Assembly (NCBI GenBank): GCA_025464995.1
Contig: JAODMO010000055.1
Span: 62,001-126,000, forward strand
Direction of reading: 5' to 3'
Length of the DNA stretch: 64,000 nucleotides
Source of the DNA: Microbacteriaceae bacterium
Lineage (GTDB): Bacteria; Actinomycetota; Actinomycetes; Actinomycetales; Microbacteriaceae
The translations under genes were made by a program, and so were the position numbers. Below are positions 1 through 64,000 of this stretch, in pieces. How positions within the stretch are numbered: the first letter of the stretch is position 1; every line of letters begins with the position of its first letter. The notes under the pieces were generated by a model. That model was given only the letters and a program-made list of their open reading frames with translations. It made no database searches and was not told the origin of the DNA.

Positions 1-94
1 CGCCACTCGGGGCTTGACACCGCCCGCACAGCTTTGGTGAGCGAGAATGGTTGCTGCTCCTCGTACGGGGGACTCACAAGAGAAGGGTGCGGAA

Positions 95-1069
95 TTGCGC
101 ACAGCACTGTCACTCGTCGTCGTCCTCGGTCTCGTCGGGTCGCTCGCGGCCTGCTCCAGCGCGGCGAGCGAGTCGAGCTCCGAATGCACGCCGACCAAGG
201 CGGGATCGGCCTCGAAGAGCGTCAAGGTCACCGGCGACTTCGGCTCAAAGCCCACGGTGAAGATCGACGATCCACTCACCGCGAAGACCACCCAGCGCTC
301 CGTCGTCATCGTCGGTGACGGCACCCTCGCCAAGTCGGGCTACGACATAACCGCCGAGTTCTCCGTCTACAACGGCAGCACCGGCAAGCTCATCGACGCC
401 ACCGACTACGCCAAGGCGCCCGTCGCGTGGACGCTCGACAAGAACCTCATCGCCGGATTCACGAAGACGCTCGAGTGCGCCACCGAGGGAAGCCGCGTCG
501 TCGGTGTCATCGCGCCGAAAGACGGCATCGCCGCGGAGGGACTCGAGTCGCTCGGTCTCACCGCCGACGACTCCCTCGTCGTCGTCGCCGACCTGGTGAC
601 GGCCGAGAAGCCGGCCAAGGTCGCGCCCGCGCTGCCCAAGGCCGACGGTGTGGACCAGCCGCTTCCCGAGGGCTTCCCGAAGGTCGGCGTCTCCCTCGCC
701 GAGGACGGCACCCCGACGCTGACCCTACCCGACACCCCGGCCCCGACCGAGCTGCAGATCGCCGTGCTGAAGAAGGGTGACGGCGCGAAGGTGGGCACCG
801 CCGCCGACGTGGTGGTGCACTACACCGGCATGAAGTGGTCGGACAAGACGGTCTTCGACGACAGCTGGTCGCGCGGCGAGCCCGCTCCGTTCAACACCTC
901 TGGCGTCATCCCCGGTTTCACCCAGGCGCTCGAGGGCCAGACCGTCGGCTCCCAGGTGCTCGTCGTGATCCCGCCGGCACTCGCCTACGGCACGGCCGCC
1001 GAGGGCAGCACGCACGAGCTTGCCGACCAGACGCTCGTCTTCATCGTCGACATTCTGGGCCTCGGCTAG
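95..1069 (+). CDS. FKBP-type peptidyl-prolyl isomerase lipoprotein
   Basis: Predicted extracytoplasmic prolyl cis-trans isomerase of 324 aa that would help fold exported proteins. From a TTG at 95, with an AGAAGG-type ribosome site just upstream, the protein opens with a short basic n-region, a hydrophobic core and a lipobox LAAC (Cys20), so it should be lipid-anchored on the outer face of the membrane. The C-terminal part, from about residue 225, is a canonical FKBP domain ([36 protein letters not shown]). Residues about 45-185 look like a second, degenerate FKBP-like domain. An ATG at 47 is in frame but would put 16 polar residues ahead of the signal peptide. The family call is secure; the start is likely but not certain. 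Confidence 0.9.
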
Positions 1070-1097
1070 CACGTCGTCGCCCGACGGACCCCGGGAC

Positions 1098-1103
1098 TAG
1101 GTT
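1098..1103 (+). promoter_or_regulatory. -10 box TAGGTT of dxr (short or no leader)
   Basis: TAGGTT ends 7 nt before the dxr ATG, so transcription would begin at or next to the start codon. No ribosome site lies in front of that ATG. Confidence 0.5.
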
Positions 1104-1110
1104 GGACGGT

Positions 1111-2196
1111 ATGCGTCGAGTCATAGTTTTGGGGTCCACCGGTTCGATCGGGGTGCAGGCCCTCGAGGTCATCGCCGAGAATCCCGAGCAGTTCCAGCTC
1201 GTCGGTCTCGGAGCCGGCAGCAACGGCGAGAAGCTCGCGGAGCAGGCGCGCGCCTTCGGTGTCGAGCACACCTCCCTCGGGGCGGATGCCGCGTGTGATC
1301 TCGTGCGCGGAGTGCCGGCCGACGTCGTACTCAACGGAATCACCGGCTCCGTGGGCCTCGGCCCCACCCTCGCCGCGCTCGAGACCGGTGCGACCCTTGC
1401 GCTCGCCAACAAGGAGTCGCTTATCGTCGGCGGCAGCCTCGTCAAGGAGCTCGCGGCGCCCGGACAACTCGTGCCCGTCGACTCCGAGCACTCGGCGATC
1501 GCCCAAGCGCTGCGGTCGGGCACCGCGGCCGAGGTGCGTCGGCTGGTCGTCACCGCGTCCGGCGGGCCGTTCCGCGGCCGATCGCGCGAGTCGCTCGCCG
1601 AGGTGACGCCCCGCGAGGCCCTCGCGCATCCGACCTGGGACATGGGTCTCGTCATCACCACGAACTCCGCGACCCTCGTCAACAAGGGGCTCGAGGTGAT
1701 CGAGGCGCACCTGCTGTTCGACGTGCCGTACGACGCCATCGAGGTCACCGTGCACCCGCAGTCGATCGTGCACTCCATGGTCGAGTTCATCGACGGTTCG
1801 ACGATCGCGCAGGCCAGCCCGCCGAACATGAAGCTGCCCATCTCGCTCGGCCTCGACTGGCCGCGTCGCATCGCGGGCGCGGGGGCTCCTCTCGATTGGA
1901 CCACGGCGAGCACCTGGACGTTCGAGCCCCTCGACGACGAGGTCTTCCCCGCCGTGGAGCTCGCGAAGACCGTCGGGCGCCTCGGGGCCACCTTCCCGGC
2001 CGTGTTCAACGCCGCGAACGAGCAGGCCGTGCTCGCCTTCCACGCCGGGCGCATCGGCTTCCTCGACATTGTCGACACCGTCACGCGCGTCGTGGAGTCG
2101 CACGAGGCAGGGGAGCGATCGCTCGAGGGCGTCTACGAGGCCGAACGCTGGGCGCGGGAACGTGCCGACGTGCTGCTCGCCGCACACCACCACTAG
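1111..2196 (+). CDS. dxr: 1-deoxy-D-xylulose 5-phosphate reductoisomerase
   Basis: Second step of the MEP isoprenoid pathway: DXP to 2-C-methyl-D-erythritol 4-phosphate, using NADPH and a divalent metal, in the cytoplasm. The 361 aa show the N-terminal Rossmann motif [11 protein letters not shown], the NKESLIVGG segment, the substrate/metal region with SEHSAI, and [13 protein letters not shown] in the catalytic core. At 361 aa it is slightly short for the family (about 385-400). An in-frame ORF extends upstream to 835, but that part is antisense-like shadow over the FKBP gene; the ATG at 1111 matches the conserved N-terminus and sits right behind a -10 box. It shares the cluster with ispG, another MEP gene. 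Confidence 0.97.
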
Positions 2197-2236
2197 CGCC
2201 CAGCGAGTGCACAGCGCACGCACGCTTTGCCGCCGC

Positions 2237-2242
2237 TACTCT
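2237..2242 (+). promoter_or_regulatory. -10 box TACTCT of rip1
   Basis: TACTCT is followed by 6 nt and then the GTG start, consistent with a leaderless transcript. Confidence 0.5.
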
Positions 2243-2248
2243 TAGCCA

Positions 2249-3577
2249 GTGGAAAACGTGCTGCTCTATGTGCTGGGCATTCTCATCGTCGTCGTCGGCC
2301 TCGCCGTCTCGATCGGCCTCCACGAGATCGGGCACCTGATTCCCGCGAAGCTCTTCGGGGTGCGGGTCGGCCAGTACATGATCGGCTTCGGCCCCACCCT
2401 CTGGTCGCGCAAGTTCGGCGAGACAGAGTACGGGTTCAAGGCCATCCCGATGGGCGGCTACATCTCGATGGCCGGCATGTACCCGCCGGCCAAGGGAGAG
2501 TCCGCGTCCCGCGCCTCGAGCACCGGATTCTTTCAGACCCTCGTCCAAGACGCCCGCACCGCGAGCGCCGATGGGATCGAGCCGGGCCACGAGGAGCGTG
2601 TCTTCTACAAGCTCTCCGTCTGGAAGCGCATCGTCATCATGCTCGGCGGTCCGACGATGAACCTGATCATCGGCATCGTGCTCTACGCCATCCTGCTCTG
2701 CGGGTTCGGCGCCACCCAGTTCTCGACGACGCTCGGCCAGGTGGATGCGTGCGTAGTTCCCGCCGCGAGCCAGACGCAGGAGTGCACGGATGACGCGGCC
2801 GAAGCCCCTGGGGCGGCGGCGGGCCTGCGCCCGGGCGACCGTCTCGAGAGCATCGACGGCACGGCGATCACCTCCTGGACCCAGGCGACGGAGATCATCC
2901 GCGCCTCCCCGGGTGAGCCCCTCGACGTCGTCGTCGAACGGGATGGCGCGACCACGACGATCACGGCGACCCCGCTCCTCACCGAGCGCTACGTCTACGG
3001 CGAAGACAACGCCGTGCTGAAAGACTCCGACGGAGACCCCGTGACGCGCGAGGTCGGCTTCCTCGGCATCGGCCCGGCCACCGAGACGGTGCAGCAGCCC
3101 GCGACCGCCGTGCTCCCCGCGGTCGGCGACAACGTCGTTCGCGTCGGAACAATGATCCTGAACCTGCCCGACCGGCTCGTCGGCGTCGTCAACGCCGCGT
3201 TCGGGCCGGCGGAGCGCGACGTCAACGGCCCGATCAGCGTCGTTGGCGTGGGTCGTCTGGCGGGTGAGATCTCCAGCCTCGACACCATCCCCGTCGTCGA
3301 CAAGGCCGCGAGCCTCATCGGGCTGCTCGCATCCCTCAACATCGCACTCTTCGTGTTCAACCTCGTGCCGCTCATGCCGCTCGACGGCGGCCACGTCGCG
3401 GGTGCGCTGTGGGAGGGCGTCCGTCGCTTCTTCGCTAAAATCCTCCGTCGCCCCGATCCGGGACCGGTCGACATCGCGAAGCTCGTGCCCCTCACGCTCG
3501 TCGTGGTCGTGCTGCTCGGCAGCATGAGCGCGCTCCTCGTGTACGCCGACCTCGTCAAGCCGATCAGCATCCTCTAG
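2249..3577 (+). CDS. rip1: Site-2 intramembrane metalloprotease (RseP/Rip1 type, M50)
   Basis: Membrane zinc protease that cleaves transmembrane anchors, classically anti-sigma factors, in regulated intramembrane proteolysis. The 442-aa product has the zinc motif HEIGH at residues 25-29 in the first transmembrane helix, a PDZ domain around residues 170-240 (GLRPGDRLESIDGTAI), and the third metal-ligand motif LDGGH in a late helix (NLVPLMPLDGGHVAGALW), followed by two more hydrophobic segments. The GTG start comes directly after a -10 box. The placement between dxr and ispG is the usual actinobacterial arrangement. No anti-sigma substrate is encoded nearby, so the target is unknown. Confidence 0.93.
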   Translation: MENVLLYVLGILIVVVGLAVSIGLHEIGHLIPAKLFGVRVGQYMIGFGPTLWSRKFGETEYGFKAIPMGGYISMAGMYPPAKGESASRASSTGFFQTLVQDARTASADGIEPGHEERVFYKLSVWKRIVIMLGGPTMNLIIGIVLYAILLCGFGATQFSTTLGQVDACVVPAASQTQECTDDAAEAPGAAAGLRPGDRLESIDGTAITSWTQATEIIRASPGEPLDVVVERDGATTTITATPLLTERYVYGEDNAVLKDSDGDPVTREVGFLGIGPATETVQQPATAVLPAVGDNVVRVGTMILNLPDRLVGVVNAAFGPAERDVNGPISVVGVGRLAGEISSLDTIPVVDKAASLIGLLASLNIALFVFNLVPLMPLDGGHVAGALWEGVRRFFAKILRRPDPGPVDIAKLVPLTLVVVVLLGSMSALLVYADLVKPISIL

Positions 3578-3630
3578 CCCCGTCGCCCCTCCGGCGCCGG
3601 CGATCCCAGCGGACCCGGCGCACCCGAACG

Positions 3631-3636
3631 TAGAAT
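3631..3636 (+). promoter_or_regulatory. -10 box TAGAAT of ispG
   Basis: TAGAAT ends 7 nt before the ispG GTG, with no ribosome site between: predicted leaderless or near-leaderless start. Confidence 0.5.
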
Positions 3637-3643
3637 CGATACC

Positions 3644-4792
3644 GTGCCTGCCATCAATCTCGGTCTCCCGAAAGCCCCCAACGTCTTGACCCCGCGCCGC
3701 AAGACGCGCCAGATCTCGGTCGGGAAGGTCGGCGTCGGCAGCGAGTCGCAGGTGAGCGTGCAGTCGATGACGACGACGCAGACCACCAACATCAACGCCA
3801 CGCTGCAGCAGATTGCCGAGTTGACGGCCACCGGCTGCGACATCGTGCGCGTCGCGGTTCCCCACCAGGACGACGCCGACGTGCTGCACATCATCGCAGC
3901 GAAGAGCCAACTGCCGGTCATCGCCGACATTCACTTCCAGCCGCGCTACGTGTACACGGCGATCGACGCAGGCGTCGGCGCTGTGCGCGTCAACCCGGGC
4001 AACATCCGAAAGTTCGACGACCAGGTGGGCAAGATCGCCGCCGCGGCGAAGGCGGCAGGGGTATCGATCCGCATCGGCGTCAACGCGGGATCGCTCGAGC
4101 CCAGCCTGCTGCAGAAGTACGGCAAGGCCACGCCGGAGGCGCTCGTCGAGAGCGCCGTCTGGGAGGCCAGCCTGTTCGAGGAGCACGACTTCCACGACTT
4201 CAAGATCTCCGTCAAGCTCAACGACCCCGTCACGATGGTCAAGGCGTACCGCCTGCTGGCCGAGCGCGGCGACTGGCCCCTGCACCTGGGCGTCACCGAG
4301 GCCGGGCCGGAGTTCCAGGGCACGATCAAGAGTGCGACCGCGTTCGGCATCCTGCTCGGCGAGGGCATCGGCGACACCATCCGTGTATCGCTCTCTGCGC
4401 CTCCCGCTCAGGAGGTCAAGGTCGGCCTGCAGATACTCCAGTCGCTCGGACTGCGTGAGCGCAAGCTCGAGATCGTGTCGTGCCCCAGCTGCGGCCGCGC
4501 GCAAGTCGACGTCTACAAGCTCGCCAACGACGTGACCGAGGGCCTCGAGAAGATGACCGTTCCGTTGCGCGTCGCGGTCATGGGCTGCGTCGTCAACGGT
4601 CCGGGCGAGGCGCGCGAGGCCGATCTCGGCGTCGCGAGCGGCAACGGACGCGGCCAGATCTTCGTCAAGGGCGAGGTCATCAAGACCGTGCCCGAGGCCG
4701 ACATCGTGCAGACGCTCATCGAGGAGGCCAACCGCCTCGCCGCGGAGATGCCGCCCGGGGCGACCGGCGCCCCGGTGGTCGTCACCGTCTAG
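3644..4792 (+). CDS. ispG: 4-hydroxy-3-methylbut-2-en-1-yl diphosphate synthase (flavodoxin/ferredoxin)
   Basis: Penultimate step of the MEP pathway: reductive ring opening of MEcPP to HMBPP by a [4Fe-4S] enzyme in the cytoplasm. The 382-aa sequence matches the standard bacterial form: an N-terminal TIM barrel ([24 protein letters not shown]) and a C-terminal iron-sulfur domain with cluster cysteines in [11 protein letters not shown] and [12 protein letters not shown]. It has its own -10 box and probably forms a separate unit from rip1. The stop codon overlaps the end of a possible opposing small ORF. Confidence 0.97.
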
Positions 4793-4971
4793 CGGGTTCT
4801 CGCTCGCGAGCCTCCCGGCAGCACGGCGCGGACGTCGTCAGGGCCGACCGCGAGCGCGCGAGGTGGATTCGCCGCCTCGGGCTTCTGGTGCACCACGTCG
4901 CGCGAGTCCGCGTCGACGGCGTCATCTGCCTCGGCTCGGCGATTCTGCTCGCCCGCGGCGCCCCCCGGCAC
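4789..4971 (-). CDS. Possible small hypothetical protein
   Basis: A 60-codon GTG-started frame runs downstream of, and on the same strand as, the serine hydrolase gene, 61 nt after it, and converges on ispG with overlapping stop codons. Third codon positions are mostly G or C, as in neighbouring genes, and the peptide is charged and partly helical with no membrane segment or known motif. The GTG is preceded only by a weak AGGGCGAG. This may be a real small gene, a remnant of a larger one, or chance in GC-rich DNA. Confidence 0.2.
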
Positions 4972-5032
4972 TGCTCGCCCTGGTATCCGCGACCGTCATC
5001 GCGGTGATGCACCGCTCGAGGGTCGGCAGCTC

Positions 5033-6535
5033 TCAGCCCGCGCCGACGGGCCGGTAGTGCCTGTTGACCGGGGAGAGGGTCGTGAGCGGAGCGCGCACGG
5101 CGATGTCGAGCCGCTGGATCATCGGGGGAGTCGTCGGGGTCAGCTCCATGCGGCACTCGAGTTCGCCGTCGACGCCGGGGATCGTCCACGCGAGATGAGC
5201 TGCCGACACCGCCCAGGCGAGCCGCTCGCCGAGCGGGACGGGATCGGGCAGCATCCCGCCGATGTCCGCTGCGGCCGTCGCGAGGCGTTCGTCGCGCACG
5301 TCGAGCGGCACGTCGCTCAGCAGGTTGGGGCTGAACAACGGCGCCGCGTCGGCGACCGACGAGCGAGCGGCGATGGAGGCCTCGACGGCTGCCGCCGCGG
5401 CGATCGTCGCGGGCCACGGCTCGATGGCGCGAGCGGGCTCGTCGAGGCGCTCGAGCACGGCCCGCAGCATCCCGGTCGCGGCGATGCCGGGTCGCACGCC
5501 GTTGGTGTTGGAGAACACGACGACACCGACACCCGATTCGGCGTGCCAGCGCATGTTCGACGAGAAACCGGGCAGGCCGCCGGAGTGCTGCACGATGGTT
5601 CCGAAGCGCACGTCGTGCTCCACCATGAGGCCGAGTCCGTAGCCGAGACCCTCGACAGTCTGCTCCGCCGGGCGGTCTGCGGGGGAGGGCATCGCGGTGT
5701 GGATGCGCTGCATGAGCCTGCGAGACGCACGGCTGAGCACGGTGTCGTCGCCGTTCGCCGGGTCGAAGGCGCTCGAGAGCCACGCGCTCCAGCGCGCGAT
5801 GTCGGGGATGGTGCTGAACATGCTCGCCGCGCAGCCGCCGATCCCGGTGCCCACGAGGGGGCGGTCGAACCACGTCGCGCCCTCGTCGAACGTGCCGTAG
5901 CCGAGCGCGATGCGTTCCCGGTCGCCCTCGGGGTAGTCGTCGGCCTTGTAGCGCGTGTCGGTGAGGCTGAGCGGCTCGAGCAGCGTCGTCGTCGCGAACT
6001 CGGCGAACGACATTCCGGCGAGGTCCTCGACGATGACGCCGAGCAGCCAGAAGCCGACGTTGGAGTACTGGTAGCCGTTGCCCGGCAGGTCGGCGAAGCC
6101 GAGGCCGGCTGCGACGACCGCGAGAAACCCGTCTCGGTCGAGCGCGAGCTCGTGGTCGGCCCAGCCGTTGTCCTCCGGGAGACCCGACGAGTTGTCCATG
6201 AGCATGCGGACAGTTACGGGCAGCGGCACCCCGGCGTCGTCGATCGGATCGACGAACGCGGGCACGAGCGCCGACACCGGGTCGTCGAGCCGGAGCAGGC
6301 CCCGGTCGCGCAGCACGAGCACCGTGGCGATGAGGAAGCTCTTCGACATGGACGCAATGCGGTAGACGGTGTCGAGAGCCGGGGCCCTGCCGTCGCGTCG
6401 GAACTCACCGATGCCGTGCTGGAAGACCACGCCGTGGCGGTCGAACACTCCGTAGTCGATCGACGGCGCCACGACCGTCGCGTCGTCGAACCAGTGCTCG
6501 AGCGTCGTGGCGAGGTCGGCGGGAAGTGCGGTCAC
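5033..6535 (-). CDS. Serine hydrolase, class C beta-lactamase / penicillin-binding protein family
   Basis: Predicted serine-dependent hydrolase or esterase of the beta-lactamase superfamily, 500 aa. The active-site SxxK motif is S62-M-S-K65, followed by YSN in YQYSNVGFWLLG and HSGG in IVQHSGGLPGFSS, which stands in for the KTG motif. No signal peptide is visible, so it looks cytoplasmic; such proteins are often esterases or peptidases rather than true beta-lactamases. The GTG at 6535 is chosen because GAGGAG lies 6 nt upstream; a longer frame starts at 6589 without such a site. The C-terminal 150 residues match no domain I recognise. It is divergent from the exporter gene. Substrate unknown. 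Confidence 0.85.
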   Translation of the reverse strand: MTALPADLATTLEHWFDDATVVAPSIDYGVFDRHGVVFQHGIGEFRRDGRAPALDTVYRIASMSKSFLIATVLVLRDRGLLRLDDPVSALVPAFVDPIDDAGVPLPVTVRMLMDNSSGLPEDNGWADHELALDRDGFLAVVAAGLGFADLPGNGYQYSNVGFWLLGVIVEDLAGMSFAEFATTTLLEPLSLTDTRYKADDYPEGDRERIALGYGTFDEGATWFDRPLVGTGIGGCAASMFSTIPDIARWSAWLSSAFDPANGDDTVLSRASRRLMQRIHTAMPSPADRPAEQTVEGLGYGLGLMVEHDVRFGTIVQHSGGLPGFSSNMRWHAESGVGVVVFSNTNGVRPGIAATGMLRAVLERLDEPARAIEPWPATIAAAAAVEASIAARSSVADAAPLFSPNLLSDVPLDVRDERLATAAADIGGMLPDPVPLGERLAWAVSAAHLAWTIPGVDGELECRMELTPTTPPMIQRLDIAVRAPLTTLSPVNRHYRPVGAG

Positions 6536-6598
6536 GGAAGACTCCTCAGATCGGGGTGGCGGTCCGTCCAGCCTTGCACGAGGGCCCACCGGCGGCTA

Positions 6599-6642
6599 GT
6601 TGACGAAAGTCAACCATTGTCATATAGTTGACCGTTGTCAAT
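6599..6642 (+). promoter_or_regulatory. Exporter promoter with two overlapping MarR-type operators
   Basis: A near-consensus promoter is visible: -35 TTGACG at 6600-6605, 17-bp spacer, -10 TATAGT at 6623-6628. Two inverted repeats cover it: GTTGAC-gaaa-GTCAAC at 6599-6614 (perfect) over the -35, and GTTGAC-cgtt-GTCAAT at 6627-6642 (one mismatch) over the end of the -10 and the start point. The centres are 28 bp apart. The likely binder is the MarR protein encoded after the exporter, which would repress by blocking RNA polymerase. The promoter is seen; the binder is inferred. Confidence 0.75.
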
Positions 6643-6659
6643 CACCCAGCAGGAGCCAT

Positions 6660-8369
6660 ATGCCACGCGCACCGCGCACGCCAGTAACGTCCGATGGGAC
6701 CATGTCCCAGCGTCAAATCCTCGAATCACTGTCCGGGCTGCTGCTCGGCATGTTCGTCTCCATCCTCGCCGGAACGGTCGTCAGCACCTCGCTGCCGCTC
6801 ATCATCTCCGACCTCAAGGGTGACCAGTCCGCCTACACCTGGGTGGTCACGGCCACGCTGCTCGCCACGACGGTGAGCACTCCGCTGTGGGGCAAGTTCG
6901 CCGACCTCTTCAACCGCAAGCTGCTCATCCAGCTCGCGCTCGGCATCTTCGTCCTCGGTTCCGCCCTCGCCGGGTTCTCGCAGGGCACCGACACGCTCAT
7001 CGTGTTCCGCGTGCTGCAGGGCCTCGGCGCCGGCGGTCTCGCTGCCCTCAGCCAGATCATCATGGCCGACATCATCAGCCCCCGCGACCGCGGCAAGTAC
7101 GCCGGTCTCTTCGGCGGCGTCATGGCCATCGGAACCGTGGGCGGCCCGCTTCTCGGCGGCGTCGTCACCGACACCTTCGGCTGGCGCTGGAACTTCTTCA
7201 TCGCGCTTCCGATCGCTATCGTCGCGATCATCCTGCTGCAGGTGACGCTGCACCTGCCCAAGCACCCGAAGCGCAAGGTCCACATCGACTACCTGGGCGC
7301 CGTGCTCATCGCCGGGGGCGTCTCTCTGCTTCTGATCTGGGTGAGCCAGGCCGGCACCCAGTTCGAGTGGGCTTCGACCCAGTCCTTCGTCATGGTCGCG
7401 GGCGCAGCTGTGCTCCTCGTTCTCGCTGTGATCGTCGAGTTCAAGGCGGAAGAGCCGATCATCCCGCTCTCGATGTTCAAGAATCGCACCTTCACCCTCG
7501 CCGTGGTGGCGAGCGTCTCCGTCGGTGTCGCCATGTTCGGCACCGCCGTCTTCCTTGCCCAGTACATGCAGCTCGCCCGTGGTGCCACGCCGACCCAGTC
7601 GGGTCTGCTCACCATCCCGATGATGGCCGGCCTCCTCGCCTCCTCCATCGTCTTCGGTGGCATCATCAGCCGCACCGGCAAGTGGAAGGCCATCATGGTC
7701 TCGGGTGCGGTACTGACCGTCATCGGTTCGCTGCTGCTCGGAACCCTGCACTACGACACCGACCTCGTGCTCGTAGGCGTCTACATGGCCGTGCTGGGCG
7801 CGGGCCTGGGCATGCTCATGCAGAACCTCGTGCTCGTCGTGCAGAACAGCATCGAGATCGAGAACCTCGGCGTCGCCACGAGCGCGGTGACCTTCTTCCG
7901 CAGCCTCGGCGGCACGATCGGCGTCTCGGTGCTCGGCTCCATCCTGGGAACGCTCGTCGCGTCGAGCATCAAGGACGGCATTGCCGGTCTCGGCGACGCG
8001 GACAAGCTGGCCGCCGTCAAGGCGCTCGGCAGCGGAACCATCCCGCACATCGCAGATCTCCACGGGGCGGTGCGTGCCGTCGTCGAGTCGGCCTACGGCT
8101 CCGGCGTGGGCTCGGTCTTCTTCTACAGCGCGCCGCTGACGCTCCTCACCCTCGTGATGGTGCTGCTGCTGCCGAACAAGCCCCTCGGGTCGAAGAACGC
8201 GGTGCAGCTCAAGAACGAGGTCGCGGAGGACGCGCAGGATCGCCTCATCGGGGGCAGCGCAGCGGCGGTCGGCCTCACTCCCGTCGGCGAGGTGCACCCC
8301 ACGGGTGCGATCGATCTCCCGAACCGTGACACTCTGGCCAAGAGCGGCGAGTCGGAAGCGCGTCGCTGA
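6660..8369 (+). CDS. MFS multidrug exporter, DHA2 (EmrB/QacA) family
   Basis: Proton-coupled drug exporter of the 14-helix DHA2 family, 569 aa. Visible hallmarks are the first helix with SLPLIISDLKG, motif A-like GKFADLFNRKLLIQ between helices 2 and 3, RVLQGLGAGGLAALSQ in helix 4, the antiporter motif C region GTVGGPLLGG in helix 5, and many later hydrophobic segments, with a polar cytoplasmic tail. The ATG at 6660 has AGGAG 4 nt upstream; an in-frame start at 6600 would lie inside the promoter and is rejected. The next gene, 7 nt downstream, is a MarR regulator, a common exporter-repressor pairing. The exported compound cannot be told from sequence. Confidence 0.92.
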   Translation: MPRAPRTPVTSDGTMSQRQILESLSGLLLGMFVSILAGTVVSTSLPLIISDLKGDQSAYTWVVTATLLATTVSTPLWGKFADLFNRKLLIQLALGIFVLGSALAGFSQGTDTLIVFRVLQGLGAGGLAALSQIIMADIISPRDRGKYAGLFGGVMAIGTVGGPLLGGVVTDTFGWRWNFFIALPIAIVAIILLQVTLHLPKHPKRKVHIDYLGAVLIAGGVSLLLIWVSQAGTQFEWASTQSFVMVAGAAVLLVLAVIVEFKAEEPIIPLSMFKNRTFTLAVVASVSVGVAMFGTAVFLAQYMQLARGATPTQSGLLTIPMMAGLLASSIVFGGIISRTGKWKAIMVSGAVLTVIGSLLLGTLHYDTDLVLVGVYMAVLGAGLGMLMQNLVLVVQNSIEIENLGVATSAVTFFRSLGGTIGVSVLGSILGTLVASSIKDGIAGLGDADKLAAVKALGSGTIPHIADLHGAVRAVVESAYGSGVGSVFFYSAPLTLLTLVMVLLLPNKPLGSKNAVQLKNEVAEDAQDRLIGGSAAAVGLTPVGEVHPTGAIDLPNRDTLAKSGESEARR

Positions 8370-8376
8370 TCTCCTC

Positions 8377-8880
8377 ATGAGTACTACAGCGAAGTCGGAT
8401 GCGGCGGCGGAAACGTCGCCGCATCCGGCACGTCATGAGCAGGACGCCGGCGACCACGCCAGAACCGCCGCCCTCGGCGAGGTCGAGGGACAGATGAACG
8501 AGCTCGTCGGCCACATCCGTGCCGATGCCCGTGATGCCGCGATGGCCGTCGACGCGGCGCTCCAGCCGTTCGGCCTCAAGGTGCTTCGGCTCATCGCCTT
8601 CCGCGGACCGCTGCAGTCGAGCGCCATTGCCAAGGCGCTCTTCGTCGACCGCAGCGTCATCAGCCGACAGATCACCCAGTTGTGCGAGCTCGGACTCGTC
8701 GAACTCCAGGCCGACGCCGACGACGGACGGGTGCGGATGGCGGCGGCGACTCCTCTCGCGCTGGCGAGATTGGAGAACGTGCGGGGCGGGGAGTGGACGC
8801 TCTCGTCGCGCCTCGACTCGTGGGGCGAGTCCGAGATCCGGCAGCTCACACGGCTGCTCGAGAAGCTCAACCAGCGCTGA
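8377..8880 (+). CDS. MarR-family transcriptional regulator
   Basis: Winged helix-turn-helix regulator of 167 aa, probably an autoregulating repressor of the exporter operon that lets go on binding a phenolic or toxic ligand. The core from about residue 55 onward shows the MarR pattern: a dimerisation helix, LKVLRLIAFRGPLQSSAIAK, the recognition helix region VDRSVISRQITQLCELGLVE, and a wing with DADDGRVRMAA. The ATG at 8377 starts a polar 25-residue lead before the fold; a longer frame reads back into the exporter gene. It follows the exporter by 7 nt and should be cotranscribed. The palindromes at 6599-6642 are its likely targets. Confidence 0.88.
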   Translation: MSTTAKSDAAAETSPHPARHEQDAGDHARTAALGEVEGQMNELVGHIRADARDAAMAVDAALQPFGLKVLRLIAFRGPLQSSAIAKALFVDRSVISRQITQLCELGLVELQADADDGRVRMAAATPLALARLENVRGGEWTLSSRLDSWGESEIRQLTRLLEKLNQR

Positions 8881-8933
8881 TCGGCGGGGCCCGGCGAGGG
8901 GCACCGCCGTGCGGGCTCTCCCGCCGCTGCGGC

Positions 8934-8939
8934 TAAAGT
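8934..8939 (+). promoter_or_regulatory. -10 box TAAAGT of proS
   Basis: TAAAGT is followed by exactly 6 nt and the GTG of proS; no ribosome site intervenes. Confidence 0.5.
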
Positions 8940-8945
8940 AGCCGG

Positions 8946-10709
8946 GTGTCCACTCGACTTTCGCAGCTCTTCGTCCGCACCCTCCGTGAAGACCCCGTCG
9001 ATGCCGAGGTGGCGAGCCATCGCCTCCTCGTGCGCGCCGGCTACATCCGCCGCCAGGCGCCCGGCGTCTTCGCCTGGCTGCCGCTCGGCCTGAGGGTCAA
9101 GCGCAAGATCGAGGCCATCATCCGCGAGGAAATGGAGGCCGCGGGTGCACAAGAGGTGCACTTCCCCGGGCTGCTGCCGCGCGAACCCTACGAGGTGACC
9201 GGCCGCTGGACCGAGTACGGCGACGGCCTCTTCCGCCTGCAGGACCGCAAGGGCGCCGACTACCTCCTCGCCCCCACCCACGAGGAGGTCTTCACGCTGC
9301 TCGTGAAAGACCTCTACTCGTCGTACAAAGACCTGCCGCTGTCGATTTACCAGATCCAGGACAAGTACCGCGACGAGGCACGGCCGCGCGCCGGCCTGCT
9401 GCGCGGTCGCGAGTTCACCATGAAGGACGCCTACTCGTTCGACTACACCGACGCCGGGCTCGACGTGAGTTACCAGAAGCAGCGCGACGCGTATGAGCGC
9501 ATCTTCACCCGCCTCGGCCTCGAGTACGTGATCGTCAAGGCGGATGCCGGCGCCATGGGCGGTTCGCGCTCGGAGGAGTTTCTGCACCCGACCCCCGTGG
9601 GCGAGGACACCTTCGTGCGTTCCGCCGACGGGTATGCGGCGAACGTCGAGGCGTTCGAGACCGTGATCCCCGAAGCGCTGCCTTTTGACGGGCTGCCGGA
9701 GGCCCGCGTGTTCGACTCACCCGGCACCCCCACCATCCAGACCCTCGTCGACCTGGCCAACGCCCAGGAGGCGCGACCCGACCGCCCATGGACGGCGGGC
9801 GACACGCTCAAGAACGTCGTGCTCGCGCTCAAGCACATCGACGGCAGCCGTGAACTCGTGGTCATCGGTCTCCCCGGCGACCGCGACGTCGACCTCAAGC
9901 GCGTCGAGGTCGCGTTCGCGCCCGCCGAGGTCGAGCCCGCCAACGAGGCCGACTTCGCCCGAAACGCCGACCTGGTCAAGGGCTACATCGGCCCGTGGTC
10001 GCCCCTCGGTGCGGTGCTCGGCGAGGAGTCGGCGACGAGCATCCGCTATCTGCTCGACCCGCGAATCGTCGACGGCACGCAGTGGATCACGGGAGCGAAC
10101 GCCGACGAGAAGCACGTGCTCGGCCTCGTGGCCGGTCGCGACTTCACGGGCGACGGGTTCATCGAGGCGTCGACGGTCGTCGCGGGCGATCCGGCTCCGG
10201 ATGGCTCCGGGCCGGTCGAGCTCGCGCGTGGCATGGAGATCGGCCACGTCTTTCAGCTCGGACGCAAGTACGCCGAGGCGCTCGGGCTCCGCGTACTCGA
10301 CGAGAACGGCAAGCTCGTGACCGTGACGATGGGGTCGTACGGCATCGGCGTCACCCGCATTCTCGCCGTCATCGCGGAGAGCACCAACGACGGCAAGGGC
10401 CTCATCTGGCCGAAGAACGTCAGCCCGTTCGACGTGCACGTCGTCGCGGCAGGCAAAGAGCCGATCGTGTGGGAGACCGCCGAGGGTCTCGTCGAGGCGC
10501 TCGAGGCGAGCGGCAAGGACGTGCTGTTCGACGACCGGCCCAAGGTCTCTCCCGGGGTCAAATTCGGTGACGCCGAGCTGCTCGGGGTGCCGCTCATCGT
10601 CATCGTCGGCCGCGGCGCCGTCGACGGCATGGTCGAGTTGTGGGATCGCCGCACCAACGAGCGCACGCCGTACTCGGTGTCCGACCTCGTCGAGGCACTG
10701 CCGCGGTGA
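8946..10709 (+). CDS. proS: Prolyl-tRNA synthetase
   Basis: Charges tRNA-Pro with proline in the cytoplasm. The 587-aa protein is the bacterial type: a class II core with [10 protein letters not shown] and [20 protein letters not shown] (motif 2), an inserted editing domain in the middle (roughly residues 230-390), motif 3 [12 protein letters not shown], and a C-terminal anticodon-binding domain ending in [11 protein letters not shown]. The GTG start follows a -10 box directly. The moxR gene starts within 3 nt of its stop, so some read-through into the Bat-like operon is likely. Confidence 0.97.
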
Positions 10710-10711
10710 CC

Positions 10712-11740
10712 ATGGGCACCACCCACCCGCGCATCACGCCCGCCGAGCTCGGTCGCGCGCGGTCGATCCTGGCGACGATCACCGGGTCGTACGGGCACAC
10801 GGTGGTCGGGCAGGATGGCCTGCGGTCGAGCCTTCTGGTCGCGCTCATGACCGGCGGCCACATCCTGCTCGAGAGCGTGCCCGGCCTCGCCAAGACGACG
10901 GCGGCCAAGGCCCTCGCCGACGCGGTGAGCGCGAGCTTCAAGCGCATCCAGTGCACCCCCGACCTGCTGCCGAGCGACATCATCGGCAGCCAGGTCTTCG
11001 ACTACGCGTCATCCAGCTTCTCGACCCAGCTCGGGCCGGTGCACGCCAACTTCGTGCTGCTCGACGAGATCAACCGGTCGAGCGCGAAGACGCAGAGCGC
11101 GATGCTCGAGGCCATGCAGGAGCGCCAGACGACGATCGGCGGCGAGATATTCCCGCTGCCGCACCCGTTCCTCGTGCTCGCGACGCAGAACCCGATCGAG
11201 CAGGAGGGCACGTACCGCCTGCCCGAGGCGCAGCTCGACCGCTTCCTGCTGAAGGAGGTGCTCGACTATCCGGCGTTCGCCGAGGAGATCGAGATTCTCA
11301 CGCGCCTCGAGGCGGGCGTCTATGACATCGACAGCACCGACGACGCGGACGATTCGACGGATGTCGCCCCCGCGACCGTCTCGATCGACGACGTGCTCTT
11401 CCTGCAGGCCGTCACCAAGCGCGTCTTCCTCGACGACTCGATCACCAACTACATCGTGTCGGCGGTCTACGTCACCCGGCACGCCGAGCAGTACATCGGC
11501 GCCGACCTCGCGGGCTGCATCGAGTACGGCGCGAGCCCACGCGCGAGCATCGCCTTCAGCAAGGCGGCCCGTGCCCTCGCGCTCCTCGCAGGACGCGACC
11601 ACGTCATCCCCGACGACGTAAAGGCGCTGCGTCACGTGGTGCTCCGGCACCGCATCATCCTGAACTTCGAGGCCCTCGCCGACAACGTCGTGCCCGAGAC
11701 CATCATCGATGCGGTCTTCGACGCCGTGCAGGCACCATAA
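10712..11740 (+). CDS. MoxR-family AAA+ ATPase
   Basis: AAA+ ATPase of 342 aa that probably acts as a chaperone on a VWA-domain partner. Walker A is ESVPGLAKTTAAKAL, Walker B is FVLLDEINR, and ATQNPIEQEGTYRLPEAQLDRF is the family-typical sensor stretch, here split by function: the NP-E-GTY part is sensor 1 and AQLDRF leads to the arginine finger. The start at 10712 (ATG) or 10706 (GTG) nearly abuts or overlaps the proS stop. It opens a run of six genes with overlapping or nearly touching ends (moxR, DUF58, membrane, VWA, VWA, TPR), the classic MoxR/Bat layout. Confidence 0.9.
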   Translation: MGTTHPRITPAELGRARSILATITGSYGHTVVGQDGLRSSLLVALMTGGHILLESVPGLAKTTAAKALADAVSASFKRIQCTPDLLPSDIIGSQVFDYASSSFSTQLGPVHANFVLLDEINRSSAKTQSAMLEAMQERQTTIGGEIFPLPHPFLVLATQNPIEQEGTYRLPEAQLDRFLLKEVLDYPAFAEEIEILTRLEAGVYDIDSTDDADDSTDVAPATVSIDDVLFLQAVTKRVFLDDSITNYIVSAVYVTRHAEQYIGADLAGCIEYGASPRASIAFSKAARALALLAGRDHVIPDDVKALRHVVLRHRIILNFEALADNVVPETIIDAVFDAVQAP

Positions 11741-11748
11741 GAGCAGCC

Positions 11749-12636
11749 GTGACCAGCCTCCTGCGTCGCGTCAAGTCGACCCTCTCGATCCGGGCGCACC
11801 GCAGGGTGCGCGGACTGCTCGAGGGGGAGTACACGTCGGTCTTCCACGGGCGGAGCATGGAGTTCGACGACCTGCGCCCGTACGTGCCGGGCGACGAGGT
11901 GCGCGACATCGACTGGAAGGCGACCGCGCGGCTGCGCACGCCCATGACGAAGCGGTACATCGCCTCGCGCAAGCACACCGTGCTCATCATCGCCGACACG
12001 GGCCGCAACATGGCCGCCCTGGCCGAGCGGGGCGACTCGAAGCGCGACCTCGCGGTGCTCGCGGCCGGCACCATCGGCTACCTCGCCATCCGGCACGGTG
12101 ACCGGGTCGCCCTCGTCGCCGGAGACGCCGACCACACGGCGTTCGTGCCGCCCGCGTCGACGGAGGCACACCTCGAGCGGATGCTGCAGCGCATTCATTC
12201 CCGCACCACGACGGATGCCGGGGCAAGCGACCTCACCCGCCAGCTGGAGTACGCCGCGCGCGCCTTCCGACGGCGCATGATCGTCTTCGTCATCGCCGAC
12301 GACCGGGAGCCCGGCGCTGAGGAGCAGCGGCTCGTGCGCCGCTTGTGTGTTCAACACGAGGTGCTCTGGCTCCGCGTGGGCGACGCCGATCTCATGCGCG
12401 AGGAGTGGAGCGGCTCAGGCATGCACGACGTGCACGACGAGTCGGTCATCCCCTCCTTTGTGCGCGGCGATGCGGCGCTGCGGGCCGAGTTCGCGGCCGC
12501 CGTCGCGGAGAGCGCCGCCAGGTCGGAAGACGTCTTCGACGGCTTCGCGGTGAGCAGCCGCAGGGTGGGCTCCGAGGCGGAGGTCGTCACCGGGCTCTTC
12601 CGGCTGCTGGAGGTGCATCGCCATGCGCGAAGGTGA
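11749..12636 (+). CDS. DUF58 domain protein
   Basis: A 295-aa member of the DUF58 family that almost always sits behind moxR. The family hallmark is visible: MEFDDLRPYVPGDEVRDIDW followed by KATARLRTPMTKRY, and the C-terminal half has a von Willebrand A-like core (VLIIADTGRNM at about residue 80 and FVIADDRE later). There are no long hydrophobic segments, unlike longer DUF58 proteins with N-terminal helices. Biochemical activity is unknown; by context it partners the MoxR ATPase. The next gene begins inside its last 14 nt. Confidence 0.85.
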   Translation: MTSLLRRVKSTLSIRAHRRVRGLLEGEYTSVFHGRSMEFDDLRPYVPGDEVRDIDWKATARLRTPMTKRYIASRKHTVLIIADTGRNMAALAERGDSKRDLAVLAAGTIGYLAIRHGDRVALVAGDADHTAFVPPASTEAHLERMLQRIHSRTTTDAGASDLTRQLEYAARAFRRRMIVFVIADDREPGAEEQRLVRRLCVQHEVLWLRVGDADLMREEWSGSGMHDVHDESVIPSFVRGDAALRAEFAAAVAESAARSEDVFDGFAVSSRRVGSEAEVVTGLFRLLEVHRHARR

Positions 12637-13087
12637 GTTCTTCCCGCCGGTGCAGTACTCGCCGCTCTGGCTCGCGCTCGGCGTGCTCATCATCGCCGTC
12701 ATCATCGGCTGGTACCTCTTCGCGCTGCTGTCTACCCGGCGCGCTCCCGCCCCCGCCGCGCACCTCGACGGGCCGCGTGCCTTCGACCCGCCGGTGCGCG
12801 AGGCCTACCTTCGGCGCATCGACGACGTTAACCGCCGCTACGCGGCCGGCGACGTGGGGTTCAGCGATGCGCACCACGAGCTGAGCGCCCTCGTGCGGTC
12901 GTTCGCGGCGGAGGCCCGCGGCATCCGGGCCCAGTACATGACCCTCGACGACCTCCGCAGGACGGAGCACCACGGTCTCGCGACGACGGTCGAGGCCCTC
13001 TACCCCGGCGCGTTCAGCGGCGCGGCGACCGGGAGCATCGACGCCGCGACAGCCAGGGCGAGCGAGCTGGTGCGATCGTGGAACTGA
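12623..13087 (+). CDS. Single-pass membrane protein of the Bat-like operon
   Basis: A 154-aa protein with one strong transmembrane helix near the N-terminus (about residues 13-35) and a cytoplasmic, helical, charged remainder. Position and size match the DUF4381-type protein that often lies between the DUF58 and VWA genes of MoxR operons, but the similarity is only in layout, so the family name is tentative. It overlaps both neighbours (14 nt upstream, 10 nt downstream), implying translational coupling. Its role may be to recruit the soluble complex to the membrane. Confidence 0.75.
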   Translation: MREGEFFPPVQYSPLWLALGVLIIAVIIGWYLFALLSTRRAPAPAAHLDGPRAFDPPVREAYLRRIDDVNRRYAAGDVGFSDAHHELSALVRSFAAEARGIRAQYMTLDDLRRTEHHGLATTVEALYPGAFSGAATGSIDAATARASELVRSWN

Positions 13088-14058
13088 TCCTCTGGTGGAT
13101 GCCGCTCGCGTGGTCGGTCGTGATCGTCGTCGTGGTGATCCTCGTGCGCCGCCGAGCCCGTCGCTCGGCGTCGGGCGCCTCGCTGCCGATCGCGCACCGC
13201 GACCGTCTCACGAGCCTCCCCGGCTACGCGCGAGCGGTGCGCCGCTACCGGCTCCTGCTCGCGGCGACCGTGGCGGCCCTCCTGCTCCTGCTCGTCGCCG
13301 CGGTCGCTCTCTCGGCGAGGCCGGCCGCCGTGACGAGCGTGCAGCCCCGCATGGAGAATCGCGACATCGTGCTCTGCCTCGACGTCTCCGGTTCGATGGT
13401 CGACTACGACAAGCAGGTGCTCGACGTCTTTGCCGACCTCGCCAAGCGCTTCACCGGGGAGCGCATCTCGCTCGTCATCTTCAACGCCTCTGCCGTGACG
13501 CGCTTCCCCCTCACGACCGACTACGACTACGTGGCCGAGCAACTCGCCGACCTGCGCGCCGAGTTCGACGCCGACGACAACGAGTACTTCAGTGGGACCC
13601 TCTTCGGCAACGGCTCCTCCCTCGTCGGAGACGGGTTGGCCTCGTGCGCCGTGCGATTCGACTCGCCCGGCACCGACCGCAGCCGCTCCGTCGTCCTCGT
13701 CACCGACAACCTGATCGCGGGCGAGCCCGTCTTCACCCTGGCCGAAGCGGGGGCGCTCGCCGAAGACGAGGGAGTGCGCGTCTACGGCATCAACCCGGGC
13801 GACACCGCGGCGAAGGCCTACCTGGCCGACCTGGCAACCGAGTTCCGCACCGTCGTCGAGGGCACGGGCGGGGTCTACTTCCCCCTCGACGACCCCGACG
13901 CCATTCCGTCCATCGTCGACCGCATCACCGCGGAACAGGCGGCGGCCATCACGGGCGAACCCGAGCTGATGCTGCTCGACGAGCCGGCGCCGTGGGTGCT
14001 GCCCGCCTTCCTCGGCCTCGGCGGGCTGTTCCTGCTCGCCTGGAGGCTGCGCCGATGA
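13078..14058 (+). CDS. VWA-domain membrane protein (BatA-like)
   Basis: A 326-aa protein with two N-terminal hydrophobic segments, a von Willebrand factor A domain (about residues 95-290) and a C-terminal transmembrane helix. The metal-ion-dependent adhesion site is intact: DVSGS in LCLDVSGSMVDY, with a downstream Thr/Ser-rich strand and LVTDNLIAG. This matches BatA-type proteins. It is probably folded or remodelled by the MoxR ATPase. Its stop overlaps the next start as ATGA. Confidence 0.85.
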   Translation: MELILWWMPLAWSVVIVVVVILVRRRARRSASGASLPIAHRDRLTSLPGYARAVRRYRLLLAATVAALLLLLVAAVALSARPAAVTSVQPRMENRDIVLCLDVSGSMVDYDKQVLDVFADLAKRFTGERISLVIFNASAVTRFPLTTDYDYVAEQLADLRAEFDADDNEYFSGTLFGNGSSLVGDGLASCAVRFDSPGTDRSRSVVLVTDNLIAGEPVFTLAEAGALAEDEGVRVYGINPGDTAAKAYLADLATEFRTVVEGTGGVYFPLDDPDAIPSIVDRITAEQAAAITGEPELMLLDEPAPWVLPAFLGLGGLFLLAWRLRR

Positions 14059-15089
14059 TCCTCGATCCCGTCGCTCCGCTGTGGGTGCTCGGCGCCGCCG
14101 GCGCAGTGCTCGTGACGTTCGCCGCGTGGCGACTCGCACGCTCCCGCGTGGCCCCCGAGCGGCTCGGCTGGGCGCTGCGCATCCTCGCCGTGCTCCTCCT
14201 CCTCGTCGTCGCGGCGCGGCCGGTGATTCCCGCCGACTCGGTGCAGCGCGCGCGCACGTCGGGCGGGCTCGAGGTCTACATCGTGGTCGACACCACGAGC
14301 AGCATGGCGGCCGAAGACTGGGCGGATGGCTCGCCGCGCCTCGACGGGGTGAAGGCCGACATCGAGCAGATCGTCACGGGCCTCGAGGGCGCCGGCTTCT
14401 CGCTCATCACCTTCGACGCGGAGGCCGTCCAGCGGGTTCCCCTGACTACGGATGCCTCGGCCCTCCTCTCGGCGAGCGGGGTGCTCTCGCAGGAGATCAC
14501 CTACTACTCACGCGGCAGCAGCATCGACGAACCGGTTGCCCTGCTCGGCGACGTACTCGACGAGGCCGAGGGGGAGAACCCCGGGCAGGACCGCGTGGTC
14601 TTCTACCTCGGCGACGGCGAGCAGACCGCGGCGCGCGAGCCCGGTTCGTTCGACGCCATCGCGCCACTCATCACCGGGGGAGCAGTGCTCGGCTACGGCA
14701 CGACGGAGGGTGCCCGAATGCGCCAGTTCTCGGGCTACGTCGCTCCCGGTGCCCCCGACCCCGACGCCTACATCCAGGACTTCAGCTCGGGCGAGCCGAC
14801 GGACGCGGTGTCACGCATCGACGAGGGAAACCTCGGCGCAATCGCGAACCAGCTGGGTGTCTCCTCCGTGCACCGCGACGCGGGCACCTCGCTCGCGCCC
14901 GTGCTCGCCGGTCTCGACGTGGGCGACGTCTCGGTCACCGACGGCGACAGCGGCACTCGCACCGAGCTGTACTGGATCGCCGCGATACCGCTCGGACTGC
15001 TCGCGCTCGTCGAGCTCGCTGGGCTCGTCTCCGCACTGTCCGAGGCGAGAGGCGCCCTCCGGCGCCCACGAGCGGAGGGGATCCGATGA
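14055..15089 (+). CDS. VWA-domain membrane protein (BatB-like)
   Basis: The second VWA protein of the operon, 344 aa. Two N-terminal hydrophobic segments are followed by a VWA domain with DTTSS (IVVDTTSSMAAEDW) as the metal site, and a C-terminal helix before a basic tail. The start ATG at 14055 overlaps the previous stop; the longer open frame upstream is the out-of-frame shadow of the first VWA gene. Tandem VWA genes at this spot are typical of BatA/BatB pairs. The Asp-Thr-Thr-Ser-Ser version still fits the DxSxS-like pattern but is less standard. Confidence 0.83.
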   Translation: MILDPVAPLWVLGAAGAVLVTFAAWRLARSRVAPERLGWALRILAVLLLLVVAARPVIPADSVQRARTSGGLEVYIVVDTTSSMAAEDWADGSPRLDGVKADIEQIVTGLEGAGFSLITFDAEAVQRVPLTTDASALLSASGVLSQEITYYSRGSSIDEPVALLGDVLDEAEGENPGQDRVVFYLGDGEQTAAREPGSFDAIAPLITGGAVLGYGTTEGARMRQFSGYVAPGAPDPDAYIQDFSSGEPTDAVSRIDEGNLGAIANQLGVSSVHRDAGTSLAPVLAGLDVGDVSVTDGDSGTRTELYWIAAIPLGLLALVELAGLVSALSEARGALRRPRAEGIR

Positions 15090-15775
15090 CGACCGAACGC
15101 CGTCGCAAGCGTCTCCGACTCGCCTACCTGGTCGGGTCTCTTCCGATCGTCGCGGCACTGCTCGTGCTCGCGGTCGTGCTCATCCGCCCCGCGTTCGTCA
15201 TGCACGGGGCGCTCGACCTCTACGACGGCGGCCGCTACGAGGCGAGTGCCGAGAAGGCGGGCACCATGCTCGACGACAACGTCATCGAGCCATACCTGCC
15301 GTACTTCAATCGCGGTGATGCGAAGGCCGCGCAGGAGCTGTACACCGAGGCGATCGACGACTTCGAGCGCGCGCTCGACCTCGCACCGGAGGAGCGGCGG
15401 TGCGACGTGCGCGTGAATCTCGCGCTGGGCTGGGAGCGGCTCGGCGACATCTACGCCGCAGGCGGGTATTTCCAGGGCGCCGTGCTGCTCTATCAGCAGG
15501 CAGCCGTCGTGATCGCCGACGGAGAGGAGTGCGTACCGCCCGATCTGTCCGGCGAGCAGTTGCAGGAGGCGGAGTCACGCGTGCAGGAGAAGCTCGACCA
15601 GGCCGACCGCCAACGCGAGGCGACCGACGCCCAAGGCGACGACCCCGGCGGACGGCAGGAGCAGCTCGACAAACTCGACCAGCTCGGGCAGCAGGGAGCC
15701 AAGGAGAAGGCCGACGGGGATGCCGCGGATCGCGGCGAGGGCCGCTCGTCGGGCTCCACGGAGAAGCCCTGGTAG
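15086..15775 (+). CDS. TPR-like membrane protein ending the Bat-like operon (BatC-like)
   Basis: A 229-aa protein with one transmembrane helix (about residues 13-35), a short helical-repeat region that reads as one or two TPR units (YEASAEKAGTML, YTEAIDDFERALDLAPEE, GGYFQGAVLLYQQAAVVI), then a Gln/Asp/Lys-rich, probably disordered coiled tail. BatC proteins in other phyla have this membrane-plus-TPR form. The ATG at 15086 overlaps the preceding stop (ATGA). It is the last gene before the nusA promoter. Confidence 0.75.
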   Translation: MTTERRRKRLRLAYLVGSLPIVAALLVLAVVLIRPAFVMHGALDLYDGGRYEASAEKAGTMLDDNVIEPYLPYFNRGDAKAAQELYTEAIDDFERALDLAPEERRCDVRVNLALGWERLGDIYAAGGYFQGAVLLYQQAAVVIADGEECVPPDLSGEQLQEAESRVQEKLDQADRQREATDAQGDDPGGRQEQLDKLDQLGQQGAKEKADGDAADRGEGRSSGSTEKPW

Positions 15776-15796
15776 CCGGGGACGACCGCGCTCGGG

Positions 15797-15850
15797 TAAC
15801 TTAGTCTGAGGTATTCGCGACCCACCAGGTTGCGGACCTAACAGATACCT
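15797..15850 (+). promoter_or_regulatory. nusA promoter and structured 5' leader
   Basis: A -10 box TAACTT lies at 15797-15802, predicting a start near 15809. The leader then contains nested inverted repeats: outer AGGTAT (15809-15814) with ATACCT (15845-15850), inner AGGT (15827-15830) with ACCT (15836-15839). GTGGAGG-type ribosome sequence follows before the nusA GTG. The fold could be a control element for nusA, or simply a stable 5' end. Confidence 0.4.
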
Positions 15851-15868
15851 GAATAGTGGAGGCCCTCA

Positions 15869-16873
15869 GTGGACATCGATCTGAGCGTGCTGCGTCTCAT
15901 GGAAAGAGAGCGCGAGATTCCGTTTGAGGAACTCGCGCACATCATCGAGCAGGCCATTCTCACGGCCTACCTCAAGCACTCCGGAGAGAGTGAGCAGAAG
16001 CCGGGTGAGGGAGTGCCTTCGCAGGCGCGCGTTCACCTGGACCGGAAGACCGGACACGTGAGCGTGTTCGTGGCGGAGTTCGACGACGAGGGAACCGTCG
16101 TCGGCGAGGCGGAGGACAGCCCCAGCGACTTCGGCCGCATCGCCGCCTTCGCCGCCAAGCAGGTCATCAACCAGCGCCTGCGCGACATCGCCGACGAGCA
16201 CATCCTCGGCGAGTTCCGCGGCAAGGAGGGTGACATCGTCGCCGGCATCATCCAGCAGGGACCAAACCCCCGGATGATCCACGTCGACCTCGGCACCGTC
16301 GAGGCGATCCTGCCCCCCGAGGAGCAGGTGCCCAGCGAGACCTACGCGCACGGCAGCCGCATCCGCGTCTACGTGACGAGCGTGGGCAAGGGCGCGAAGG
16401 GGCCGCAGATCACCGTGAGCCGTACGCATCCCGCCCTCGTCCGCAAGCTCTTCGCACTCGAGGTGCCGGAGATCGCGAGCGGACTCGTCGAGATCACGTC
16501 GCTCGCTCGTGAGGCGGGCCATCGCACCAAGATGGCCGTGCGCGCGACCGAGCCGGGCATCAACGCGAAGGGTTCGTGCATCGGCGAGCTCGGGCAACGC
16601 GTGCGCGCCGTGTCGGCCGAGCTGAACGAGGAGAAGATCGACATCGTCGACTACTCCGAAGACCTCGCCACGTTTGTGGGCAACGCGCTCTCACCGGCGC
16701 GGGTCACGAGCTCGTTCGTGATCGACGCAGCGACGAAGGCGGTGCGCGCACTCGTGCCCGACTACCAGCTCTCGCTCGCGATCGGCAAGGAGGGGCAGAA
16801 CGCCCGCCTGGCCGCGAAGCTCACGGGCGCACGCATCGACATCCAGCCCGACTCCATCCTCGACGACAAGTAG
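15869..16873 (+). CDS. nusA: Transcription termination/antitermination factor NusA
   Basis: RNA-polymerase-associated factor controlling pausing, termination and antitermination. The 334 aa contain the N-terminal polymerase-binding domain, an S1 domain (about residues 115-180, [19 protein letters not shown] at its end) and tandem KH domains ([14 protein letters not shown] and [16 protein letters not shown]). It lacks the C-terminal acidic repeats of enterobacterial NusA, as normal for Actinobacteria. The GTG start at 15869 follows a GGAGG site. In many actinobacteria rimP lies directly upstream; here a Bat-like operon is found instead. Confidence 0.96.
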
Positions 16874-16886
16874 CACATCGTTCGCT

Positions 16887-16967
16887 GGTTGAGTAGGAGC
16901 GCCAGCGACGTATCGAAACGCTCATCGGGCAGGTTTCGATACGCGCGCTCGAGCGCCCTACTCAACC
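16887..16967. repeat. Intergenic inverted repeat (REP-like, GATAC/CTCAACC family)
   Basis: A large imperfect palindrome fills the nusA-ylxR gap. Outer arms GGTTGAGTAGG (16887-16897) and CCTACTCAACC (16957-16967) match perfectly over 11 bp; inner arms GTATCGAAAC (16910-16919) and GTTTCGATAC (16933-16942) match over 10 bp; the loop is 13 nt. Similar elements recur in Microbacteriaceae intergenic regions as far as I recall. As RNA it would be a very stable stem, able to act as a processing site, attenuator or terminator inside the nusA operon. Confidence 0.8.
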
Positions 16968-16991
16968 CGCGCCCACCGATCTGGGGGTAGT

Positions 16992-17285
16992 ATGGAGAGC
17001 GTTAGAACTTGCCTCGGTTGCCGAGTGCGCTCCGATCGATCCGCGTTATCGCGGGTCGTGGTGCGCGAGGGCGTCGTTGTTGCCGATGAATCGGCAACGC
17101 TTCCCGGCCGGGGCGCGTGGGTACATCCCACGGTTCAGTGCGTAGAAGCCTCAGTGAAGCGCAAGGCCTTTGGCCGGGCGTTTCGTTCGAGTGTCGCGGT
17201 CGATACCGCGCAGCTGCTCGCGGCTATCGCAACTATGCATACAGGCGGGATCCCGACGGGATCCCATGAAGAACAGGCTGATTGA
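16992..17285 (+). CDS. ylxR: YlxR (DUF448) RNA-binding protein
   Basis: Small 97-aa protein of the YlxR family, normally between nusA and infB. The N-terminus shows the conserved [10 protein letters not shown] signature followed by LSRVVVREG and the ...GRGAWVHPT...C segment; the family fold binds RNA and is linked to translation or regulation, but the exact role is debated. The start ATG matches the family N-terminus. It is separated from nusA by the inverted repeat and from infB by 87 nt. Confidence 0.9.
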
Positions 17286-17372
17286 CCTATGGACAACTAA
17301 TGAGCGGCTCGAAATGAGTTCCGTCCACTAATGGTCTGCCCCTGTCCGGGCGCAGACCCAGACAGGAGAATT

Positions 17373-20171
<2,799 letters not shown>

Positions 20172-20189
20172 CCAGACACCGGGCGATCT

Positions 20190-20251
20190 CGATACGGTCG
20201 TGGACGGCCTGCTCAACCAGCTGGATGAGCAGGCCGCTCGCGGCCGTATCG
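20190..20251. repeat. Second intergenic inverted repeat, infB-rbfA gap
   Basis: Nested palindrome: outer arms CGATACGGTCG (20190-20200) and CGGCCGTATCG (20241-20251) pair over 11 positions with one wobble; inner arms GGCCTGCTCA (20206-20215) and TGAGCAGGCC (20226-20235) are a perfect 10-bp stem around a 10-nt loop that itself contains CCAGCTGG. It shares the GATACG and CTCAACC words, in the same order, with the element at 16887-16967, so both look like one repeat family. Confidence 0.8.
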
Positions 20252-20284
20252 CCACTTCTACTACTACAAAGGCAGGGTTTCACA

Positions 20285-20788
20285 ATGGCCGACCAGGCTC
20301 GCGCCGCCAAGATGGCGGACCGCATCAAGGTGATCATCGCGAAGGCCCTCGAGCGCGGGGTCAAGGATCCGCGGCTCGGGTTCGTCACCATCACCGACGT
20401 GCGCGTCACGGGTGACCTGCAGCACGCGTCGGTGTTCTACACCGTCTACGGCTCCGACGACGAGCGCGCCGACACGGCGGCGGCGCTCAAGTCGGCGACC
20501 GGGATGCTGCGCAGCGAGGTGGGCAAGAACATCACCGCACGCCTCACGCCCAGCCTCGAGTTCATCCCCGACGGAATCCCCGAGAACGCCGCGCTCATCG
20601 AGTCGCTGCTGACCGAGGCCCGCAACCGCGACGCCGCGTCGGAGTCGCTCGCCAAGACGGCCCAGTACGCCGGCGACGAAGACCCGTACGTCAAGCCACG
20701 GGTGTACTCCGACGGCGACGACGACCTCGACGACGACGACGACGACCTCGACGACGACGCCGTCTTCGAGTCTGGCCCTCGCCCCTAG
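20285..20788 (+). CDS. rbfA: Ribosome-binding factor A
   Basis: 30S maturation factor that binds near the 5' helix of 16S rRNA. The KH-type fold is visible in the first 110 residues (MADRIKVIIAKALERGVKD, RLGFVTITDVRVTGDLQHAS, LEFIPDGIPENAALI). The protein is 167 aa, longer than the usual 115-130, because of a C-terminal tail dominated by Asp runs (about residues 145-160). The ATG at 20285 is chosen because it matches the family start; an upstream in-frame ATG at 20225 lies within the inverted repeat. End of the nusA-infB-rbfA block. Confidence 0.94.
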   Translation: MADQARAAKMADRIKVIIAKALERGVKDPRLGFVTITDVRVTGDLQHASVFYTVYGSDDERADTAAALKSATGMLRSEVGKNITARLTPSLEFIPDGIPENAALIESLLTEARNRDAASESLAKTAQYAGDEDPYVKPRVYSDGDDDLDDDDDDLDDDAVFESGPRP

Positions 20789-20813
20789 CCCCCTGCCTCG
20801 CGAGGCCCGGCTC

Positions 20814-21677
20814 TCAGCTCGGCAGCTCGAAGGCGCCGTCCACCGCGACGACGAGTCCGTCGGCGAGCAGCCCGGCAAGCGCACGCTCGCGTTGTTCGTC
20901 GACGGCCCACAGGCCCCTCACCTCGTGGGGAGCGACCGGCATGTCGCTCGCCCGCAGTTCGGCCATGATGAGGCCGCGCACCTGCCGGTCGGAGCCCGCG
21001 AACCGCTTCTGCACCGGTGCGCGGGTGCCGGTGAACTCGGGGTAGCCCGCCGCCCGCCACGCGCACTGGTCAGCGATCGGGCAGGTGTCGCAGCGGGGTG
21101 AGCGCGCGGTGCAGACGAGGGCACCGAGCTCCATTATGGAGACGTTGACGAGCCGGGCCTCCGGCAACGACTCGGGCAGCAGTTCCTCCATGTCGTCGAG
21201 GTCTCGTCTCGCGGCGGCTCCCGGCTGGCCCTGCCCGTGCACGGCGCGCGCGATGACCCGGCGGATGTTGACGTCGACGACCGGATGCCGGTGACCGTAC
21301 GCGAACACCGCGACGGCACGCGCGGTGTAGTCGCCCACGCCCGGCAGCGCGAGAAGCGACGGCACGTCGTGGGGCACCATTCCGCCGTGCCGTTCGGTGA
21401 TCGCCACCGCCGTGGCGTGCAGGTTGAGCGCCCTCCGGGGGTAGCCGAGGCTCGCCCAGGCCCGCACGGCGTCGCCGGGGGAGGAGGCGGCGAGGTCGGC
21501 CGGGGTCGGCCAGCGCTCGAGCCACTGCTCGAGCCGGGGGATGACCCGCACCACGGGGGTCTGCTGCAGCATGAACTCGCTCACGAGCGTGCCCCACGCG
21601 GTGAAGCCGGGGCGGCGCCACGGGAGGTCGCGACCGTTGCGCGCGAACCAGTCACTCACGGCGGGTGCGATGCTCAC
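20814..21677 (-). CDS. mutY: A/G-specific adenine glycosylase
   Basis: Base-excision repair enzyme removing adenine opposite 8-oxoguanine. The 287 aa contain the catalytic Glu34 region SEFMLQQTPV, the helix-hairpin-helix LPGVGDYTARA, the catalytic Asp in VVDVNIRRV and the [4Fe-4S] loop with four cysteines (C-x6-C-x2-C-x5-C: CTARSPRCDTCPIADQC). It lacks the long NUDIX-like C-terminal domain of E. coli MutY, which is usual in actinobacteria. The GTG start is preceded at 6 nt by a -10 box, so the mRNA is predicted to be leaderless. It converges with rbfA. Confidence 0.95.
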   Translation of the reverse strand: MSIAPAVSDWFARNGRDLPWRRPGFTAWGTLVSEFMLQQTPVVRVIPRLEQWLERWPTPADLAASSPGDAVRAWASLGYPRRALNLHATAVAITERHGGMVPHDVPSLLALPGVGDYTARAVAVFAYGHRHPVVDVNIRRVIARAVHGQGQPGAAARRDLDDMEELLPESLPEARLVNVSIMELGALVCTARSPRCDTCPIADQCAWRAAGYPEFTGTRAPVQKRFAGSDRQVRGLIMAELRASDMPVAPHEVRGLWAVDEQRERALAGLLADGLVVAVDGAFELPS

Positions 21678-21683
21678 GCATCA

Positions 21684-21689
21684 ACTCTA
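21684..21689 (-). promoter_or_regulatory. -10 box TAGAGT of mutY
   Basis: Reading the minus strand, TAGAGT is followed by 6 nt and the mutY GTG. Confidence 0.5.
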
Positions 21690-21785
21690 GGCTCGCGCGC
21701 CGGGCTGTACCCGCGGCGGTCCCACCCCCACCACGCCCCCGACGACCCCGACCCCGACCACGGGCGAACCCGTTGGCCACCGGCG

Positions 21786-21791
21786 TAGGCT
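21786..21791 (+). promoter_or_regulatory. -10 box TAGGCT of the uridine-kinase-like gene
   Basis: TAGGCT, 6 nt, then ATG: predicted leaderless. It is divergent from the mutY promoter about 100 bp away. Confidence 0.5.
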
Positions 21792-21797
21792 GGCGCC

Positions 21798-22487
21798 ATG
21801 ACTCAACCCGGTCGGGCTCGATGGGCGCCGCAGAAGAAAGACGTGCTCTCGGCGCTGTCCAACGAGATCCTGCACAACTATGGCAAGGGGCGCACGATCA
21901 TCGCCATCGACGGCGTCGACGTGGCGGGCACGTCGGCGTTCGCGGACGACCTCGCGGGCGCTATGCGCGTCGCCGGGCAGACCGTGTTCCGCGCCTCCAT
22001 CCAGGGATTCCACCGCCCGCGTGTCGACCGCTACGCCCGGGGGCGTGACTCGCCGGAGGGCTACTACCGTGACTCCTACGACTACCTCACGTTCCGCCGG
22101 ACGCTCGTCGAGCCGTTCCGCATGGGCGGGAGCGCCGGGTTCGTGCCGGCGGCGTTCGACGTGCGGCGCGACGCCAAGGTCGAGCCGACCTGGCTCACCG
22201 GGCCCGCCGATGCCGTGCTCATCGTCGACGGCGTGTTTCTCAACCGTCCCGAGCTGCGCGGCCTCTGGAACTACTCCATCTGGCTCGACGTGCCCGACGC
22301 GTTGGCGGAGGAACGGCGCGTCGACCGCGACCGCGACGCTCCTGAACCGCGACCCGAGCGGAACGCCCGCTACACCGGCGCCCACGCGCTCTATGTCGCC
22401 GAGTCCCAGCCGCGCACGACCGCGACGGCCATAATCGACAACTCCGACATTGAGCATCCCCGCCGAGTCTTCGCCGACAGCTGCTGA
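21798..22487 (+). CDS. Uridine-kinase-like P-loop protein with altered Walker A
   Basis: A 229-aa protein with the overall order of actinobacterial uridine/nucleoside kinases: a P-loop at residues 39-46, an FHRPR segment after strand 2 (IQGFHRPRVDRYARGRDSPE), YYRDSYDY, a Walker B-like strand VLIVDGVFLNRPELRG and a late RYTGAHALY stretch. The oddity is the P-loop, GVDVAGTS, in which the invariant lysine is replaced by Thr45. That should weaken or abolish ATP hydrolysis, so it may be a non-catalytic relative, or catalysis may be rescued by another residue. Stand-alone gene by spacing. Confidence 0.75.
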   Translation: MTQPGRARWAPQKKDVLSALSNEILHNYGKGRTIIAIDGVDVAGTSAFADDLAGAMRVAGQTVFRASIQGFHRPRVDRYARGRDSPEGYYRDSYDYLTFRRTLVEPFRMGGSAGFVPAAFDVRRDAKVEPTWLTGPADAVLIVDGVFLNRPELRGLWNYSIWLDVPDALAEERRVDRDRDAPEPRPERNARYTGAHALYVAESQPRTTATAIIDNSDIEHPRRVFADSC

Positions 22488-22590
22488 CCCGGCACATGCC
22501 CCCCGGCGGTTCCGCGCCGGCCTGAGTCGCGAACAGCGTGACGTGCGAACCCGGCGACCGGATGCCCCGGGCAGCGAGCAGGCGGCGCGC

Positions 22591-23586
22591 TCAGGCGCCC
22601 GCCGTCGCGACCCGGGCGATGACGATCTCGGGCACGACGAACGCCCTGCTCTGCTCGACCTCGTGGACGAGCCGCACGATGAGCGCGTTGATCGGCGTCT
22701 CCACGTCGGCGCGCATCCCCGCGGCGACGACCGCGCCGTTGAGGTAGTCGATCTCGCTGGGCTGGCCGCGACGGATGCTCTGCAACGTCGAGCCCGGATT
22801 CGGCGTCGGGCCCATGCGCCGGCGCATGAGGAGCGGCAGCGACTGGGCCGCCCAGTACGGTGCCGCGGCGAATGCTCGGAGTCCGCCCGCGCTGAGCCCG
22901 CCGAGGGAGGCGAAATGCACGCCGAGCGCCTGCCCGACGAGCACGTTCTCCCGCATGCTTGCGGTGAGCACCCGTCGCAGCCCGCCATGGGAGATCACGT
23001 CTTGGGCGCTCATGCCGGTGACCGCGGGGAGGGCGTTGAGCTGGTTGACGACGAGCTTGGTCCACTGGGCGCCCGCGACGTCGTCGAGTGCGGTGACGGG
23101 CATCACCGGTTCGAGCACGCTCAGGAACCCGGCGACGGCCGCTGCGTCGTCGCCCCCGAGGTAGAGGCGGTTGGGCGTCGTGATTGTCACGGCGCCGGGG
23201 GTGAGATGGGATGCGGCGAACATGGCGAGCCCCCCGACGATGGGCGAGCGTGTCGATGCGGCCCCGGCGGTGCCGAGACCCTCGAGCCCGTTCTGCACGA
23301 CGAGCAGGGGTGCGTCGCTGATCGCGTCGAGGTTGCTGGTGATCGCGTCGGCGGCATCCTGCGCCTTCGTCGCCACGATCACGAGCTCGGCGGGACGGCT
23401 CAGCGCCTCGTTGGCGTCCACCCGGGCGACGTGGTCGCCCCACGCGCCGCCGAGGCGGATCCCACTCTCGCGGATCGCGTCGAGGTGGGCGCCTCGCGCC
23501 GTCACCTCCACGTCGTGACCCCCGCGGTTCAGCAGGGCGGCCACGGCACCGCCGACGGCCCCGGCTCCGATCACGGCGATTCTCAT
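22591..23586 (-). CDS. 2-dehydropantoate 2-reductase family protein (PanE/ApbA-like)
   Basis: NADP-dependent reductase of the ketopantoate reductase fold, 331 aa. The N-terminal Rossmann motif is MRIAVIGAGAVGGAVAALL, a typical VIVATKAQDA strand follows, and the C-terminal helical domain carries the conserved Lys/Asn region (AQWTKLVVNQLNALPAV) and a Glu-containing SEIDYLNGAVV. True PanE makes pantoate for coenzyme A, but many paralogs act on other 2-oxo acids, so the family is firm and the substrate is not. Predicted leaderless start. Confidence 0.83.
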   Translation of the reverse strand: MRIAVIGAGAVGGAVAALLNRGGHDVEVTARGAHLDAIRESGIRLGGAWGDHVARVDANEALSRPAELVIVATKAQDAADAITSNLDAISDAPLLVVQNGLEGLGTAGAASTRSPIVGGLAMFAASHLTPGAVTITTPNRLYLGGDDAAAVAGFLSVLEPVMPVTALDDVAGAQWTKLVVNQLNALPAVTGMSAQDVISHGGLRRVLTASMRENVLVGQALGVHFASLGGLSAGGLRAFAAAPYWAAQSLPLLMRRRMGPTPNPGSTLQSIRRGQPSEIDYLNGAVVAAGMRADVETPINALIVRLVHEVEQSRAFVVPEIVIARVATAGA

Positions 23587-23592
23587 GCTGCA

Positions 23593-23598
23593 AGCCTA
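23593..23598 (-). promoter_or_regulatory. -10 box TAGGCT of the PanE-like gene
   Basis: On the minus strand TAGGCT is separated by 6 nt from the ATG. Confidence 0.5.
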
Positions 23599-23671
23599 AG
23601 TCGCCGGCGCCGCGAGCAGGGTCGGCGGGTGGCATCCGTACCCCGTCGTGAATGGCATGCTGGTAGGCACG

Positions 23672-24577
23672 ATGAAGCCACCGACCAATCCCGCGAGCGG
23701 CATCCTCCTGGTCGACAAGCCAGGCGGCATCACGAGCCACGACGTCGTCGCCCGCACCCGCAAGCTCGCCGGAACCCGCAAGATCGGCCACGCCGGCACG
23801 CTCGACCCCATGGCGACAGGCCTCCTCGTGCTCGGCATGAACAGCTCGACGCGACTGCTGACGTTCGTCGTGGGTCTCGACAAGGAGTATTTCGCGACGA
23901 TTCGCCTCGGGCTGTCGAGCGATACGGATGACGCGGAGGGCATTCTCGGCGACCCCGTCGACGTCTCCGGAGTCGCCGACGATCGCATTCACGCCGGTGT
24001 CGAGGAGCTCACCGGCGAAATCTCACAGGTGCCGAGCAGCTACAGCGCCATCAAGGTCGACGGCAAGCGCGCCTACGCGCTCGCCCGAGCCGGCGAGGAG
24101 GTGACGCTGAAGCCGCGCGCCGTCACCGTCTCCGCCTTCGAGGTGCTCGAGGTGCGACGGGGCGAACACCTCGACGTCGACGTGCGGGTGGCATGCTCGA
24201 GCGGCACCTACATCCGCGCTCTCGCACGAGATCTCGGCTCCGACCTGGGTGTCGGCGGCCACCTCACCGCCCTCAGGCGTACCAGGATCGGGCCTTTCTC
24301 CGTGACGGATGCCGCCACCCTCGACGCGCTCGTGGTGGACGACGCGCTGCTCACGCCGGCGAGTGTCGCGACGACGCTCTTCCCCAGCCACATCCTCGGC
24401 GATGGGGACGTGATCGACCTCGTGCACGGCAAGCGGCTGACCGTGCCGCAGCTCGAGGGCGTGCACGGTCCCATCGCCGGGCTGGCCCCCGACGGGCGCC
24501 TCGTCGGGCTGCTCGAGGTCTCCGGTACGCTCGTCAAGCCGCTCGTCAACTTCCCAACCGACGAGGTGCTCGGCTGA
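23672..24577 (+). CDS. truB: tRNA pseudouridine(55) synthase
   Basis: Modifies U55 in the T-loop of tRNAs. The catalytic Asp lies in GHAGTLDPMATGLL, with GILLVDKPGGITSHDVV before it and the RNA-contact motif SSGTYIRALARDLG after it. At 301 aa from the ATG at 23672 it matches actinobacterial TruB, including the C-terminal domain. Earlier in-frame ATGs at 23648 and 23657 are possible; 23672 has a GGTAGG just upstream and gives the conserved N-terminus. First of a four-gene unit with ribF. Confidence 0.95.
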   Translation: MKPPTNPASGILLVDKPGGITSHDVVARTRKLAGTRKIGHAGTLDPMATGLLVLGMNSSTRLLTFVVGLDKEYFATIRLGLSSDTDDAEGILGDPVDVSGVADDRIHAGVEELTGEISQVPSSYSAIKVDGKRAYALARAGEEVTLKPRAVTVSAFEVLEVRRGEHLDVDVRVACSSGTYIRALARDLGSDLGVGGHLTALRRTRIGPFSVTDAATLDALVVDDALLTPASVATTLFPSHILGDGDVIDLVHGKRLTVPQLEGVHGPIAGLAPDGRLVGLLEVSGTLVKPLVNFPTDEVLG

Positions 24578-24608
24578 GGCCGGGGGTAGAGACAGTGAGG
24601 ACCGCACC

Positions 24609-24977
24609 GTGATCGAGTGGCTCAGCTGGCTGGAGCTGGCCGTCGCCGTTCCCGCCGGGCTGCTCTGCATCGCCGTCGGTCTCGCCGGCCGCCGACCGGC
24701 CGACCTCACGATGGGCGCAACCGCCCTCGTCGGCGCGCTGCTCGTCGTGCAGGTGGTCGTCTCCCTGCTTGCGCCCGTGTTCGGAAACGCGCCGAGCGGC
24801 AGCCTGCTCGAGTTCTGGGTGTACCTCGTCACGGCCGTGCTCATCCCGCCGCTCGCCATCATCTGGGGTCTCGTCGACCGCACCCGCTGGAGCACCGTCA
24901 CGCTCGGTGTGGCGGTTCTCGCCGTGGCCGTCATGCTCTACCGCATGCAGCAGATCTGGTTCGTGCAGGTCGCGTAA
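24609..24977 (+). CDS. Small membrane protein (four helices)
   Basis: A 122-aa hydrophobic protein with about four transmembrane segments (residues about 7-27, 36-57, 70-92 and 98-115). GTG start 31 nt after truB. I recognise no family motif. It is followed 10 nt later by a second small membrane protein and then ribF, so the four genes look like one transcript. Confidence 0.75.
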   Translation: MIEWLSWLELAVAVPAGLLCIAVGLAGRRPADLTMGATALVGALLVVQVVVSLLAPVFGNAPSGSLLEFWVYLVTAVLIPPLAIIWGLVDRTRWSTVTLGVAVLAVAVMLYRMQQIWFVQVA

Positions 24978-24987
24978 TCTGTAGACA

Positions 24988-25416
24988 ATGACCTCCACGA
25001 CCCCCTCACGTTCGACCGGCGTCGGACGCGTGCTCATCGCCCTCTACGGCCTGCTCGCACTCGCCGCGACCGGTCGATCCGTATTCCAGCTGCTCGACGA
25101 CTTCGAGAAGGCGCCCGTGGCGTACTCGCTCTCGGCTCTCGCGGCGGTCGTGTACATCGTGGCGACGATCTCCCTCGTGCTGCCCGGGGACGCGTGGTAC
25201 CGGGTCGCCTGGATCACCATCGGCTTCGAGTTTCTCGGCGTGATCCTCGTCGGCCTGCTGAGCATCTACGATCCGGTGCTCTTCCCCGCGAAGACGGTGT
25301 GGTCGCTCTTCGGCCGGGGGTACGGCTTCGTGCCGCTCGTGTTGCCGGTGCTCGGTATGGTGTGGCTCTACTCCCGGCGCCCGCGCGGCGCCGTCACCGA
25401 ACCCGCGACGGCATAG
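24988..25416 (+). CDS. Small membrane protein (four helices), upstream of ribF
   Basis: A 142-aa protein with about four hydrophobic helices and a Ser/Thr-rich N-terminus; the loop GDAWYRVAWITIGFEFLGV precedes helix 3. The end of the gene lies 2 nt from the ribF GTG, so ribF translation is probably coupled to it. Similar in size and topology to the preceding protein but not obviously a duplicate. Function unknown. Confidence 0.75.
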   Translation: MTSTTPSRSTGVGRVLIALYGLLALAATGRSVFQLLDDFEKAPVAYSLSALAAVVYIVATISLVLPGDAWYRVAWITIGFEFLGVILVGLLSIYDPVLFPAKTVWSLFGRGYGFVPLVLPVLGMVWLYSRRPRGAVTEPATA

Positions 25417-25418
25417 TC

Positions 25419-26378
25419 GTGCGCTTCTTCCACTCGCTCGCATCGGTGCCCCGTGATTTCGGCCCGAGTGCCGTCGCCATCGGCAAGTTCGACGGCGTGC
25501 ACGCCGGCCACCGCAGCGTGATCGCCGAACTGGAGTCGGTTGCGCACCGTGACGGGCTCGCGGCCACGATCGTCACGTTCGACCGCCATCCACTCGGCCT
25601 GCTTCGCCCGGAGGCGTGCCCGCCTCCCCTCATCAGCAACGCCCAGAAGGTCGAGCGGCTCGCCGAGACCGGCGTCGACGCCACGGTCATGCTCGAGTTC
25701 GACCGCCCGTTCAGCGAGCAGACGCCCGAGCAGTTCGTGAGGCGCATCCTCGTCGACGCCCTGCACGCGCGCGTCGTCATGGTCGGCTCCGACTTCCGGT
25801 TCGGCGTGCGCGGGAGCGGCACGGTCGGCATCCTCGCCGAGCTCGGGCGCACTCACGGCTTCACGGTGCGGCTCATCGACGACGTCGTCGCTCCCGCGGA
25901 GGGCGCGTCGACCCGCCGCGCGTCGTCCACCTGGATCCGAGAGCTGCTCGCCGCGGGCCGAGTGGCGGAGGCCGCGCGCGTCCTGGGCCACGAACATGCG
26001 GTGCGCGGGGTCGTCGTCAGGGGAGCACAGCGGGGCCGCGCCCTCGGGTACCCGACGGCGAACCTCTCTCCGGGTATGGAGGGCCTCATCCCGGGCGACG
26101 GGGTCTACGCGGCGTGGTTCACCGTCGACGGGCGGCGCTACGGCGCGGCCGTGTCGGTGGGCAACAATCCGACGTTCGACGGTGTGCCCGAGAAGCAGGT
26201 CGAGGCGCACGTGCTCGACGAGACGATCGAGCTGTACGGCAAGACCGTCGAGGTGGCGTTCGTCGACTACATCCGGGGCCAGGTCAAGTACTCGACGGTG
26301 GAGGCGCTGATCGAGCAGATCGCCGCCGACGAGCGCACCGTGCGTGGCATCCTCGGCTACCCCGACAAGGCTGTCTGA
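25419..26378 (+). CDS. ribF: Bifunctional riboflavin kinase / FAD synthetase
   Basis: Converts riboflavin to FMN and FMN to FAD. The N-terminal nucleotidyltransferase domain shows IGKFDGVHAGHRSVI and VGSDFRFGVRGSGT; a middle SSTWIRELLAAGRVAEA; and the C-terminal flavokinase domain has GRALGYPTANLSP and GNNPTFDG. The GTG at 25419 opens a 319-aa protein of usual length; the longer open frame starts inside the previous gene in another frame and is not used. Confidence 0.96.
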   Translation: MRFFHSLASVPRDFGPSAVAIGKFDGVHAGHRSVIAELESVAHRDGLAATIVTFDRHPLGLLRPEACPPPLISNAQKVERLAETGVDATVMLEFDRPFSEQTPEQFVRRILVDALHARVVMVGSDFRFGVRGSGTVGILAELGRTHGFTVRLIDDVVAPAEGASTRRASSTWIRELLAAGRVAEAARVLGHEHAVRGVVVRGAQRGRALGYPTANLSPGMEGLIPGDGVYAAWFTVDGRRYGAAVSVGNNPTFDGVPEKQVEAHVLDETIELYGKTVEVAFVDYIRGQVKYSTVEALIEQIAADERTVRGILGYPDKAV

Positions 26379-26391
26379 ACCGCTCCGCAGC

Positions 26392-26667
26392 CTACTTCTG
26401 CACCAGCCGGGCGAGCGGGACCTTGACGCCCTTCTGGATCTTGTCGATGACGTCGTCGGGGATGGTGCGGACGAGCGGGAGGTCGAGCGCCTTCGCCCAC
26501 GAGCCGACCTTGTCGACGATCTCGTCGGTGTCGAGGCCCTTCAGGTGCGCCTGCACCTGGGTCCACAGCGGCTCGAGTGCCTTGAGGTCGAAGTGCTTGC
26601 CGCCGAACAGGTCGCCGACCACTCCGCCGAGCGCTCCCAGGTCGAACCCGCCATTCTTCTCAGCCAT
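26392..26667 (-). CDS. Hypothetical 91-aa protein
   Basis: A small soluble protein with a Gly-rich N-terminal patch (FDLGALGGVVGDLFGG) and a helical remainder with GLDTDEIVDKVGSWAKAL and PDDVIDKIQKG. I do not recognise the family. The ATG at 26667 has GGGAGAG just upstream and overlaps the end of the preceding gene (ATG and the stop TGA fall within 8 nt), so it should be translated by coupling. Converges with ribF. Confidence 0.75.
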   Translation of the reverse strand: MAEKNGGFDLGALGGVVGDLFGGKHFDLKALEPLWTQVQAHLKGLDTDEIVDKVGSWAKALDLPLVRTIPDDVIDKIQKGVKVPLARLVQK

Positions 26668-27367
26668 CGTCTCTCCCTTGTGTCTGGTCCCGGGGCTGTG
26701 ATCGATCCCGGGGCGTCCCGTCCGTACCCTCCATGGTATTCGTCGGCAGCCCCGCCCTGCCGTAGAGGAAGCGCACGATGTCAGCACCCCGCGCGCGCAC
26801 GGTCGGCCCGCGACCGACACTCCAGCCACCGTCGCTCGCCGTCAGCGTGACAGTGCGGATGACGGCGCGGATCGGCAGCGGGGCGGAGAGCGAGCGCGCG
26901 AGCGCCACCGCCCCGAGGGTGAGCGGGTCGATCGGCAGGTCGGGGTCCACGTCGAGGCTCGCGACGACGACCGCGGCGAGGTCGCGCACCGGGCGTCGCC
27001 GGCCGTCCGTGGCCGCGGAGCGGAGGGCCTCCCTGAGCTCGTCGCGGGGCGCGGCACCACGCTCGCGCGCGATGTGCTCCGCCACCGCGGCCGGTCGAGC
27101 CGGGTGCGCGAGGAGGCGACGGGCGACGGCCAGTGCGCGACCCGAGACGCCTGTCGTGAGCCGCCACTCCAGATCGCCGATGGTCTCGCGCACGCTCCAT
27201 CCGGCCCGCCCGCCCGCGGCGTCCCACTCGGCGGGGGAGAACCGCTCGATGCGCGCGGTGAGCGTGGCCAGCGCGGCCGAGTGTCTCGCCGTCCAGTCAC
27301 CCGACACGCCCGACTCGTCGTCGCGGGGTCGCTGGCTCAGCGGCAGGTACTTCGAGACGTCGCTCAC
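26660..27367 (-). CDS. Maleylpyruvate-isomerase-N-like (DinB superfamily) protein
   Basis: A 235-aa protein whose N-terminal half resembles mycothiol-dependent MDMPI_N/DinB four-helix proteins (ALATLTARIERFSPAEWD, GRAGWSVRETIGDLEWRL), with an extra C-terminal region typical of actinobacterial members. The conserved metal-binding His set cannot be confirmed by eye and may be absent. Several GTGs precede the fold (27367, 27373, 27376), none with a clear ribosome site; 27367 is used. The much longer open frame upstream is antisense to the MFS gene. Function is uncertain; the family call is moderate. Confidence 0.55.
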   Translation of the reverse strand: MSDVSKYLPLSQRPRDDESGVSGDWTARHSAALATLTARIERFSPAEWDAAGGRAGWSVRETIGDLEWRLTTGVSGRALAVARRLLAHPARPAAVAEHIARERGAAPRDELREALRSAATDGRRRPVRDLAAVVVASLDVDPDLPIDPLTLGAVALARSLSAPLPIRAVIRTVTLTASDGGWSVGRGPTVRARGADIVRFLYGRAGLPTNTMEGTDGTPRDRSQPRDQTQGRDDG

Positions 27368-27436
27368 CGGCACCACATTACGCGCGCCCCGGTACCCGGC
27401 GGGGCGACGTCGGCATCGCGACCCGCACCCCCGATC

Positions 27437-27442
27437 TACACT
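27437..27442 (+). promoter_or_regulatory. -10 box TACACT of the CynX-type MFS gene
   Basis: TACACT, 6 nt, then the second of two adjacent ATGs; this favours the start at 27449. Confidence 0.5.
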
Positions 27443-27448
27443 GGAATG

Positions 27449-28678
27449 ATGACCACTCTGCGCCCGCTGCCACTCTGGGCCGGTCGCACCGTCGCCCTGC
27501 TCGGAATCCTCGCGGTGGCGCTGAGTCTGCGTACCGCCGTCACCGCCATCTCGCCGATCATCGCCGAGATCCGGGAGGACATCCCGCTCTCGAGCGTCGG
27601 CATCGGCGTCATCGGCGCACTTCCCCCGATCTTCTTCGCGCTCTCTGGCTTTCTCGGCCCGTGGGCCGCTCGCCGATTCGGTCTCGAGGGTGCCATCGGC
27701 GTCTCGATCGTCATCATGGTCGTGGGGCACCTCGTGCGCGCGTTCTCCGGATCGTTCGGCGTGCTGCTCGCCGGCAGCGCCCTCGCGCTCATCGGCATCG
27801 GCATCTGCAACGTCATTCTCCCGCCCGTCGTCAAGCGGTACTTCCCCGACCGCCTCGGCCTCGTCACCGCGACCTACGCGACCCTCATGTCGATCAGCAC
27901 AGCGTTGCCGTCGCTGCTCGCCGTGCCCCTCAGCGACACGCTCGGCTGGCGCTTCTCCCTCGGCATCTGGGCGGCCGTGGCCGGCGTCGCGCTCGTGCCG
28001 TGGATCGTCCTCATCACCCGGCACCGCCGGGCCGCCGCCGCGGAGGCCGACGACGACGCCCATGTCGATGTCGCCGACGCCGCCCTCGAGCGCCGGCTGT
28101 GGCACTCGCCGGTCGCCGTGGCTATCGCGATCACCTTCTCCGTCTCCACCATCAGCGCCTACTCGGCCTTCGCCTGGCTGCCGCAGATTCTCGTCGACAT
28201 CGTCGGCGTCACGCCGGGCGTCGCGGGCTCGCTGCTCGCCGTCTTCGCCATCGCCGGGCTCCCCGCCTCGATCGTCGCCCCGATCCTCGTGAGCAGGCTG
28301 CGCAGCCCCGCGTGGGTCATCGTCGCGGGCGTCGGGTTCTTCGTCGCGGGCTACCTCGGGCTGCTCCTGGCGCCGGGCACGCTCACCGTCCTGTGGGTGC
28401 TGCTCATCGGCCTCGGCCCCATCCTCTTCCCCGTCTGCCTCGTGCTCATCAACAGCCGCACGCGAACCCACACGGGTTCGGTCGCGCTCAGCGGGTTCGC
28501 CCAGGGCATCGGCTACACCGTGGGGGCGTTCGGGCCGCTTCTCGTCGGCGTCGTGCACGACCTGACCGGGGGATGGACGGCGCCGCTCATCGGCCTGCTC
28601 GTCGTCTCGCTGCTCGGCATCGTGGGCGCGGTCATCCTCTCGCGGCCCGCCTACGTCGAGGACGAGCTCGCGCGTTAG
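27449..28678 (+). CDS. MFS transporter, CynX/NimT type
   Basis: A 12-helix carrier of 409 aa. The N-terminus (LSLRTAVTAISPIIAEIREDI) and the pattern GVIGALPPIFFALSGFLGPW match the cyanate/2-nitroimidazole transporter group, with a second half beginning after a polar central loop (about residues 195-215). Members move small organic anions or nitroimidazoles; the substrate here is unknown. Of two tandem ATGs the second fits the leaderless spacing. It is divergent from the MDMPI-like gene. Confidence 0.85.
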   Translation: MTTLRPLPLWAGRTVALLGILAVALSLRTAVTAISPIIAEIREDIPLSSVGIGVIGALPPIFFALSGFLGPWAARRFGLEGAIGVSIVIMVVGHLVRAFSGSFGVLLAGSALALIGIGICNVILPPVVKRYFPDRLGLVTATYATLMSISTALPSLLAVPLSDTLGWRFSLGIWAAVAGVALVPWIVLITRHRRAAAAEADDDAHVDVADAALERRLWHSPVAVAIAITFSVSTISAYSAFAWLPQILVDIVGVTPGVAGSLLAVFAIAGLPASIVAPILVSRLRSPAWVIVAGVGFFVAGYLGLLLAPGTLTVLWVLLIGLGPILFPVCLVLINSRTRTHTGSVALSGFAQGIGYTVGAFGPLLVGVVHDLTGGWTAPLIGLLVVSLLGIVGAVILSRPAYVEDELAR

Positions 28679-28707
28679 GCCACCGGAACGGCCGCACGCG
28701 CGGTCGT

Positions 28708-29670
28708 CTAGGCGACGAGCTGGGCGCGGTGCACGAGTGCCGCCGAGCCGATGAGGGGACCGGCGTCGGAGAGCGCCGACGGCACGACCTTCACCTTGGT
28801 GACGAACCCGAACGCGACGCGCTTGGCGATGGCCTCGCGAATGAAGCGGAAGAGGTCGGGCGTGACGCGAGAGAACCCGCCGCCGATGGCGACGATGTCG
28901 AGGTCGTCAAGCGCGGTAGCCGAGGCGATGGCCTGGCCGATCGCGCGACCGGACCGTTCGACGGCGAGGCGCGCGACGGGATCCCCCGCGGCGTAGGCCG
29001 CGGCGAGATCCTCGCCGGTCGCCCCGGTCCACCCCTGGCCGTTGGCCCACGCGACGGTCTTGGGTCCGGACGCGATCGCCTCGACACAGCCGATTCCGCC
29101 GCAGAGGCACACATCGTCGAATCCACCGACCTCGACGTGCCCGATGTGTCCCGCGTTTCCTGTCGGGCCGGCGATGGCAATGCCGCCCAGGATGAGCCCG
29201 CCGCCGATTCCCGTGGAGACGATCATGCCCATGACGTTGTCGTAGCCGACGGCGGCGCCCACCCAGTGCTCGGCGAGGGTGATGCACTCGCCGTCCATGC
29301 GCAGGGTCACCGGCACGTCGGGCACCGAGTCGACCACGAGCTCGCGCAGCGGGAAGTCGCGCCAGACGGGGAGGTTGAGGGGGGACACGAGTCCGGAGGC
29401 CACGGTGATGGGGCCGGCGGAGCCGACGCCCACCCCGAGGAGGTTCGTGCCGGGGGCTCGCCTCGCGAGCGCGTCCGCGAGCACCGAGCGCACGCTCGCC
29501 GCGAGATCGTCGGATGTCGCTCCGCGTCCCGTGGGCGTACGGAACCGGGTGCCGGGCACCACGACGCCGTTCGAGTCGACGAGGGCGGCTTCCGCCTTGG
29601 TGCCCCCGATATCGATCGCCAGCGCGAGATCGTTCGTGGGGGCGGGGGCCGCGGTGGTGCTCGACGTCAT
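28708..29670 (-). CDS. ROK-family sugar kinase (glucokinase-like)
   Basis: ATP-dependent sugar kinase of 320 aa. DIGGTK at residues 20-25 is the phosphate-binding loop; TGIGGGLILGG and the zinc motif GHIGHVEV...CLCGGIGC (H-x-C-x-C-x4-C type) identify ROK kinases. No helix-turn-helix is fused, so it is a kinase rather than a repressor. Glucose or a related hexose is the usual substrate. The ATG at 29670 is chosen over the GTG at 29676 because a TAGAAT box sits exactly 6 nt before it. Confidence 0.88.
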   Translation of the reverse strand: MTSSTTAAPAPTNDLALAIDIGGTKAEAALVDSNGVVVPGTRFRTPTGRGATSDDLAASVRSVLADALARRAPGTNLLGVGVGSAGPITVASGLVSPLNLPVWRDFPLRELVVDSVPDVPVTLRMDGECITLAEHWVGAAVGYDNVMGMIVSTGIGGGLILGGIAIAGPTGNAGHIGHVEVGGFDDVCLCGGIGCVEAIASGPKTVAWANGQGWTGATGEDLAAAYAAGDPVARLAVERSGRAIGQAIASATALDDLDIVAIGGGFSRVTPDLFRFIREAIAKRVAFGFVTKVKVVPSALSDAGPLIGSAALVHRAQLVA

Positions 29671-29676
29671 GTCCAC

Positions 29677-29682
29677 ATTCTA
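29677..29682 (-). promoter_or_regulatory. -10 box TAGAAT of the ROK kinase gene
   Basis: On the minus strand TAGAAT directly abuts a GTG and lies 6 nt before the next in-frame ATG, which is therefore preferred as start. Confidence 0.5.
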
Positions 29683-29711
29683 TGGGCGGCGAAACTCGCA
29701 GCCTCCGCGCG

Positions 29712-29717
29712 TAGCGT
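29712..29717 (+). promoter_or_regulatory. -10 box TAGCGT of the SDR gene
   Basis: TAGCGT, 6 nt, ATG; predicted leaderless, divergent from the ROK kinase promoter 30 bp away. Confidence 0.5.
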
Positions 29718-29723
29718 GAGGGC

Positions 29724-31253
29724 ATGGCAAAAAAAGTACTGGTCACCGGGGCTAGCGGTTACATCGGCGGGCGCCTCGTCCCGCGCCTGCTCGAGGCCGG
29801 ACACGACGTGCGCGTCTCGGTGCGCGACCCCCAGCGCCTGCGTGACTACCCGTGGGCTGGACAAGTGGAGATCGTGCGAGCCGACCTCACGGTGGCCGAC
29901 GAGGTGCGCGCGGCGGTCGAGGGCATCGACGTGCTCTACTACCTCGTGCACGCCATGGGGGCGGGCGGCCGGTTCGAAGACAGCGAGGCTCTCGCGGCGA
30001 ACACCGTCGCGGCGGCGGCGAAGGAGGCGGGCGTCTCCCGGCTGATCTACCTCGGTGGGCTTCACCCCGACGGCCCCCTCAGCCCGCACCTGCGCTCGAG
30101 GGCGGAGGTCGGCCGCATCCTGCTGGAATCGGGTGTTCCCACCATCGCCCTGCAGGCGGGCACCGTCATCGGCTCCGGCTCGGCGTCGTTTGAGATGATC
30201 AGGCACCTCACCGAGGTGCTGCCGTACATGCCCGCGCCCAAGTGGGTGCGCAACTTCATTCAGCCGATCGCGGTGCGTGACGTGCTGCACTACCTCGTGC
30301 AGTCGGCGGCGGTCGAGGGCGAGATCAACCGCACGTTCGACATCGGGGGGCCCGACGTGCTGCGCTACGGGCAGATGATGAACGGCTATGCCCTCGAGGC
30401 GGGGCTCAAGCAGCGCCCGATCGCGTCGCTGCCGGTGCTCACCCCGTGGCTCGCCTCGCAGTGGGTCAACCTCGTGACGCCTATCCCGCGGGCACTCGCC
30501 ATCCCGATCATCGCGTCGCTGCAGTACGACTGCGTCGTGCGCGAACACGACATCGACGCCGTCATCCCGCCACCCGCCGGCGGACTCACCGGGTACCGCC
30601 GCTCGGTCAGCCTCGCGCTCGGCAAGGAGCGCCGCGGCGAGGTGGAGACCAGTTGGCAAGACTCGTCGGTGCGCGGTGCACCGAGCGACCCGTTGCCGAG
30701 CGACCCGCAGTGGTCGGGGCACACCGTCTACACCGACCTGCGAGAACGCACGACGACCGCAACCCCCGAGCAGCTCTGGCGGGTCGTCGAGGGCATCGGC
30801 GGCGAGAACGGCTGGTACTCCTTTCCGCTCGCATGGGCGCTGCGCGGCTGGGCCGACAAGCTCGTCGGTGGAGTTGGGCTGCGCCGCGGTCGTCGAAACG
30901 CGACGCGGCTCGGCATCGGCGAGGCCCTCGACTTCTGGCGAGTCGAGGAGCTCGACCGCGGCCGATTCCTCCGCCTGCGCGCGGAGATGCGTGTGCCCGG
31001 GCCCGCGTGGCTCGAGCTCACCGTGACCCGGGACGGTGCGGGCTCGACGTACCGGCAGCGAGCCGTGTTCTTCCCGCGCGGTCTCGGTGGGCGACTGTAC
31101 TGGTTCGCCATCCTGCCGTTTCACGGCATCATCTTTGCGGGCATGGCGCGTCGTATAACCCTCGCCGCCGAGAAGACCGCCGAGAAGACCGCCGAGAAGA
31201 CAGCCGAGAAGAGCACGGCGAGCGATCAGAGCGAGTCGATCAGCCGCTCGTAG
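29724..31253 (+). CDS. NAD(P)-binding SDR fused to a DUF2867-like domain
   Basis: A 509-aa two-domain protein. The N-terminal half is an atypical short-chain dehydrogenase/epimerase (VLVTGASGYIGGRLVPRLLE, YYLVHAMGAGGRF) with no clear YxxxK pair, so it may bind NAD(P) without standard catalysis. The C-terminal half (from about residue 335) resembles the START-like DUF2867 domain (LWRVVEGIGGENGWYSFP, LTVTRDGAGSTYRQRAVFFP). The tail carries the AEKT repeat described separately. Its last 28 nt overlap the convergent M20 peptidase gene. Ligand and reaction unknown. Confidence 0.83.
   Translation: MAKKVLVTGASGYIGGRLVPRLLEAGHDVRVSVRDPQRLRDYPWAGQVEIVRADLTVADEVRAAVEGIDVLYYLVHAMGAGGRFEDSEALAANTVAAAAKEAGVSRLIYLGGLHPDGPLSPHLRSRAEVGRILLESGVPTIALQAGTVIGSGSASFEMIRHLTEVLPYMPAPKWVRNFIQPIAVRDVLHYLVQSAAVEGEINRTFDIGGPDVLRYGQMMNGYALEAGLKQRPIASLPVLTPWLASQWVNLVTPIPRALAIPIIASLQYDCVVREHDIDAVIPPPAGGLTGYRRSVSLALGKERRGEVETSWQDSSVRGAPSDPLPSDPQWSGHTVYTDLRERTTTATPEQLWRVVEGIGGENGWYSFPLAWALRGWADKLVGGVGLRRGRRNATRLGIGEALDFWRVEELDRGRFLRLRAEMRVPGPAWLELTVTRDGAGSTYRQRAVFFPRGLGGRLYWFAILPFHGIIFAGMARRITLAAEKTAEKTAEKTAEKSTASDQSESISRS
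31167..31214 (+). repeat. 12-bp tandem repeat, four copies
   Basis: Units of GCCGAGAAGACC (the third ends ACA, the fourth AGC) encode AEKT-AEKT-AEKT-AEKS at the C-terminus of the SDR/DUF2867 protein. In-frame units of 12 bp can change number by slippage without a frameshift. Confidence 0.9.
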
Positions 31254-32572
31254 AACCGGATACCACGCAGCCACGTGGCGATCCGGATCCGCTCGTTCCT
31301 GGCGTGCAGCGTGCCGCGCTCGTCCTTCGACATCTCGAACGGGCTGAAGCGGTACACGTGGTTGCTGATGCGCGTGAAGTGACGGCTGTCGCTCGCCCCC
31401 AGCTGGATGTACGGCGTCACGACGACGCCGCCGAAGATCTCCTCGACCGTGCGGGAGAGCAGCCGCCACGCCTCGCCGGTCGTCGGCGACACGGGCGACG
31501 GCTCGGACGGGTGCAGCGCCGCGATGCACACGGCTCGATCGTGGATGGCCCGGCGCACGTGCCGCACGGCCTCTTCGACCGACGAACCGACGGCCACCCG
31601 CACGTTCACCGTTGCCACCGCGCGTTCCGCGAGGGCGTTCGCCGCCTGGCTCCCCGTCAGCTGGGTGACCGCCTGGGTGGTCCGCACCATCGCGTTGGTC
31701 TCGTCGCCCAGCCGGGTGAAGAGCGCGAGCAGCAGCGGGCCCGTCGACCGTGAGTTGGTGAACGCCCAGCGGATCGGCCCGCTCGCGTGGGCGCCCACCG
31801 TGCGCAGCATCTCCAGGTTCGTCGGGGAGAACCGTGCAGGGAACGGGCGGCGATTGAGCCGCACGATCGCGCGCGCGAGGCGGGCGGTCGCGGTCATCCG
31901 CGGGGGAGTCGAGGCGTGCCCGCCGTGCTGCTCGACGGTGAGGGTCAGGCTCGTGATGCCCTTCTCGCTCACCCCGATAACCGCGGTCGGCTTACCGACC
32001 CCGGGAAACACGCCCTCGACGACCGCCCCGCCCTCGTCGAGCACGAGGGCGGGGCGGATGCCGCGGCTCTCGAGCGCGGCGACGATCGCCTGCGCTCCCG
32101 AGCCGACGGTCTCCTCGTCGTGGCCGAAGCTCAGGTAGATGTCGCCGCGGGGAACGTGGCCGGCCGCGACGCGCGCCTCCACGGCCTCGAGGATGCTCGC
32201 GAGTGCACCCTTGTCGTCGAGGGTGCCTCGCCCCCAGAGAAGGTCGCCGTGGGCGTCGGGAACGATCGTCGCCTCGAACGGCGGATGTCTCCACCCCTCG
32301 TCGGTGGCCGGCACGACGTCGTAGTGGGCCATGAGCACCGTCGGTGCTGCATCCGTCGAGCCCCGCCAGCGATAGAGCAGCGAGTGCCCCTCGAAGACCT
32401 CGCGCTCGAGCGAGCCGTGCAGCGCGGGATACAGCTCGGTCAGCAGCACGACGAAGCGGTCGAAGACCGCAACGTCCGTCTCGTCCACGTCGAGGCGGGA
32501 GACGGTCGGAACCCGCAGCACCTGCTGGAACCGCGCGATGGAGCGTTCGTCGTGCGGGCTGAGACTCGTCAT
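31226..32572 (-). CDS. M20-family metallopeptidase
   Basis: Zinc-dependent peptidase or deacylase of 448 aa, of the CPG2/PM20D1-like branch. Metal ligands and catalysis are visible in order: MAHYDVVP (His and catalytic Asp), GRGTLDDKG (bridging Asp), GHDEETVGS (catalytic and ligand Glu), a later Asp region, and HFTRISNHVYRF (last His). A dimerisation domain is inserted in the middle. No signal peptide, so it is cytoplasmic. The substrate is not readable; members cleave N-acyl amino acids or dipeptides. Its 3' end overlaps the convergent neighbour. Confidence 0.88.
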   Translation of the reverse strand: MTSLSPHDERSIARFQQVLRVPTVSRLDVDETDVAVFDRFVVLLTELYPALHGSLEREVFEGHSLLYRWRGSTDAAPTVLMAHYDVVPATDEGWRHPPFEATIVPDAHGDLLWGRGTLDDKGALASILEAVEARVAAGHVPRGDIYLSFGHDEETVGSGAQAIVAALESRGIRPALVLDEGGAVVEGVFPGVGKPTAVIGVSEKGITSLTLTVEQHGGHASTPPRMTATARLARAIVRLNRRPFPARFSPTNLEMLRTVGAHASGPIRWAFTNSRSTGPLLLALFTRLGDETNAMVRTTQAVTQLTGSQAANALAERAVATVNVRVAVGSSVEEAVRHVRRAIHDRAVCIAALHPSEPSPVSPTTGEAWRLLSRTVEEIFGGVVVTPYIQLGASDSRHFTRISNHVYRFSPFEMSKDERGTLHARNERIRIATWLRGIRFYERLIDSL

Positions 32573-32578
32573 GGGTCG

Positions 32579-32584
32579 ACTCTA
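32579..32584 (-). promoter_or_regulatory. -10 box TAGAGT of the M20 peptidase gene
   Basis: On the minus strand TAGAGT is followed by 6 nt and the ATG. Confidence 0.5.
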
Positions 32585-32629
32585 GGGCCGGCGGCGAGCC
32601 GCCCCCGGAAACTTCAGCTTTCGCTCGAC

Positions 32630-32635
32630 TACAGT
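32630..32635 (+). promoter_or_regulatory. -10 box TACAGT of the Stealth gene
   Basis: TACAGT, 6 nt, GTG: this fixes the start of the Stealth protein inside a longer open frame. Confidence 0.55.
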
Positions 32636-32641
32636 GTCTCG

Positions 32642-34219
32642 GTGAGCAAAAAAGTTGTGAATGATGTTGCGGCGATACCGTCGTCGTGGCCCCGTACCCT
32701 GTCGCGCGGCGACGTCGTGCTGCACAAAGGACAGCTCACGCTCGTCAACGACCGGCTCACTCCCGCCGAGTCGATGGTGGAAGACCTGCTCTTCGTGCGC
32801 GGCGTGCTCGATGCCGCCGGTCTCGAGTACCTCTTCGTGCGGGGAAACGACGACCGGCCCGTTCTCGCGGTCGACTGGAAGAAGCGAGGGGCGCTGCAAG
32901 AGGCGCTCGTCAACGCGATGGCCACCGAACCGTTCTACTCCAAGACCATCCGTCCCGACGCGGGTCCGGCGCTGTTCGTCGCCGACGGCCGGCTCTCCGT
33001 CGACGACAAGGCCAGGGTGTTCCGCCTCTTCCGTCCCCGCGTCGAACCTCTCGGGCTCCTCCGCTACGGAGCCTCCACGGGCGTGCAGCTCGAGCTCTGG
33101 TCTTTCGGCAAGAAGGAGATCATCGCCCCGGTCGAGAACTCCCTCACGCGTCGCATCATTCCGCGAGCCGAGCTCGTGGAGTCGACCGTCGAGCGTTACG
33201 GGTTGGAATGGCGCACCGCCGAGCCGATGTTCAACCAGCTCGCGTCAGACATCGCCTTCGACATCGACATCGTGTTCTCCTGGGTCGACGGCACCGACAT
33301 CGAGTTCCAGCGCGCCCGCGCTCGCCGCATGCAGAGCTACGTCGTGGGCGAGGGCGACGATCACGAGGCCCGCTTCCGCCAGATCGACGAACTCCGCTAC
33401 GCCCTGCGTTCGGTGTACGTCTTCGCGCCCTGGGTTCGTCGCATCTTCATCGCCACCGACTCTCCCGTGCCGTTCTGGCTCGCCGACCACCCCAAGGTCA
33501 CCGTCGTGCGCAGCGAGGAGTTCTTCTCCGACCCCTCCGTGCTGCCGACGCACAACTCGCAGGCGGTCGAGAGCCAGCTGCACAACATCCCCGGCCTCGC
33601 CGAGCACTTTCTCTACTCGAACGATGACATGTTCTTCGGGCGCCCGGTCAAGCCCGACATGTTCTTCTCGCCGGGTGGGATCACGCGTTTCGTCGAGGCG
33701 GAGACGCGCATCGGGTTGGGCACGAGCGCGCCCGAACGCAGCGGCTTCGAGAACGCGGCGCGAGTGAACCGCAACGTGCTGCGCGAGCGATTCGGCGTCA
33801 CGATCACCCGCCACCTGGAGCACTCGGCGGCGCCGCTGCGCAAGAGCGTGCTCGCTGAGCTGGAGCGCGAGTTCCCCGAGGAGTTCGAGCGCACGGCGGC
33901 CAACGCCTTCCGCAACCGCGCCGACATCTCGGTCACCAATTCGCTGTACCACTACTACGCGCTCGTCACCGGCCGTGCCGTCGCGCAGACCGACGCGCGG
34001 GTCAAATACGTCGACACCACGACGCGCGCCGGGCTCAAGGACATGGAGGCGCTGCTGAAGAAGCGGTCGTACGACATGTTCTGCCTCAACGACGGGAGCT
34101 TCCCGGAGATCGACGGCGAGGAGCGCACCGTCGCCGTGAAGGCGTTCCTGGCCAAGTACTTCCCGATCGCAGCACCGTGGGAGAAGCCGCGGAAGGCCGC
34201 GGGCGAGCAGGCCGTCTAG
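32642..34219 (+). CDS. Stealth-family sugar-phosphate transferase
   Basis: A 525-aa member of the Stealth family, which transfers hexose-1-phosphates to build capsular or exopolysaccharide backbones. CR1 is clear (IDIVFSWVDGTD at about residues 208-220); CR2 follows (FRQIDELRYALRSVYVFAPW, FIATDSPVPFWLADHP, LPTHNSQAVESQLHNIPGL, YSNDDMFFG), then CR3-like and CR4-like stretches ending near PIAAPWEKP. The first 200 residues match no domain I know. No other polysaccharide genes lie nearby, so its product is unknown. The GTG at 32642 follows a -10 box by 6 nt; the long frame upstream is antisense to the M20 gene. Confidence 0.88.
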   Translation: MSKKVVNDVAAIPSSWPRTLSRGDVVLHKGQLTLVNDRLTPAESMVEDLLFVRGVLDAAGLEYLFVRGNDDRPVLAVDWKKRGALQEALVNAMATEPFYSKTIRPDAGPALFVADGRLSVDDKARVFRLFRPRVEPLGLLRYGASTGVQLELWSFGKKEIIAPVENSLTRRIIPRAELVESTVERYGLEWRTAEPMFNQLASDIAFDIDIVFSWVDGTDIEFQRARARRMQSYVVGEGDDHEARFRQIDELRYALRSVYVFAPWVRRIFIATDSPVPFWLADHPKVTVVRSEEFFSDPSVLPTHNSQAVESQLHNIPGLAEHFLYSNDDMFFGRPVKPDMFFSPGGITRFVEAETRIGLGTSAPERSGFENAARVNRNVLRERFGVTITRHLEHSAAPLRKSVLAELEREFPEEFERTAANAFRNRADISVTNSLYHYYALVTGRAVAQTDARVKYVDTTTRAGLKDMEALLKKRSYDMFCLNDGSFPEIDGEERTVAVKAFLAKYFPIAAPWEKPRKAAGEQAV

Positions 34220-34254
34220 GCCATGGGTTCAGCCGGCGGGCCCGGTCGACCGGC

Positions 34255-35244
34255 TCAGCGCTTGGCCGGAAGGTCTTCCGACTCGAGAGCCATCGCCCGG
34301 ATGATGTCGATCGGCACCGTGAGCACCGTGTCCTCGTCGACCGCGTTGGCTCGTGACGGAGGAATCCGGACGCCCTCGCGACGCAGGATGGCCGCCGTCT
34401 CCTCCGCGGTCACGTAGCTCACCTGCGAGTACGCGCCGAGGGGCACGACGGAGTGCAGCACCGTGTCCTCGAACACGTGCACGAGATTGAATGACTGAGC
34501 GCCGTTGCGAGCCTTCGTGCCGCCGACCGGCACGTTGAGGTCCTGGGTGTAGCAGGTCGCCGAAGCGACGGAGACGGGGATGCCCGCGAAGGACGCCGTC
34601 GACGAGTAGTGCAGGTGCCCGGCGATGATGCTGCGCACGTCCGACCCCTGCAGCACCTCGGCGAGTCCGGCCTGGTCGCGCAACTCGACGAGCACCGCGA
34701 GGTCGAGCACGCTCGGTACGGGCGGGTGGTGCAGGGCGAGGAGCGTGCCGTGGGGGCTCGGCACGCTCAACTCTTCGGCGAGCCAGTCCAGCTGGGCGTC
34801 GGTGATCTCGCCGTAGTGGTGCCCGGGCACCGTCGAGTCGAGCGCGATGATGCGCAGCCCGTTGACGTGGTGCACCCGGTCGACGGGAGCCGTCTTCTGT
34901 TGTTCGCCGAGGTGCACCTGGTCGAGCAGCTCGTCGCGGAAGGCGGCGCGGTCGTCGTGATTGCCCATGACCCACACGACCTGGGCGCCGAGTCGTTCGG
35001 CTGCGGGGTCGACGATCGCCCTGAGGTTCTCGTAGGCGACCGGGTGGCCCTTGTCGGCGAGATCGCCGGTGATGACGATCGCCTCCGGACGGCCCCCGGA
35101 TGCCTCGACCTCGTTGAACAGCCGACGCAGGTTGTCCTCGCTGTCCACCGCGTCGTAGAGCTGGCCATCGGCGACGAAGTGCGTGTCGCTGAGGTGGAGT
35201 ATGAAATGGTCCGGCCGAGAATGCTCTGCCGTTCGGAGGCTCAT
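34255..35244 (-). CDS. Calcineurin-like phosphodiesterase (CpdA/Icc type)
   Basis: Binuclear-metal phosphoesterase of 329 aa. All core motifs appear in order: [27 protein letters not shown] and GHLHYSS. This arrangement is typical of cyclic-nucleotide phosphodiesterases such as CpdA, though members also hydrolyse other phosphodiesters. An ATG seven codons upstream (35265) is also possible; neither has a good ribosome site. Cytoplasmic. It converges with the Stealth gene. Confidence 0.87.
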
Positions 35245-35339
35245 GCCCTCTATTCCACCAGACATTTGCTGGACAGCGGGTAAATGGGGCCTTGCGAGTC
35301 GGAAAACAGGGAGAGGGGCCGAGACCGGGCCCGAGCGGC

Positions 35340-35345
35340 TAAACT
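35340..35345 (+). promoter_or_regulatory. -10 box TAAACT of the 116-aa membrane protein gene
   Basis: TAAACT lies 8 nt before the ATG; short or absent leader. Confidence 0.4.
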
Positions 35346-35353
35346 GCTCGACG

Positions 35354-35704
35354 ATGACTGCGACCTACCCCACCCCCGAGTTCCGCAGAACCGCACTCGC
35401 GCCCGGCCTCCTCGGAGCGATCGTCTTGCTCGCGGGCATCGCTCTGGTGGGCAGCGACGGTTTCACCGTCATCCGCTTCGCCGCGAGCATCCTCGCCCTC
35501 ATCGTCGCCGTCTTCGCCTGGCAGGCGCGCCAGTGGTGGTGGCTCATCGGGCTGGTGCCGGTTGCGATCGCGTGGAACCCGATCGTGCCCCTCGAGCTCG
35601 GCAACGACGGATGGCTCGGAGCCCAGTACGTCGGAGCGCTGGTGTTCATCGCGGCGGCGCTGCTCATCAAGGTACGCAACCCCGAAGACCGCAATCGCCG
35701 CTGA
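35354..35704 (+). CDS. Small membrane protein (four helices)
   Basis: A 116-aa protein with about four transmembrane helices, including [20 protein letters not shown] in the middle, and a basic C-terminus. It resembles the DUF6804-type small membrane proteins in size and the Trp-rich central helix, but this is a loose match. The ATG at 35354 follows a -10 box; the longer frame begins antisense to the phosphodiesterase gene. Function unknown. Confidence 0.7.
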
Positions 35705-35766
35705 TCCCCGTGCGAGGGCTGAAACGCCCGCCCCGGCACAAATCGCGTGAGTGAGCGCAAATCGAG

Positions 35767-35928
35767 TAGAGTGCTGCCAACGCTCTTCCACCCCACCAGC
35801 CGCATCGCGACTGGGTCTGGATCACTGGATGAGCGCCGTCGCCCGGTCGAAACGACCGGTGGCAGTCACGAGAAGATCTTCCCTTCACCAGTACCGTCTT
35901 ACCCGCACCGTCGGCTTCGCGCCGGTGC
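35767..35928 (+). promoter_or_regulatory. Putative promoter and structured leader of the SNF2 helicase gene
   Basis: TAGAGT at 35767-35772 is the best -10 candidate, giving a leader of about 160 nt, unusual here. Two hairpins lie in it: CCGGTCG-AAA-CGACCGG at 35843-35859 (7-bp stem, 3-nt loop) and GCACCG/CGGTGC at 35905-35910/35923-35928, ending 2 nt before the GAGGAG ribosome site. The second could limit ribosome access. Confidence 0.35.
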
Positions 35929-35940
35929 ATGAGGAGAACA

Positions 35941-38085
35941 ATGGCCGAACAGGGCCAGCGCCAGAAACGCCACACCGGAGGCGACCGCCAGACCGGTGGC
36001 TCGCAACGTCGGGCCACGCAGCAGCGGCGCTCCCGCGGAGGTGACGACGCCGGGGTGATCCCCGTGCTCGCCCGCGCCGCGCGCGAGGTCGAGACGGCCG
36101 TGCAGAAGGGGCCGCTGAAGCCGGCCAACCGCGCGCGGTTCCAGGTCGCGACGCTGCTGTTGCGCGAAGAGCGAGCCCGGGTCAAGAAGGATCCGGCGCT
36201 CACCGACTCCGAGCGCGCGAACGAGCAGAAGCGGCTCGACGGCCTCGCCGGGATCCTGGCGAAGACCGCAGCCCGCGACACGAGCCTCATCGCGATGCTC
36301 GCCGAAGACGCTCCGGTCACCGCCGCCGCGAAGGCGCTGCGACGAGACCTGCTGCTCGCGGCGGGCGTGGAACTCAGCCCCGACGAGCTCATCATCACGA
36401 CGGAGCCGAAGCCTGTCGACAAGACGATCGAGAAGCAGGTCGTGCCGCAGTCGGTGCGCCAGATGCAGATGTCGAACCCCTTCCTCGCCCCCGACTTCAG
36501 CGCTCTCGCTCCCAAGCCCGTGCAGACCAACCGTCTCGGCAACTGGGAGCTCATCGAGCCGCTGTTCCGCGCCTTCGAGTACGGCGCGGGAGGAGGCTCC
36601 GCGAGCATGGACCTTCCCGAGGCCCGCAGCCTCACCACGCCGGGCGGCACCGAGCTCATGCGCCACCAGGCGCGATTCGTCGAGGAGGTGCGGAGCGGCC
36701 ACCGCACGTTCCTGCTCGCCGACGAGCCGGGGCTCGGCAAGACGGCGCAGGCACTCCTCGCCGCATCGGTGTCGAGCTCCTATCCGTTGCTCGTCGTCGT
36801 CCCGAACGTCGTGAAGACCAACTGGGCCCGCGAGGTGGAACTGTGGACGCCGAGTCGCACCGCGACGGTCGTGCACGGTGACGGCAAAGACGTCGACGCC
36901 TTCAGCGACGTGGTCATCGTCAACTACGAGGTGCTCGACCGGCACGTCGGCTGGCTCAGCCGTTTCGGCTTCAAGGGCATGGTCGTCGACGAGGCGCACT
37001 TCATCAAGAACCTCAAGAGCGAACGTTCCAAGAACGTGCTCGCGCTCAGCCGCAGCATCCGTGCCGCGCAGCCCCGGGCGCTCATGATGGCCCTCACCGG
37101 CACCCCGCTCATCAACGACATCGACGACTTCCGCGCGATCTGGCAGTTCCTCGGCTGGATCGACGACAAGAAGCCGCTCGCCACCCTCATGGAGCGGTTA
37201 GAGGAGATCGGGCTGACCCCGGCCGACTTCGGGTTCTTCGCCGAGGCGCGCCAGGCCGTCATCGACATGGGCATCGTGCGCCGTAAGAAGGTGGATGTCG
37301 CCTCCGACATCCCCGCGCGTCGCGTGGCCGACATCCCGGTCGAGCTCGACGACGACCTCGGCCGCAGCATCCGCGCCGCCGAGGCCGCCCTCACCGCCCG
37401 CCTCATGGCCACCTACCGCCGCGTCCGGGCGTTGAAGCCCGACGCCGACGTCGAAGACCTCATCCGTGTCGTGGCCCACGCCGAGCTGGACGAGTCGAAG
37501 GGCTCGAGCACGGGAGACAACGTCTTCACGATGGTCCGCCGCATCGGCCAGGCCAAGGCCGGACTGGCGGCCGACTACACCGCGCAACTCGCGCGCAACG
37601 TCGGCAAGGTCGTCTTCTTCGCCAAGCACATCGACGTGATGGATGCTGCGGAGGCGCACTTCGCGAAGGTGGGGCTCAAGAGCGTCTCCATCCGCGGCGA
37701 CCAGTCGCCGAAGGCGCGCCAGGCCGCGATCGACGCTTTCGCCACCGACCCCGAGGTCGCCGTGGTGGTCGCCTCGCTCACCGCCGCGGGCGTGGGGCTC
37801 AACCTCCAGGCCGCGTCGAACGTCGTGCTCGCCGAGCTCAGCTGGACGAGCGCGGAGCAGACGCAGGCGATCGACCGCGTGCACCGCATTGGGCAGGCGC
37901 TGCCGGTGACGGCGTGGCGCATCATCGCCGCCCACACGATCGACGCCCGCATCGCCGAACTCATCGACAGCAAGGCCGGCCTCGCGGCCAGGGCTCTCGA
38001 CGGTTCGGACGAGGAGATCACGGCGGAGTCCAACATCCAGCTGCAGGCCCTCATGAGCCTGCTGCGTGACGCGTTGGACGACTGA
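35941..38085 (+). CDS. SNF2-family DEAD/DEAH helicase
   Basis: Superfamily 2 ATPase of 714 aa. A basic, disordered N-terminus is followed by the SNF2 N-terminal lobe with LLADEPGLGKTAQALL (motif I), VVDEAHFIKN (motif II, DEAH) and ALTGTPLIND (motif III), and the helicase C lobe with GDQSPKARQAAIDAF, VVASLTAAGVGLNLQAAS (motif V) and QAIDRVHRIGQ (motif VI). Such stand-alone bacterial SNF2 proteins translocate on DNA or remodel protein-DNA complexes; some relate to RapA, but no RapA-specific domains are visible. The ATG at 35941 has GAGGAG 7 nt upstream. Confidence 0.9.
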   Translation: MAEQGQRQKRHTGGDRQTGGSQRRATQQRRSRGGDDAGVIPVLARAAREVETAVQKGPLKPANRARFQVATLLLREERARVKKDPALTDSERANEQKRLDGLAGILAKTAARDTSLIAMLAEDAPVTAAAKALRRDLLLAAGVELSPDELIITTEPKPVDKTIEKQVVPQSVRQMQMSNPFLAPDFSALAPKPVQTNRLGNWELIEPLFRAFEYGAGGGSASMDLPEARSLTTPGGTELMRHQARFVEEVRSGHRTFLLADEPGLGKTAQALLAASVSSSYPLLVVVPNVVKTNWAREVELWTPSRTATVVHGDGKDVDAFSDVVIVNYEVLDRHVGWLSRFGFKGMVVDEAHFIKNLKSERSKNVLALSRSIRAAQPRALMMALTGTPLINDIDDFRAIWQFLGWIDDKKPLATLMERLEEIGLTPADFGFFAEARQAVIDMGIVRRKKVDVASDIPARRVADIPVELDDDLGRSIRAAEAALTARLMATYRRVRALKPDADVEDLIRVVAHAELDESKGSSTGDNVFTMVRRIGQAKAGLAADYTAQLARNVGKVVFFAKHIDVMDAAEAHFAKVGLKSVSIRGDQSPKARQAAIDAFATDPEVAVVVASLTAAGVGLNLQAASNVVLAELSWTSAEQTQAIDRVHRIGQALPVTAWRIIAAHTIDARIAELIDSKAGLAARALDGSDEEITAESNIQLQALMSLLRDALDD

Positions 38086-38101
38086 GCCCAGCCGGACCGG
38101 A

Positions 38102-39442
38102 TCAGTCCGTGAGGTCGCGGAGCGCCGGAAGCAGCGCGACGGCGGCCCCGGCCGCGAGAAGCACCACGAGCGACACCCCAAACGGTGCCCAGCCCCGACC
38201 CGCCTGTTCGTGGGTGCGTACCGCGCGGGCCAGCAGGTACGCCGACGCGGTCAACAACGCCCAGGCCGCAGAAGCGGTGCGGGTGTGGTCGGCCAACACG
38301 AGCGACTTGCGATCGGATGCGGCGAGCACGACCGTCGCGAAGAGCAGCACAATGGCCAGCCCGGTGACGGCGAACGGCGTGTACATCTCCGGGAAGAGGA
38401 CGGCGATCGCCGCGGCGATGCCCGCGACGACGGCGGGGAGCACTGCGATCGACCACGCGGCGGCGGTGTAGGCCTGCGTCGGGCGTTGCACCGTGCCGGT
38501 GCGGATATTCGGGTTCATGCCGAACGGCTGGTACTCGATCTCGCCGAGGGCGGCGACGGCGGCGTTGCCTCTGCGCATGACCGGGCGGAACGGCGCGGCC
38601 TCGACGGCACCAGCACCAGCACCAGCACTGTCACCGGCGGCTGAGGTGGCCAACACCGGCGCCGTCGTCGCGGCTGCCGCCGTTGTCGGGCTGGGAACAG
38701 TCACGGCAGCCGTCTGTGGAGCAGGAAGCGGCTCGCCCGGCGGAGCGGCGGAAACAGCGGCGACGGGCGCGGCTGCGTCGGGCGGGTCAGTGACGGGCGC
38801 CACAGTGACGGGCGCCACAGCGACGGGCCCGGTGACAACCGGCTCGTCGACCGGTGTGGCCGCCCGCGCGGGCGACGGAGCGGGAGTGAAGGTGTGAGTG
38901 CGGCTGTAGGGCCCGCCCGCCTGGGTGGTTGCCGACGACATCGACGATCCGGTGCTGTGCACGGGTGCCTCGGAGAGCGACGCGGCGGCCGCCGTCGACG
39001 CGACGCGGGTCGCCGCACCGGAGTTCGCGGCGCGCAGCGAACCGGCGGCGCCGACGGCGTACACGGGCTTCTCGGCGGCCGCCTCGGTCAGCTGTCTCTG
39101 CATGGCGCGGGTCGCCTCGGCGTCGCGGAGCTGGCGTCGAGTGGGGAAAGCACCGTCACCGTCACCGTCGGCGTCACCGTCGCCGACGCCGACGCTGTTC
39201 GCTGCCGCGATGGCTGCCTGTGAGGCCTCGGGGTTCTCGACGATGACACGCTTGACCGTCGGTGCCGATGGCGAGGGCGCGCGGTTGACGACCGGGCCGG
39301 GCAGGTTGGCCCACGCCGGCGTCGCGGCGAGCGGCTCGAGCGCGTGCGTCCACGCCGTGCCATCCCACCATCGACGCTGGGAGGTGCCTCGTGGGTCCGG
39401 GTACCATCCGGCGGGTATCGGTGTCGACGGTCGTTCGGTCAT
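38102..39442 (-). CDS. DUF2510 membrane protein (copy A)
   Basis: A 446-aa protein with an N-terminal DUF2510 motif (IPAGWYPDPRGTSQRRWWDG), a long Ala/Pro/Thr/Val-rich low-complexity middle and about four C-terminal transmembrane helices (residues about 330-440). DUF2510 is a short actinobacterial Trp-rich module of unknown function, commonly fused to membrane regions. The ATG follows a TGTAGT box by 7 nt. It is one of two adjacent DUF2510 genes with unrelated linkers. Confidence 0.8.
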   Translation of the reverse strand: MTERPSTPIPAGWYPDPRGTSQRRWWDGTAWTHALEPLAATPAWANLPGPVVNRAPSPSAPTVKRVIVENPEASQAAIAAANSVGVGDGDADGDGDGAFPTRRQLRDAEATRAMQRQLTEAAAEKPVYAVGAAGSLRAANSGAATRVASTAAAASLSEAPVHSTGSSMSSATTQAGGPYSRTHTFTPAPSPARAATPVDEPVVTGPVAVAPVTVAPVTDPPDAAAPVAAVSAAPPGEPLPAPQTAAVTVPSPTTAAAATTAPVLATSAAGDSAGAGAGAVEAAPFRPVMRRGNAAVAALGEIEYQPFGMNPNIRTGTVQRPTQAYTAAAWSIAVLPAVVAGIAAAIAVLFPEMYTPFAVTGLAIVLLFATVVLAASDRKSLVLADHTRTASAAWALLTASAYLLARAVRTHEQAGRGWAPFGVSLVVLLAAGAAVALLPALRDLTD

Positions 39443-39449
39443 TCGGGTG

Positions 39450-39455
39450 ACTACA
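39450..39455 (-). promoter_or_regulatory. -10 box TGTAGT of DUF2510 gene A
   Basis: On the minus strand TGTAGT ends 7 nt before the ATG; predicted leaderless. Confidence 0.4.
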
Positions 39456-39665
39456 CTTCCATGCTCGGGTTACGCGAAAGTCGTGCGAACCGACCCGCCT
39501 CGACCTAGGGAGCCGAGAACCTGCCGGATGAAGCGGATGAAGCGGGTAAGACGGGTACTGCCGGTACTGCGTGCGACGCGGCGCCTTCGGGTGCTGGGGA
39601 CGCGCGAAGGCGCACAAGCCGTAGCTCGCGCGCCATCGTGTTGTTCATGTCATGGTCTTCCTAAA

Positions 39666-40826
39666 CTACTGTTCGATGCCCCATACGCCCCAGTCGAGCA
39701 CCTGCCACTCGATCCATCCATTGGCTCGCTCGAGGCTCACCGAGATGTCGGAGTTCTTTCCGCTCGAGCTGACCGCCTGGCAGACGGTCAGCTCGCCGAA
39801 GAGTACGGGGGGAGTGACGGGGCAGGTGACGCTCATCTCCGCGCCGCTGATGAGGAGCGCGTCGCCCTCGACCGACGCCTCGAGCTGCGAGGTGAACACG
39901 CCGGGGAGTACCGCGATGAGCAGGCCGGGGATGGCGACGACCGACGCGAGGTGCAGCGTGCCGAGCCCGAACCAGACAAGCACCGGGCCGATGCCGTGTC
40001 CCGACTCGCGGACGACGGCGCGGGCGCGCGCCACCAGGTAGATCGGCGCGGTCAGCAGCGACCAGGTCCAGTGGGCGGGTCGCTCGACGCCCCGCCGGCG
40101 CAGCATGCGCTGGTCGACGAAGGCGAGCACGATGACGATGAGGTACGGAACAGTCAGGATGGCGATGAACACCGAGACGTTGCTTCCCATGCCGAGAGCT
40201 GTCAGCAGCAGGAGGCTCAGCACGAGCTGGAACAACGGCAGCATGGCGATGATCCAAGCCGGGGCCGTGCTCACGAGGGGGCTCTCGGCGTGAACGGTGG
40301 CGTATGGCCCCGGCGCGGCCGCCGTGCGACGAGCGGAGGCACGCGTGGCCGGTTCCGCGCCGAATAGCGAGTCGAACGACGGCGTGGGTGCGGCGTGCTG
40401 GCTGTGCGGTGCGCCGCCGAACGGTGCGCCGCCGAACGCTGCGCCGTCCTGGGGGGAGGAGTCGTGTCGGGGGAAATCCTGCTGCGAGGAGTCGGAGTGG
40501 CCGGCCTGTTCGTCGGTCGACGCCGGGGGTTCGTCGATCTTCGTGAAGGCTCGTGGGGGCTCGAGGGCGCGGAGGGTGGCCGCGGTCGGGCGCACTGCTG
40601 CGGAGGGTTCGCGTTCGCTGTGCTGGCGTTCGCGCTCGCGCTCCTCCCGTCGAGTGGGCAGTTCGTCGTCTGCCCAGGCGAACTTGGTGTCCTGCATCAC
40701 CATCGGCTGGCGGGCGGCGGAGGTCTGCTCCGTCCACGCGTGGTTGTTCCACCACCGCAGTTGCGGCAGACCAAGCGGGTCCGGGTACCAGCCAGCTGGC
40801 GCACCGAACGAATCGTCTTGTGACAC
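39666..40826 (-). CDS. DUF2510 membrane protein (copy B) with DUF4333-like end
   Basis: A 386-aa protein: DUF2510 at the start (GAPAGWYPDPLGLPQLRWWNN), an acidic/low-complexity middle, about four transmembrane helices (residues about 200-320) and a final extracytoplasmic stretch, VTCPVTPPVLFGELTVCQAV, whose C-P and later C resemble DUF4333. The GTG at 40826 is preceded by AAGGGGA; a frame extends upstream to 40889 through the leader. A TATACT box on the minus strand at 40873-40878 is the probable -10. Function unknown. Confidence 0.75.
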   Translation of the reverse strand: MSQDDSFGAPAGWYPDPLGLPQLRWWNNHAWTEQTSAARQPMVMQDTKFAWADDELPTRREERERERQHSEREPSAAVRPTAATLRALEPPRAFTKIDEPPASTDEQAGHSDSSQQDFPRHDSSPQDGAAFGGAPFGGAPHSQHAAPTPSFDSLFGAEPATRASARRTAAAPGPYATVHAESPLVSTAPAWIIAMLPLFQLVLSLLLLTALGMGSNVSVFIAILTVPYLIVIVLAFVDQRMLRRRGVERPAHWTWSLLTAPIYLVARARAVVRESGHGIGPVLVWFGLGTLHLASVVAIPGLLIAVLPGVFTSQLEASVEGDALLISGAEMSVTCPVTPPVLFGELTVCQAVSSSGKNSDISVSLERANGWIEWQVLDWGVWGIEQ

Positions 40827-40872
40827 TGTGTCGTTCCCCTTTTCGGAAGGCTGATCTTCCGACTTGTTCCCG

Positions 40873-40878
40873 AGTATA
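40873..40878 (-). promoter_or_regulatory. -10 box TATACT of DUF2510 gene B
   Basis: A near-consensus -10 on the minus strand, giving a leader of about 40 nt with a ribosome site before the GTG at 40826. Confidence 0.45.
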
Positions 40879-41036
40879 GGTAAAGGCAACTCGCAAAAGC
40901 ATCATTTCTCACGTTGCCAACGCACCCCCAAAGTCGGGGGTGCACGCGGCTTTTCCCGGCGTGATCGGATGTTGTCGGCAGTACGGTTCGGAGCGATTCG
41001 CCACCGTTCACATTCGAGACACCGTCCGTTCACCGC

Positions 41037-41042
41037 TACACT
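41037..41042 (+). promoter_or_regulatory. -10 box TACACT of the PiT gene
   Basis: TACACT ends 8 nt before the GTG at 41051, supporting that start over an upstream in-frame ATG at 40940. Confidence 0.45.
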
Positions 41043-41050
41043 CGGGGACA

Positions 41051-42262
41051 GTGGACATCCAGCTCATGGTCGCGCTAGTCATCGCACTGGCTCTCTTCTT
41101 CGACTTCACCAACGGGTTTCACGACACCGCGAACGCCATGGCTACACCCATCGCCACGGGTGCCCTCAAGCCGAAGAACGCGGTGGCCATCGCGGCGGTG
41201 CTCAACCTCGTCGGCGCGTTCCTCTCTACCGAGGTGGCACGCACGATCTCGGGCGGCCTCATCCGCGAGGGCGACGGCGGCGTGCAGATAACGCCCGTCA
41301 TGATCTTCGCGGGGCTCATCGGCGCGACGCTGTGGAACATGATCACGTGGCTGCTCGGTCTCCCGTCGAGCTCGAGCCACGCCCTCTTCGGCGGGCTCAT
41401 CGGGGCCGCGATCGTCGGCGCCGGAGCCGGGTCGGTCGACTTCTCGGTTCTCGTCTCGAAGGTGCTGCTCCCCGCACTCCTCGCTCCACTCACTGCGGGG
41501 CTCGTGTCGTACGTCGTCACGAGGCTCGCCTACGGCATAACGAAGAAGCGGCAGCGTGCCGGCTTCAAGCACGGACAGGTCTTCACCTCCTCGCTGGTCT
41601 CGCTCGCGCACGGCACCAACGACGCGCAGAAGACCATGGGTGTCATCACCCTCGCGCTCATCGCGGGCGGCTTCCAGTCCGCCGGCTCCGGCCCGGTGTT
41701 CTGGGTCGTCGCCGTGTGCGCCCTCGCTATCGCGCTCGGCACCTACACCGGCGGGTGGCGCATCATCCGCACCATGGGCAAGGGCCTCACCGAGATCGAG
41801 CCGGGCCAGGGCTTCGCCGCCGAGGCGTCCACCGCCGCCACCATCCTCGCCTCGTCGCACCTCGGATTCGCCCTCTCCACGACGCAGGTGTCGAGCGGCT
41901 CGGTCATCGGCACGGGCATCGGGCGCAGGGGCGCCTCTGTGCGCTGGCGTACCGCGGGACGAATCGCCCTCGGATGGCTCATCACCATCCCGGCCGCCGG
42001 CATCGTGGGCGCACTCGCGGCCCTCGTCGCAGGCACGGGAATGGTGGGAATCATCATCGACACCGTCGTGGCGATCGTGCTCATCGCCGTCATCTTCCTG
42101 CACTCCCGCCGCAACAACGTCTCCGCCCGCAACATCCACGACGAACCGACCGAGCTCGTGCGACCGAGACTGACGCGCAAGCAGCGGAAGGCTCGCGAGG
42201 AGGGACCGGGGCTCGGAGGGCCCACAGACGTGGCGACGGGAAGCGACGGTGTCGCATCATGA
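41051..42262 (+). CDS. Low-affinity inorganic phosphate transporter (PiT family)
   Basis: Phosphate:cation symporter of 403 aa. The two family repeats are present: DFTNGFHDTANA at residues 18-29 and SLAHGTNDAQKTMGVI in the second half, each with the Asn-Asp/His pattern, and GLPSSSSHALFGGLIGA. About ten transmembrane helices and a cytoplasmic C-terminal tail. Start chosen at the GTG behind the -10 box. A 67-aa membrane protein overlaps its stop (ATGA), so the two are coupled. Confidence 0.92.
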   Translation: MDIQLMVALVIALALFFDFTNGFHDTANAMATPIATGALKPKNAVAIAAVLNLVGAFLSTEVARTISGGLIREGDGGVQITPVMIFAGLIGATLWNMITWLLGLPSSSSHALFGGLIGAAIVGAGAGSVDFSVLVSKVLLPALLAPLTAGLVSYVVTRLAYGITKKRQRAGFKHGQVFTSSLVSLAHGTNDAQKTMGVITLALIAGGFQSAGSGPVFWVVAVCALAIALGTYTGGWRIIRTMGKGLTEIEPGQGFAAEASTAATILASSHLGFALSTTQVSSGSVIGTGIGRRGASVRWRTAGRIALGWLITIPAAGIVGALAALVAGTGMVGIIIDTVVAIVLIAVIFLHSRRNNVSARNIHDEPTELVRPRLTRKQRKAREEGPGLGGPTDVATGSDGVAS

Positions 42263-42462
42263 TCGACTGGGCCGCCTTCCTCGTCGTGCTCCTCGCGACC
42301 CTCCTCGGCGCCAGCCTCGTGGTGACCCTGTACTCGCTCGGCCTCCGACTGCTCGACCGCTCGACGGGTGCCAGACGCGTCGCCGGTATCGCCTGTTTCG
42401 TGGTGTGCGCGCTCGTCGTCCTGTACGGCGTCTACCTCATCATCCCCGCCCTGCACCGCTAG
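42259..42462 (+). CDS. Small two-helix membrane protein coupled to PiT
   Basis: A 67-aa protein with two transmembrane helices (residues about 4-27 and 42-63) joined by a basic loop (RLLDRSTGARRVAG). Its ATG overlaps the PiT stop as ATGA. By tight linkage it may be a transporter accessory subunit, but I know no family for it. Confidence 0.7.
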   Translation: MIDWAAFLVVLLATLLGASLVVTLYSLGLRLLDRSTGARRVAGIACFVVCALVVLYGVYLIIPALHR

Positions 42463-42503
42463 CGGTTTCGGGATCCACCGGATTCGGATCTCCGCCGCGT
42501 AGG

Positions 42504-42523
42504 TAGGCTTGACGCACAGTCAA
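42504..42523 (+). promoter_or_regulatory. aspA -10 box and overlapping palindrome
   Basis: TAGGCT at 42504-42509 is the likely -10, giving a short leader of about 21 nt with AAAGGAGA before the ATG. An inverted repeat TTGAC-gcaca-GTCAA at 42509-42523 begins on the last base of the -10 and covers the start point, an operator-like position. Its half-sites are the same words as in the exporter operators at 6599-6642, with a 5- instead of 4-bp spacer. Confidence 0.45.
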
Positions 42524-42536
42524 AGGAGATTGCGAA

Positions 42537-44105
42537 ATGACGAACCCGTCAACAACCACGACGCCACAAGCGCCACGCACCACCCCCATCCCGATCGACG
42601 AGCACGACGTCGCACCGACCCGCATCGAGACCGATTCCCTCGGTTCGCTCGCCGTTCCCGTGAGCGCGTACTGGGGCATCCACACCGCCCGGGCGCTGGT
42701 CAATTTCCCCATCACCCGCCGCGCCATCTCGAACTACCCCGACCTGATCCGGGCGCTCGCTCGAGTGAAGCAGGCTGCCGCCCGCGCCAACGCGGAGATC
42801 GGCGTGCTGTCGCAGGAGAAGGCCGACATCATCGACCGCGTCTGCGAGGAGATCGTCGGCGGGGCGCTGCACAAGGAATTCTGCGTCGGCGTCATCCAGG
42901 GCGGCGCCGGCACGAGCACCAACATGAACACGAACGAGATCATCGCCAATCGCGGCCTGGAGCTCATGGGCTACGAACGCGGCGACTACGGCCACTTGAG
43001 CCCGATCGACGACGTCAACCGCAGCCAGAGCACCAACGACGTGTACCCGACGGCCATCAAACTCGCCATGGTGTTCGGCGTGCAGCGGCTGCTCGCCGAG
43101 CACCGGCTGTTGACGGCCTCCTTCAACGCCAAGGGCATCGAGTTCAACGACATCCTCAAGGTGGGGCGCACGCAGCTTCAGGACGCCGTTCCGATGACCC
43201 TCGGGCAGGAGTTCCGCGGCTTCGCGCACACGCTGGCCGAGGACTACGACCGCCTTGACGAGGTGATCAAGTGGCTCAACGAGATCAATCTCGGCGCCAC
43301 CGCGATCGGCACCGGCATCACCGCGGACGCCCGCTATGCCGACGCCGTTCGTGAGCACCTCGTCGACGTGACGGGCATCCCCATGGAGACGGCCCCCGAC
43401 CTCATCGAGGCCACCTCCGACGCCGGAATCTTCATGACGCTCAGCGGCACCCTCAAGCGCGCCGCCGTGAAGCTCTCGAAGATATGCAATGATCTCCGCC
43501 TCCTCAGCTCGGGCCCGCAAGCGGGAATCGGCGAGATCAACCTACCGCCGCGCCAAGCCGGCTCATCGATCATGCCGGGCAAGGTGAACCCCGTCATCCC
43601 TGAGGTCGTCAACCAGGTCGCCTTCAGTGTCGTCGGCGCGGATGCGACGGTGACGGCGGCCGCGGAGGCGGGTCAACTGCAGCTGAACGCGTTCGAGCCG
43701 GTCATCGCGCACTCGATCCTGCAGTCGCTCTCCTGGATGACGAAGGCGTGTTACACCCTCCGCGTCAACTGCATCGACGGGATCACCGCGAACGTCGCGC
43801 GTCTCGCCCAGCAGGTCGAGTCGTCGGTGGGTGTCGTCACGGCACTGACGCCGTATATCGGGTACACCGCGTCGGCGGCCCTCGCGCACACGGCGCTCAC
43901 GACCAACTCCTCGATCGCCGAGCTCTGCGTGCAGGCGGGGCTCATGACGGAAGCCGAGGTGCGTCGCGTGCTGTCGCCCGAGCGGCTGAGCGGGATGGTG
44001 CCGATCACGTCGGCCATCACGCTGCCCGTTCCGAACGCGACGGAGCGGAGCCCTCGGGAGCCACGGGCGACCGAGGCCAGCCCGCTCGCGCCGACGGAGC
44101 CGTAG
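42537..44105 (+). CDS. aspA: Aspartate ammonia-lyase
   Basis: Interconverts aspartate with fumarate and ammonia. The 522-aa protein has the fumarase/aspartase signature GSSIMPGKVNPVIPE with the catalytic serine loop, plus GAGTSTNMNTNEIIANR and STNDVYPTA. The loop and GRTQLQDAVPMTLGQEF are typical of aspartase rather than fumarase. The first 28 residues (Thr/Pro-rich) and the last 20 (Glu/Pro-rich) are extra relative to E. coli AspA (478 aa). Single gene with its own promoter. Confidence 0.93.
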   Translation: MTNPSTTTTPQAPRTTPIPIDEHDVAPTRIETDSLGSLAVPVSAYWGIHTARALVNFPITRRAISNYPDLIRALARVKQAAARANAEIGVLSQEKADIIDRVCEEIVGGALHKEFCVGVIQGGAGTSTNMNTNEIIANRGLELMGYERGDYGHLSPIDDVNRSQSTNDVYPTAIKLAMVFGVQRLLAEHRLLTASFNAKGIEFNDILKVGRTQLQDAVPMTLGQEFRGFAHTLAEDYDRLDEVIKWLNEINLGATAIGTGITADARYADAVREHLVDVTGIPMETAPDLIEATSDAGIFMTLSGTLKRAAVKLSKICNDLRLLSSGPQAGIGEINLPPRQAGSSIMPGKVNPVIPEVVNQVAFSVVGADATVTAAAEAGQLQLNAFEPVIAHSILQSLSWMTKACYTLRVNCIDGITANVARLAQQVESSVGVVTALTPYIGYTASAALAHTALTTNSSIAELCVQAGLMTEAEVRRVLSPERLSGMVPITSAITLPVPNATERSPREPRATEASPLAPTEP

Positions 44106-44148
44106 TCGGCGGAGCCCGCCTAGTCGGACGAGCCGCCGGGCCGCGAGG

Positions 44149-44868
44149 CTACGCCTTCGGCTCGTCCTCGTCCTCGGCGGCGGCGACGTCGTCGGTGCGG
44201 TCATCTTCGCCCGGGGCGTCTGTCGTCACGGTGGCATCCGCATCGAACGCGGCCTCGGCACTGAACGGGTCAACCGTGGCGGCGACGGGCTCGACGACGA
44301 TGGCGTCGTCGTCGCGGTTCTCGTCATCATCATCGACGTCGTCTTCGAGAGCCCGGTCTCGAGCCTCGCTCACCGAGAGCGTCACGCGCTCGACGGCGTC
44401 TTCGCCACGGTCTTTGATGTCGGTCGCCGTCTTGACCACCTGGTCTTTCACGTCGTCCGCGACGCCGCCGACCCGCCCGGCGACCGATCGTGCCGTCGCC
44501 GAGGTGCGGTCTGCGACATCCTTGGCGGTGCTCGCGGTCTTGTCGGCGATGTCCTTCGCGGTAGCCGCGACGTCCTTGGCCGTCGCGGCGGTCTTGTCGG
44601 CGATGTCCTTGGCCGTGGCGGCGACGTCCCGAGCGGTCGCGGAGGTTCTCTCTGCGACATCCTTCGCTATCGTCCCGGCGCGGTCGCGCACGATCGGCGC
44701 TTGCGTGCGGGCGTAGCCCTCGATGTCGGAGCGCACGCGCGTGACGCGGGGGTCGCTCCAATAGTGCTGGGCCGCCGACTTCAGCTTGTCGTACCGCTCG
44801 TGGCCGGCGCGAGCGCCGAGCACGTAGCCGATGATGAGACCGACGATGAGGAGGAGTTTGCGCTTCAT
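44149..44868 (-). CDS. YtxH-like membrane-anchored repeat protein
   Basis: A 239-aa protein with one N-terminal transmembrane helix followed by a Gly-x-x-x-Gly-like stretch (LIIGYVLGARAGHERYDKL), which is YtxH-like, then amphipathic repeats rich in Ala, Lys, Asp and Thr with two nearly identical 18-residue units (TAKDVAATAKDIADKT, about residues 75-110), LEA-like in composition, and a very acidic disordered tail. Its ATG overlaps the LigD stop by 4 nt (ATGA), so it is translated after LigD. Likely a stress-linked envelope protein; no known link to end joining. Confidence 0.8.
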   Translation of the reverse strand: MKRKLLLIVGLIIGYVLGARAGHERYDKLKSAAQHYWSDPRVTRVRSDIEGYARTQAPIVRDRAGTIAKDVAERTSATARDVAATAKDIADKTAATAKDVAATAKDIADKTASTAKDVADRTSATARSVAGRVGGVADDVKDQVVKTATDIKDRGEDAVERVTLSVSEARDRALEDDVDDDDENRDDDAIVVEPVAATVDPFSAEAAFDADATVTTDAPGEDDRTDDVAAAEDEDEPKA

Positions 44869-47381
44869 GGCTCTACCCTAGCCAGCGCGGCGGGGTCGTC
44901 GACAATCACGTCGTCGATGTCCTTGTCTGGCCGCCACCCGCGCCACGTCGGTTGGCGCAGTCGTCGCGTGGGCGTCCACTCCGCAAACTCCACCTCACCC
45001 ACGAGGCGCGGGGTGACCCACACGGCGTCCCTCGCGTCGGCGTTGGGCACGTCGCTCACGGCGCTCGTCTTGCGGGCGAGGCGCTTGAGCCGGGGCAGCA
45101 TCTCGTCGAGAGCCTTCTCGTCGAATCCGGTGCCGACGCGCCCGACGTATCGCAGGCCCCCCTCGTCGGGCACCCCCATGAGGAGCGACCCCACGCGCTG
45201 CTCCCGCGAGCCGCGGCCCGGTCGCCAGCCGACGATGACCACCTCCTGCGCCTGGTGGTGCTTGAGCTTCGTCCAGGTGCGCGACCGCACGCCCGGCGAG
45301 TAGAGCCCGTCGCGCTTCTTCGCCATGACCCCCTCGAGGCCGAGGGCGGCACTGCTGTCCATGGCGGATTCGAGGTCGCCCTCGAAGACGGGCGGCACCT
45401 GCACCGCGCCGACCGAGTGCACGACTTCCTCGAGGATCTCCCGCCGGCGGGAGTACGGCTCGCGCAGGAGCGAGTCGCCGTGCGCCTCCAGCACGTCGAA
45501 GACCATGAAGTGCACCGGGATGTCGCGCATCGCGCGTTCGACGTCCGCGCTCTTGCGCAGCTGCATCCGGCCCTGCAGCCGGCCGAAGTCGGGGCGGTTG
45601 CCACGGCCGAGCGCCACGATCTCCCCGTCGAGCACGCAGTCGCCGTCGACGGCCGTGGCGAGCGCCTCGAGCTCGGGGTATGTCACCGACACGTCGATGC
45701 CGTTGCGGCTGAAGAGCCGCACCGTGCCTGCGCGCACCTCGGCGATCGCCCGGATGCCGTCCCACTTCATCTCGAACGCCCACTCGCTCTCGTCGTCGAT
45801 CGAACCCGCGTCGCCGAGGGTCGCGAGCATGGGGGAGGGCGGCAGCGCCGGGGCGGCGGGCGCGTCCGGCTTCGGGGAGGACTTCCTCGTGGCCGGACGG
45901 TGGTCGTGGTACTCCTTGTGCTGCGGGTTCTGGTCTTTCATGAGATGGATGAGCCAGTTGTTCTCGCCGCGGTCTCCCGAGCCGCCGCTGTGGATGAGCG
46001 CGTAGCGGTGGGTGCCGTGTTTCTCCCCGTGCAGCACGGCGATGACCTCCTCGCCGTCGCGCCACTTCTCCAGCTCGTACGTTCCGGAGTCCCAGATCGT
46101 CACCTCGCCCGCGCCGTACTCGCCCGCGGGGATGCGCCCCTCGAACGACCCGTACTCGATCGGGTGGTCTTCGGTCTGCACCGCGAGGTGGTTCTTCGCC
46201 ACCTCGGTCGGCACCCCCTTCGGCAGCGCCCAACTGACGAGCACGCCGTCGTGCTCGAGTCGGAAGTCGTAGTGCAACCGTCTCGCGTGATGCTCTTGGA
46301 TGACGAAGCTCATGCCCGCCGAGGTGCCGTCTGCCGGTGACGGTCGGGATGATGCGGACGGAACCGGCTCGGGGGTCTTGCCGGCGTCGCGCATGCTCCG
46401 GTACTTCTCCAGCCGGTCGGTGCCGGTCGACTCAACGGTCGCCATCCGCTCGGCCGTCGGTTCGAGCGACGCGAGGTGGCCCGCGGCCAGCCCCGCGAGC
46501 GGGTCGCCGCGGCGGGCGACACGGGCGAGCACCTCGGTGTAGTCGAGCTGCGCGAGGTTCTTGCTCGCGAGCTCCCGCCAGGTGCGCGGGGCCGCGACGG
46601 TGGGGTGTTCCCTGCCGCGCAGCGAGTACGGCACGATCGTCGTCTTGTTTCCGTTGTTCTGGCTCCAGTCGACGAGCACCTTGCCGTCGCGCAGCGACTT
46701 CTTCATGTCGCTCACCACGAGGTCGGGGTGATCCGCCTCGAGTGCCCGCGCGAGCTCGTGGGCGACCGCCGACACCTCGTCGCTCGTCTGCTTGCCGTCG
46801 AGCGCGGCGTACAGGTGGATGCCCTTGCTCCCGCTCGTCACCGGCATGGGGTCGAGACCCATGCCGGTGAGGATGTCGCGGGCGAACCGCGCCACCTCGG
46901 CGCACTCCGCCAGCCCGGTACCCGGCCCGGGGTCGAGATCGAGCACGAGCCGGTCGGGGTTCTGCCGCACCCCCGTGCGTCCAAACCGCCACTGCGGCAC
47001 GTGGATCTCGAGCGCCGCGATCTGGGCGAGCCAGGTGAGGGTCGCGAGGTCGTTGACGAGCGGGTATTCGTTGGTGTGATCCTTGTGTTCGATCGACCGG
47101 CGCTTGACCCACGACGGCGTCGAGTCGTCGAGGTTCTTCTGGAAGAACATCTGCCCGGGGGCATCCGCCGTTCCGACCCCGTGCACCCAGCGTTTGCGCG
47201 TCGCCGGCCGGTACTCGGAATGGGGGAGGAGCACCTCGGCGACGCGAGCGTAATAGTCGAGGATGTCGGCCTTGGTCGTTCCGGTCTCCGGGTAGAGCAC
47301 CTTGTCGAGGTGCGTGAGCTTCACGCGATGACCGTCGATGGACACGATCTGGGAGCCGTCTGTGCGGGAGGTCGGAGCCAT
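44865..47381 (-). CDS. ligD: ATP-dependent DNA ligase D (Pol-PE-Lig)
   Basis: Multifunctional end-joining enzyme that fills, trims and seals Ku-bound breaks. The 838 aa contain a primase-polymerase domain (metal Asp148 and Asp150 in LDLDPGPG, Asp238 in LVDWSQNNGNK), a phosphoesterase domain from about residue 355 (EHHARRLHYDFRLE), and the ligase domain with adenylation Lys539 in FEMKWDGIRA, then EGVMAKKRDG and the OB fold. The order matches mycobacterial LigD. The ATG at 47381 is used; the open frame continues upstream through the Ku region as a shadow. It is divergent from ku. Confidence 0.96.
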   Translation of the reverse strand: MAPTSRTDGSQIVSIDGHRVKLTHLDKVLYPETGTTKADILDYYARVAEVLLPHSEYRPATRKRWVHGVGTADAPGQMFFQKNLDDSTPSWVKRRSIEHKDHTNEYPLVNDLATLTWLAQIAALEIHVPQWRFGRTGVRQNPDRLVLDLDPGPGTGLAECAEVARFARDILTGMGLDPMPVTSGSKGIHLYAALDGKQTSDEVSAVAHELARALEADHPDLVVSDMKKSLRDGKVLVDWSQNNGNKTTIVPYSLRGREHPTVAAPRTWRELASKNLAQLDYTEVLARVARRGDPLAGLAAGHLASLEPTAERMATVESTGTDRLEKYRSMRDAGKTPEPVPSASSRPSPADGTSAGMSFVIQEHHARRLHYDFRLEHDGVLVSWALPKGVPTEVAKNHLAVQTEDHPIEYGSFEGRIPAGEYGAGEVTIWDSGTYELEKWRDGEEVIAVLHGEKHGTHRYALIHSGGSGDRGENNWLIHLMKDQNPQHKEYHDHRPATRKSSPKPDAPAAPALPPSPMLATLGDAGSIDDESEWAFEMKWDGIRAIAEVRAGTVRLFSRNGIDVSVTYPELEALATAVDGDCVLDGEIVALGRGNRPDFGRLQGRMQLRKSADVERAMRDIPVHFMVFDVLEAHGDSLLREPYSRRREILEEVVHSVGAVQVPPVFEGDLESAMDSSAALGLEGVMAKKRDGLYSPGVRSRTWTKLKHHQAQEVVIVGWRPGRGSREQRVGSLLMGVPDEGGLRYVGRVGTGFDEKALDEMLPRLKRLARKTSAVSDVPNADARDAVWVTPRLVGEVEFAEWTPTRRLRQPTWRGWRPDKDIDDVIVDDPAALARVEP

Positions 47382-47468
47382 CCCATCATCCTGCCCGGAT
47401 GTCCAGCGCGGGGCCAGCCATTGCACGGGGCGCGCACGGCGTGTGTACTGGTCGCCTGAGGAGGAATC

Positions 47469-48323
47469 ATGAGGGCCATCTGGAAGGGCGCGATCACGTT
47501 CGGGCTCGTCAACGTGCCGGTGAAGGTGTACAGCGCGACGGAGGACCACGACATCCCGCTGCACCAGGTGCACGACAAGGACGGCGGCCGCATCCGTTAC
47601 CAGCGACGCTGCGAGATCTGCGGCAAGGTCATCGACTTCGAACACATCGACAAGGCGTTCGACGACGGTGAGCGCACCGTCGTGCTGACCGCCGACGACA
47701 TCGCCTCGCTCCCGCAGGAGAAGAGCCGCGAGATCGACGTGGTCGAGTTCGTGCCGAACGAGCAGCTCGACCCGATCATGTTCGACCGCAGCTACTTCCT
47801 CGAACCGGACTCGAAGTCGAACAAGGCGTACGCGTTGCTGCGGCGCACCCTCGAGGAGAGCGAGCGCACCGCGATCGTGCACTTCGCGCTGCGGCAGAAG
47901 ACGCGGCTCGGCGCGCTGCGCGTGCGGGGCGACGTGCTCATGCTTCAGTCGCTGTTGTGGGACGACGAGGTGCGTGAGGCGTCCTTCCCGGCGCTCGAGG
48001 AGCGGGTGCGCATCACGGCGAAGGAGCTGGAGATGTCGAAGGCGCTCGTCGAGTCGTTCGAGTCGGACTTCACCCCGGGCAAGTTCAACGACGACTACCA
48101 GGCGGAACTCCGGCAGCTCATCGACGCGAAACTCGAGAAGGGCGACGCGCTCACCACCGAGGAGACGTTCGGCGACGACGAGGAGAAGGGCGAGAAGGAG
48201 GACGGCGAGGTGCTCGACCTCATGGAGGCCCTCAGGCGCAGCGTCGAGTCGAGTCGCAAGACCGCGCCCAAGACCGCGCCCAAGGCGAAGGCGAAGGCGG
48301 CGCCGAAGGAGAAGGCCGGCTAG
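47469..48323 (+). CDS. ku: Non-homologous end-joining protein Ku
   Basis: Homodimeric ring that binds DNA ends and recruits LigD. The 284-aa protein starts MRAIWKGAITFGLVNVPV, has CEICGKVID (a Cys pair usual in bacterial Ku), VLTADDIASLPQEKSREIDV, and ends in a Lys/Ala/Pro tail thought to bind DNA. GAGGAGG is 5 nt before the ATG. The 87-nt gap to ligD holds both promoters; TGTACT near 47445 is a possible ku -10. Convergent with the small Rho-N-like gene 4 nt beyond. Confidence 0.97.
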   Translation: MRAIWKGAITFGLVNVPVKVYSATEDHDIPLHQVHDKDGGRIRYQRRCEICGKVIDFEHIDKAFDDGERTVVLTADDIASLPQEKSREIDVVEFVPNEQLDPIMFDRSYFLEPDSKSNKAYALLRRTLEESERTAIVHFALRQKTRLGALRVRGDVLMLQSLLWDDEVREASFPALEERVRITAKELEMSKALVESFESDFTPGKFNDDYQAELRQLIDAKLEKGDALTTEETFGDDEEKGEKEDGEVLDLMEALRRSVESSRKTAPKTAPKAKAKAAPKEKAG

Positions 48324-48327
48324 CGCG

Positions 48328-48594
48328 TCAGCTGTTGCGCAGCGCCTCGACCAGTTTCGGCTTGGTGAGCCGCGAGTAGCCGGTGAGGCCGATCTCCTTC
48401 GCGCGGCCGCGCAACTCAGCAACGGTCCAGTCGTCGTAGTCGCCGGAGCGTCCGCCGGTGCGGCCGACGGCCGACCTCCCGCGGGCCGCGGCGGCGTTGG
48501 AGATGCGTGCCGCCTTCTGCTTGCTGTTGCCCTCGTCGACGAGCTTCTCGTAGAGTTCCGGGTCTTTCAGGCTCGGGGTGGATGGACCGGGCAC
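48328..48594 (-). CDS. Small Rho-N/SAP-like domain protein (DUF7218-type)
   Basis: An 88-aa protein. The first part (DPELYEKLVDEGNSKQKAAR) matches the small DUF7218-type module, and the end (WTVAELRGRAKEIGLTGYSR followed by LTKPKLVEALRN) is a Rho N-terminal/SAP-like helix-extended-loop-helix that usually binds nucleic acid. GTG start with GAAGGGAG upstream; TATAAA-type sequence near 48640 on the minus strand is a probable -10. It sits between Ku and the membrane genes and may be DNA-associated. Confidence 0.8.
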   Translation of the reverse strand: MPGPSTPSLKDPELYEKLVDEGNSKQKAARISNAAAARGRSAVGRTGGRSGDYDDWTVAELRGRAKEIGLTGYSRLTKPKLVEALRNS

Positions 48595-48624
48595 GAGGCG
48601 CTCCCTTCGGTGTCGAGGATTCTG

Positions 48625-49713
48625 CTACCTATTTATACGCGCCGTCGCTGCTTCCCGGATGGCCTTGCCATCGCGCACGTCGTCTGCGCGCTGTCGGGCG
48701 AGCATGAGGTTCCGAGTGGTGTCGCGAAGCGGCAACTGGATCGTCTCCTCCGCCGCGAGGCCGGAGGAGAGCTGGCGCAGGCGCACGACCTCGGCGTCGA
48801 ATTCTGCGCCGAGCACGAGCACGAGATTGGTGATGTACAACCAGAGCAACAGCACCACCGCGCCGCCGAGCCACCCGTAGACGCGCTCGTACTGGCCGAT
48901 CGTCGCCACGTAGAGCGCGAAGCCGGCGGTGGCGAGCGCCCACGTCACGATGGCGAACCCCGCTCCCCAAGAGACCCACCGCAATCGGAGGTGCCGCACG
49001 TTCGGCGTGTAGAAGTACAGCACACCGGCGACGACGATCGCGAGGGCCACGAGCAGGGGCCACTTGCTGATGTTCCACACGCTCAACCAGGGCTCGGCGA
49101 ATCCGAGGCTCTCGCCGAACGCGGCTGCGGCGCGAGGCGTCGACACCAGTATGAGGAGGATGGCGCCGAAGGTGACCATGAGGAACAGCGTCACGAGCAT
49201 CATGAGGCCGCGGAACTTCCAGATTTGCCGGCCCTCGAGCACCTCGTAGGTTGCGTTGATCGCGCGTCCGAACGCGGTCGCGTAGGCCGACAACGTCCAG
49301 AGCAGGAGCACGAGGCCGACCACGAGGGCGATGCCGGGGTTGCCGATGCTCAGGAACTCGCGCAGCGGCGCCTCGGCGGCGTCGACGGTCGACGGCGCGC
49401 CGAACTCGTCGACGACGGCGAGGATGCTCTCCACCGCACGGTCGCGGTTGCGGGCGATCGCGAACAGCGACACCACCACGAGGGCGCCGGGGAAGAGCGC
49501 GAGAGTGGCGAAGAAGGTGAGGGCGGCGGCCGAGTCGATGCCGCGATGCAGCACGAAGCCGTGCAGCGCCCGCCGCGCGGCGTAACGCCACGCGGAACGG
49601 TCGAGTCCGCGACTCGTCGGCGTCGGCGCATCCGTCAGGTCGTCTGTCGGCTCGCCGACCGGTGCGTCCGTCGCCTCATGGCCCGCGGCGGTGTCCCGCT
49701 CCGACGTCGTCAT
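48625..49713 (-). CDS. YihY/BrkB-family membrane protein
   Basis: A 362-aa protein of the YihY (formerly called RNase BN) family with about six transmembrane helices, a hydrophilic 40-residue N-terminus and a polar tail. Typical motifs: DSAAALTFFATLALFPGALV, YYTPNVRH-like YFYTPNVRHLRLRWVSWGA and GQYERVYGWLGGAVVLLLWL. The biological role of the family is unsettled. Its ATG overlaps the previous stop by 4 nt. Confidence 0.9.
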   Translation of the reverse strand: MTTSERDTAAGHEATDAPVGEPTDDLTDAPTPTSRGLDRSAWRYAARRALHGFVLHRGIDSAAALTFFATLALFPGALVVVSLFAIARNRDRAVESILAVVDEFGAPSTVDAAEAPLREFLSIGNPGIALVVGLVLLLWTLSAYATAFGRAINATYEVLEGRQIWKFRGLMMLVTLFLMVTFGAILLILVSTPRAAAAFGESLGFAEPWLSVWNISKWPLLVALAIVVAGVLYFYTPNVRHLRLRWVSWGAGFAIVTWALATAGFALYVATIGQYERVYGWLGGAVVLLLWLYITNLVLVLGAEFDAEVVRLRQLSSGLAAEETIQLPLRDTTRNLMLARQRADDVRDGKAIREAATARINR

Positions 49714-50225
49714 CTGCGGCGCCGATCGCGATCGGCGAGCACCGGCAGGCCGAACCAGAAGCCGAGGAACACGACGGTCGCGATCACCGCCGCGAGGATG
49801 CCGGCGGTGCGGCCGAGCACGACGTCGAAGATCAGCAGCAGGGTGCCCATGAGCACGAGGGCCACGCCGACGAGGGTCGCCTTGAGGATGCGGTTGCCGA
49901 CGCTCACGATCCCCTCCTTCGCCCCCTCGCGGAACAGGGTGCGGTGCAGGCTCACCGGGGTGAGGGCGAGAGCCGTCGTGAGCGCCGCGAGCACGACGAG
50001 CACGAGGTAGACGTCGACCTGGAACGCGTCGAGGTCGGTGAACCGCGGCTGGAAGGCGAGCGTCAGGAGGAATCCGGTGAGGATCTGCGTGCCGGTCTGG
50101 GTGACACGCAGCTCCTGGAGGATCTCCGCCCAGTTGCGGTCGAGGCGTTCGTTCTCCGACTCGTGGCGACCGGGTCCGCCGTCGTCGGCGTGCACGGATG
50201 AGGCTTCGGGTTCTCCACTGTTCAC
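49710..50225 (-). CDS. DUF6328-type membrane protein
   Basis: A 171-aa protein: an acidic hydrophilic start, then LDRNWAEILQELRVTQTGTQ and a membrane domain of about four helices beginning LTGFLLTLAFQPRF. This layout matches DUF6328 proteins as I recall them. The GTG at 50225 overlaps the stop of the Ada/AlkA gene (GTGA), and its own stop overlaps the YihY start, so the three genes form one coupled operon. Function unknown. Confidence 0.78.
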   Translation of the reverse strand: MNSGEPEASSVHADDGGPGRHESENERLDRNWAEILQELRVTQTGTQILTGFLLTLAFQPRFTDLDAFQVDVYLVLVVLAALTTALALTPVSLHRTLFREGAKEGIVSVGNRILKATLVGVALVLMGTLLLIFDVVLGRTAGILAAVIATVVFLGFWFGLPVLADRDRRRR

Positions 50226-51739
50226 CCCTCGATCGTAGTGACGGACCCGGGTCTCGCGGGCCGCGCGCGCCACAGGTGCATGGTGGCGTAGCTGCGCCAC
50301 GGCGCCCAGCGCTCGCCGTGGGGGGCGAGCGACCGCGCAGTCGACGGCATTCCGTGGTGTGCTGCGCTCTGCAGCACGACGAGGTCGGTCGTCAGCAGCA
50401 CGTCGGGGCTCCCGAGCACCCGCATGGCCAGGTATCCTGCCGTCCACGGCCCCACTCCGGGCAGGGCCACGAGCCGGGCCGTGAACTCCTCGACGGTGGT
50501 GGCGACGTCGACGGAGAGATCGCCGCTCGCGAGGCGCTCGGCGACGCCGAGGATCGTGCGCACGCGCGACACGGGGCCGCGGATGACGCCCGCCGACCCC
50601 GCGATACGGTCGGCCGTGGGAAACAGTCCGTCGGCGCCGAGCTCCGCCGTGATGCGGCCCAGCACGGTGCGCGCCGCCGACACCGAGATCTGCTGCCCGA
50701 CGAGCGTGCGGAACAGCGTCTCCTCGGCGTCGAGACTCCCCGGCAGCCGCAGCCCCGGCAGGCTCCTGACGAGCGGCTCGAGGGCGGGGTCGCTGCGCAG
50801 CGCCCCGTCGATCGCGACGGAGTCGGCGTCGAGGTCGAGGAACCGCCGGATGCGGGCGACGAGGGTGGACACATCCGCGATGCTCTCGAGTCGCGCGTCG
50901 CAGCGGACCGCCGCGACGCCGTCGAGGGTGAGGCGCACGGTCGCGATGCCGTGCGGGAGTCGGACGCGGCGCTCGAAGGAGTCGGCCGTGGCCGTCTCGA
51001 GGGCGGGAACCGCGTGGTCGGCGAAGAATCGCAGCAGGCCCGCGCCGTCGAAGGGGGCACGCGCGGGCAGGCGGAGGGTCACGGAGACTCCCGAGCCCTC
51101 CTCGGCGGAGACGATCGCGGCGGTCGCGCGGCCGCGCGGGTCGGTGCGGCGCAATCCGCGCAACTGGCTCGGGGTGCGCTCGTAGACGGCCGCGATGGTG
51201 TCGTTGAATTGGCGGATACTGGAGAACCCGGACGCGAACGCGATGTCGGCGACCGCGAGCTCGGTCGAGACGAGGAGCGTCCTCGCGTTCTGTGCGCGGT
51301 GGGCGCGCGCGAGGGCGAGCGGACCGGCGCCGAGTTCGGCGACCAGCACGCGGGTGAGGTGGCGGGGGGTGTATCCGAGCCGGGCGGAGAGGCCGGACAC
51401 CCCCTCGCGCTCGACCACCCCGTCGGTGATGAGCCGCATCGCCCGGGAGGCAAGATCGTCGTGGGTGTTCCAGTCGGGAGAGCCGGGCACGGCATCGGGC
51501 AGGCAGCGCTTGCAGGCGCGGAGCCCGGCCTCATGAGCGGCCGCGGCCGTGCGGTAGAACGACACATTGCGGCGATGGGGAGTCATCGCGGGGCAGCTCG
51601 GGCGGCAGTAGATGCCCGTGGAGTGCACGCCCGTGATGAACTGTCCGTCGAATCGGGGGTCACGCGACGACATCGCGCGGTACCGCTCGGCGAAGAGCGA
51701 GTCGGGCGACTCGTCGGGGTCGAGGGGAGCGGGGGACAT
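50222..51739 (-). CDS. Ada-type regulator fused to AlkA DNA glycosylase
   Basis: A 505-aa alkylation-damage protein: an Ada N-terminal zinc domain with Cys45, Cys49, Cys76 and Cys79 (GIYCRPSCP, RACKRCLPD), Cys45 being the methyl acceptor position; an AraC-type helix-turn-helix (about residues 95-185, DIAFASGFSSIRQFNDTI); an AlkA N-terminal domain; and the HhH-GPD core with ALPGVGPWTAGYLA and the catalytic Asp in LLTTDLVV. It would sense methyl phosphotriesters, activate transcription and excise alkylated bases. ATG 51739 has GGGAGGGTGGAG upstream. First gene of a three-gene operon. Confidence 0.93.
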   Translation of the reverse strand: MSPAPLDPDESPDSLFAERYRAMSSRDPRFDGQFITGVHSTGIYCRPSCPAMTPHRRNVSFYRTAAAAHEAGLRACKRCLPDAVPGSPDWNTHDDLASRAMRLITDGVVEREGVSGLSARLGYTPRHLTRVLVAELGAGPLALARAHRAQNARTLLVSTELAVADIAFASGFSSIRQFNDTIAAVYERTPSQLRGLRRTDPRGRATAAIVSAEEGSGVSVTLRLPARAPFDGAGLLRFFADHAVPALETATADSFERRVRLPHGIATVRLTLDGVAAVRCDARLESIADVSTLVARIRRFLDLDADSVAIDGALRSDPALEPLVRSLPGLRLPGSLDAEETLFRTLVGQQISVSAARTVLGRITAELGADGLFPTADRIAGSAGVIRGPVSRVRTILGVAERLASGDLSVDVATTVEEFTARLVALPGVGPWTAGYLAMRVLGSPDVLLTTDLVVLQSAAHHGMPSTARSLAPHGERWAPWRSYATMHLWRARPARPGSVTTIEG

Positions 51740-51887
51740 GGCTCCACCCTCCCACGGCCGCGCCGACACCACTAGCGGGTTTCGGACACGGCTCGTGCGA
51801 GGCCGCCGACGGCAGTTTTCTCAGCCGGTGCGCCCTGATCCGATGGCCCTCAGCCGTGCGCGCGCCCGTGGGCGGGGCGCCGCGACA

Positions 51888-51893
51888 TAGGCT
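51888..51893 (+). promoter_or_regulatory. -10 box TAGGCT of the GlcD-like gene
   Basis: TAGGCT ends 7 nt before the GTG at 51901, supporting that start over the later ATG at 51916 or the earlier ATG at 51856. Confidence 0.45.
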
Positions 51894-51900
51894 GGGCACT

Positions 51901-53340
51901 GTGAACAGAGTCGTGATGAGCACAGTCGTCAGCCAGTTGCAGGCCGAGCTCGGCGCGGCCGTCTCCGTCGATCCCGTCGAGCTGGCCGCATGCCGCCTCG
52001 ACAAGTCCGGGCACGAGTCGACGACGGCCCCGCTGGCCATCGTCCATGCCGCATCCGTCGCCGATGTGCAGGCGACGATGCGGGCGGCGACAGCCACGGG
52101 CACACCGGTGGTCGTCCGCGGGGCGGGCACCGGACTCGCGGGCGGAGCCATCGCCGGTCACGGGGAGATCGTGCTCTCGACGCTCGGGATGACGCGGATC
52201 CTCGAGATCTCGGAAGACGACGAGCTTGCCGTGGTCGAACCGGGCATCATCAACGCCGACCTCAACGCGGCGCTCGCCGGATTGGGACTGTGGTTCGCGC
52301 CCGACCCCGCGAGTCGCGCGATCTCCACCGTCGGCGGCAACATCGCCACGAACGCAGGCGGGCTGCTGTGCGCGAAGTACGGCGTGACCCGCGAGGCCGT
52401 CCTGGGCCTGAAGGTGGTGCTGGCAGATGGACGCCTGATGACCTTCGGACACCGCACCGTGAAGGGAGTCACGGGGCTAGACCTCGTCGCGCTCATGATC
52501 GGCTCGGAGGGCACGCTCGGCGTCATCGTCGAGGCGACCGTGAAGCTGCGTCGGCTGCCGCAGGGCGAGCCGTCGACGATCGGCGCATACTTCCCGACCG
52601 TCGAGGCCGCAGCGCGCGCCGCATCCGTCATCAGCGCGTCGGGCGTGCGGCCCGCCATCATGGAGCTACTCGACCCGCGCGCGATGACCGGGATCGCAGG
52701 ATACCTCGGCATCTCCGTGCGCGCCGAGTCGTACCTCCTCGTGCAGGCAGACGGCTTGGGCGCGGCCGACGAGGCCGAGGCGGCGCTCGCGATCATTCGT
52801 TCTCTCGGTGGGGATGCCACCCTCACGACCGACCCCCTCGAGGCCGCTCGACTGCTCGCGCTCCGGCGTTCGTTCCACCCGGCGATGGAGTCGCTCGGTA
52901 CAGTGCTCATCGAAGACGTCTGCGTGCCGCGCAGCACCCTCCCGGCGATGTTCCACGCCATCGACGCGATCAGCGCCAGGCACGGCGTGACCATCGCGAC
53001 GGTCGCCCACGCGGGCGACGGCAACCTGCATCCGAACTTCGTCTTCCAGGGCACGGAGGTGCCCGCCGCGGTGTGGGCGGCCGCGGACGACATGTTCGAG
53101 ACAGCGCTGCGCCTCGGCGGCACGCTGACGGGCGAGCACGGTGTCGGCATCCTCAAGAAGCGCTGGCTGCGCGACGAGCTCGGCGACGACCAGGTGGAGC
53201 TGCAGCGCGACATTAAGCGCGTGTTCGACCCGATCGGCATCCTCAATCCGGGCAAGCTCTTCTCGACACCGGCCGAGTCGATCCCGGTGGTGCAACCGGT
53301 GCCCACGGACGCGGCTGTTCACAGCTCTCTCACGGAATAA
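51901..53340 (+). CDS. FAD-linked oxidase (glycolate oxidase GlcD / D-lactate dehydrogenase family)
   Basis: Flavoprotein of 479 aa oxidising a 2-hydroxy acid. The FAD-binding PCMH domain shows GTPVVVRGAGTGLAGGAI, STVGGNIATNAGG and GLDLVALMIGSEGTLGVI; the C-terminal FAD-oxidase domain has the metal-binding HAGDGNLHPNF and GEHGVGILKK. Glycolate, D-lactate or 2-hydroxyglutarate are family substrates and cannot be separated here. No GlcE/GlcF partners are encoded nearby, so it likely acts alone, as D-lactate dehydrogenases can. Confidence 0.88.
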   Translation: MNRVVMSTVVSQLQAELGAAVSVDPVELAACRLDKSGHESTTAPLAIVHAASVADVQATMRAATATGTPVVVRGAGTGLAGGAIAGHGEIVLSTLGMTRILEISEDDELAVVEPGIINADLNAALAGLGLWFAPDPASRAISTVGGNIATNAGGLLCAKYGVTREAVLGLKVVLADGRLMTFGHRTVKGVTGLDLVALMIGSEGTLGVIVEATVKLRRLPQGEPSTIGAYFPTVEAAARAASVISASGVRPAIMELLDPRAMTGIAGYLGISVRAESYLLVQADGLGAADEAEAALAIIRSLGGDATLTTDPLEAARLLALRRSFHPAMESLGTVLIEDVCVPRSTLPAMFHAIDAISARHGVTIATVAHAGDGNLHPNFVFQGTEVPAAVWAAADDMFETALRLGGTLTGEHGVGILKKRWLRDELGDDQVELQRDIKRVFDPIGILNPGKLFSTPAESIPVVQPVPTDAAVHSSLTE

Positions 53341-53367
53341 GCGGGCGCCGCGGGGCGTTGAGCCAGT

Positions 53368-54141
53368 ATGACCCTAGTGAGCCCAGCCCCCCAGTCCGGT
53401 GCATCCGGCGCGCGTATGCCGGCCACCCGTATGTCCACCCCCGCGCGTCCCTCGACGCAGCGCACCTCCACCGCACGCCCCCGCACCCGTGACGGCCTTG
53501 CCCGTCCCAAGACCGGAGAGGTGCGCGTGCGCGTCGGCGCCCTGGGCCTCAGCTCGCTCGGCGTGCAGGCCGCGGGCCTCATCTCCGCCGTCGGTCCCGA
53601 GGCCGGCGGCTTCGCGCCCGGCGACCGGGTCTCCTACCGCACCGACCTCGACCGCGGGGCGACGGCGGAGAAGCAACTCAGCCTCGTGGTTCCCGAGCGC
53701 GACCTCATCGGTTTCCCGAAGGATGTCGCCGTCGAGTCCGCTGCTGCCTACCTTCCGCTCGGCCTCGTCGCCCGCACCGTCGTGAAGCAGCTGCACTCCG
53801 TCGGGCGTGGCAACCGCGTCGCCATCGCCGAAGACCCGTCCGGGGCGCACCACTTCGTGGCGGCGTGGGTCGCCGACCTCGGAGCGACCGTCGTCGAGCC
53901 GGGCGACTCCTCCGCCGACGTCGTTATCAGCCCGTCCGACTACGCCGCGGCGGCGCGGTGGCGGTACGCCAACGGACTCGTGCAGATCGCCGCGGCCGAC
54001 GTCTTCGCCGAGGTGCGTCGCGGCGTCTTCGACGACATCGCAGTGACCACCTACTCCTTCGCAGACGCCGACCGTGCGCGCTCGGAGATCGCCCGTCGCG
54101 AGTCGACCACGCCCGTCATCCTGCTTCCCGAAGCGGCGTAG
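53368..54141 (+). CDS. Degenerate MDR/quinone-oxidoreductase-like protein
   Basis: A 257-aa protein carrying fragments of the medium-chain dehydrogenase fold: AAGLISAVGPEAGGFAPGDR from the GroES domain, AAAYLPLGLVARTVVKQL, and a Rossmann-like VAIAEDPSGAHHFVAAW with no GxGxxG. The first 45 residues are low-complexity Ser/Thr/Arg/Pro and replace the usual start, and the C-terminal half is shortened. NADPH binding is doubtful, so this is either a diverged non-catalytic relative or a decaying gene without stop codons. It follows the GlcD-like gene by 27 nt. Confidence 0.6.
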   Translation: MTLVSPAPQSGASGARMPATRMSTPARPSTQRTSTARPRTRDGLARPKTGEVRVRVGALGLSSLGVQAAGLISAVGPEAGGFAPGDRVSYRTDLDRGATAEKQLSLVVPERDLIGFPKDVAVESAAAYLPLGLVARTVVKQLHSVGRGNRVAIAEDPSGAHHFVAAWVADLGATVVEPGDSSADVVISPSDYAAAARWRYANGLVQIAAADVFAEVRRGVFDDIAVTTYSFADADRARSEIARRESTTPVILLPEAA

Positions 54142-54184
54142 CAACACACGCGACGGCGGCCCTTGCAGGCGATCGGGCTGCCGG

Positions 54185-54190
54185 TAAGGT
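54185..54190 (+). promoter_or_regulatory. -10 box TAAGGT of the PrsW-type gene
   Basis: TAAGGT, 6 nt, ATG; predicted leaderless. Confidence 0.5.
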
Positions 54191-54196
54191 CGCTCC

Positions 54197-55429
54197 ATGA
54201 CAAAGATCGAGCCGCCCAGCGGCCAGCCTGACGGGGGGACCGCGTCGTTCGTCGTGGCGCCGCACCAGGCGCCCGTCGACGTCCGTCGCGCGGCCTCCGT
54301 CGTGACCGGGCCGGGCGTCGCGCCGCCCCCACGCCGCCTGGGTCTCGTCGTGCTCGGGGTGGTCGGCATCACCGTGCTCAGCCTCGTGGTGCTCGGGGTC
54401 GTGGCCTACCTCGTCGCAGGCCTCGGCCCCGTCGCCTTCGGCGTGGGCGGCATCATGGCGCTCGTTCCGCTCACGATCGTCTTCTTCGGCGTGCACCTCA
54501 TCGACAGGTGGGAACCGGAGCCCCGCGGCATCCTCGTCTTCGCCTTTCTCTGGGGTGCCGGGGCCTCCGTCGCGGTCGCGCTCATCGTCGGAGCGCAGTT
54601 GGAGGCGCTGCTCGCCTCCTTCACCGCGGATGCCGGGGTCGACGACTTCCTCGCGTCGGTCGTGCAGGCCCCGATCGTCGAGGAGGGCGCGAAGGGTCTC
54701 GGCCTGCTGCTCATCTTCTGGTTCGCCCGGAAGCACTTCGACGGCCCGGTCGACGGACTGGTGTACGCCGCGTGGGTGGCCGGCGGCTTCGCCTTCACCG
54801 AGAACGTGCTCTACTTCGGCTCACAGCTGCTCACCTCGGGCGCGGTCGACGGCGGGCTCGCCGAGATCTTCCTCGCCCGCGGCATCATGTCGCCGTTCGC
54901 ACACGTGATGTTCACCGCGTGCACCGGTGTCGCGCTCGGGTTCGCGGCGCGACGCACCTCCAGTCTGGCGGCAGTCGGGGTGTTCCTGCTCGGGCTCGTC
55001 CCCGCGATGCTGCTGCACGGTTTCTGGAACGGATCGCTGTACTTCGTGAGCGATTTCTACGGCTACTACGCCGTCGTCCAGTTTCCCCTCTTCCTCGGCG
55101 CGGTGCTCGTCGTGCTGTCGCTGCGTCGCCAGGAGGCGAGGCTCACCCACACCCGCCTCACCGAGTACGCGGCGGTCGGATGGTTCAATCGCGACGAGAT
55201 CGACGTGCTCGCGACATCTGCCGGCCGCCACCGCGCACAGGCCTGGGCGAACGGTCGCGGCGTGGGCCGCACCATGCGCCAGTACACGAGAGACGCCACC
55301 CGCCTCGCGGCGACCCGCCAACGCATCGTCACCGGTCGCGGCAGCGCCGGCGCCGAGGCCGACGAGGCGGCGCTGCTCTCCTCGATCGTCGCAGCGCGGG
55401 CGAGGCTTGCGGGGGCGACGACCCGCTGA
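54197..55429 (+). CDS. PrsW-family intramembrane metalloprotease
   Basis: A 410-aa membrane protein with about eight helices. The three PrsW motifs are present: EEGAK (about residue 163), FTENVLY, and H in HVMFTACTG, with a further LLHGFWNGS. PrsW-type proteases cleave anti-sigma factors in Bacillus; targets in actinobacteria are mostly unknown. A proline-rich cytoplasmic start (about 45 residues) and a helical Arg/Ala-rich cytoplasmic tail (from about residue 320) flank the membrane part. No sigma or anti-sigma gene lies in the window. Confidence 0.88.
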   Translation: MTKIEPPSGQPDGGTASFVVAPHQAPVDVRRAASVVTGPGVAPPPRRLGLVVLGVVGITVLSLVVLGVVAYLVAGLGPVAFGVGGIMALVPLTIVFFGVHLIDRWEPEPRGILVFAFLWGAGASVAVALIVGAQLEALLASFTADAGVDDFLASVVQAPIVEEGAKGLGLLLIFWFARKHFDGPVDGLVYAAWVAGGFAFTENVLYFGSQLLTSGAVDGGLAEIFLARGIMSPFAHVMFTACTGVALGFAARRTSSLAAVGVFLLGLVPAMLLHGFWNGSLYFVSDFYGYYAVVQFPLFLGAVLVVLSLRRQEARLTHTRLTEYAAVGWFNRDEIDVLATSAGRHRAQAWANGRGVGRTMRQYTRDATRLAATRQRIVTGRGSAGAEADEAALLSSIVAARARLAGATTR

Positions 55430-55656
55430 CCGGCCGCCCGCGAGAAACGTGCGGAACGCCCCTGAGGGAGGCCGTTGACAGACTCATCGCCCAGCGGCGC
55501 GGCGCTGCCTGCGGCTCATACTGGGCGACGAGTTGTTCTGGCTAATATCGTGGACCCCCGCCGGCGGGAACGCAAGACATTTCTGCCGCGCCGAGCTGCC
55601 GGTGGAAACTCTCACGGCCCAGACGACGTAGGCTGGATACCCTGATTTCGAGGGGT

Positions 55657-57894
55657 GTGGACGTGGCTTCTGCCGATCTGACAAGCGAGCGCGAGTACGT
55701 GGCGACCCTCTACGCGAGGCTCGACGAGCTGCGCGACGAGGCGAAGACGCAACTGGAGACGGTGCGTCGCACCAATCAGGGCGGCACCCACCAGAACCGC
55801 TCGGAGCGCGACGCCTTCGCCCGGATCTACGAGGACCGCGTGAGCCAGCTCACCGAGATCGACGAGCGCCTCGCCTTCGGACGCCTCGAACTCGAACCGG
55901 ACGGCGACGAGCCGGCGCACCGGTACATAGGTCGCATCGGCCTGCGGGACGAGAACCTGCAGCCGATCCTGCTCGACTGGCGCGTTCCCCAGGCGCGGGC
56001 CTTCTACCAGGCGACCGCCGCGACACCCCTTGGCGCCCGGGCGCGCCGGCACATCACGAGCAAGGGCCGTGAGGTCGTGCGCGTCGACGATGAGATCTTC
56101 GATCAGGCGTTGCTCGAGGGAGACACGAGCTCGCTGCAGGGCGAGGCCGCGCTCCTCGCGACCCTGACGGCGCAACGCACCGGCCGAATGGGCGACATCG
56201 TCGCGACCATCCAGGCCGAACAAGACCGCATCATCCGCTCCGAGCTGCGCGGCGTGCTCGTGGTGCAGGGTGGGCCGGGAACCGGCAAGACCGCTGTGGC
56301 CCTGCATCGCGCGGCCTACCTCCTCTACTCGTATCGCGACCGCCTCGCGACATCCGGCGTGCTCATCGTGGGTCCGAGCCGCTCGTTCCTGCAGTACATC
56401 GAGGCCGTGCTGCCCTCGCTCGGCGAGACCGGGGTCGTGCTCTCGAGCGTTGGACAACTGTTCCCGGGGCTCGACACCGCCCTCGAAGACGCACAGGATG
56501 TGGCCGTGCTCAAGGGCTCGGCCGAGATGGCGTCGCTGCTCGCCCGCGCCGTCAAGTCGCGGCAGGTGGTTCCGCGCGAGCAGCAGACGCTCGAGATCAA
56601 CGGCGAGTACCTCACTGTCGAGCCCCAGCTGATCCGCAGCGCCATGCAGCGCGCGTGGGAGACCCGCAAGCCGCACAACGTGGCCCGCACCGCGTTCAAC
56701 AAGGCGGCGATCAACGCGCTGAGCAAGCAGCTCGCGTCGCAGTTGCGCGACCACGGCAACACGATCGAGGACTCCGACCAGGCCTGGCTGCGCGAAGACA
56801 TCCGCACCGCGGAAGACGTCAAGGTGGCGCTCAACACCGCGTGGATCCCGTTGACGCCGCAGAAGCTGCTTCAAGACCTGTACGCGCGCCCGCAGTGGCT
56901 CGCCTCACTCACCCCGGGATGGACCGACGCCCAGCGCCGACTGCTGCGCCGGGAGCGGGACGCGCCGTTCACGGTGAGCGACGTCGCCCTCCTCGACGAG
57001 GCCGCCGAGCTGCTCGGATCAGTGAGCGGGGGAGGCGACGCCGAGCGTCGCGAGCGCAAGCAGCAGCGCAAGCGCGACATCGAGAACGCCGAGCAGGCCA
57101 TCCGCAACATGGGCGTCGACGGGCTCGTCGACGCGGAGTCGCTCGCCGACGGCTTCGAGGCCGCGGTCGAACGCGGCTCCACCGCCGACCTCGCTGCCGC
57201 CGACCGCAGCTGGGCCTACGGCCACATCGTCGTCGACGAGGCGCAGGAACTCTCCCCGATGCAGTGGCGGGTGCTCGTGCGCCGAAACCCGCAGAAGTCG
57301 TTCACGATCGTCGGTGACGTGGCTCAGGCGAGTGCCGCGGCATCCGCCACCAGCTGGCGTGAGGCCCTCGAGCCCCTTGTCGGCGAGGGTTGGCGCCTCG
57401 AGGAGCTCACCGTGAACTACCGCACGCCCGCGCAGATCGCCGAGACGGCGGAGTCGATGGCGATCGCCCACGGGCTGTCGATCACCCGGTCGCGTTCGGT
57501 GCGTTCGAGTGAGTGGCCGGTCGCGCTCGTCACGACGACGGACCTGCTCGCGGCCGTCGCGCAGACCGTTGCGGCCGATCGCACGATCGACGAGCTCGGC
57601 ACGATCGCCGTCATCACGAGCGAGACGATGGTCGACGCCATCGCCGACGACCTCGCGGCCCGCTTCGGAACCGACGTCGGGCGGGGTGCAGCGGGCCTCA
57701 ACCGGGCCGTCGCGGTACTCACCCCGCAGGAATCCAAAGGCCTCGAGTTCGACGCCGCGATCGTCGTGGAGCCGCAGCTCATCGTCGACGAGATCGCCCG
57801 CGGCGCCGCGGCGCTGTACGTCGCGATGACCAGGCCCACCCAACGGCTGCACCTCGTCACGACCGCTGCGCTGCCGCGCGGCATCGACCTGTAG
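55657..57894 (+). CDS. HelD/HelR-type superfamily 1 helicase
   Basis: UvrD-like ATPase of 745 aa resembling HelD, which removes RNA polymerase from DNA; the actinobacterial HelR can protect polymerase from rifamycins. An N-terminal coiled-coil arm (REYVATLYARLDELRDEAKT) precedes the polymerase/UvrD core with GGPGTGKTAVALHRAA (Walker A), a long inserted region (about residues 300-500), HIVVDEAQELSPMQWR (DExQ-like Walker B), VGDVAQASAA, and TPQESKGLEFDA and VAMTRPTQRL (motifs V and VI). GTG at 55657 or 55663; the latter is better spaced from GAGGGG. A TAGGCT box lies at 55629-55634. Confidence 0.9.
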   Translation: MDVASADLTSEREYVATLYARLDELRDEAKTQLETVRRTNQGGTHQNRSERDAFARIYEDRVSQLTEIDERLAFGRLELEPDGDEPAHRYIGRIGLRDENLQPILLDWRVPQARAFYQATAATPLGARARRHITSKGREVVRVDDEIFDQALLEGDTSSLQGEAALLATLTAQRTGRMGDIVATIQAEQDRIIRSELRGVLVVQGGPGTGKTAVALHRAAYLLYSYRDRLATSGVLIVGPSRSFLQYIEAVLPSLGETGVVLSSVGQLFPGLDTALEDAQDVAVLKGSAEMASLLARAVKSRQVVPREQQTLEINGEYLTVEPQLIRSAMQRAWETRKPHNVARTAFNKAAINALSKQLASQLRDHGNTIEDSDQAWLREDIRTAEDVKVALNTAWIPLTPQKLLQDLYARPQWLASLTPGWTDAQRRLLRRERDAPFTVSDVALLDEAAELLGSVSGGGDAERRERKQQRKRDIENAEQAIRNMGVDGLVDAESLADGFEAAVERGSTADLAAADRSWAYGHIVVDEAQELSPMQWRVLVRRNPQKSFTIVGDVAQASAAASATSWREALEPLVGEGWRLEELTVNYRTPAQIAETAESMAIAHGLSITRSRSVRSSEWPVALVTTTDLLAAVAQTVAADRTIDELGTIAVITSETMVDAIADDLAARFGTDVGRGAAGLNRAVAVLTPQESKGLEFDAAIVVEPQLIVDEIARGAAALYVAMTRPTQRLHLVTTAALPRGIDL

Positions 57895-57923
57895 CGCTCG
57901 CTCACACGGCGTCGACCGGCGCT

Positions 57924-57946
57924 GCCACCTCCGATCTGGGGGTGGC
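57924..57946 (+). terminator. Hairpin after the HelD-type gene
   Basis: GCCACCTCC and GGGGGTGGC form a 9-bp stem (one wobble) around a 5-nt loop, 30 nt past the helicase stop. No T-run follows, as usual in GC-rich actinobacteria; it is the clearest terminator-like stem in the window. Confidence 0.6.
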
Positions 57947-58033
57947 GGCGTGGCGGCATCCCCGTCAGAGTGGAACCCGACGAGCACCGCGGCAGGGGCG
58001 GCAGGGCCGTGCGCTCGAGGGTGAGGACTGGAT

Positions 58034-58981
58034 ATGACGGATGGCGAGGTGTCCGCGCGCGAGGACGAGCGTGCCTCCCACTCGACCCACCGCATAGGCC
58101 GCCGGAGACTTCAGCATCACTCCCTGGCCGCATCGGGCGCGCCGGCAATGAGCGCGGCCGTCGCTGACAACGTCCCCGGCCAGAACGCGATCCGCGAGTT
58201 CCTGCACCTGCAGTCGACCGTGCCGGGCCGCAGCCTGCTCGCACGCATCTTCGGCGTGAGCCCGCTCGTGCCAGAGACGCGCACGTGGTATCACGCGGCG
58301 ACGAGCGAGATCGCGGTGGGGGAGGAGCTCGGGCGCCTCGACCCCGAGTGGCTCGTGCTGCACGCGCTGCCGGTCGCCGCCGGGAGCGACATCGACCATC
58401 TCGTGATCGGCCCCGGCGGGGTGTTCATCCTCAACACCAAGAGCCACCCCGGGCAGACGATCTGGGCGTCACAGCGGTCGTTCCTCGTCTCCGGCATGCG
58501 GCATCCCTACATCCGGAACATGGAATACGAGATGGGCCGCGCCGAGCGGCTGCTCACGATCGCCGCACAGACTCCCGTCGAGGTGGCGGGCGTGCTCGTC
58601 GTCGTCGCGGCGAGGAGCATCACGGTGCGCGACAAGCACCGCGACGTCACCGTGCTGCCGAGCTCGGCCGTGCTGCAGTGGATCCTCGCCCGGCCGCGCG
58701 TGCTCACGCCCGGCGACGTGGCTCGCATCGGAGCAGCGACGAAGCGTGACAGCACCTGGTATGCGCGGTCGTCGACGAATGGCGTCGATCACGCGACGGG
58801 AGACGCCGGCGACAAGCACGACCTGTTGGCGCGCTTCGCCGCTCACCGTGCCGAGGTGCGTCGCGCCTGGCGCCTCCAAGTGACGTGGGCGACCGGCACG
58901 GCCATCGCGGGCGCCACGGGATTCATCCTCGTCACCTATTCGATCCTCGTCAGCGCGCTCGCCTCTCTCGCCAACCACTGA
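58034..58981 (+). CDS. NERD-domain membrane-anchored protein
   Basis: A 315-aa protein with a NERD (nuclease-related) domain at about residues 85-195 (ATSEIAVGEELGRLDPEW, DIDHLVIGPGGVFILNTKSH, the D...E/xxK-like core) and one C-terminal transmembrane helix near the end. NERD proteins are presumed nucleases or nucleic-acid binders of unknown role, some linked to defence or DNA processing. The DHLVIG...NTK pattern keeps the likely catalytic residues. ATG with GAGGA upstream. The preceding hairpin suggests it has its own transcript. Confidence 0.85.
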   Translation: MTDGEVSAREDERASHSTHRIGRRRLQHHSLAASGAPAMSAAVADNVPGQNAIREFLHLQSTVPGRSLLARIFGVSPLVPETRTWYHAATSEIAVGEELGRLDPEWLVLHALPVAAGSDIDHLVIGPGGVFILNTKSHPGQTIWASQRSFLVSGMRHPYIRNMEYEMGRAERLLTIAAQTPVEVAGVLVVVAARSITVRDKHRDVTVLPSSAVLQWILARPRVLTPGDVARIGAATKRDSTWYARSSTNGVDHATGDAGDKHDLLARFAAHRAEVRRAWRLQVTWATGTAIAGATGFILVTYSILVSALASLANH

Positions 58982-59003
58982 CTCCGCTGCTGTGGCCAGC
59001 GGA

Positions 59004-59009
59004 TACACT
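59004..59009 (+). promoter_or_regulatory. -10 box TACACT of the MDR reductase gene
   Basis: TACACT, 6 nt, ATG at 59016; this rules out the earlier in-frame ATG at 58992, which lies upstream of the box. Confidence 0.55.
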
Positions 59010-59015
59010 CGCGAG

Positions 59016-59930
59016 ATGTCGCGCGCAGTGAAGTACCATCAATTCGGTCCCGCCTCCGTCTTGCGCATCGAGGAGGTCGACCCGCCCCGGCCGAGACCGG
59101 GGAAGGTGCGCATCGCCGTCAGGACGGCGGGCATCAACCCCGCCGACTACAAGACGCGTGAGGGGATGTTCTCCGGCCCGAGCTTCACCTTCCCGGCCGG
59201 GATCGGCCGCGAGCTCGCCGGTGTCGTCGACGCCCTGGGCGACGACGTCACCCGGTTCGCTGTGGGCGACGAGGTTTTCGGCACGGTCGCGAGCGGCGCC
59301 ATCGCCGACTTCATGATCGCGAACCCCGCGAACCTCGCGGTCAAGCCCGAGGGGCTCGACTGGGTCACCGCGGGCGGCCTCGCGCTCGCCGGCCAGACCG
59401 CTCACGACGCGGTCGCCTCGCAGCACCTGACGGCCGACGACGTCGTGCTCGTCAGCGCGGCGGCTGGTGGCGTCGGCGTGATCGTCGCGCAGCTCGCGCG
59501 TCTCGCCGGAGCGACGGTGGTCGGCACGGCGAGCCAGCGCCAGCACGCCTTCCTCGAGAGCCTCGGGGTGCTGCCGGTCGCGTATGGCGAGGGACTCGTC
59601 GAGCGGGTGAGGGCCGTGGCACCGCGCCCGGTGACGGTCGTCTTCGACCAGCACGGGCGCGAGACGATCGAGGTGGCGATCGCGCTCGGCGTCGACCGCT
59701 CACGCATCAACACCATCGCCACCGAACCCGCGGAGTTCGGCATCGAGCGCGTCGGTCGCGGCCCGGCCAACCCCGCGACGCTCGAAAGGCTCGCCGCCCT
59801 CGTCGTCGACGGGTCGATCGTCATCCCGATCGACTCCACCTATCCGCTCGAGCGCACCCGAGACGCCTTCGTCGAGCTCGAGGCGGGGCACACCCGCGGC
59901 AAGATCGTCATCGAGGTCGCGGCATCGTGA
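59016..59930 (+). CDS. NADPH-dependent quinone oxidoreductase (zinc-independent MDR)
   Basis: Medium-chain reductase of 304 aa, probably reducing quinones or enones with NADPH. GroES-like domain with VRTAGINPADYKTREGMF and GRELAGVVDALGDDV; Rossmann domain with the nucleotide motif VLVSAAAGGVGVIVAQLARL. No zinc-ligand Cys set is present, as in quinone oxidoreductases. Intact, unlike the degenerate relative at 53368-54141. A GTGA overlap couples it to the following dehydrogenase. Confidence 0.88.
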   Translation: MSRAVKYHQFGPASVLRIEEVDPPRPRPGKVRIAVRTAGINPADYKTREGMFSGPSFTFPAGIGRELAGVVDALGDDVTRFAVGDEVFGTVASGAIADFMIANPANLAVKPEGLDWVTAGGLALAGQTAHDAVASQHLTADDVVLVSAAAGGVGVIVAQLARLAGATVVGTASQRQHAFLESLGVLPVAYGEGLVERVRAVAPRPVTVVFDQHGRETIEVAIALGVDRSRINTIATEPAEFGIERVGRGPANPATLERLAALVVDGSIVIPIDSTYPLERTRDAFVELEAGHTRGKIVIEVAAS

Positions 59931-61003
59931 GCGACGGCCCCTCGAGCATCGGCCTCATCGGGGCGGGATGGCGAGCCGAATACTTCCTCCGCATCGCTCG
60001 TGAGCTGCCGGAGCGGTTCCGCGTCTCACGCGTGCTCGTGCGCAGCGCGGAGTCGGCGACATCCGTCACCGAGAAGTGGGGCGTGCCCGCCACGACGAGC
60101 CTCACCGATTTCCTCGCCGAGCGGTACGACTACGCGGTCGTGTCGGTGCCGGCGGCGGCGGCGGCGGAGCTCATCGCGGCCGTGGTGGCCGCGCGCATCC
60201 CGGTGTTGAGCGAGACGCCTCCGGCCCCGGATGTCGCGACCCTCGAGTCGCTCTGGTCGGCGGTGGGCGGAGCCCCGGTCCAGGTCGCGGAGCAGTACTT
60301 CCTGCAGCCGCACCACGCCGCGCGGCTCTCCGTCGTGCGCTCCGGCATCCTCGGCGAGGTGACGAGTGCCCGCGTCTCCGTCGCGCACGGCTACCACGGC
60401 GTCAGCCTCATCCGGCACTTCCTCGGGCTCGGCTTCGAACCGGTGACGATCATCGCCCACTCGATCCCCGACCGGCTGCTCTCCTCCAACGGTCGCGGTG
60501 GCTGGCACAGCGAACTCGTCGAGACGACGAGCCCCCGCACGACCGCGCTGCTGCGCTTCGGCGAGAAGAACGCGATCTTCGACTTCACCGACGAGCAGTA
60601 CTTCTCCCCCGTGCGCTCGCGGCACGTGTCGATCCGCGGAACGCGGGGCGAGATCGACGACAACACCGTCAGCTACCTTCGCGGGCCGGGTGACGCCACG
60701 ATCGCGGGATTCCGTCGCGAGGTCACCGGGATCGAGAGCGACCTCTACGGCAACTACCTTCGGCGGGTGTCGCTGCACGACGACGTGCACTTCGAGAACC
60801 CGTTCGCCCCCGCGCGCCTCAACGACGACGAGATCGCCGTGGCCGAGACCATGCGGCTCATGGCGCACTTCGTCGCGACGGGGGAGAGTTTCTACGACCT
60901 CGCCGAGGCGAGCCACGACCACTACCTCGGCCTGCTCATCGCGGAGTCGGCGGCGACGCAGACGACCGTGCACTCGCGTGCCAGGGCGTGGGACCCCGCC
61001 TAG
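59927..61003 (+). CDS. Gfo/Idh/MocA-family oxidoreductase
   Basis: NAD(P)-dependent sugar or polyol dehydrogenase family, 358 aa. The Rossmann start is SIGLIGAGWRAEYFLRIA; the alpha/beta C-terminal domain holds GYHGVSLIRHFLGLG with the usual His. The otherwise typical EKP motif after strand 5 reads SETPPAP, lacking the catalytic Lys, so the activity may be altered or absent. GTG start overlaps the previous stop (GTGA). Substrate unknown. Confidence 0.82.
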   Translation: MSDGPSSIGLIGAGWRAEYFLRIARELPERFRVSRVLVRSAESATSVTEKWGVPATTSLTDFLAERYDYAVVSVPAAAAAELIAAVVAARIPVLSETPPAPDVATLESLWSAVGGAPVQVAEQYFLQPHHAARLSVVRSGILGEVTSARVSVAHGYHGVSLIRHFLGLGFEPVTIIAHSIPDRLLSSNGRGGWHSELVETTSPRTTALLRFGEKNAIFDFTDEQYFSPVRSRHVSIRGTRGEIDDNTVSYLRGPGDATIAGFRREVTGIESDLYGNYLRRVSLHDDVHFENPFAPARLNDDEIAVAETMRLMAHFVATGESFYDLAEASHDHYLGLLIAESAATQTTVHSRARAWDPA

Positions 61004-61017
61004 CCGGGTGTCCGCGC

Positions 61018-61593
61018 TCAGCTCGACGCGATGGTGTATCGCCTCGGCAGGGTCAGCAGAGTGCTGGCACTCACCACGATGAGCAGGATCGCGCCGAAGG
61101 TCAGGAACGTCGCCACAGCCAGCCCGGGCAGCAGGTATGCCACGATGCCCGCGATGATGGACACGGCCCCGCTGGCGAGGGCGAGCCAGCTCGGCGACAC
61201 CACTCCCTGCACTCCGGCCATGATGTCGATGACCCCCTCGGCGACCCAGCCGAAACCGATGACGAAGGCGAGCACGGCGAGCGAACGTTCGGGGCTCGCC
61301 AGGCAGTAGACGCCCGCCGCGACTACGAGGATCCCGAGTATCGCGGAGAGCCAGCGGAGCGACGTGGTCGCGTCGTGGGAGATCAACGCCACAGTGATCC
61401 GGAAGATTCCGGAGGCCACGAGGTAGATGCCGAAGAGGATGGCGATCGTCACGAGTGTCGCTCCCGGCCAGACGAGCGCGATGACGCCCAGCAGGAGCCC
61501 GATGACGGCGAGCGCGACCACCTCACCGCGGTGTATCGCGATGAACGCCGGAGCGTTGCCGGGGTTCGCGGAGCCGACGCTCGGACTGGTCAT
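61018..61593 (-). CDS. HdeD/DUF308 membrane protein
   Basis: A 191-aa protein with about six transmembrane helices in the paired arrangement of HdeD/DUF308 proteins (LVTIAILFGIYLVASGIFRI, SPERSLAVLAFVIGFGWV). In E. coli HdeD is linked to acid stress; the role here is unknown. The ATG at 61593 has GAAGGG 6 nt upstream; an in-frame ATG at 61638 is possible. It follows the fusion regulator on the same strand after 91 nt and might be its target. Confidence 0.85.
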   Translation of the reverse strand: MTSPSVGSANPGNAPAFIAIHRGEVVALAVIGLLLGVIALVWPGATLVTIAILFGIYLVASGIFRITVALISHDATTSLRWLSAILGILVVAAGVYCLASPERSLAVLAFVIGFGWVAEGVIDIMAGVQGVVSPSWLALASGAVSIIAGIVAYLLPGLAVATFLTFGAILLIVVSASTLLTLPRRYTIASS

Positions 61594-61684
61594 GGGGCGC
61601 CCTTCGAAGTCGATGGCCCAGCGATTCAGAGGTGCCATAGTCGCACTGTCTGCCCGCGGACGAAAGAGCAAGGGCGAATGCCGG

Positions 61685-62869
61685 TCAGGACTTGCGGATG
61701 TCGGCGACGAGCGCGGTGATGAGCGGCGTCGGCTCGAGGCCGAGCACGCTCGTGATGAGCGCCCGGTAGCGGTCGAAGACTCGGAGCGCCTCTGACTGGT
61801 TGCCCGCGGCGAGATGCACCCGGATGAGGCTCGCGTGCGCGCTCTCCCGCAGCGGTTCGACGTTGATCGCCGCTCGCGCGGCGCCACCGGCCTCGGCCAG
61901 CCGGCCCTCCGATGTGAGTCGACCCGCGGCGGCCTCGAGCGCGCTCATCCGGAGTTGGCGCCAGTCCTCCGCCTCGGCGAGCACCCAGTCGTCATACCAG
62001 TCGGGCAGCAGCTCGAGTGACAGCAGGGCGATGGTCGCGGGGGAGAGGTCGGCGTCGTTCGGGGCGTGGCCCGGTCGCACGAGGCGCCGGGCCGCGGAGC
62101 GCGCGTCACGGAGATCGACGATGACCGATTCGGCGATGCTGAGGCCGGGCGACGTGCACAGGATCGCGTCCCTCGTGGCGGGGGCAAGTCTCGACAAGGC
62201 CGACCGGAGGCTGATGCTGGCGCGCTCGTCGGACACCTCCGGCCACATGGCGCTCGCCATCGACATCCGCGCGACGGAACGGTCGTGCAGGGCCAGGAAG
62301 GCGAGGAGCCGCTGGGAGCCGATCGCGAGTTGACCGATTCGCACCCCGTTGACGCGCAGGTCGAAGGAACCGAGGAGCGAGATGCGGATGTTGAGTCGCT
62401 CGGGCGCCTCGAGAGCGGGCACCTCGGCAGCGGCCGGCGCAGCAGGCGCCACGAGCTGCGAGGCGGGCGGCGTATCCGCCACGACCCGGTCGACGCCGAC
62501 GAGCGCTCGTTCCGTGTCGGGGGAGACGGCCCAGCTGTCGGCCCACGTGCTCAGCGCGATGACGACCGGTTCGAGATTGCGCCCGTTGCGTGTCAGGAGG
62601 TACTCCGTCTCGCCCGAGCCGCCGCCGACGCGGTGCTCCCGCATGAGCCCCGCCCCGACGAAGCCGTCGATCCGCGCGGCGAGGATGTCGCGTTCGACGC
62701 CGACTCGCCTCTCGAACTCCGAGAAGCGGGTGACGTCGTGGAACAGCGCCTCGCGGATGATGAGGAGGCTCCACCGCTCACCGACGGCCTCGAGAGCGCG
62801 CGAGGGCGAGAAGTGTCGCCCGTCGCGGCGGTCGTGAGGCTCATCGTCAGCGGCGCGAACCATGTTCAT
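61685..62869 (-). CDS. HxlR-BTAD fusion transcriptional regulator
   Basis: A 394-aa regulator with two DNA-binding modules. Residues about 20-115 form an HxlR-type winged helix (LEAVGERWSLLIIREALFHD, TRFSEFERRVGVERDILAAR, TEYLLTRNGRNLEPVV). After an Ala/Pro linker, residues about 150-240 form an OmpR/SARP-like winged helix (ISLLGSFDLRVNGVRIGQL), followed to the end by the BTAD TPR-like activation domain (LLPDWYDDWVLAEAEDWRQL, AIN...SLIRVHLAAGNQSEAL). The pairing is unusual in my knowledge. ATG 62869 overlaps the stop of an 8-codon upstream ORF. It lies between an HdeD-like gene and a surface-protein gene. Confidence 0.88.
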   Translation of the reverse strand: MNMVRAADDEPHDRRDGRHFSPSRALEAVGERWSLLIIREALFHDVTRFSEFERRVGVERDILAARIDGFVGAGLMREHRVGGGSGETEYLLTRNGRNLEPVVIALSTWADSWAVSPDTERALVGVDRVVADTPPASQLVAPAAPAAAEVPALEAPERLNIRISLLGSFDLRVNGVRIGQLAIGSQRLLAFLALHDRSVARMSMASAMWPEVSDERASISLRSALSRLAPATRDAILCTSPGLSIAESVIVDLRDARSAARRLVRPGHAPNDADLSPATIALLSLELLPDWYDDWVLAEAEDWRQLRMSALEAAAGRLTSEGRLAEAGGAARAAINVEPLRESAHASLIRVHLAAGNQSEALRVFDRYRALITSVLGLEPTPLITALVADIRKS

Positions 62870-62892
62870 GGAAGTGGCTCTGCTCCGGGCAT
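62866..62892 (-). CDS. Leaderless 8-codon upstream ORF of the fusion regulator
   Basis: An ATG 6 nt past a TATTCT box encodes MPGAEPLP and stops within the regulator's ATG (ATGA overlap). It would be the first start codon on a leaderless mRNA, so the regulator would be reached by reinitiation. Too short to judge from coding statistics. Confidence 0.35.
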   Translation of the reverse strand: MPGAEPLP

Positions 62893-62898
62893 GCGCCA

Positions 62899-62904
62899 AG
62901 AATA
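62899..62904 (-). promoter_or_regulatory. -10 box TATTCT of the regulator transcript
   Basis: On the minus strand TATTCT ends 6 nt before the ATG at 62892, placing the transcript start at that short ORF rather than at the regulator's own ATG. Confidence 0.4.
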
Positions 62905-62941
62905 TCGCCTGTTTCGCGTATCCCTACGTCGGCCGGTCGGA

Positions 62942-63916
62942 TCAGCCGCGTTGCGCAAGCACCCTGCGGTGGAGGCCGACGAGCGAGAGAGCGCCGCCGA
63001 TCGCGAGGGCCAGCAGCCCGAACGCCGCGGGAGCCAGCGTGTCGGCCCCCGTGTTCGCGAGCGTGTCGGCGACGGCACGGGACGAGCCGCCGCGATCGAC
63101 CGGCGTCGTCGGGGCTGCGCTCGGGCCGGCCACGGGTGCCGCCACGGGTGTCGCGCCCGCGTCGCCGCCAGGGGGAACCACGGCGGCGACCCGGATGTCG
63201 TTGACGAGGCGGGTGCTGCAGAACGCGAGCGCGCCGCCGCCGTTGACGGAGCCGTTGCACTGGTTGACCACGATCGGCACGAGCGGCGTCTGCGTCGACG
63301 GCCCGACCGTGCAGTTGACGCGGGTGGGCGCGCCGCCGCCGTTGACGGAGCCGTTGCACTGCGTGATAGTCGCGCCCGTGGTGGTGTCGTAGCTGTCGCA
63401 GTTGAGCGTGGACGCTCCGCCGCCCTGGCCCGACCCCGCACATTGGTTGACGGTGGCCGGCGTGACGCCGGCCTGGTCTGCGGCGGTCGCGTTGGTGACG
63501 ACGTTCGTGACGAGTACATCGCATCGCACGACGCTGCCGCCGGCGTTACCCGAGCCGTTGCACTGGTCGACCGTCGTGGTGGTCGTCGGGTAGCTCGTCG
63601 TCACGGGATCGGCGCACGTGACCGCGGCCGGTGCGCCGATGCACTCCGCGACCGTCACGATGGACGACTGGGCCCCGGTCGCGAGGTCGACGCTGTTCTG
63701 GATCGTCACGGAGCACTGCACCTGCGCGGCCGCCGCGTTGTACACGCCGTCGCACTGGGCGATGGTGTTCGCCGCGGAGGCGGGGCTCGCGGCGCCGATG
63801 GGCGCGAGAGCGAGGAGAGCCGCGAAGAGCGCGGTTCCGACAAGGGCTGCGGCACGCCGCATCCGCTGGTTCTGCAAGCCAGTGCTTTTCTGCTGGCTCG
63901 TGTCGAGACTGTTCAT
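62942..63916 (-). CDS. Cys-repeat surface protein with sortase-like tail
   Basis: A 324-aa exported protein: a signal peptide with a basic n-region (QNQRMRRAAALVG), a hydrophobic core and an ASA cleavage site; about six repeats of a QC-N/D/A-GS-x-N-x-GG type, each followed by a second Cys (VDQCNGSGNAGG, ITQCNGSVNGGG, VNQCNGSVNGGG); a Pro/Ala/Gly linker; and a C-terminal LANTG, a hydrophobic stretch and a basic end, which reads as a cell-wall sorting signal with Ala in place of Pro. The ATG at 63916 has GGGGGG upstream. Cysteines may form disulphides outside the cell. Confidence 0.85.
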   Translation of the reverse strand: MNSLDTSQQKSTGLQNQRMRRAAALVGTALFAALLALAPIGAASPASAANTIAQCDGVYNAAAAQVQCSVTIQNSVDLATGAQSSIVTVAECIGAPAAVTCADPVTTSYPTTTTTVDQCNGSGNAGGSVVRCDVLVTNVVTNATAADQAGVTPATVNQCAGSGQGGGASTLNCDSYDTTTGATITQCNGSVNGGGAPTRVNCTVGPSTQTPLVPIVVNQCNGSVNGGGALAFCSTRLVNDIRVAAVVPPGGDAGATPVAAPVAGPSAAPTTPVDRGGSSRAVADTLANTGADTLAPAAFGLLALAIGGALSLVGLHRRVLAQRG

Positions 63917-63941
63917 GGTGTTTCCCCCCGGTTGTACCTGC

Positions 63942-63988
63942 ATTCTGCCAGTAAAAGCGTGACGAGGCCGTCACCGGGGCGTGACGAG
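63942..63988 (-). promoter_or_regulatory. Surface-protein promoter with 22-bp-spaced direct repeats
   Basis: On the minus strand a CAGAAT box (63942-63947) is preceded after 9 bp by CTCGTCACGC (63957-63966) and again by CTCGTCACGC (63979-63988), 22 bp start to start. SARP/BTAD activators are known to bind direct repeats at 11- or 22-bp periodicity, with the proximal repeat about 8 bp from the -10. Only family knowledge links it to the neighbouring regulator. Confidence 0.5.
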
Positions 63989-64000
63989 CGAGTGTCGCCT

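Follow-up and report, generated by a model that had tools for sequence, protein, structure and literature searches.

SARPs are mainly known as activators of antibiotic clusters. In AfsR of Streptomyces coelicolor (8hvr, 8k60), whose target is afsS, the SARP domain consists of an OmpR-like winged helix and a BTAD domain and is joined to C-terminal NOD/TPR domains, and in EmbR of Mycobacterium tuberculosis (2fez, 2ff4) the SARP part is combined with a C-terminal FHA domain. According to one study, the SARP part of AfsR forms a side-by-side dimer with one protomer per 11-bp direct repeat, and base contacts are made by T88 and by R92, the latter contacting a T (PMC10936776). The HxlR/DUF24 regulators, such as HxlR, HypR, and YodB, have a winged-helix fold of another family. 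As described in a second paper, HxlR senses formaldehyde via a conserved cysteine in helix 1, dimerizes through helices 1 and 5, and binds DNA as a dimer through its winged helices (PMC7835342).

We analyzed a window of 64,000 nucleotides from a Microbacteriaceae bacterium (contig JAODMO010000055.1), in which a single gene joins representatives of both families. This gene and the segments of its product are as follows:

61685..62869, minus strand: HxlR–SARP fusion gene, 394 aa, ATG at 62869, stop at 61685
62528..62806, minus strand: HxlR winged helix, residues 22–114 (Pfam, AlphaFold model, Foldseek, column comparison)
62396..62527, minus strand: Ala/Pro-rich flexible linker, residues 115–158 (low pLDDT; length highly variable among relatives)
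62135..62389, minus strand: OmpR-like winged helix of the SARP part, residues 161–245 (model; AfsR and EmbR matches)
62189..62230, minus strand: SARP recognition helix, residues 214–226, plus R227, including I219 (model, alignment to AfsR)
61691..62116, minus strand: BTAD/TPR-like activation domain, residues 252–393 (Pfam, model)

An in-frame TTG at 62899 is a possible alternative start. Pfam detected HxlR (PF01638) at residues 29–114 with 49.2 bits (cut-off 20.8) and BTAD (PF03704) at residues 256–392 with 65.4 bits (cut-off 22.1). In a sequence search of the PDB, the best match of the HxlR arm was PA1607 (2f2e), which covered residues 23–149 of the fusion; the C-terminal part matched AfsR (8hvr, residues 160–387) and EmbR (2fez, residues 161–388). 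AlphaFold reached a mean pLDDT of only 37 when run with no alignment and 85.6 with a 34-sequence alignment. In the latter model both winged helices were formed, the SARP part spanned residues 161–393, and only residues 1–17 and 115–145 had pLDDT values below 50. Foldseek returned eight matches to this model at E ≤ 0.001, six to AfsR/EmbR and two to PA1607, with HypR, HxlR, and YodB next in the ranking at E of about 0.002. Pfam, the aligned model, and Foldseek thus all agree that two different winged-helix folds are present in one chain, as the preliminary description had proposed. The C-terminal part has the OmpR-type winged helix plus BTAD that defines a SARP, and this arrangement is complete, as had also been claimed; the N-terminal part has a complete winged-helix fold and the PF01638 match of an HxlR/DUF24 protein, but its borders lie nearer to residues 22–114 than to the first 115 residues originally assigned to it. 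Structure prediction and domain search, which had been suggested as checks, therefore recovered both domains and not one winged helix alone. Whereas AfsR carries its extra NOD/TPR domains C-terminally, the fusion has an N-terminal HxlR domain instead.

The preliminary description knew of no characterized example of such a protein, and among open-licence papers we likewise found no report of an HxlR–SARP or HxlR–BTAD fusion and no relevant literature on SARPs in Microbacteriaceae. A pattern-based scan of GTDB contigs yielded 34 related loci, of which 12 were full fusions (L020–L030, L035) and 22 matched in the SARP part only. Nine of the 12 fusions were assigned to Microbacteriaceae or to genera of this family; the other three, all from MAGs, were assigned to Aeromicrobium (L023), Actinomycetes (L024), and an uncultured actinobacterium (L028). 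Among 299 sampled Microbacteriaceae genomes, 51 had a match at E ≤ 1e-20. The fusion itself was found in no fewer than 10 of the 299, from five genus codes (G000, G002, G003, G238, G150, G200 with two copies, G178, G056, G125, and G041). The latter count is a lower bound, as six candidate places were scored in most genomes, and some of these 10 genomes are identical with genomes among the 34 GTDB loci. Apart from the window's own, no fusion was found in samples of 248 genomes from the order and 296 from the class, and pattern-based scans of viral contigs revealed no relative of the fusion protein or of its HxlR part. This restricted range was judged from proteins resembling the window protein. 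The fusion is thus a conserved form of SARP that has acquired an HxlR domain, and it is not described in the open-licence literature searched.

A tree of the SARP parts was built from 42 loci (L048–L051 and L053 were not entered) and comprised 37 rows, because fused L091 and unfused L096, L097, L099, and L100 lacked the motif used for cutting. A single clade (99/98) contained 16 fused and seven unfused rows, and the fusion state required at least three changes on this tree, two of them forced by starred branches; the Agreia and Subtercola clades could not be placed. The unfused G027 was nested in the fused set (96/77, branch not starred), which looks like a loss of the HxlR domain. In an unrooted tree of the HxlR parts, those of the fusions formed a single group against 31 stand-alone relatives. 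As all fused HxlR parts occupy one side of a branch (91/85), a single capture of the domain is likely, with a stand-alone HxlR regulator as its probable source.

The fused arm shares the fold and the sequence family of the HxlR/DUF24 regulators but differs from them in not standing alone, in its sensing position, and in its charge. The HxlR domain of the window protein contains no cysteine at all, and the usual position of the conserved N-terminal sensing cysteine, just ahead of the domain, is occupied by F20. In a column comparison, a cysteine was present at this position in one of 17 fusions compared with 30 of 31 stand-alone relatives (32 loci had been entered, and L013 dropped out). Ten of the 17 fusions have Phe there, and helix 1 was unrecognizable in six. 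As 16 of 17 fusions, compared with one of 31 stand-alone proteins, lack the cysteine, canonical thiol sensing by the fused arm is very unlikely, and so is the earlier suggestion, in its canonical form, that a redox or aldehyde sensor is coupled here to an activator. A variant of it is that the HxlR arm switches SARP activity by sensing a non-thiol ligand or a protein. The retention of HxlR in 16 of the 23 clade rows and the modulation of AfsR by its extra NOD/TPR domains (PMC10936776) favor such gating, but the sensing cysteine is missing in nearly all fusions, helix 1 is unrecognizable in six of them, and G027 dispenses with HxlR altogether while being placed among the fusions on an unstarred branch; we therefore regard gating as a tentative possibility.

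The HxlR domains of the fusions have a mean charge of −4.2, compared with +0.4 for the 31 stand-alone relatives. Against the six nearest stand-alone relatives, which were chosen after the alignment had been seen, the whole-domain charge still differed (p = 0.004, or 0.017 when only the 11 fusions having helix 1 were counted), that of the recognition helix differed weakly (p = 0.03, or 0.21 when the fusions lacking helix 1 were left out), and that of the wing did not differ (p = 0.67). R78 was lost in 16 of 17 fusions and in none of these six relatives. Helices 1 and 5, which form the dimer in HxlR, were both predicted in the AlphaFold monomer of the window protein. The idea that the HxlR arm no longer binds DNA is only partly supported, the case for it being strong against all stand-alone proteins and weak against the six nearest ones. 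Independent DNA reading by this arm is doubtful.

Around the fusion gene, three further features are relevant:

62942..63943, minus strand: gene of a secreted cysteine-repeat protein, directly upstream of the fusion; likelier start at the ATG at 63916
63958..63985, minus strand: predicted operator array GTCACG-N5-GTGACG-N5-GTCACG with an 11-bp period, ahead of the surface protein gene
61018..61593, minus strand: gene of a DUF308 (HdeD-like) membrane protein (Pfam), downstream of the fusion

The surface protein matched no Pfam or NCBIfam family above cut-off. By eye, it has about six QCNGSxNGGG..C repeats and ends with an LANTG motif of the LAxTG type, and this end motif suggests that the protein is probably wall-anchored. 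Of four relatives tested, only the L024 copy, with 22.5 bits, exceeded the cut-off (15.9) of an LPXTG anchor model, and one sortase above the Pfam cut-off is encoded elsewhere in the genome of the window. Surface protein genes were found in 27 of the 299 family genomes at E ≤ 1e-8, and 22 of these adjoin a SARP gene, which is fused in nine cases and unfused in 13. The other five (L165, L166, L167, L168, and L171) have no SARP match alongside, and the open reading frames in the 1.5 kb or so that follow them show no apparent relation to SARPs; by eye, a sortase-like protein follows the array-less surface gene in L165 and L167 and a YkuD-like protein in L168 and L171. Three genomes of the window's genus (G001, G004, G005), two of them incomplete, have neither the fusion nor the surface gene.

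The pairing has variants. In L024 the cysteine-repeat gene lies downstream of the fusion, and three distinct fusions (L022/L090, L023, and L091) have no surface-repeat neighbor and no array. In L025, a Rhodoglobus MAG, the surface gene is replaced by a gene for an ice-binding protein (L025:2856-3878; PF11999, 165 bits) that has an LANTG end by eye and scored 15.6 with the anchor model, just below the cut-off of 15.9. In L093, a tandem pair of SARP-type genes lies 3′ of the surface gene (L093:4670-6347). The DUF308 gene directly follows the fusion in the window's genus and is found elsewhere in the neighborhood in L020, L021, and L035/L084; that it belongs to the fusion-gene unit is doubtful. 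Farther away in the window, a gene for a NERD-domain (nuclease-related) protein (58034-58981, plus strand) lies beside zinc-dehydrogenase-like and GFO/IDH-type genes, as assigned by Pfam. In a check for a terminator between the surface gene and the regulator gene, hairpins of −32.0 to −40.5 kcal/mol were predicted in six of 15 loci (L085, L086, L087, L089, L095, and L097) and hairpins of −20 to −23 kcal/mol in three loci of the window's genus, where the gap in the window itself folds no better than shuffled sequences (z −1.0). The strong hairpins could limit read-through into the regulator gene.

Ahead of the surface gene of the window, the letters from 63985 to 63958 read GTCACG-ccccg-GTGACG-gcctc-GTCACG. 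As judged from sequence, this array corresponds to the direct repeats of 11 or 22 bp expected in SARP target promoters, and like the AfsR target it has an 11-bp period; it comprises three GTnACG units and is predicted to serve a surface protein gene rather than afsS. We scored all 27 surface genes uniformly, with three units at fixed spacing, the third base ignored, and a maximum of 15, the labels (fused, unfused, or no SARP) having been set by hand from the genome search results. A score of at least 12 was reached by 21 of the 22 surface genes with a SARP neighbor and by none of the five others, and the scores of these 21 genes were not attained in any of 300 block shuffles. The one exception, G150/L085, has a partial array (score 11, p 0.06–0.07). 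The summed scores at period 11 were 129 for the fused and 181 for the unfused loci, compared with 81–88 and 114–130 at periods 8–10 and 12–14, whereas the five genes lacking a SARP neighbor gave 47 at period 11 and 44–49 at the other periods. A first set of 22 loci, which included L098 with a wrongly set region (score 9), had given 304 at period 11 against 203–215 at periods 8–10 and 12–15; the pattern scan and the uniform test both show that L098 does have an array. No array could be read in L024 (score 10, p 0.33). In L025, GTCACG-N5-GTGATG-N5-GTAACG lies in front of the replacement ice-binding gene; the array therefore goes with the regulator. By eye, R227 aligns with R92 of AfsR and S223 with T88, and R227 was kept in all 32 loci tested. 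As R227 corresponds to the T-reading R92, the T of GTnACG fits this residue.

Allowing at most one mismatch, the fused-type pattern occurred once per genome in seven of 13 genomes, always at the surface gene, and control matches in these 13 genomes numbered zero. A single site was present in each of the three fusion-bearing genomes of the window's genus, and the pattern was not found in G001, G004, and G005, which lack the fusion, nor in G041, G150, and G200, which have it. With no mismatch, it was present in eight of 249 family genomes, namely in six of the 10 fusion genomes and in G043 and G114, and these last two indicate the chance level of the exact pattern. The unfused-type pattern is looser; it occurred in 10 of 14 genomes, including three sites far from a SARP gene in G072, with one control match, in G094. 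Three-unit arrays with one mismatch per unit also occur at unrelated places, as seen in a scan that left out loci below L020 and L054–L080. The earlier idea that the fusion would let one protein read two sites is not supported, as no second target site was found and the fused-type operator is single in the seven genomes mentioned, with the qualification that the scan sought SARP-type units and that an unknown HxlR-type site would escape it. GTCAC-type 11-bp arrays were also seen in L031, L045, and L052, which are unfused and have no surface-repeat gene in their flanks; they lie 99–194 bp ahead of the matched SARP part, were found with one mismatch tolerated per unit, so that chance arrays have to be kept in mind, and hint at self-regulation in the wider lineage.

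The unfused SARPs of Subtercola, Agreia, and other family genomes are related to the fusion, have the same neighbor, and use the same kind of 11-bp GTCAC array, although they carry no HxlR domain. This similarity is one of the points in favor of HxlR being a decaying passenger, a neutral leftover from an earlier fusion event in a protein whose SARP part does everything. HxlR also diverges more than the SARP part, is acidic and devoid of the cysteine, is truncated in L025–L030, and is absent in G027. As the core fold positions and the open reading frame are intact across several genera and the HxlR fold is predicted with high confidence, we nevertheless consider a mere passenger improbable.

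The arrays of fused and unfused loci differ in one unit. In the uniform test, in which the third base was ignored, a GTGACG-like unit, the middle one of three (the third of four in L028), was present in seven of eight fused arrays but in none of the 13 unfused ones. It was also found in L020, L021, L025, and L028. GTGACG reverses the unit and creates inverted repeats with its neighbors, GTCAC-N6-GTGAC-N6-GTCAC. This distribution, together with the binding of DNA by HxlR as a winged-helix dimer (PMC7835342), would suit a two-headed protein whose SARP arms occupy the outer GTnACG units and whose HxlR arm or dimer occupies the reversed GTGACG of a mixed direct and inverted operator. However, position 219, in the recognition helix of the SARP part, was Ile in all 11 loci having GTGA, and the fused G041 (Asp219) and G150 (Leu219) lack the unit. 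In the 15 unfused loci tested, residue 219 was not Ile, and none with a readable array had GTGA. Ile219 was also present in L022, L023, and L024, where the array is missing or unreadable, and fused L091 has Val219 and no array. Moreover, GTGA is kept in L025–L029, which lack HxlR helix 1 (L026, L027, and L029 correspond to G125, G056, and G178). In these alignments, the GTGA unit tracks Ile219 more closely than the presence of HxlR, the loci concerned sharing ancestry and reflecting one or few evolutionary events. The reading of GTGACG by the HxlR arm was demoted after this correlation had been found, and with one or few events behind the pattern, a two-headed reader is rather unlikely. It is similarly doubtful that HxlR and SARP winged helices jointly read one hybrid operator, in which SARP units in direct repeat would be combined with a reversed unit that arose in the fused lineage; such a protein would be a self-linked switch with one site, serving a wall-anchored surface protein that is an ice-binding one in one case.

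The reading that we prefer, and consider fairly probable, is that the fusion would be a dedicated SARP activator of the surface-gene operon and of its own gene, with the HxlR arm as an accessory. The two folds, their conservation, the gene pair, the operator array, and the cysteine loss were observed; that the protein binds the array, activates transcription, and shares a transcript with the surface gene is inferred, as are the anchoring of the surface protein and what the HxlR arm does. SARP parts would bind side by side on GTnACG half-sites that are one DNA turn (11 bp) apart and would recruit RNA polymerase at the surface-gene promoter. The surface-gene operon would be the one dedicated target, and, if co-transcribed, it would link the fusion to its own gene. 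The HxlR module, presumably captured once and since deprived of its sensing cysteine, would now be an accessory domain and not an independent redox-sensing DNA reader; it may provide protein contacts, extra dimerization, or help at one operator unit. Our confidence is slightly lowered by the surface anchoring, which depends on a motif read by eye, and the alternative readings overlap with one another and with the preferred one, so that their likelihoods need not add up to one. With good probability, the neighboring surface gene is controlled by the fusion via the phased 11-bp array.

In 22 of the 299 sampled family genomes, these findings link a SARP lineage with one surface protein. Each of the seven fusion genomes in which the predicted operator was found has one copy of it, which makes specificity cleanly testable. 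Versions with and without HxlR occur naturally on one promoter type, so that the effect of a second winged helix can be tested directly, the unfused sisters serving as a natural control for the role of the HxlR arm. The covariation of I219 with one operator base, in turn, offers a handle on SARP–DNA recognition.
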